Positions 1-34,189 of a stretch of 34,189 nucleotides of DNA are shown here, piece by piece. Each line of letters begins with the position of its first letter. Position 1 is the stretch's first letter. The notes under the pieces were generated by a model. The model searched no databases. It saw only the letters and a list, made by a program, of their open reading frames with translations, and was not told where the DNA came from. Source of the stretch: Pigoraptor vietnamica (Eukaryota; Opisthokonta; Filasterea); assembly GCA_943704525.1 (NCBI GenBank), contig CALSCQ010001987.1, positions 1-34,189 on the forward strand, given 5' to 3'. The position numbers and the translations under genes are program-made.

Positions 1-47
1 GGGGAAGAGGGAAGGAGGGAGGGAGGGAGGGAGGGAGGGAGGGAAGG
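1..47. repeat. GGGA-rich microsatellite at the left window edge
   Basis: The first 47 bases are almost pure purine, with about eight consecutive GGGA units between roughly 14 and 44. Several runs of three or more G lie close together, so a G-quadruplex is possible. The tract lies just upstream of the proposed Zwilch start. It may be a contig edge where assembly stopped. Confidence 0.9.
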
Positions 48-77
48 GTGAAGTAAAACGACAATTTTTTTGCGCTG

Positions 78-2570
78 ATGGCAGGCAAAGAGACGACACC
101 GACCACGTCAATCCGCGCCCTCTCCACGGGCCACGCGGCGACCTTCATTCCGGCTGGATGCGCGCATCCACTTCGCAGCCTCGTCGGATGGGCGGCTCCC
201 TTTGTGGTCATCGGCCTCCCCTCGGAGCAGCAGGTGTGTGACAACTCAGAGAGGGGGCATTAAGCGCACCGAAAGATGCAGACCGCTGACTTTCGACTCC
301 GTGCAGAGCGAGGGATTGGCCGACGACGCAGTGTCTCTGGACCTTCCCGCGCAGCAGCCAAGCGCGCACTTTTTTGCCACCGTGCCGCACATTTCCGTGG
401 GCAACAGCAAGCCGCCTAGCTGGTGGGTGTGTGCGTGGAGCTGCTTCGCTGGAGATGTTGTACTCGCACGAATAGAAGGCTCACAATGGCGCCTGTGCCT
501 CGCCACTTAGCCACTATCTCCGAGGAGCGGAAGGGGCCGCTGCAGTGGATGCGCGGCAAGTGACCGTGGACGAGTCGCTTCTTGACATGGAGTCGATGGA
601 GCTTGGAGTCGCCAGGTGAGCATGCTTTCTAAAGTTGTACCGTAACCGCACACGCACACATTAACTTTTTTGGTTGTCCATTTGCATTCGGACCGCTGAA
701 TTGAAATCTTGCGTGTGCAGGCAAGTTCTGAGCGCGGTGGTTCAGGCGCGGTCCGTCTGCGCGCACCCGCAGTCACCCGCAGTGTGGGTCCAGACAAACT
801 CCTCGGAAACTCCTTACCTCGGTATCGAAGTCCGCGCGGCCGCAAAGGCGGACGATGAGGTTGGAACACATTTTCCAATTGCGTGTTCCTTCGCTGCTCT
901 CTGTAAGCTTGTTCACGTGCCATCGAAACCTCGGCTGAACTCCTTTCGTCTCTCCCAGCTTCGCGTCGCCGGCACATACAGCGTGCAGTGCTCTCGCCAG
1001 CCAGTTTCGGCGCGGCAGAAGTATGGCTGCTCGTTGGTCCCTCAGATCGACAGGCTCGTCGCAGAGTACCTGGCGTATTGCGGCGGACACAATGGCATGC
1101 GCGTGGCAACACACGGACGCGCCGTCTACGACATTCTCGGCAACGGCACCGTCACGGAGGCGACGGCCCTTGGCGGCGGCTCGGCGGCCAACGCGCTCAG
1201 CACCGTGGCCGTGGAGATGGCGTGGGCGAACGTCGACAAGGTGCTCGCCCCGCCCGCATATGCCAGCGACTGCGTCGTGTCCGTGCGCGCTGTGCCCGGA
1301 GACAAGAGGTCCGCGGCGCGGGCGCTGCATGAAGAGCTGTTGCGCCTTCAGGCGATATGCGATTACGTCGTGGGCGGTAATTGGCCCGCGTCGGCGACCG
1401 CAGAGATGGGAGAGGACGCCGTGAGGCTTCTCGCTCACCGCTTCGTCGAGAACCCGTCCGCGACTTCCCGCGTCCTTCCCGCAGTTTCCGTCCCTTCTCA
1501 AGACGCCGACGGAGCCGCCATGCCGGCGTCGTCCTCGTCGCTGCTGCCACAGCGCGGCGACATGGATTTCTCCGAGCGCCTGTGGCGGCTTGCCATGTGC
1601 TCGGCCACTGCGGCGGAGGCTTGTCGGGTGATGCGCGCCGTTCTCCGCCTGGTGGCGATCGGCAGCGGCATGCCCACCGTTCACAAGTCGAACCGCGGCG
1701 CCATCGCGGACGTTGTGCGCAAGTGCATCGCCCTCGCCCGCGCGCGCGGCGCCTCGACGCCCGCGGCCATCCGCGAGTCCGAGTCGGCGCTGCTGGCGGA
1801 GATTGACGCACTTTGCGGCCCCGGGCGCGAACGCGAGGGCGTCGCCGCGCTCGTCGCGTGCGCGTTCCAGAAGGTGGCCAAGGACCACGTAGCCGTCCTC
1901 TCGGCGCACGACGAACTGATGAGCGCCGCTGTTCTCGAGCGCCTCGTGCCAGCGCGCGCGGAGCACGGATACGAGTGCGACAAGGCGCTTCGCTCGCTGT
2001 GGGCGTTGCACGCCGTCGTCGAGCTCATGATCACGGCCACTTCCCTCGCCGGCATCCCACAAGACACCGTGCGTGCGCTCGGCGCATCGGCCGTCGATTA
2101 CTACTCGGAGCACGGAGCGTCCGTGCACCCCATGTTCAGCGTTGCGATGCCCGCATTTTCGTCGCAGGCGGCCGCCGTACGACAGGCGTGTGCCAGGTGC
2201 GTGGGCGCGTCATTCTCAATGCGGGGGAGTGTGTCTGGCGTGGATCCGAATCTGATGTGCCTGTGTGTCTTTTGTTGCGTATATTCGTTTGTGCAGCCTT
2301 TTGCCTGCCTCTTGGGCCGTCACGCTCGCCTCGGAGGCCAAGGCGGATGTGATGGTGGCTCACTACAGCGTGCGGACGCCATTTCCGCACATATTGAAAG
2401 GTCGGTCGAAGCGGCCGTTTCGTGCACGGATCAGCGCGTGTGTGGATGTGCGCCGCCGTGTGGTGACTAATGCTCTTCAACGTGGCGCAGACGACGTTAT
2501 GGACACCGTCGTTGTGGACGACAATCAGCCGTACAACGAGTGCAAGGCGCTGTACCGGTCGTTCTGCTGA
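78..2570 (+). CDS. ZWILCH: Kinetochore RZZ-complex subunit Zwilch, six probable exons
   Basis: Zwilch forms the Rod-Zwilch-ZW10 complex of the outer kinetochore corona, which recruits Spindly and dynein and supports the spindle checkpoint. Proposed exons are 78-233, about 476-615, 721-859, 959-2196, 2297-2400 and 2491-2570, joined in phase to a protein of about 618 residues, close to the animal length (about 590). Blocks that line up in order with animal Zwilch are: an HPLRSL segment in exon 1; ARQV across the 615/721 junction; AVWVQTNSS and YLGIEV; a VAVEMAWANVDKVL block; an ALHEELLRL helix; MDFSERLW opening the C-terminal helical domain; KVAKDHVAVLSAHDEL; and SWAVTLAS near the end. The 5' edge of exon 2 is the weakest point, since 476, 479 or another acceptor could serve. 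The 860-958 intron has no stop and keeps frame, so it could be retained coding; the family alignment favours removing it. The call is by remembered family similarity, without a search. Confidence 0.82.
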
Positions 2571-2853
2571 CGCGACTGAGGGCGCCGGCGTCGGCTCTGT
2601 GCAAGTAAACCTTTGGACTCGCTGCCTTTGATGGTCACTGAAACGCTTGTCACTACGTTTTTAGACTCCGTTCGTTCCGTTCTCAAAAATACCAGTACAA
2701 ATTTCCGAAGCAACATTACAACATTTTCAGTTGAAAGAGAAGAAAAATGTTACCCACAACACGCAAGCACATGCGCGCCCCGGATGTTCAAACGCGCTAT
2801 TTTCCTTCAATTGCATCAGGCGATCTGGACCTTGGCGCTGCACGCACCGCTAG
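2571..2853. other. Intergenic spacer between Zwilch and the next gene
   Basis: This short, less GC-rich stretch includes A/T runs around 2690-2750. It probably holds the Zwilch 3' end and the promoter or first small exon of the following gene. ATG codons at 2629 and 2747 start open stretches, but neither could be tied to the downstream frame with confidence. Confidence 0.5.
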
Positions 2854-3795
2854 AGCCATGGCGCAGCACCCGCCGGTCTCGCAATTCGTGGGATCCTTCC
2901 GCACGATGTGTTTCGCACTTCGACCATTTCGTCGGACCCGCTCAACGAGCCGACATTTTTTTATGTCTGTTCGTTCCAACCGGGTGAGTTTGCTTTCGCC
3001 GACGCCTCCAAGTCGTCGCTGAAGCCAGCCGCTGTTGGCGCCAGCGGCACGACGTGTCTCGATAACAATGTCATCGGACTATTGCTGAGGAACCAGAGGT
3101 GTGGGCACGGTGAGTACGCACAGACGACCTTGCAGTCGTGGTTGACACCGAAGTCGAAGGGCAAAACGTCGCTCGAGCACCCAATCGCAATGGGCGAGGA
3201 CCAGAGTCGAGTGGCTTCGACGGCTCTTCCGCAGTCGGTCCCCGATTTCGTCAAGAAGATCCCCGTGAAGGCCAAGGGCACGGTTGGGCTCAGGCGCGGG
3301 GCGGGAATGTGTTTTCGCCTTCCCGCCGGAACTCCCCTTCCCAAGGGCTTAGGATTCGTCTTCGACGACCCCACGAGCGGGCACGGGTCGATTATTCCCG
3401 TGGAGGCGGTCAAGTGCGAAATGCTGAATTTTCGGGGAGACGTCTTCGCCAGCGTGCACGAGCTTGCGCGCCTCCCGTGGGAGTTCCATTGCGTCCTCAT
3501 GACTGCGGCTGCAGAACCGCCTGCGCAGCGGCCGAATTTCGACGGGGAATGTCACCAGATTGCATGCATCTTGAGCGCTAATATCGGCGTGGTCGACGAC
3601 GACGTGTCTTCGCTGGCGACCGTCCTCCTGGACCAACTCGACGCGGCGAACTATCCGGCGGTACTCGATTGGTGTAAGAACGGCAGTGACGTGACGGCCG
3701 CTGAACAAGTTCTCGACGCCCTTCTCGATGTCGCGCAAGAGGAGGAGAGGGAGTTTGTGCTCTCTGCTCTCGAGCGCATCAAATGGAATGGTTGA
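2854..3795 (+). CDS. Unrecognised protein, 5' end unresolved
   Basis: A frame without stops runs from 2854, immediately after an in-frame TAG that could be the end of an intron (CGCTAG), to a TGA at 3793-3795, about 313 codons. The first in-frame ATG is not until 3190, so translation probably starts in an upstream exon, or the protein is a shorter form from 3190. No signal peptide or membrane segment is seen. The middle holds the segment LPAGTPLPKGLGFVFDD followed by GHGSIIPVEA, and the C-terminus is acidic and helical (AQEEEREFVLSALERI). The order of an FRTS-type start, a Gly/Asn-rich middle and an LPxGTxLPxGL strand is faintly like the Tse2-type ADP-ribosyltransferase fold, which also has eukaryotic members. 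This is only a weak lead. Coding status rests on frame length and GC-rich composition like its neighbours. Confidence 0.55.
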   Translation, partial: SHGAAPAGLAIRGILPHDVFRTSTISSDPLNEPTFFYVCSFQPGEFAFADASKSSLKPAAVGASGTTCLDNNVIGLLLRNQRCGHGEYAQTTLQSWLTPKSKGKTSLEHPIAMGEDQSRVASTALPQSVPDFVKKIPVKAKGTVGLRRGAGMCFRLPAGTPLPKGLGFVFDDPTSGHGSIIPVEAVKCEMLNFRGDVFASVHELARLPWEFHCVLMTAAAEPPAQRPNFDGECHQIACILSANIGVVDDDVSSLATVLLDQLDAANYPAVLDWCKNGSDVTAAEQVLDALLDVAQEEEREFVLSALERIKWNG

Positions 3796-4032
3796 GGTAA
3801 TGCAGATATGAGAGCCATTTTCTAAGCGGAGCCGTGTTTTTTCACCGTTCCCATTTGCTGTCTTTAGACTCCCAACGCTGCAAGCGATCCCTCCATACAT
3901 GCGGCAGGAGAAGTGCTTTGAGCTCAACAACAACCTACGGTTGAGCTCGAGAGATCTGCTTTAACCGTTCATGTCCCGGGTCGTCGTGTGCTAGGCACGT
4001 GCCGACGACTCTGAGCGCCGACTTCCTTGCAG

Positions 4033-4198
4033 CGGAGGTCCTTAGGTGCCCTTGGGAAAGCGAAGGCAAGCGACCGGTGCAAAAATCGGCGCAAACGCTC
4101 GCCTCCCTTTTGCCATCGCCACCTTGCGCAATATGAGCACGCTCTGAAGCACGGCGACGGGCGCAACTGCCCGGACGAGTGGCGCGAAAATGCTGGAG
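4033..4198 (+). CDS. Candidate orphan exon with a Cys/His zinc-binding motif
   Basis: After a plausible acceptor (TTCCTTGCAG, ending 4032) the frame reads RCKNRRKRSPPFCHRHLAQY, followed by further Cys and Trp residues, up to a possible donor at 4199 (GAG then GTCAGA). The pattern, a Cys four residues before RKR, then FCxRH, resembles short zinc-binding modules of the form G-x-x-C-x(n)-C-x-x-H found in many small proteins. No convincing partner exons were found: a nearby ATG at 3971 stops after seven codons. A minus-strand frame (4042-4452) covers the same bases and looks less protein-like. Confidence 0.22.
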
Positions 4199-4339
4199 GT
4201 CAGATACTTGTTATGTACTGCGTCAATGTCAACTACTCGCATATCTGCGGACGGCAACTTGATTGCTCCCAAGTGGCCACTGACGTCCGTCCCTGCTGAC
4301 TGAGGTTCTGTCGTCGTATTCGCCGCCATCGCGCCCGCG

Positions 4340-4455
4340 TCTTTGCTTCTTTCGTCTCGCTTGCTACTTCCATCGGCGCGTCTTTCGTCTCGCGTGCTTC
4401 TTTTCGCGTCTTCCATCTCGCTCGCGTCTTTCATCTCGCTCGTCTCGTGCATTTT
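4340..4455. repeat. Degenerate pyrimidine-rich repeat (CTTTCGTCTCGC-like units)
   Basis: Imperfect units of about 12-18 bases built on TCTTTCGTCTCGC and TCTTTCATCTCGCTCG recur at least five times. On the minus strand they would encode a charged, low-complexity MKDASEMEDA-type peptide, but no wider gene supports this. Confidence 0.55.
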
Positions 4456-4773
4456 GCAATTTGTCGCTGTTTTTGTTCACGACTTTTGACTGCGCGTCTC
4501 TCTATCGCGGTTTTTGGTATAAATGACTGGTTTGGCGTACGAGCGTGCGAGTTAATCTGCACATGGGCGATTGCCACCCACGTGTGATCTGCGAACGGCC
4601 GCTGGTCTCACTCTGGCCATTACTGCCACAAATTTTCTTCACTCGCGCACACCTCGCGAGAGTCTGCAACGGTCCATCCGCCGCCACTCAGGTCGAGGTC
4701 AACACACATGACTATCTGCATGCACGCAAATCGCGCGGGGCACAAAAAATGCCCACCACGCCCGCAAAGGGGC

Positions 4774-7700
4774 TCACATGACAATGCACGCGCGGCTGCT
4801 CGGTGCCTCGTGGTTGGCATCCAGTGCCTTCAGCAGCTTGTGTTGCTGCACGGGCTGCTGGCTGCGATCGTGCACCGCCGCCATCGATTCTTCCATGGTG
4901 CGAGAGAACGGCGAGTGGACGAGAGGCGCCGGCGCGGCGGGAGCTGACATTGCCTTCGTCTCGGGTGGCGCGCGCGCCGGAGAGGGCTCAGCGGGCGCCT
5001 CCTTCTTCGGAGTAAGCGGCATGCGGTCGACAGGCATCGCGGATTGCGACTGGCTGCGACGCCGCTTCTCCGACGGCCGCCGGTCAGACTCCGGGCGGTC
5101 CGCGCTGGGGGCACGTGGTGGGCGAGCGTCCGTGCGCGGCGTCGACGCCCCCTGCGGCCGCACCTTTTGCTTGGACTCTGGCGGCCTTGTCGTGTCGTTA
5201 GGCGGGATGTCGGGCACGGGCCTGTTCTCCTTCTGCGGAGTAACGAGGGGCTGTAGGCGTGCAGGGACCGCAGTGCCTTCCGTCTGGCAGCCGCGATCGC
5301 GCGTCGTCTGCGTGTGCGCGTCGACGGGCACGGAAAATTTGGCCATGACGTAAGCGTCGCGCACGTTTTTCCCCGCGGCGCCCTTGTACCGCGGGCCGCT
5401 GTCGCTCGTCTCCACGGCGGCTATTTCGGCTTGGGACATTCGCCGGTTCGTCTGCGTCAGCACCGACTTGCTCTCCGGTCCGGTTTGTGTCGTCATGGTG
5501 CGGAATGACGACGGCGATGGCTCAAACACGGCCGTCGTCGAAGTCGTCGTCGCCGCCGACGTCCCCTTCGCCGGCGGGCGGTCCGAGCTTACCCGTCGTC
5601 CTTGCACTTCCTTCACTCCGGCCCCATCGGCGTCTTTCGCTGACTTTTGCTTGTCCCGTTCGCGCGTGTCGGTGTCTTCGTCCGCCGTGTCCCTCCCGGA
5701 CGCCTGCGTGCTAGTGGCCGCCACCCGTCGCAGGGGATCGGCGACGCCGTCCGCGCCGCGCACCACGCGCATCACGGCCTTGCTGTGCCCGCCCTTCTTC
5801 CGCGGCTTGTCGCCCCGCGGTTGCTTCCCGTCTGCATCTGCAGCCTCCGATTCCGATTCCGACGACGCCGAAGCGTCCGAGTCCCTCGCAGTTCGCGCGT
5901 CTGTCTCTGCGTCCCTCGCATTCTTGGCGGGCGACTTCTTGGCCTTTGAGCGCTCGCGGCGGTCCTCGTGCCGTCGACGCTGCGGGGACGCGTGCAGTTC
6001 CCCCGACTCCTCGCTGGAACTGTCCCTGTACGACGCCTCTCCCTCCGCAGACGACGTGTCGCCCTCATCGGGCCCCATGCACGAATCCCTGCGCCCGCTC
6101 TCGTCGCCGCCCACGCACGTGTCCCGCTTCTGCCGCTCGCCGCCCCCCATCGCCGCCGCCCGGCGGGCCTCGCGCAACTTGGCCTTCAGCCGCGATATCT
6201 GCGCCCCGAGTTCCGCCTTGTCGACCAGCAACGCGCAGCTGAGGAGCGATTTGTCCACGAGCAGGTGACGGAGGGCGTCGCGGTCGCCGGGACCCGCCAC
6301 CGCACTTCGCGACCCTTCTATCGCTTTGATGGCGTCCTTCACGGTGTCCAACACAGCCGCAGTTCCAGTGCGGCTCTTGCTCGCGTCTGCGACGAGCCCC
6401 CCCAGGCTGCGCACGAGCACTGCCTCGGACCGCGCCTTCGCACGGCGCAGCGCCTTCTGCATACGCGTGAACACATGGGCACCCTTCTCCCCTCCGGCGT
6501 TGGGGTCGTCCAGGAGTGCGCCAAACTTCGGCGCATCCACGTCGCGCGACACTGCGTGCATCACCGCGATGGCGGCCTCGGCAATGTCGTCGTGGAGCCC
6601 GTCCCACAGCGCCCCCGTCTGCATGCGCGGCCAGTCTTCCGACTTGCGGAACGACTCGTGCAGTGTCTCGAACAGGCGCAGCGTCAACAGCTCGGTGTAC
6701 AGCACGCCGCGGTCAACGCCATCCGGCACTGCGGTCTGAGAAGCGCCAGGACGCGCCGGATCGGCCGTCGTCCCCGGAGCCTTTGGGGCCGCGCCATCCT
6801 TCGCGGGCTGAACAGCGCGCGTGGACGACAAGCTGATCGCGTCGTCCGATTCGTCGCGGAGGGACGCGGTCGCAGCGGGCGGCTTGTGAGCGCCGACTTC
6901 CTCGACGGCGCGTTCGAGTTCAGCGATGCGGCGCTGATAGTCCCGCTCCTTGGCCTTCCACACCAGCTCTGCGGACAGAGAAATGATGCAAACACGTGAG
7001 CAAGCGCACTTGCGCGGCGGAGAGGGGATGCAGAAAAGAAGCACGGTCCCGCACCGTTTGTGCGCAGCTTGTTCGCGAGCTCCTCGGCAAGGGCCTTGTA
7101 GTCGACGTCAATGTTGACGTGGGCGTTCTGCTTGATTCGCATTGCGCGCATGCCAAAACGAAGCGTGCCCACGGACTCGCCAATTTCGCTCATGCACGGC
7201 GAGATGCATACCTGCGCCACACGGGCAACAGCGTCAGTCTCCCCCTTCGTGCGCGGATGTGCAAAGTACATGCACCGCAGCAATTCACTGTGCGTGTGGG
7301 TAGACACTGTGCCTCCATAGTTCACTTTTGACGTACCACGAGGCTTGTTTTGCAGTTGCCGCCGAGGCTCTCCTGCAACAGCCGCGTGAGCTTCGAGTTG
7401 CGAAACGGGACGTACGCGTCGCTGGGCCCAGCGAGCGCCTGGATGACGTTGCCGAGTTCGAGGAGAGAGCGGTTGATGTGCTTCGCCTCGTGCAACTGCA
7501 CGCCCGTCGCATGAGACTTGGACACGCGCTCGCTGCCCGCAAGATCGCACCTGTCACGTGGAATGCGACATGTGAGACAGAAAACAAATCCATGCCTACA
7601 AAAACAAATTGTTGACGCACTGGCTCACTCGCGAAAGTTTCGCGCAAAGCACAAACGCGAACACACAGCGCCACCCACAGCGTGATGCGCCCACGGAGCA

Positions 7701-8823
7701 CGACGTCCTGCCCTTGCGGCAGACCGAGCGCGCCGTAGTCGAGGTCGTCGCCGTCCGACGCGCCCTCGTCTTCCGCAGACAGCGCACCAGACTCTCCCTC
7801 GCCCCCGTCATCAGACTCGGCCCCAGTGCCGTACGCGTCCGAATAGTACTCGCCGTCAGAGTCGACGTCTCCGCCGGGGCCGCTTCCCGGTGCGGCGCTT
7901 GCACGTCCCCCGGCTGCCATCGCACTTCGCGGACGCGCACGGCCGCCGTGCCGCTGCTGGTGTGTGCGGTGCGGGGGCGGTGCGCTTCTCACAAGAGCGC
8001 CGGTAGTCGAGTTCGACGAACCGTTGAGCGACGCAGAGTCCACTGGCGTCCCCTGCGCGGCCTCCTCCTTGCTCTTGGACATTTGCTGCCTCCGCCGGGC
8101 ATCGATGCGTCGCTCGACGGAGAGTTGGAAGACGGCGTGGGAGCGGCTCGAGGCGACGTTCATCCTGGTCTCTGCGAACACCAGCCGCGCGCGACCGGCC
8201 TTCATGAGCGCAGCCACTTCGCGCGGCGAACGCACTACAAACTCGGACAGATTCTCCACGAATACGCCCGACTGCGGGTGCTCGCGGATTTCGAGAGGGC
8301 CGCTCGCGTCGCTCAGCAAGTCCTGGATGCGCTCCTGGTAGATCTGAAGAAACGACAGCGTCACGCGATACTCCGACGCCGTATCGCGCGCAATGCGGCC
8401 AAAGATTTGTCGGATCACCCGCGGGATGATGCCGCGTGGGCCCGAGATGGTGTGCGTCTTGCCCGCGCCCGTCTGCCCATACGCCATGACCGTCCCGTTG
8501 AATCCCCGCAAGATTTCCTTCACTATGGGACGGCCCACCACATCATACACTTCGCGGTCGGACGTTGGCTCGCCAAAGACCCCGTCGTAGCGGAATACCT
8601 TCTCTCTGGGCGTCCCTGCTTCCATGGTGATGGCAGCACCGTCGTCGGACAGCGTGTACGAACGGGGAAGCGATGTCGCCAGTTCCCGCTCGTTCAACGG
8701 CCGCACGCGCGCGTACACCTGAATGCGACCGCCATCTTCGCGAGATGCAAGCGCAGCGACCATGCGGCCTGCCTCGCCACGTGCCTTGTGGCCGGCATCT
8801 CCCTCTGCGGCCTTCGCGGCCAT
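4774..8823 (-). CDS. N-terminal-motor kinesin, 1236 aa, with CaaX tail
   Basis: This is a microtubule motor ATPase. Exons are 8823-7679, 7550-7337, 7211-7055 and 6968-4774, and all phases close. The motor domain spans about residues 33-490. It has [12 protein letters not shown], the P-loop GQTGAGKT (116-123), switch I NVASSRSH (about 222-229), switch II DLAGSE (384-389, CDLAGSE rather than the usual VDLAGSE), [13 protein letters not shown] and [10 protein letters not shown]. The neck reads TLRFGMRAM then DYKALAEEL, mixing kinesin-1-like and ARK/ungrouped-kinesin-like features, so I do not assign a subfamily. About 138 acidic, low-complexity residues interrupt the motor between VERR and RGRITL, at loop 10. 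A short coiled coil follows the neck (about 506-535). The rest is a long, charged, probably disordered tail rich in Ser, Asp and Pro. The protein ends in CIVM, a CaaX prenylation motif. The start ATG is the first in the frame. Confidence 0.9.
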
Positions 8824-9331
8824 TTTGAAATGCGGACTGTGAGTCCTCTTAGCGCCTCATGGCGACAGCAACCGACATCACACGAGGCAAGGGCACTGCT
8901 TCGTGGTTCACGCAGATGGAAAGATGCCTGAGTAGCCCGTGCTTCTGAGGCCGAGATGAAGGGCTGTAGCGGCGTAATGGTGTGTGTGCGCACGTCGAGA
9001 TGGCGAGTTGCGTTTCTCTGTGTGTGCCATAAATTCCAATGTCACCAGGCAGCATAATGAATGGAATTAAGTATTACATGTAGATATGTATTAAAGCTTT
9101 AAAGTAAAACATTCAATCACACAAGGTTATCTTTACTTACACTTAAAATTGCCATTTGGAATTCTACTATCGTAAGCTCGTAACGTTCGTTACAAAACCG
9201 GCCAACAGTGTCCATCGGTTTCACCAAAGTTTTTTTGAGGGAGACTTCATTCAACGCCAAAACGCAGCAGCATAACGCACACACGCAACACACCACACGC
9301 AGCCGCACAAACACTCTCTGCGTACAAACAA
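8824..9331. other. Kinesin promoter and FAS 3' flank, with an AT-rich core
   Basis: Both flanking genes are on the minus strand, so this spacer holds the 3' end of FAS transcription and the kinesin promoter. Bases 9055-9125 are strikingly AT-rich (runs such as TATTAAAGCTTTAAAG) in an otherwise GC-rich window. No clear TATA box at a convincing distance was found. Confidence 0.5.
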
Positions 9332-12300
9332 TTACTGGGCGACGGCGACAGCCATGGCGTACTCGCCCGCGTGCGTGATGCTCACGCGCACAGACGACAC
9401 GCCGGCCCGACGAGCCACGTCGGCCGCTGCGCCATGCAAGAACACCGACGGTGCGCCTGTCGCCGAGGGCAGGACCTCAATCTCGCACAGACCAGCCGCG
9501 GGGCCAGTCCACAGCCGGGACTGCGACTGAGACGCGCTCGAGATGGCCTTGATCACCGCCTCCTTCGCACACCAGCGACCCGCGAAGCTGGCACGCGGAT
9601 CGGCCTGCGCAAGGCAGTGGGCCGTCTCGGCACTCGTAAAGTTGCGCTCGACGAACGTCGCGTTGTCAGAGGCGAAGGACTCGACCGGCTCGATGTCCAC
9701 CCCCACGCCCCGCGTCGGCGCACTTGCCTGCGAAATCGCCGCTTCCGTCACGGCCGCCTTCAGCCGCTCCGCGCGGGACACGGCTTCTTCGGAGGCAGTG
9801 GGTACCGCGCGTCCGCGGAATGCATACCCGCCCGTGCGCTGGTCGTGCTCCGCTCGCGCCAACGGATCGAGATAGACCTTCTGCTCGTTCTCGTCCGTGT
9901 ACGGAGGGCGGTCCTTGACGCGCACAAGCCCGCCGACGCCCGCCATCGCGTCGTGCATGTGACGGTACGTCTTGAGCTGCCGCGAGCGACGACGGTCGGC
10001 GTACGCCGCGAACGTGTCTGCCTCGATGGCGCTGAAGAGGAAGGCAGGGTGGACGACGAGGACCTCGCCGCCGACTTGACCAAACCCGAAGCTCTTGAGG
10101 AGGGCGGCCTTGATCAGCGGCACGCGAATGGCGCGGCTGGGGTACACGACATGCTCGCACGCAGCGAGCGCCGCGTCGATGTTGTCGGCGTTGCGGTTGC
10201 CCGGAACAACGCCGTCCTCCATCGCCTGCAGGACGCCGTTGAGCATCCAGGCGGCCGCGGCGCCCTTCGGGTGGCCCGTCAGGTACTTCTGGCAGACGGC
10301 GATCACGGGGTTTCCGCGCGTGCGGCCCAGGTGGGCCATCTGCGCATTCAGCACCTGCGACTCGTTGATATCGTTCGCCTTCGTGCTCGTCCCGTGGAAC
10401 GACGCGACAGCAATGTCATCGACAGTGAGACCGTAGACGCCGAGAGCCCCGCGGATCGGCGCGATGGACGGATCGCGCGCGTAAAACTCGTTACCCCAGA
10501 GCGCCATCGCGGCCTTCTCCTGGCGACGCGCCTCCTGCTGGACGCTCACCGCGCGCTCGGCGACGAACGCCTCCGCGTCCTCCGCAGCGATCTCGCCCGA
10601 CGCAACAAGCGCAGATGCCTCGTCGCGCAACACGGCCATTTCCGCGTCTCGCCACTCGGCCACGTGCGCGCGCTGCGACTCGAGCTGCCTGCGGCGGTAA
10701 TCGATGGACAGGAGAGGCGACGGGAACGCCGTCTTCCTCTCGCGCGCGGTGGTGAGGATGCCGCGTCCGGGCGCGGGCACCGAGCGGCCCTCCTTGTCCA
10801 TGGCCGTGTTGGTGAGCGCCACAATGCCGTAGATCGGGACGCCCATCTCGATCGCAAGCGCGGCGCTCATGAGGATCTGGTTGCCCGAGCCCTGCGACTC
10901 CATGAACCCGCTGCGGCTCGACGCGGTCGGGCGCGACATCTCCGAGGGCTCGCGCCCGTGCGCGGCTTCGGACTCGGCGCTGCTCGTCGCCCCCATGCTC
11001 GCAAACTCCGTCATCGACTCCTCGCGAATGTCGTCGAAGCCGCCGCAAATCACCACGCGGGCCTTGCCGGAGAGGATCGTCTCGACGCCCAGCTCAACCG
11101 ACTCGACCGCCGTCGCGCATGCGCCGACGGGTGTCTTGATTGGGCCGGAGGCCGAGAGGAGAAGCATGTTCACCCACGCCGCCATCGTGTTGATGAAGAC
11201 CTCCTGGAGAGTGTCGCCGGCGATCGGATTCTCGAGGTGCCGGTCGCGGAAGATGCCCTTCAGCGACCGAAGACCGCCCATGCCGCCTCCCGTCGTGTTG
11301 CCGACCTCGCTCACGTGCACGTAGCGGTAGAGCTCGTACGGGTCAGAAATGCCGGCAGACACGAGCGCCTCGGCCGTAGAGACGAGGTTGAAGAGCGTCA
11401 CGGGGTCCACCTGGGCGGCAATATCCGCAGGCACGCCATAGCGAGTCGCGTCCCATCCCGTCGGAAGCTGCCCGGCGACGTAGCGGTCAAACTTGAGGGC
11501 GCGAGGCACGTACAACGTTGCGCCCTTGCGAAGAACGACCGCCCACGTGCCGTCCGGACGCTCGAAGACTTCAGCCTTGTCGCCGTGTTCGCGCTTGAAC
11601 GTCGCCGCCTCCTCGGCGGACGCCTCAATCGGTGGCATGTCCTTCGTGATGGCGACCTGCCGCATGAATTGCTTGCGGTCGGGATCAAAACCGCCGACGA
11701 CCGAGGGCTCGACGATGCGGATGCCGGCGTGCGAAAGGATGCGCTGCTCGTAGCGTTCCTTAATCTCGGCGTCGCGCACGGGAAGGCCCGTGGCCGCATC
11801 GACCCAGCCAGCGTACGGCATGCGCGCGTCGCCGCCCGAGGACAGCGGGCCCGTGTGGTGACGTATGAAGCCCATAATCCAGGCCATTTCGACGCACCCC
11901 TCAAGCGAGAACTCGCCGCTGCGCTCCATCTCCCACCGCGTGCGCGCGCTGCCCCACGGTCCCACCTCACCGTAGCCGACGATGACGACGACGCGCTCGA
12001 GGTCGAGCATGCCGCGCAGGCGTCCGCCAGTCAGCGCCTCCATCTCTTCGCGCGACGGCAGGTTCGGGTACCGGAAGCACATGTTCGCGCGCCTCTCGAC
12101 GGGACGGGGACCTTCCGCCGCAGCCGCGGCCGACGCAGACTGGCCGGCAACGACGGCCTCGTCAACAGCGACGTCCTTGGCTACGGCTGCGCGGACGGAC
12201 GACCGCCCAGCCAAGTCGCGGCGGAGGGCAGTGATGCGCTCGTTGAACTTGTCGACGCGGTCGAAACCGCCGCCGAAGTCGGCCCACACAGGCGCCTCCT

Positions 12301-15300
12301 GCGACAGCGTCACGATCGACGGGTGCAGAAGAGCGACGATGTTGAGCGCCATTTCTGCCGTCGAGAACGTGCGCACGCCGAGGTCTTCGATGCCGGGCGC
12401 GACCGTGTCGTTCGCCGACATGAGACCCGTTCCGCGCGTCCAGCCAATGACGGCGCCGGCGACGGACAAGTACTGCGCCCAGTCCTCCGAGTGCCACTTG
12501 CGGAAGAGCGTTTCGAGGCCGATCTTCGACTCGGCGTAGAGTCCGTCCGACCCGAACAGCCCGTGGTTGGGCGACAGCGGCAGCACGGCCAGCGCCGGGC
12601 GCGACATGTACCCGCGCGCCTCCTTCGCGTTGCGGATTTCGCCCAGCAAGCGGAGGACGTTCGTGAGCATGATCCTGTGTGCGAGCTCAGACCGCGAGTC
12701 GATGGACCCGAGAGGCCGGCCGCCCTCGGAAATGGCGGCAAAGGGGATGACAATGTCGACGTCGGACGCAAGGCCATCGCCCTCATAGACAAAGCGGATC
12801 AGGGCCTCGACGTCGCGCCGCGAGCCCTGGTTGAAGGGCAGGACCACGAGCGAGCTGCCGCGCGCGCCGCACTCCTCGTACATGCGGCGATAGTACTCGG
12901 TCGTCTCGCGAGAGAAGCTGCTCGTCGTCGCAATGACGTCCGCGCCGCCCTCGAGCAGAGCGCGAAGCACCTCGCCGGCGATGGACCCCCGACCACAGCC
13001 AGTGACGAGCACGGTCTTGCCCCGGAAGGAAACGCCGCGCCCACCGACACACACGTCGGCCAGCGCGCGGAAGTAGCGCTGCGTGAGAGCGTCGCTCGCT
13101 TCGCCCGTCGTCGGCGTCCTGAGGCAGAGGAAGGGCGCTCCGGCGACCGGCTTGCCCTTCTTCACCTTCGAAACCGCAGCACCGCGCTTCATCTCCTTCG
13201 CGTACTCGCGCGTAGTTTCGCAGCCGGGCCGCGTCTCCTCGTCCAGCGTGATGCGGCCGTCCGCACCAATGCGCACGACGGGCCGAGTGGGCTTGAGATG
13301 GCTGCGGAAGACCGGCGGCTTGTCCAGCGACGACCGAATTTCCGCCGCCAGCCACGCACACCACTTCGCCACGGCCGCCCACCGCGCATCATCTCCGGCC
13401 CGCTTCTCGGCCACGCGCGCACGGTGCTCGAGCATGTCGGCGACCGCTGGCGTCGCACGATTCGCAATGTGCCGCGCACGTCGCGACAGCCGCGCGACGA
13501 GGGTGCTCGGCAGCTCAGCACCCGCAGGAGCACACGCAACTTCACCTTCAAGCGCAACGACTTCCTGGCGCGACCAGTTGAAGTACGAATCGTAGCGACG
13601 AATCTTGGCCGAATCGAACACAGACCGGACACCGTTGCCATAATCCTCTCCGTGCTCGGCCAACCACGTGTCGAGCTCAGCACGCGTCTCCCGGAGGTCG
13701 TCGTGCGCCTTTGAGGTCGCGCGCGAGTCCGCAAACGTGTCGTCGCCAAGGTACGCCCTAAAGAGGGCCACCTGCTCGCGAAGAAGCTCCGAGTGCCGGC
13801 CAGTCAGCGCGTCGGAGACCATCCCGACGCCCATCGCGACCGAGCCGGCCACCGCGCCTCCCGCCGCGCCACCCGAAGCGCCGATCTTCACCCCGACTTC
13901 GGTCGCGTACGCGCTAATAACACCGTCGAGCCACGCTGACGCCTCCGCCTCCGAGGCAAGGCGCTGCGCGGGCTCAGAGGCTACGGCGCGGAGGAGAATC
14001 GCGTCCTGGCGGCCCTCACCAAGGCCGCGCGAAGCCATCTGCTGGCGAAGCACCGAGAGAGTGACGCCAGCGGGCATCTTCGCGGCGATCGTCCGCGCGA
14101 TCATAGCCCGGGCGCACTTCCCAAGGCCGGCATACGAGCCGCCGACGGCCTGCGCGAGTTGGTCGAGTGTCATCTCCGCAGCAGAGTCCACGGCGGTGCC
14201 AAACTCGAGCTGAATGTCGCCCACGAGCTCGTTCTGCAGAGCCGATTTGCCGGCCACCAGCGCCTTGATCGTCTGGGACGGCGCGATGGCGGAAAGCGGC
14301 CGCTTGAGCTTGACAGCAAGCAACACGCGCAGGAAGTCCAGAGGGGGGACACGGACGTCCGCCACCGGCTCGGCCTGCGCCGGTACGCCCATAGCGGCCG
14401 CAAACATTGCAGGCATGCCGACAGCCGCCGCGCCGGGACGAGGAACTGTAATGCCGTTGCGCGAGCCATACGAATCGGCGACACGGTCGAGCCAGGCGAG
14501 AGCGTCCGCCTCGCTGCTAAGGCGCGCGTCCGGCTCTTCTCCAACGGCGAGGAGCAGCACGCCGTCCGCGCGTCCCTCGCCGAGGCCGCGCTGCGACCGG
14601 AGGTGCTCGCGTGCGCGCGCCGCCGTGAAGCCGGCAGGCATCTTGGCACCGAACAGACGCGAGACGAGGGCGGATGTCTGCTTGCCAAGACGACCGTTGA
14701 ACCGGGGCTGGATGGCCGCCGCCAGCTGTCCGAGGGGCATCTCTTCGGGCCGCTCCACCGCAATGGCCCCGAATTCCTTCGCGAGGTCGCCGACAATCTC
14801 GTTCTGCAGCGTGCTCTTGCCTGCGGCGACCTCCTTGATCGTCGTCGTCGCCGGCACAGCCGCAACCTTCCGCCGCGCCTTGACTGCGACGAGCACCTGA
14901 ACGACATCGAGCGCAGTGACAGGCGCATCAGGAACGGACGTGGCCGGACCCGCAGGCATAGGAGTGACCGTAACAGCCGGCGCGGCCACGGCGGACACCG
15001 GCGCCGGAGTGGGCACCGCCACCTGCTCGACCTCGGCCGGCGCACCCGTGCTCTCAAAGTACAGCTGATCCCTGTCCTTAGAGAAGCAGAGAACAGCCCT
15101 GCGGCGGGTTGTCGCTTCGTCATACGCCTCGTACTTGAGCTTGAGCGTGCGAATCGCCATTTGCGATAGCGTCGGCTGAGGGCCAATCTCGATGACGCGC
15201 TCCACGTCAAAGTCGCGGAACATGCGATCCTGCGTCTCGATCCACCGAACGGGCGACGCAAACTGATACGCAAGAAGCTCCACCAGCAGTACATACGCCA

Positions 15301-18300
15301 GCCGCTGCTGCTCCTCCGCCGATGCGCCGGTGCCGTCCTGTCCGGCGTCGCCGGGCCACGCACTCAGAGCCGCAGCGATGCTCTCGCTGTCCGTCATGGC
15401 GCGAACGCGCTCAAAATAGCCGCGCGAAATTTCGAACGGCTCGGCAGTGAGGTTCGGAACGTAGCGATTGCGGAGGAGGCCAGGGTCGATGTTCTTCGGG
15501 TCAAGGCGACGACGAAGATACTGCCGGAAAAGCGGGACGCCACTGAGTAGGAAGCGCGAGTGGAACGGGACGTCGATACCGGGCAGCGGGATGGTCGCCA
15601 CGCCTCGCTCGAGCTGCAGAACGCCGCCCGGCGCGGTCGCGGCTCGTCGGTCCGTCGCAGCCGACGCGGCCTTGACGATGCGCGCCAGCTCATCCATAAG
15701 TCCGGTAGCCGACGTTGGTGCCTTCTGGCCGGCCGTCAACTCGGCGCGCACGGCATTGAGCGTGCCCGCGAGCGTATCGAGGCAACCGAGCTCCCCAGCG
15801 ACGACGTACTGCCAGCCCTCAACGTTGTGGTTGACAATTTCGAGAAGCGCGCCACGATACTCCGCAATGGCGGCGCACACGTACTGAAGGGCGGAAGCGT
15901 GCCCAAGCGCCTGCAGACCGGCGCGCGTCGGATTGACTGCCACCATGCCGTAACGAGAGCGACCGGCGTCGTCGCGGGGAACCGCGCACTGCATCGTCAT
16001 GCCGCGGTAGAAGCAGACGTCCACAAGCGACTCGATGGGGAGCACGTCGCCGAGGGCGGCGAGCGCAGCGTACTCGCCGAGGCTGTGTCCGGCGAAGACG
16101 CATCCGTCCTGCACCAAGCCCCTCGCGCGCATGTCTTCGTACGCCGCCTTCTCGAAGAGCACAATCGCCGGCTGCGTGAACTGCGTCGCGGAGAGGAGGC
16201 CCTGCGGATGCCGGAACGTGTACGACAGCGTCGAAGCGCGGATATCTGGAAAGAGCGAGCGGCTCGCAACCGTTCCGTCCGCCTCGCAGGCGTCAAAGAC
16301 CATGGACATGTAGTTCTGGCGAATGCGGCGGCCCGTCGTGCCCCCAAAGTGGACAGTCATCTCGACGGGGTTCGCACGCACGACGCGCAGAATCGAGAAG
16401 CCGTACGTCTCGAGAAAGTGGCGCTCGGCCCTGTCCCACACCGACCTCGCGACTTCCGAAGAGTCATAGAGGTCCATGCCCATGCCGACCTCCTGAGCGC
16501 CCTGGCCCGTGAAAACGTACGCCGTGCGCGGCTGCTCAATCTCGGCAGAGCCTTCGAGAACGGTCGCGCCGTCCTGGTTGCGCGCCTCGACACGGATGAC
16601 CTTGCGGCCGGCGCGCATGCCGACATGCGACAGGGAGACCGAGAGGCGGTCGTTAGGGAGCACCATGCCGACAAACCGCACCGAGTAGAGCGACACACGC
16701 GAGGCGTCGTTGTCGCCGGCGTGAACCTCGACCAGGCGGCGGACGGCGGCGCTCGTCCACATGCCGTGCGTGATGGTGCCGGGCAGCCCGGCGTACGCCG
16801 CAAAGTACGGGTTCACGTGAATCGGGTTCACGTCAAGCGAAGCGGCGGCGTAATGCTCGTTCGTCGGCGGCGACTGTACCGACGGCGACGGCGCGTCCGT
16901 GGACAGCACAGGTCGCGCGCCATCCGGGAAAGGGACGACCTCTTCGGCCTTGGCGCCCGCACGCTCGAGAAACGCGAGCACCGGGTTGCCTCGCGCGTTT
17001 GCGTCACGTCCGCTGCGATAGCAAACGGCGCCGACCTGGATTGCTTCCTTGCTCGCCGAGTGGGCGACAACGCGCCCGTCGACAGCCACGGAGTCGAACA
17101 CACCCGGACCCTTGTGCCTGACCTCCGTAGACAATTCGAACACGAGCGCCGCGCCGGGAACGACAAGTGTATCAGCGGCGGGCATCCACTTCACCCAATC
17201 TTTGGCGCGCAGAACAGCGACGGCCTCCGGGCCTGCGAGCACGACGCGCCGAGGGGACTCGACAGTGCGCCGGAAGGTGTGCGCGTAATCGTCGAAGGTT
17301 CCCCTCAGAAGGAACTGGCTGGTGACGACGACAAAAGGGCGCCCACCGCGTGTCAGAACGCCACGCACGTCCACCAAACGGCCGGACGCCTGGTTCTCGA
17401 CGGCCGTTATCTCTCCCGTGGTCTCGACAATGTCGCCGTCCCGAAGAGCGGGAGATCGCGCGCTCACAACTTCAAACGTGTTGGACAGGTGAACGAGCCG
17501 GAGAATGTCGCCGCCGAGGTTCGCGTGGAAGAGCGAGCGGATAATGGCACGCCATCCGGCCACGATGGCGTAGTCCAGCGGAGCCTCCACCGGCGGCGCC
17601 TGCGCACCGCCCACCACGGCGCTGCGGTCGACGTGCCGCTCGCCGCGATTTCCGACGGCCTGGCAAAAGTCCACAAGTCCGCGACGAGTGATCACGTGAG
17701 TGGCCCGAAGGGAGCCCGGGACGGTATAGTCGGTCGCGGACGCCCGCGAGAGGGGCTCGTCGAGCCACAGGCGGCTGTAAAACGCACGCACCATTTCCGT
17801 GCGCCCCTCCATCACCTCGCGAATGGGTGCGTGCCCCGCACCGGGCGCAAACTCGAAGCGCAGCACGAGGGGAATCGCAACGCCACCCTTCATCTCGTTG
17901 AGTGCCACGGAAATGCCAACCGTCTCGCCCGTCGCATCCGACAGGCGAATCTCGACCGACGGCGAGGTCACGGGCACCGACCGCATTTCTGCGGGGACGC
18001 CCACGTCGCCGAGGGCCGAATCGTACACCTCGAGCGAAGAGGGCCTCGATCCCGCCTTCATGTCGCGGCGCACAATGACCTTCTGGCCGTGCCGGGGACG
18101 CAGAACGCGGCGGAGTGGATTCGGGGCTATCGATCGACCTTGCACGACGGCCGGGCTCGTGAGGAGAGCGCGAAGCCACGAAGGCTCCGAACCGCCAAGA
18201 AGCTCGAACCAGTCGCTTTCGGTCGGAAGAGACCCAGTCTCCGGGAGCACGTAACGCAGTTCAGACACAGCGGCATCGTTTGCAATGCCACTGCCCGAGA

Positions 18301-21300
18301 CACGCTCGACTGCCTCCACGCGGATGCCGACAGGCAGCGAGGCCCTCTGGCGCGTCGACGGTGTCCAGCCGCCCAAGTACTCGACAACAGGAATGGTCGA
18401 ATCGCCGCCCGCGTGGCGCTCCTTGCGAAGAGCGTCGATGTAGTGCGAGTAAATGCCACCGAGAATGTCCGCAACAGGCTCGTCGGCGATCCTGCTGTGC
18501 CGCGCCGCCACGGGGCCCTGTAGGATGCAAACGCGGCCGGGGTCCCGCCCGACGACCGCGTCGATGTCCTCCGCCTGCCACAGGCTGTCCTTCTTGAAAT
18601 ACGTCTTGAAATCGGCGTCGATGGCGGGAACGAACGGAACGGGCTTCTGCCCCGGCCGCTTGCACAGGGCGAGGAAGAAGCGCACGTCCTCAGTCGTAAG
18701 AAGCTGCTCAGAGGCTGCGGGATACGCCGCGAGAACTTCGCGGACGCGCGCGGTCGGATCGCAGTTATTGTCGAGCTCGCTCGCACTTCGCAACACGGCC
18801 ACGCCACCCGACGCGGCAAAGCGCTCCTCGATGCGCGAGACAAAGTCGAAGGCGAGAGTGCGGAAAGAAGGGTCAATCCACCGCTTCTGGTCGGCAACGT
18901 ACGTGAGCTCAACAAGCCGCAACGCGACGTCCGCGTACGACATCTCGGGGAGGTCGCAGACGGAGCCGTCCGCCGATCGCCGGCCGAAATACACTTTCTG
19001 GTAGTCGGCATTGAGCGCGGCGATGATCCAGTCCTTGCTGCGCACGAGGGCGTCGAGCTGCTTGTCCGCCGCGAGCGAGAAGATTTCCTTGTCAAGCCGC
19101 TTCCACAGCAGAACGCCACGCGTCGCCACCTTGTGAATCGGCTCTCCGAGCTCCGACACGACCGTCGTGACGCCGCCCGCGATGCCTTCGTACGTCTCTT
19201 CCCACTGGCTCTCGTGCTCGATGCCGGGCGTGCACTCAGCAATGTAGCGCTTGACCGACGGCGACGTCGCGCACTCCTGCGCGACCATCACGCGCGAGCC
19301 GAGAAGAATGCCGTCAAACGGCATGCGGGGCCTCCCGTAGCGCTCGCTCCACTCGCCGGTAATGTACGGAAACGAACCCGCGCCGTCGCCAAAGCCGCTG
19401 CCGGCGACAAGCACGACGTTGTCGTACTTGCGGATGAGTCCGTACGTGTCGAGAATCGGCTGATGAAAGTCCTCGTAGCTGTGGTGTCCGCCCGCGCGAC
19501 CGCCCGTCCACTGGAGCAGGATAGGCACGTCCGGATGCTCCCGCGCAATGTCAAGCACTTGCCTGATGGCCTCGGTCGAGCCCGGCTTGAACGAGATGTG
19601 GCGTACGCCGGCCTCGCGAAGGGCGGCGACAATCTCGCGGGCGGCATCGGGCGACGGCACTCCCGCGGCAACGCAGATGCCGTCGACGGGAACTCCCTCG
19701 CGGCGCAACTGCTGGACAAGCGGGAATTGGAAGCCCCACTGCCGCGCGTTCAGGTACAGCATGTTGAGATTCACGCCGTCTCCGGGCTTCGTCTGCTCGA
19801 CGACCCGGCGAATGCGATCGCGAAGGGCGCGCTCCGTGTGGTGACCGCCGCCGGCCAGCTCAATGTGGAACCCCGCGTTGGTGACCGCAGCCACGAACTT
19901 GTCGCTGACTGTCGACGGCGTCATGCCGGCGACCATAATAGGCGGGCGCCCAAGGAGCTTGCTCATGCGCGTCTCGACGTGAACGGCGCCCGTCGTGCGC
20001 ACGCGGACGAGCCGAGGCGCAAACGCGGCGCCCCAATTCGGCGCAAACTGGACGTCGGCGACATCCGACGAGAAAAGAGCGGCCTTGTCCAGGAGCTCGG
20101 GGCGAGGACTCGCTAAGACGCCGGCGAGAACGACGTGCACTCCGGTGCCCTCGATGTTGCGGTGGGTGAGCGAACCGATACCGACGGCGCCACCAGGACC
20201 AAAGTCCAGAATATGCGTCGCTGCATGGAGAAAAAAAAAGAAATCTATCAGACCGATGCACATGCACACACAGAACACAAAGCAAGCGTACCGGCAGAAT
20301 ACTAACCCTTGACAGGCGCCAGCGTGCGCTCCCAGTGGACTGGTGCGGTGCAGACGAGTCGGATGACCTCCGCAGTGAGCGCTTCGCCCGGTGGAAGGGT
20401 CGCGAGATCGCTGCCGTCGAACGTGGAGTGGACCGGCACTTGGAGAGGATGCGTCCACGCGAGACCAGCACGCGCAACATCCCGCATGACCTCCGCCGGC
20501 ACGGCTGCCATGTAGCGAGAGTGAAACGGGACAGTCACTGGCAGGTAGCGCGTCGAGAACGACTGCCGGCGCCTCGAATGCGGGACGCGGTCCTGGGACT
20601 CGCCGTCGCGGGCGCGAAGGCGGCGGAGAGACACACAGAGCGCATGGAGGCTCTGCGGGTGCCCTGCGATGACGACACTGCCGGGCCCATTCACGAGGGC
20701 CACCTCCATCCGCCTCTCCTCCACGAGGTGCTTGTTCGTCTGCGCGACGTGACGCGCAACCTCCTCCGCAGGCATGTTGCGCACGGAAAGCATGGGCGTC
20801 GGTTCGCCCTCTGAGTGTGCGAGCGAGTCCTGGAGAACCGCGGGCGCCAGCGACGTCAGCGGGTAGGCCTGCTGGGCGCGAACGGCCATCCACAGAAGCG
20901 TAAGAAGAGCGACGCGGCTGAGCAAGAAGAAGTCCTCGCTTGTCTTTGCCGACGACGCGACAAGGCAGGCCACGATGCCCTGGCTGTGGCCGGCAGTATG
21001 GGAAAGCAGCGACGCAAACTCCGCCGGGGAGATGCGCGCTGTTCCCATTGCAACCCAGTAATGCGCGAGCTGCGTCAGCCCAATAAGCGGGAAGCTCACG
21101 GGCGCCGAGAGAAGATAATCGGAAGACGGCAGCTGCGACGGATTGCGCAGCCAGCGCGTCACATCGAGGCCCTCGCGGAAGAAACCGGCGGCCGCTGCGG
21201 CGGACGTGGTCGCCTCCGCCGCAAGATGGGAGGACATGGCATCCACGTACTCCCGCGCGAAGGCGTACGTGTTGTAGACTTCCGCCAGCTCGCCAAAGTA

Positions 21301-21951
21301 CGAGTCATTGCCCTGCCCGCCGAACATGGCGCACAGGCGCACCTCCGTCCTCGCGGCCGCACGAAGGAGGGCTGGCCGCTGGCGCTCGTCACCGCTGGCA
21401 CGCGTCGGCAGTGCGCGCGGCGCCGGAGTGTTGAGCAAGTGCTCGCAAGCGTAATGCGCCGAAACGACTTCCAGGCGCTCGTCAGAGGTCAGTCCCTGGC
21501 GACTGACGGCGGCGTGGACGTCATTTCCGCCGAGCTGGGACTCGCAGAACGCGTCGTGCGCGGCGCGAAGAAAGTGTAGGGCGTCGGCGTCGTCGGGATT
21601 GGCGCTCGCGTGCCTCTCGACGTACGCCAGCAGCCGCGCGAAGGACGTCATCTCTTTTGTCTGTGGTGAGAGGCACATATAGTGAGTACCAATAAATTGA
21701 GCACATATAGCGCAACACTGCCAGAATGTGAGTGGATATCTGAGTGATCCACTCACATCGGCATCCTGTGTCGAGTTGCTCGCGCGGTGTTCGCGGACGA
21801 GACGGTCCGCGACATCCCACACGCGCGAGCCCCCGTCCGAGCGCAATGGGACCGAGATTTCGGTCTTTCCGATCTGCAACTTGAACACGCGCAACGAGGC
21901 ATCCGCAGAGCGGCCGTTGCCGGTGTGCGCCATGGGCACAACTTGCGTCAT
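9332..21951 (-). CDS. Type I fatty acid synthase, fused beta-alpha, tandem ACPs
   Basis: This cytosolic multienzyme makes saturated acyl-CoA from acetyl- and malonyl-CoA. Exons are 21951-21757, 21660-20307 and 20220-9332, giving 4145 residues. Domains in order: acetyltransferase (GHSQG, 289-293); enoyl reductase (VAGMTPSTV near 611-619, GGRAGGHHSY near 754); hot-dog dehydratase (NPIHVNPYF near 1647, then GLPGTITHGMW); malonyl/palmitoyl transferase (FTGQGAQEVGMG near 1751, GHSLG at 1894-1898); an Ala/Pro linker; two tandem ACP units with carrier serines at 2319 (GKSTLQNE) and 2509 (GKSALQNE); ketoreductase (TGCGRGS near 2920, Tyr3078 in YAESK); ketosynthase (Cys3551 in GACATAVES, His3792, His3833); and a C-terminal phosphopantetheine transferase (GVGVDIE near 4025, WCAKEAVIKA). 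The order is that of fungal FAS1 followed by FAS2 in one chain. The splice joining KATHILDFGPGG across exons 2 and 3 restores a conserved block. No domain lacks its key residues. Long frames on the opposite strand are shadows of its GC-rich codons. Confidence 0.97.
13910..14925 (-). repeat. Tandem ACP-unit duplication inside FAS
   Basis: Two copies of the roughly 165-residue fungal-type carrier unit lie 190 residues apart (serine to serine). Both keep the serine in a GKSxLQNE context, the EFG turn, the LGK..A motif that opens the structural half, the KMPAG helix start, the RGLGEGR.D....L.AV block and the closing AWLD helix. The whole carrier plus structural subdomain was duplicated, not only the core. 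The protein copies have diverged, so the event is not recent. Confidence 0.9.
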
Positions 21952-22497
21952 GGTGGGCGCAGCAAGATTTGCCGACGCCCTTCAACGCCAGAGTGATGTC
22001 GTCAAGTTAGAGAGACTTGAACGCATCAAAGAGACTCTGCGGTGAAGCCCGGACGGTCCGTTGTGCGTGGATGCGCGTGCGTGTCGAGTGGATTCGAGAG
22101 GGCTGATGTGAGAGCGGCACATGGCGTAGGCCCCAACAACACTCATTGGGGCCGCAAATGGGCAGATGTCCACGTCGCGGTTGGCCAATTTATTGCGCAG
22201 AGTGCGCTGATTGGCTGGTTGGGCGCCCGCCGCGGGAACCATTAACCCTAACCGCACAGTATGGCGTCACTATTGGGCTGTGTGCGGGTGTGGGCGTAGG
22301 CCACGTCGACACTTTCTGGGGACCATGGAAAGTGGCGGAACGGACTGCGGGGACGAGGGGAAATGACAGAATATTCACGTGGAAGCCTCCCCTGTCGTTC
22401 ATGCCGAAACAACAGAGGCACATCCATGAAAACAGTTTGTATTGCACGTATTGTGTGCACGATTTGAGAGTAACATCATGTGACAGGTGCGTGCGCT
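21952..22497 (-). promoter_or_regulatory. FAS upstream region with CCAAT boxes
   Basis: About 550 bases separate the TDO stop from the FAS start. Three CCAAT-type pentamers lie 190-260 bases upstream of the FAS ATG: CCAAT on the plus strand at 22185-22189, and ATTGG at 22145-22149 and 22210-22214. The last two read as CCAAT in the direction of FAS transcription. A TCACGTGG box lies near 22375. The pair at 22185 and 22210 flanks the imperfect palindrome GCGCAGAGTGCGC. NF-Y-type control is an inference. Confidence 0.4.
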
Positions 22498-24963
<2,466 letters not shown>

Positions 24964-25782
24964 ATGGAGAACCGGCCGCCCGCGAACGGTGCGCGGCGAC
25001 CGCGACCGCTGCGCGTGAAGGTCATCAGCATCGGCGACGCAGGGACGGGCAAGAGCTGCATCATCAAGCGTTACTGCGAGAAACGCTTCGTTGCGCGTTA
25101 TATTGCGACGATTGGGATCGATTTTGGGGTGACGAAGGTGCCCGTGAAGGAGCGCGAGCTGAAGGTCAATTTTTTCGACATGGCGGGCCTCGCGCTCTTT
25201 CTCGACGTGCGATTGGAGTTCTACAAGGACACGCAGGGCGTCATTCTCGTGTACGACGTCACGCAGAAGGAGTCGTTCGACCGCTTGGACTCGTGGATTG
25301 CGGAGATGACGAGGGAAACTGGCGAGCTCTCGAAGACGAACGTGTCGGTGATGGTGTGCGCCAACAAGGTGGACCTGCGAAACCGCGTCGTGACCGAGCA
25401 GGAGGGCCGCGCGTGGGCGACGGCGCACGGGTTCGGCTACTTTGAAATGTCGGCGAACACCGGCCTCGGCGTGAACGAGATGTTCGACGCCCTGTTCTGC
25501 GACATTGTCGCGATCAACGAGACGGGGACGCCCGTCGTGACAAAGAAGCCGACGTACACGGCCGAACAGGTCGAGGCCATCCAGAAAATCAAAAACTCGC
25601 GCGACGACTACGAGCGGCTCGGCGTGAAACGCAACGCGACGGTCGATGACATCAACCGCAGCTACCGAAAGCTGGCCGTGCTACTGCACCCCGACAAGAA
25701 TCCTGCGCCCGGGAGCGAGGAGGCCTTCAAGGCGCTCGTCACTGCGCGCGCAGCGTTGCTCAAGGAGAAATCGGGCACATGA
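24964..25782 (+). CDS. DNAJC27: RJL GTPase (Rab-like, DNAJC27 family), 272 aa
   Basis: This is a Ras-superfamily GTPase fused to a C-terminal J domain, a combination specific to the RJL (RBJ) family. It is an intronless gene. The P-loop GDAGTGKS is at residues 24-31, TIGIDFG forms the switch I region, FFDMAGLALF is switch II, CANKVD is the guanine-specificity motif and MSANTG the last nucleotide motif. The J domain, from about residue 212, has the diagnostic HPD in VLLHPDKNPAPGSEEAFK. As known for the family, the catalytic Gln of switch II is absent (here DMAGL) and there is no C-terminal prenylation Cys. Presence of RJL argues against a typical higher fungus or land plant. The start is the first ATG, in a GCCATGG context. 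Confidence 0.96.
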   Translation: MENRPPANGARRPRPLRVKVISIGDAGTGKSCIIKRYCEKRFVARYIATIGIDFGVTKVPVKERELKVNFFDMAGLALFLDVRLEFYKDTQGVILVYDVTQKESFDRLDSWIAEMTRETGELSKTNVSVMVCANKVDLRNRVVTEQEGRAWATAHGFGYFEMSANTGLGVNEMFDALFCDIVAINETGTPVVTKKPTYTAEQVEAIQKIKNSRDDYERLGVKRNATVDDINRSYRKLAVLLHPDKNPAPGSEEAFKALVTARAALLKEKSGT

Positions 25783-25908
25783 GTGGCCGTGTCTCTTTCT
25801 GCGTGCGTGAGCGTGCTTGTCTGCGTTTCGAATTGCGTTGCATCGTGTGCGTGCGGCAGCGTTTACAAGAAATTTTACATTTTTTCTCTGCACAAGCGTC
25901 CACTTGTT

Positions 25909-28049
25909 TTAGATCTTGGCGTACTCGAGCTTCGTCTCGAGTTTCTTGGCGTCCGCGACCTTCCGAACGGCCTTCATAAAGTCCTCGTCCACGACGTAGT
26001 CGCGCTCGGCGCGAATGGCAAACATGCCAGCCTCGGTGCACACATTGCGGAGATCTGCCCCGTTGAAACCGTCCGAGAGCTTCACAACGGCCTCAAAGTC
26101 TGCGCACGACGAAACAGACAGAAAATGAGGTCTCGCCAAACACGAAAGTAGCAAACGTGATGTGCACAAGACATCGGCTAAAATCACATCACAGACACGT
26201 GCCATCGACTCCGCAAGACCAAAGCAGACTTCCAACTACATGCACGCACGCACCAATTTCGCCCTGCTTGGTGATGGGCGCCGAGTGGATCTTGAGAATT
26301 TCGAGACGGCCGACCTCGTTTGGCAGCGGAATCTCAATCTGCACAACGCACAATGGCGCACGCGTGAGCACCCAATAGCCAGGCGCAACATCAAGCGTTG
26401 AGGTTAAAGAAGAGCACGAGACGCCCACCTTGCGGTCAAGTCGGCCGGGGCGGAGAAGGGCGGGATCGAGCGTGTCTGGCCTGTTCGTGGCCATGATCAT
26501 CTTCACTTGGCCCAGCACATCGAACCCGTCCATCTGATTCAGCAGCTGCAGAAACGCCAGGGAAAAATATTAGGCTAAAACAGCGCGACAACATACTGCC
26601 GCGGGAAGAGAAGCGCGCAAGCAAGCACATCGCATGCTAAACTCCGCACAGGAAAACCAAACGCCGAGTCGATCAGCTCGACGCACCTCCATAAGGGTGC
26701 GTTGGATTTCGCGGTCCGCAGACGTTCCCTCGGAGAATCGCCGGCCACCGATGGCGTCGATTTCGTCCATGAAAATGATGCACGGCTGGTGGTCCTTCGC
26801 ATAGCCTAATCGGGAAAATGTAACAGGACGAGCGATGAGAAGGGGGGATTGACTACCCTCCCGCATGCGTTGTGGGTCCACGTCCCCCACACAAGGGCAT
26901 TGCGCCAATTGTATGAGATGCTGTACGACGACGTCGCTCGACCCACCAAACATTTCTCGGATGAGGCGCGCGCTCTCGCCAATGTACTTGTCGACGATGG
27001 CGCTCGACACGACCTTCAAAAAGTTTGCGTCGATGTTCGATGCAACGGCACGCGCAAGCAGCGTCTTGCCCGTTCCTGGCGGGCCGTAGAGAAGCACACC
27101 CTTCGGGGGCTTGATGCCCACTCGGATAAACAGCTCCGGGTTCAGCAGCGGCAACTCGATCACCTACGTAAACGTAAGATGAGAATGCGTCATACTGACA
27201 AGCGCCCTTATAAACCTATTACTCGTAACCTAGCGAGATAGAAAGTGGGGGCGAAGTTGCCCTTGGCTAACACGCACACAATGCCCAACGAAGCGCCGCG
27301 GCCACATACCTCGCGCAGTTCGCGAAGCTGTTCGCCGAGTCCGCCGACCTCTCCGTAGGCAACATTGCCGGGGTCTTCGTGCGACATGTTGTACACCAGC
27401 GGATCCACTTCGCGGGGCAGCGCGCTAGACATCACACGAGATGTATGTGAGAAATGGATGCTTCAAGACGCAATACACCCGTAAACCTCCCTCATTGCGC
27501 ACACACAAATACGCGCCATTACACACGCCCCCCCACTCACCGCATGATTGTGAGCGTCGTCATGTCGAGGGCCACGCGGGTGCTCGCCTTGAGCTTCTTC
27601 TTGTCGACCTGTCGCCGGCACCCAACCACGTATCGCGGTCCGCTCGACGCCTTCACAATAAACTTCTCATCGTCCAACTGGCGCAGCACCTGAGATACTC
27701 GACATCAACCTCCGTCCCACAGTGGAGCGGCACACAATACGGTCGCGCTAATGTCGCGCGGCATACCTCGCCGATGATCTGGCCAACGCTCTGCAGGGCC
27801 TTGAGATCGTCCTCCGACTTCTCGTAATCCTTGTTAAAGTCGCGCAACTTCTCTCGCACTGCACAACCAGAGTAGACTGTGAGAAGATGTGCCGCCAACG
27901 AGCTGTACATCTACATAAAATGAGCTCAAGCTGGCGACGCGAACAATAGACCCACTTGCTTTGAGCTTCGACTCGTATTCCCTGTGCTCGAGGAGCTTCT
28001 TCCTATAGTCTGTGAGCGCCTTCTGCCGCCGCTCGTTGTCGTCCGCCAT
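25909..28049 (-). CDS. RPT4: 26S proteasome AAA-ATPase Rpt4 (PSMC6), 392 aa, nine exons
   Basis: Rpt4 is one of the six base ATPases that unfold substrates for the 20S proteasome. Exons are 28049-27956, 27858-27767, 27689-27541, 27424-27310, 27163-26947, 26805-26687, 26545-26429, 26338-26254 and 26099-25909; the summed length closes the frame. It has the N-terminal coiled-coil start [16 protein letters not shown], then [50 protein letters not shown], Walker A GPPGTGKT, Walker [47 protein letters not shown] and the end [13 protein letters not shown]. These assign it to Rpt4 rather than Rpt1, 2, 3, 5 or 6. It converges with RJL, with 126 bases between the stops, and diverges from TFIIA. Confidence 0.97.
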
Positions 28050-28600
28050 GGCTGCGCGAAACAGCGACAATCTGGCAACAACTCGGCCGATCAATCGATA
28101 TCTGCAACCGGCAGAGAGCAGGCCAAGCGACTGCAAACAATGGGCCTGCGTTATCTACACTACGTGCGCGTGCGTGTGTGTGTGTGTGTGTGTGCCTGCC
28201 AGTTTGAACGGTCACTGGAGCATCGTCATCTTTGAACAGCTGAGAACATATCTTCTGCGCGGGATAATCCGGAGTTGAATCAGATGACGTGCCTGTGACG
28301 ACATCACAGCTGACTTCATTCGTTCGAAGCAACACCTCATCCCGCGAACGAGACAGAGGTCTGAAGCTTGCATTCTTCTTTGCGCCATTTGCTGCTATCT
28401 GTCTAAGGAGTCTCTTTTTTGCTGATCACGGGGCGCAGCGTTACTTGCTGCATCTACGGCTGTTCCTTCTTCGTCGACTCCGTTATATTGCGTGGGCGCT
28501 GTGCATCTGCGCGGTAAAAAAGGGTTTTCGACGCGCTCGCGTCGGCCGATCGGCCCGCGACTTTGCCCATTTCACGAACAACCGCGCGCCATAAGCAACC
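28050..28600. promoter_or_regulatory. Rpt4/TFIIA divergent promoter region
   Basis: The 551 bases between two divergent housekeeping genes hold a short (TG)n tract at about 28163-28195 and pyrimidine-rich runs around 28370-28480. No TATA box is evident on either side. Short frames here have no recognisable protein character. Confidence 0.45.
28163..28195. repeat. Short TG/CG microsatellite
   Basis: An uninterrupted GTGCGTGTGT-type run upstream of Rpt4, one of several TG-rich runs in spacers and introns of this window. Confidence 0.8.
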
Positions 28601-29666
28601 ATGTCGAGCGCGGTGCGTTTGTGTGCACTGGCAGCATTGTTTTTCTTCTTCTTTGCATAATTCACTGTGTGGAGCGCAAACCGATAACACTATTGTTCTG
28701 CTGGGTCTGTCTTGCTGCGCTCTTGCGCTCTTGCAGAGACCTCTCATGTAGGGTTATATTGCGTACTCCATGGAGTTGTTGAGCAGCGTGTTTAAGAGGC
28801 AATTGTGTTGGTTTTGGCCGCATGCATACTCCATGGAGTTGTTGAGCAGCGTGTTTAAGAGGCAATTCTATTGGTTTTGGCCGCAGAGGGACATTTACGT
28901 TGCTGTGGTGAATGACGTTATCAAGCACATCAAGCCCCTGCTGGCGGACGAGGGCATTCCCGAGGACGTCGCCGACGAGATCATGCGGGTGTGTGTCCCT
29001 GCAGGCAGATAGCAGGCAGACGAATCGTCCGTGTGCTTTATTTTCATATATTTCCACTTTCAATGCGACAGTTACCATTCTGAAACGTGACAGTTGTACC
29101 GCATCCCTTCACATTATGTGAACCGCTGCTCTGTTTTGCAGACATGGCAGGAGAAGATCGACAACACAAAAGTCACACTCCCGATCATCCCTGACGAGGG
29201 CGGCCACATTTACGATGACGGCGAACCCTCGTACCCCGCGAGCCAGGCGGACCTCTACGCGTACCGCATCCCCCAGCAGGACGGCGCGTCTGACGCTGCT
29301 TTTGCCGATGCGAGCGCACAGCGAAGGGTAGCGCCTGTCGAGCTTGTTGCGCAAGTGCGTGCCGACGGTGTGTCAGTTGCCCCGGCCCCCGCGCGGCCCG
29401 CGCGGCCTCCACGCGTGGGCCAATTTGACGGGAAGAGCGATCCGGACGACCTGGACGACGAGGAGATACGCTCCGAGGACGACGACGACGAGGACAGCGA
29501 CCTGGACAACATGGACAACCTCTCTGCGGAGAACCACGTGCTGTGCCAGTTTGAGAAGGTGAACCGCAACAAGACCAAGTGGAAGGTCAGCCTCAGGGAC
29601 GGCGTCATGCACCTCGAGGGCAGCGACCAGCTCTTCCACAAGGCCATCGGCGAATTCGACTTCTGA
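28601..29666 (+). CDS. TOA1: TFIIA large (alpha/beta) subunit, about 212 aa
   Basis: TFIIA stabilises TBP on promoter DNA. Proposed exons are 28601-28612 (MSSA only), 28887-28988 and 29142-29666. The N-terminal helix region DIYVAVVNDVIKHIKPLL, then TWQEKIDNTKV, matches the conserved start of the alpha part. A Pro/Ala linker and an acidic block (DDLDDEEIRSEDDDDEDSD) precede the conserved beta part ENHVLCQFEKVNRNKTKWKV, LRDGVMHLEGSD and the end KAIGEFDF. At about 212 residues it is short because the linker is compact. The 12-base first exon is inferred from the MSSA start and a GTGCGT donor, so it is the least certain part; the alternative ATGs in the repeated intron sequence (28770 and 28833) would add a peptide unlike the family. 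The 63-bp tandem duplication covers the end of intron 1. Confidence 0.92.
28760..28885 (+). repeat. 63-bp tandem duplication ending at the TFIIA intron 1 acceptor
   Basis: Two head-to-tail copies (28760-28822 and 28823-28885) differ at only about four positions. Each holds TACTCCATGGAGTTGTTGAG and ends in TTGGTTTTGGCCGCA. The second copy is followed by G, completing the acceptor CCGCAG; the first is followed by T, so it gives CCGCAT and no acceptor. The duplication lies wholly inside the intron as drawn. Confidence 0.92.
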
Positions 29667-30177
29667 GTCTGCTCGCGCGTCGTTCGGCACGCTTGGGTTG
29701 TCGTGCGTTTTTATGGGTTGCCTTGACCGAGTGCTGTTGTTGCGAACGAGTCCGCTTCTGCGTTGCGTTGTGCTGCGCGTGCGTGCGTGCGTGCGCGTGC
29801 GTCTGCTGGCGTTCGCTTGCTATTGTGCTCCCTCACGACGGGGCACGAGTATTGTGTGTGCACCGCCTTGATGGCGACGTGGAAACACAAAAGGGAATTG
29901 AATCGACTGGAACTCCCACCTTGTGTTGATGTGCAATTGTCGCGCGTCACGCGGCACTCAAATTCAAACACAAAACACAGACCACGCATTCACCAGGTTC
30001 CCAAAGCCCTTTTCGTTCGCTCGTTCCCTCGCGCATCCCGCTCTTCCCTTGCTCAACTTGTACGCGTCCTCTTGCTGTCGTTTCCATTGGGAACTTTCGC
30101 TGCCAATTTGTCGGTTACAATCGCGAAATCGTCGAGGGAGAGAAGGAGTTTGCTAGCGAGCTGTTCAAACTTCCTCC
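29667..30177. other. Spacer between TFIIA and LIN52
   Basis: About 510 bases with GTGC/GTGT runs near 29775-29805 and no recognisable gene. It presumably holds the TFIIA 3' end and the LIN52 promoter. A CAAGCTCGTT-type TATA-less context precedes LIN52. Confidence 0.45.
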
Positions 30178-30838
30178 ATGGACCCGCCCAACGGGGCGCC
30201 GTCTGACGCGGGCGCCGCATCGACTGCTGCGAGCGATGAGCCCGTTCCCATGGAGATTTCTGCGGAAAATGATGCGATTCCCGCCAAGTCGCTTGTCGCA
30301 TTCGAGACGCTCGACCGAAGCTCACCCGAGCTGTGGCCGACAGAGCCTGTGATGGCCGGTGCGTTTCTTCAACAACTGAGGCGCGCCTATTTTCTCGTTT
30401 CGCGTTTAGCTGTGAAGAGTTTCGTGTGCTAGGAGTGAATCCAGTGCTGGTGTTTGCTGTATTGCGAGGCCTGTTGCTGAGCCTTTGTACAAAACTCTCG
30501 CAGCGTCGCAACTGCCGCTCGACCGCCGGATAGCGACGCCTCCGCCACTTGAGGCTCGCATTAAGGAGATTTCTGAGCAGGACGAGGAGGGCATCATGCG
30601 CGGTGGGTCAGCGAGTGTCCTTTGTCCCTCGTCTGCGTCGCGGGGGCGTTGAACGGTTTTCTCGTTGGCACAATTGCTGTCTCATCATTTTGGATGCCAT
30701 GTGCTTCTACGACATGCTCCCTCTCTTTTCTCGCGCCGCTATGGATTGTGGTTACGTGGCGCTGGTTGTTTCCTCGTGCGTTTTCGTGACACTGTGTATG
30801 TATGTGTGTGTGTGTGTGTGTGCGTGCGTGTGTGTGTG

Positions 30839-30893
<55 letters not shown>

Positions 30894-31530
30894 GTGATCA
30901 TTACTGTATGGCGGATACGAGTACATTGCACCCCATGGTCTGTTTATTTCGTCGCTTGTATGGGCGCACACCTACATTGCACCCCATGTCGGCTTGTGCC
31001 CTGCCGTGGAGTTGCCTATGATTCTTGCGATGTGAATTGAATTCTGTGGTGGCCTCTCCTGGGTCATGCCCTTCTCTCGTCTGATGCTTTGCGTCGAAAC
31101 TCGACGACGATGCGACGATGTCTCACACATGCCCTCTCTCGTCGTCGAAGTGCTCGCGTTCTCACGGCACCCTCGTATTTCTGCTTCCTCTGTCTCTGTC
31201 GATCCGCTTGTGACCATGTGTCTCTGTCTCCCCCTTGCAGAGCTCAGTCTCCTTCCCGCACCGGAGATGCTGAAGCGAATCAAGGACTTGGAGAACCTTG
31301 CGTACCAGCTGGGCCTCGAAGAATGTGGGTCTCCATCGCCTTGCTTTGTACTTGTGCGAATCTGTCCCTACAATTCCCGGTGCGTCGCTGTGGGCAGTGG
31401 TGCATGTCTGTGTGAGTAGTGTGCCTGGTCGCATGAATTGATCAAAACGCGCATTGTTTGCCGCGCAGCGTACGAAATCACCAAGGGGAAGCTCTTCAAC
31501 ATCCTCGGCGCTTCCTCCACCGCCAAGTAG
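30178..31530 (+). CDS. LIN52: LIN52, MuvB core subunit of the DREAM complex, 141 aa
   Basis: LIN52 links the MuvB core (LIN9, LIN37, LIN54, RBBP4) to pocket proteins or B-Myb, controlling cell-cycle genes. Exons are 30178-30358, 30504-30602, 31241-31324 and 31469-31530, all in phase, totalling 141 residues against about 116 in humans. The family signature is clear at both ends: [15 protein letters not shown] in exon 1, where animals have a very similar FEKLDRxSPDLWP block, and [20 protein letters not shown] followed by LFNIL across exons 3 and 4. A Pro-rich piece and [15 protein letters not shown] occupy the middle. No LxCxE-like motif was noted next to the N-terminal block. Intron 2 is unusually long here (638 nt) and carries a large TG repeat. 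An extra 30 or so residues precede the conserved block. Confidence 0.93.
30793..30890. repeat. (TG)n microsatellite in LIN52 intron 2
   Basis: About 98 bases of TG dinucleotides with a few TA and CG interruptions. It lies in the longest LIN52 intron, and explains the runs of Cys-Val or Thr-His in translations of this stretch. Confidence 0.97.
30922..30988. repeat. 16-bp direct repeat TACATTGCACCCCATG in LIN52 intron 2
   Basis: Exact copies at 30922-30937 and 30973-30988, 51 bases apart, just after the TG tract. It is small and of unknown meaning. Confidence 0.85.
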
Positions 31531-31998
31531 TCGCGTGGCCAGAGTCCTTCGCGCGTTGCCTGTCTGAGTTTGCGTGCTGCGTTGCGTGTCGCGCCATTTT
31601 CCGCCCCTTATCGAACAATGACTCAGGGGAGAGCGTGCGCCCGTGTGGATCGTATGAGGGCATCAGTATAGCCCACGCCTCCGCCTTAATAGCTCGTGCC
31701 TTCCGCTGGCCAACCTTTTGAAAATTGGCGCCCGAAAGAAAAAGGAGAGAGAAAATGGTGTCTTGCTGAACCACTTCGTCATCCAGGCCAGTTGGCCCGA
31801 GAACCGATTGAGCGTCCACTTCAAATGGCTTTTATAGCCGCTCACTCAGCCCGTCAGATGCCGCTTCGATTCGTCGACGCAACGCGTTTCACAGTGTTGA
31901 CGCGCGCTTCAGTGCTTACTGTAGCTGTGTTGAGCGAAGTGGACGGGCAATCGTGGCTGTGCGTTTGTAAATGGCCGACGCGGGATTTGCCAGTGGAT
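31531..31998. other. Spacer between LIN52 and the RWD gene
   Basis: About 470 bases with lower GC than the genes. An open frame runs through it from 31696 into the RWD gene, but only the part from the ATG at 31999 has family character, so I treat the rest as promoter and 5' leader. Confidence 0.45.
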
Positions 31999-32720
31999 AT
32001 GGACCCCTCGGAGAACCTTGCTGCGCAGCTTACTGAGATTGAGATGCTCGAGGCGATGCTCCGATGCGCGAGGGCGAATTCGCGCTGGCGGATCCCAGCA
32101 TTGTCGCCATGGCGCGTCATTGCGTCGCATCTGCGCCGGCGTCCGTTCAGCCGCCGATAGAGTTTACACCGCGCGTGGAGTGCGAGTCCTCAGCACACGC
32201 GCCCGTTGTGGTGGAGCCAGCGTGCTCGCTCCCACGCGAATACCCTTCGCTCTGCGCGCCCTCCATGATCGTGCGTCAGATGTTTTTGACGGAAGTGCGA
32301 TGCGGCCGGCAGTCGATCAGTTGCCGGTGTACTGCAGCCGCGGCGCGTGCCGACGCCCTCGGCGGCGTGGCGACTGCGCGCGCGGCCGAGCTGAACAGCG
32401 GCGGTCAGATCTGCGTGCTCTCTGTCGTGGACTTTCTGAGGGAAAGTGCGCCCGCAATTGTGCAGCCCTTTCAACCCGGCGCGCGCAATCGGCGGCCGGA
32501 CGGCACTGAGCTGCAGTGCCAGGGGCCGGCACGGCGACCCCACCGGCGCGCAGAAGCGTCCGCACTGGGCCTCGCGCGCGAGTGGATTTTCTTTCACCCC
32601 GTCAACTGGGTGCTCCAGACATACACTCCCGATATTGTGTTTGGGTCACCCTGCCCAAGGTTCGAGCACGAGCTGATGTCGCTGATTGCCACAACAAACA
32701 CTGGCCATCGCATCACGTGA
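31999..32720 (+). CDS. RWD-domain protein, frame broken once near 32062
   Basis: RWD domains are protein-interaction folds related to ubiquitin-conjugating enzymes (GCN2, RWDD proteins). From ATG 31999 the frame reads MDPSENLAAQLTEIEMLEAM, the typical first helix of an RWD domain. Its continuation EGEFALADPS, then LPREYPSLCAPSMIVR (the hallmark YPS turn) and ICVLSVVDFLRESAP (the closing helix), lies in another frame (32064-32720). The switch falls between CTC at 32059-32061 and ATG at 32064, equivalent to one missing base. No room exists for an intron at that point. The C-terminal part has EWIFFHPVNW, which may correspond to the extra domain of RWDD2-type proteins, but this is weak. The gene could be a recent pseudogene, carry a sequencing or assembly error, or use frameshifting; the downstream frame remains open for over 200 codons, which argues against old decay. 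Confidence 0.7.
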
Positions 32721-32868
32721 CAGTTGTTTACACTTGATGCATGCTCGCCCCCACGAGAAAATGTTGCCGGCAGTGCAGAGATTGCCGCTGATGTTCGCGA
32801 GTCGCTAGGTCGAGTGCCACCGACAGTAGCGGTAGAAGCGCAGTGACTCTATTGGCATTCTAGAAAAG
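32721..32868. promoter_or_regulatory. Short spacer with a CACGTG box
   Basis: The sequence ATCACGTGACAG at 32712-32723 overlaps the RWD stop and lies about 150 bases upstream of the ankyrin-gene ATG. It is the same TCACGTGA-type core as in the TDO/RJL promoter. Confidence 0.35.
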
Positions 32869-34146
32869 ATGGACGACGACGATTCACGCGAGAACTCGGA
32901 GGGCTCCTCGCAATCAATCGATGCCGACGAGGAGGGCTCTTCGGTTGATGGCGAAAACGAGGGCTCTTCTGTTGATGCCGAGGATGAGGGCTCCTCGGAC
33001 GAAGTCAGCGAGCTCGAATTGCTCGTTGAAGAGGGCGACGTGCACGCAGTGTCCGACCTGCTGTCGAAGCGCACGGCGACGTCGCCAGATGACAAGGCGC
33101 ACCTTCAACAGCTCTTGCGCACGGCGATATACGCTCAGAACGTCGAGATGGTGCGCGTCCTCCTCGCGAACGGAGCCAACGTCAACGACCCTCGTACTGC
33201 GCCCCTCGTCGTTGCGATCTATCAGAGCGACGACATGGCGTACGAACTCCTACGTCTTGGGGCGAGGGCAGACGAGGCGGCCCTAGAGCTTTCTCTGCGC
33301 AATCGCAAGTACGCTCTGGCCATCACTCTTCTCGAGCGCGGCGCTTCGGTCGACGTCGCTGCATTGGGAGCAAAGAAGGCGCGGCGCCTTCTCGAATGCT
33401 GCGACGACAGCGCCGAGGGGTGCGCGGTCGAGGAGCTGATGATTCGCAAGGGCTTGGACATATGCTCGGCGGAGGCTGTCACGGCGCGGCGGGTGCGCGT
33501 GGCCGCGGAGGTATCGCCGGTTCGTGCTGCACTCCAGCTCGCGCTCGCTGCGTGCGGCCTCGGCGAGGTCGGTGCACTGGACACGCTTGTTCGCCGCTTC
33601 CCGAACACAGCGGGTGCGTGGTGCCTCTCTGCGGAGGGGCCTTACGTGGCGGTGGTGTGTGGACGTGTCGACGTGTTGCGGCGTCTGGTGGAGCTGGGCG
33701 CGGACGTCGCCGGGGCGGTCACGTGGCCGCCGCGGGATGACCCTTGGGCGTCGAGGCATTACGATTCGGACGAGAGCCATGCCACGGGCGACGAGGCCGA
33801 CCTCGCAGCAGCGTCTGCGATGGCGAAGCAGCTGGCAGCGAGCGGGGAACACGCGCCGGGCCTAAACGAGCCCGCGGGAGTCGGTGCCGGTGAGACGACG
33901 CACGCGTCGGTTCGAAGTGTCGTCTCCGTGCCCGTGTCGTCGACGGCGACGGCTGTGGAAGATATGGCGAAGGGAGACGTCGACTCTGCGCGTGCGGCGG
34001 AGGGTGTCGCTGCGGACGGCAGCACCTCTCTGCAACAGCCGCCCCAGGAACACGTTGATCTCTATGAGAGGCAAGTGGTTATTTTGTGCTGCAATCGACC
34101 GAGAGGGTTGTGTGGTGGCATTGACAACTGGCTGGCCAATACCTAA
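32869..34146 (+). CDS. Ankyrin-repeat protein with acidic repeat N-terminus, 425 aa or more
   Basis: Residues 1-45 are acidic and repetitive (EEGSSVDGEN, EGSSVDAEDE). Ankyrin-like helices follow: LELLVEEGDVHAVSDLLSKR, LRTAIYAQNVEMVRVLLANG with GANVND, VVAIYQSDDMAYELLRLGAR and YALAITLLERGASVD, and later YVAVVCGRVDVLRRLVELGA. The repeats are degenerate, lacking the usual TPLH. Ser/Ala-rich sequence fills the last 150 residues. The final 25 residues after LYERQ look unlike the rest (VVILCCNRPRGLCGG), and AG|GCAAGT at about 34070 could be a GC-type donor, so the true C-terminus may lie beyond the window. The function is not predictable; such proteins are usually binding scaffolds. Confidence 0.72.
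   Translation: MDDDDSRENSEGSSQSIDADEEGSSVDGENEGSSVDAEDEGSSDEVSELELLVEEGDVHAVSDLLSKRTATSPDDKAHLQQLLRTAIYAQNVEMVRVLLANGANVNDPRTAPLVVAIYQSDDMAYELLRLGARADEAALELSLRNRKYALAITLLERGASVDVAALGAKKARRLLECCDDSAEGCAVEELMIRKGLDICSAEAVTARRVRVAAEVSPVRAALQLALAACGLGEVGALDTLVRRFPNTAGAWCLSAEGPYVAVVCGRVDVLRRLVELGADVAGAVTWPPRDDPWASRHYDSDESHATGDEADLAAASAMAKQLAASGEHAPGLNEPAGVGAGETTHASVRSVVSVPVSSTATAVEDMAKGDVDSARAAEGVAADGSTSLQQPPQEHVDLYERQVVILCCNRPRGLCGGIDNWLANT
32899..33003 (+). repeat. Coding minisatellite, GAGGGCTC units
   Basis: Units beginning GAGGGCTCxTC start at 32899, 32932, 32959 and 32986, spaced 33, 27 and 27 bases. Spacings are multiples of three, so copy-number change would keep the ankyrin protein in frame. 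Confidence 0.85.
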
Positions 34147-34189
34147 TATCTCTCCCTCTCCCTCCTCCTGCCTCCCCCCACCCCCCCAC
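34147..34189. repeat. C/T-rich low-complexity right edge
   Basis: A pyrimidine tract ends in two long C runs, complementary in character to the G-rich left edge. It is probably an assembly boundary. Confidence 0.8.

Follow-up and report, generated by a model that had tools for sequence, protein, structure and literature searches.

The window analysed here is a stretch of 34,189 nucleotides of the filasterean Pigoraptor vietnamica (GenBank assembly GCA_943704525.1, contig CALSCQ010001987.1), and it contains a kinesin gene on the minus strand (8823-4774) which, in the spliced model, consists of four exons (8823-7679, 7550-7337, 7211-7055 and 6968-4774) and encodes a protein of 1,236 amino acids. 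All three introns are of the GT-AG type, and the ATG is preceded, at a distance of 36 nt, by a stop codon in the same frame. Exon 1 (7679..8823, minus) carries the start codon, the N-terminal part of the motor (Pfam Kinesin, 194.7 bits) and, ahead of the DLAGSE strand, a low-complexity, partly acidic insert; exon 2 (7337..7550, minus) continues with DLAGSER and the following part of the motor (a Pfam piece of 98.1 bits), and exon 3 (7055..7211, minus) with the motor end and the neck. Exon 4 (4774..6968, minus), in which no Pfam family is recognised, encodes a short charged segment, then a more hydrophobic one, a long stretch of low hydrophobicity and, at its very end, a CaaX box. The P-loop, switch I and switch II are all present in the motor, which identifies the protein as a member of the kinesin superfamily. 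The insert (7696..8103, minus; approximately residues 241-376) amounts to about 135 residues that stay unaligned between two matched domains in the comparison with PDB sequences, with GRITLCDLAGSE on its C-terminal side.

On the plus strand, a region encoding the RZZ subunit Zwilch (665..2570) is recognised by PF09817 at 44.7 bits (cut-off 25; match at 1190-1723), its probable ends being those of the open frames 665-2470 and 2256-2570. With its apparent end near 2570, this gene converges on the kinesin, the end of which (4774) lies about 2.2 kb away; between the two there is an open frame of 313 aa (2854-3795, plus) with a sub-threshold Tse2-like Pfam match (15.4 bits, cut-off 26.6). Other recognisable genes are a fungal-type type I fatty acid synthase (9332-21304, minus), the 5' part of which reaches the frame 20302-21981 and in which beta-like and alpha-like parts are joined in a single frame of 3,990 aa, with two Fas_alpha_ACP stretches; part of a tryptophan 2,3-dioxygenase (frame 23549-24478, minus, 90.6 bits); and a gene in which a Ras-like GTPase is followed by a DnaJ domain (24928-25782, plus), the RJL-type arrangement that is typical of flagellated eukaryotes.

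The CIVM end of the kinesin

A preliminary description of this DNA read the last four codons of the kinesin as Cys-Ile-Val-Met, and this is confirmed both by direct reading of the strand and by the four-exon model, which runs into the box: positions 4788-4777 of the minus strand are TGC ATT GTC ATG (Cys1233-Ile-Val-Met1236; 4777..4788), followed by the stop codon TGA at 4776-4774 (4774..4776). The last 20 codons have a coding-like composition, with a GC content of 0.80 at position 3 as against 0.65 at position 1 and 0.45 at position 2, and the last 300 bases contain no donor hexamer from a list that is itself incomplete (it lacks gtgcgg, one of the three donors of this very gene). The description further took CIVM to be a prenylation box, and the end is indeed canonical: the cysteine is fourth from the C-terminus, the a1 and a2 residues are uncharged and the residue at X is a permitted one. 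Met at the X position favours farnesyl transfer according to the customary rule. A flexible, polar linker is expected in front of a prenylated cysteine, and the residues that precede Cys1233, NHEAPSSRA, are of this kind as judged by inspection. The CaaX box is probably real and is probably functional as well.

How readily could such an end arise by chance? Cysteine accounts for only 9 of the 1,236 residues, and from the composition of the kinesin itself the probability of an end of the form C-[not DEKRP]-[VILMT]-[MSQAC] is 3.2e-4, or 1.1e-4 under a narrower rule. The window and 20 kinesin-holding loci of the same genome contain 1,618 frames that end in a stop and measure 80 aa or more, of which the wide rule fits three and the narrow rule two; the loci in this count were chosen for their kinesin content. 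The three wide-rule frames are the window kinesin, a frame of 384 aa on contig C1223 and a frame of 81 aa in locus L035, and since the first two both look like coding ends of kinesins, the CaaX ends are hard to attribute to chance. The genome has 39 distinct kinesin places, which is an upper bound given that contig ends may split genes; 26 of these were used, the window's included, and 13 were left out. A coding-like stop-ended frame was found in 11 of the 26 (L031, L032, L035, L037, L040, L043, L047-L050 and the window), although several kinesin loci have little sequence past the motor, so that some of the 11 frames may belong to neighbouring genes; a CaaX end is present in two of the 11.

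The second of these kinesins, which came out of a scan of 25 loci, belongs to a different family. Its last frame (contig C1223, L048:3678-4829, minus) is 384 aa long, ends in GGTKSQACVLQ immediately before the stop, has a GC content of 0.84 at third codon positions, and carries a KIF1B domain (38.6 bits, cut-off 22.2); the motor upstream of this frame clusters with kinesin-3 in both maximum likelihood (ML) trees described below. Its sister gene on C1305 shows the end ARKK in the frame that matches at the tail. A paralogue related to the window kinesin, on C955 (L033), ends in GASQ in the motor-holding frame, and because this frame end failed the coding test, its true end is unsure. A pattern scan for orthologues in collections of prokaryotic and viral contigs gave 44 and 5 matches, respectively, none of which was confirmed, as is to be expected there. 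As the evidence stands, the CaaX box belongs to individual genes of a single genome.

The enzymes that would act on such a box belong to families that are encoded in this genome. The beta subunit of protein prenyltransferases (Pfam Prenyltrans) is found in at least two places (C342 and C835) and the alpha subunit in at least one (C1257, with four PPTA matches, three of them over the cut-off), so that, as far as Pfam matches go, genes of the family are present; which beta gene would be that of the farnesyltransferase (FTase) and which that of the geranylgeranyltransferase (GGTase) is not told apart by these matches. The human FTase beta query yields weak matches at the beta places (26.0 and 22.6 bits), and a codon pattern of the YH[TS]CY type, which had 5 hits as against 11 for the reversed control, occurs at neither of them. 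An ICMT-family match on C79 lends weak support, because 5 of 14 control genomes gave a match to this family too, four of them over the cut-off. The failure to single out FTase among the beta places could be taken to favour the view that CIVM is a chance ending of a protein that is not prenylated, and so could the C955 frame without a CaaX box and the consideration that, with many features scanned, one striking C-terminus might be expected to turn up somewhere. Nevertheless, given that the composition probability lies between 1e-4 and 3e-4 and that the same small sample contains another coding-like kinesin end with a CaaX box, we consider this view unlikely.

Placement of the motor and the parallel with CENP-E

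The best PDB matches of the window kinesin are to KIF3B (242 bits) and to kinesin-1 heavy chains (235-215 bits), and CENP-E is absent among the 60 of 157 matches that were listed. For the phylogenetic analysis, a first ML tree was built from the window kinesin, the 25 other kinesin places and 13 reference motors, and a second one with two references added and the long-branch or gappy rows C54 and C1078 left out; kinesin-7 is represented in these trees by a single reference. In the first tree the closest partner of the window kinesin is C622 (UFBoot 100), followed by C955 (90), and the second tree returns the same pairing, with supports of 100 and 91; none of the 25 other kinesin places pairs with CENP-E in the first tree. 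Given that eight of the 12 reference families (kinesin-2, 3, 4, 8, 9, 10, 12 and 14) are joined by a kinesin of this genome in the second tree, the method can recognise families. The kinesin-2 and kinesin-9 partners, like the Ras-DnaJ gene of the window, would agree with an organism that bears a flagellum. Forced placements were compared for the window kinesin together with C622: a position within kinesin-3, beside KIF1A and C120, is rejected (AU p = 1.15e-5), one beside kinesin-1 is worse by 2.5 log units (AU p = 0.46), and one beside CENP-E is worse by 14.2 log units, a loss that the AU test does not reject at the 5% level (p = 0.097).

The window protein seems best described as an orphan kinesin with an N-terminal motor that is loosely kinesin-1-like, a description that we hold as one part of the explanation favoured below. 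The top PDB scores and the low cost of the kinesin-1 join link it to kinesin-1 and kinesin-2, whereas its clade with C622 (support 100), the motor insert of about 135 residues, an unrelated tail and the CaaX box set it apart from both. The preliminary description was right in not calling the motor clearly CENP-E-like; in both trees its partners are C622 and C955.

The same description saw in the farnesylated CENP-E and in the proximity of Zwilch the hint of a kinetochore link, and this has to be weighed against the other kinesins of the genome. When the human CENP-E motor is used as a query, the window kinesin matches in two pieces (38 and 53% identity), whereas the kinesin on C531 matches in five exon pieces with 59, 62, 67, 63 and 62% identity. 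By single-piece score the order is different: C1291 (193.9 bits, 44% identity), C591 (174.9 bits, 46%) and C892 (121.0 bits, 44%) come first, none of which groups with CENP-E in the ML trees, the window kinesin is fourth with 120.4 bits, and the best single piece of C531 reaches 63.7 bits, a low value due to the shortness of its exons. Identities above 60% are seen in single pieces of C280, C424, C288 and C116 as well, but of the places listed with two or more pieces only C531 reaches 59% in every one. We note C531 (about 40424-42055), by its identity and notwithstanding that its score is not the highest, as a candidate for the true kinesin-7/CENP-E of this organism, and on this comparison it is the best one.

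That Zwilch is encoded some 2 kb from the kinesin, as had been stated, holds, and the genome also encodes ROD (on C999, with 161.6 bits against a cut-off of 24) and ZW10 (on C247, with 30.4 bits against a cut-off of 26.3). However, Zwilch and the kinesin are convergent and share no common promoter, and so their nearness means little; we see no reason for a functional link. In human cells, farnesylation of CENP-E is needed for the formation of the fibrous corona, and a farnesylated CENP-E fragment recruits RZZ-Spindly (PMC10630089). In the same work, a survey of 194 species finds CENP-E with Cys at position -4 only in Opisthokonta/Apusozoa and Stramenopila/Alveolata, and ZW10 is described as omnipresent, likely by virtue of a role in vesicle traffic, with ROD, Zwilch and Spindly forming a coherent module (PMC10630089). 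The survey concerns CENP-E orthologues, and the window kinesin does not appear to be one of these.

Could the window kinesin nonetheless be a functional analogue of CENP-E, in which a farnesylated tail would dock on the RZZ corona, much as ROD is bound by Spindly, with the motor at work at kinetochores? It shares with CENP-E an N-terminal motor, a C-terminal CaaX box and a genome with ROD, Zwilch and ZW10; the role of the farnesyl group in human cells, the fourth place by single-piece score and a forced join that the AU test tolerates point in the same direction, and the KEN box and CDK-type sites of the tail (see below) suggest mitotic timing. CENP-E has a very long coiled-coil tail with a kinetochore-binding region, and the tail of the window kinesin, 730 aa without a Pfam family, lacks such a coiled coil, judging by its length. 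In addition, the motor falls outside the CENP-E group in both trees, C531 matches CENP-E at 59-67% identity in five pieces as against 38 and 53% in two, and Zwilch is just a convergent neighbour. Taken together, these observations make a CENP-E analogue rather improbable, and the kinetochore link drawn through the CENP-E parallel is not supported; a lipid tail on the window kinesin would probably hold cargo rather than copy CENP-E.

A proposed prenyl-anchored orphan kinesin

The tail itself, compared exon by exon with the genome and with the best candidates scored, finds no place at E<=10 other than its own, and the notion that it is common to another gene of this genome is rejected on this basis. 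Approximately residues 590-790 are richer in hydrophobic residues; from residue 757 onwards, eight of nine blocks of 50 residues contain only 4-16% (26% in the block 1007-1056), and this low content suggests that the tail beyond 757 is disordered. Within it there are three TQT triplets, at residues 999-1001 (5482..5490), 1010-1012 (5449..5457) and 1058-1060 (5305..5313), and one CQT at 1066-1068 (5281..5289), all on the minus strand and read by motif as predicted LC8-type anchors, the last in a variant form. Three TQT are observed where 0.11 are expected, a number reached in none of 5,000 shuffles; these and the other motif statistics of the tail are generous, because the motifs were picked after the tail had been read. 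The sites resemble the LC8 motif [D/S]KX[T/V/I]Q[T/V][D/E] as given in the literature (PMC3078936). A narrow literature search found no work that unites kinesin, LC8, TQT and multivalency.

A KEN box at residues 1085-1087 (5224..5232, minus) is embedded in VTPQKENRP and adjoins a CDK-type site of the form TPxK; for both the standard consensus is applied. KEN followed by P or N is reached in 41 of 5,000 shuffles. Full CDK-type sites number five as against 1.46 expected (66 of 5,000 shuffles), with plain S/T-P unenriched (8 observed, 8.84 expected). Two basic clusters complete the picture, KPRKK at residue 893 and the NLS-like KRRR at 1140-1143 (5056..5067, minus).

The closest published counterpart, as far as the open-access literature searched is concerned, comes from trypanosomes. 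The KinesinCaaX of T. brucei is a farnesylated orphan kinesin with the box CVIM, on which its prenylation depends as judged by radiolabelling and the deletion of which makes its localisation more diffuse; no known kinesin family can be assigned to it, its orthologues are confined to kinetoplastids by OrthoMCL, and nuclear membranes have been proposed as its target (PMC3206815). The likeness to the window kinesin is one of description rather than of sequence comparison: both are orphans with an N-terminal motor and an end of the form C-aliphatic-aliphatic-Met, CVIM there and CIVM here. The T. brucei protein has 832 aa as against 1,236, and the kinetoplastid proteins have a cysteine three residues before the box where the window kinesin reads Ser-Ser-Arg-Ala (PMC3206815). 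Among the titles and abstract openings listed in that search, the prenylated kinesins named were CENP-E and KinesinCaaX, and subscription papers may hold others. The earlier remark that prenylated kinesins are rare stands with regard to the scarcity of CaaX ends (3 of 1,618 frames), with two cases to be added to it, the published KinesinCaaX (PMC3206815) and the second CaaX kinesin, with its CVLQ end, on C1223.

The best explanation of these findings, in our opinion, is that the window kinesin is a prenyl-anchored orphan kinesin with a working CaaX box, comparable to the trypanosome KinesinCaaX; we assign to this explanation a probability of about 0.55. In functional terms, the motor would walk along microtubules, in a direction that we can only infer, and Cys1233 would be farnesylated, or possibly geranylgeranylated, followed by trimming and methylation of the new end. 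The lipid would tie the tail to a membrane, whether that of the nuclear envelope, a spindle-associated one or a vesicle, or else to a prenyl-binding partner, whichever of these is the cargo. If LC8 dimers bind at the TQT triplets, they would hold two tails together or make the tail stiffer, and the activity of the kinesin may be limited to part of the cell cycle by the KEN box together with the CDK-type sites.

In a variant of this explanation, with which its odds overlap, the box would be a lamin-like nuclear-envelope address, such that the NLS-like clusters and the prenyl group jointly tether the tail for nuclear positioning. The occurrence of KPRKK and KRRR in the same tail as the CaaX box fits this variant, and so does the proposal of nuclear membranes for KinesinCaaX (PMC3206815); basic clusters are, however, frequent in tails of this type, where microtubules may be what they bind, and we regard this specific address as quite unlikely.

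Lipid tails in kinesins

The presence in one genome of a second CaaX kinesin, and one of another family, suggests that kinesins may have gained lipid tails on more than one occasion. We tentatively suggest, as a possibility that falls short of being probable, that this lineage independently added lipid anchors to at least two kinesins other than CENP-E, one an orphan with an LC8-type ladder and an APC/C-type degron, the other a kinesin-3 (CVLQ, C1223). An orphan kinesin and a kinesin-3 that both carry a CaaX box in one genome would be evidence of several origins of the lipid tail, and of a role for it that does not depend on kinetochores. If this is true, then, together with CENP-E and KinesinCaaX, prenylation would be a general, repeatedly evolved means by which kinesins are attached to membranes or prenyl-binding scaffolds, and a genome that encodes ROD, Zwilch and ZW10 lets the prenyl group be tested as a cargo handle versus corona glue.
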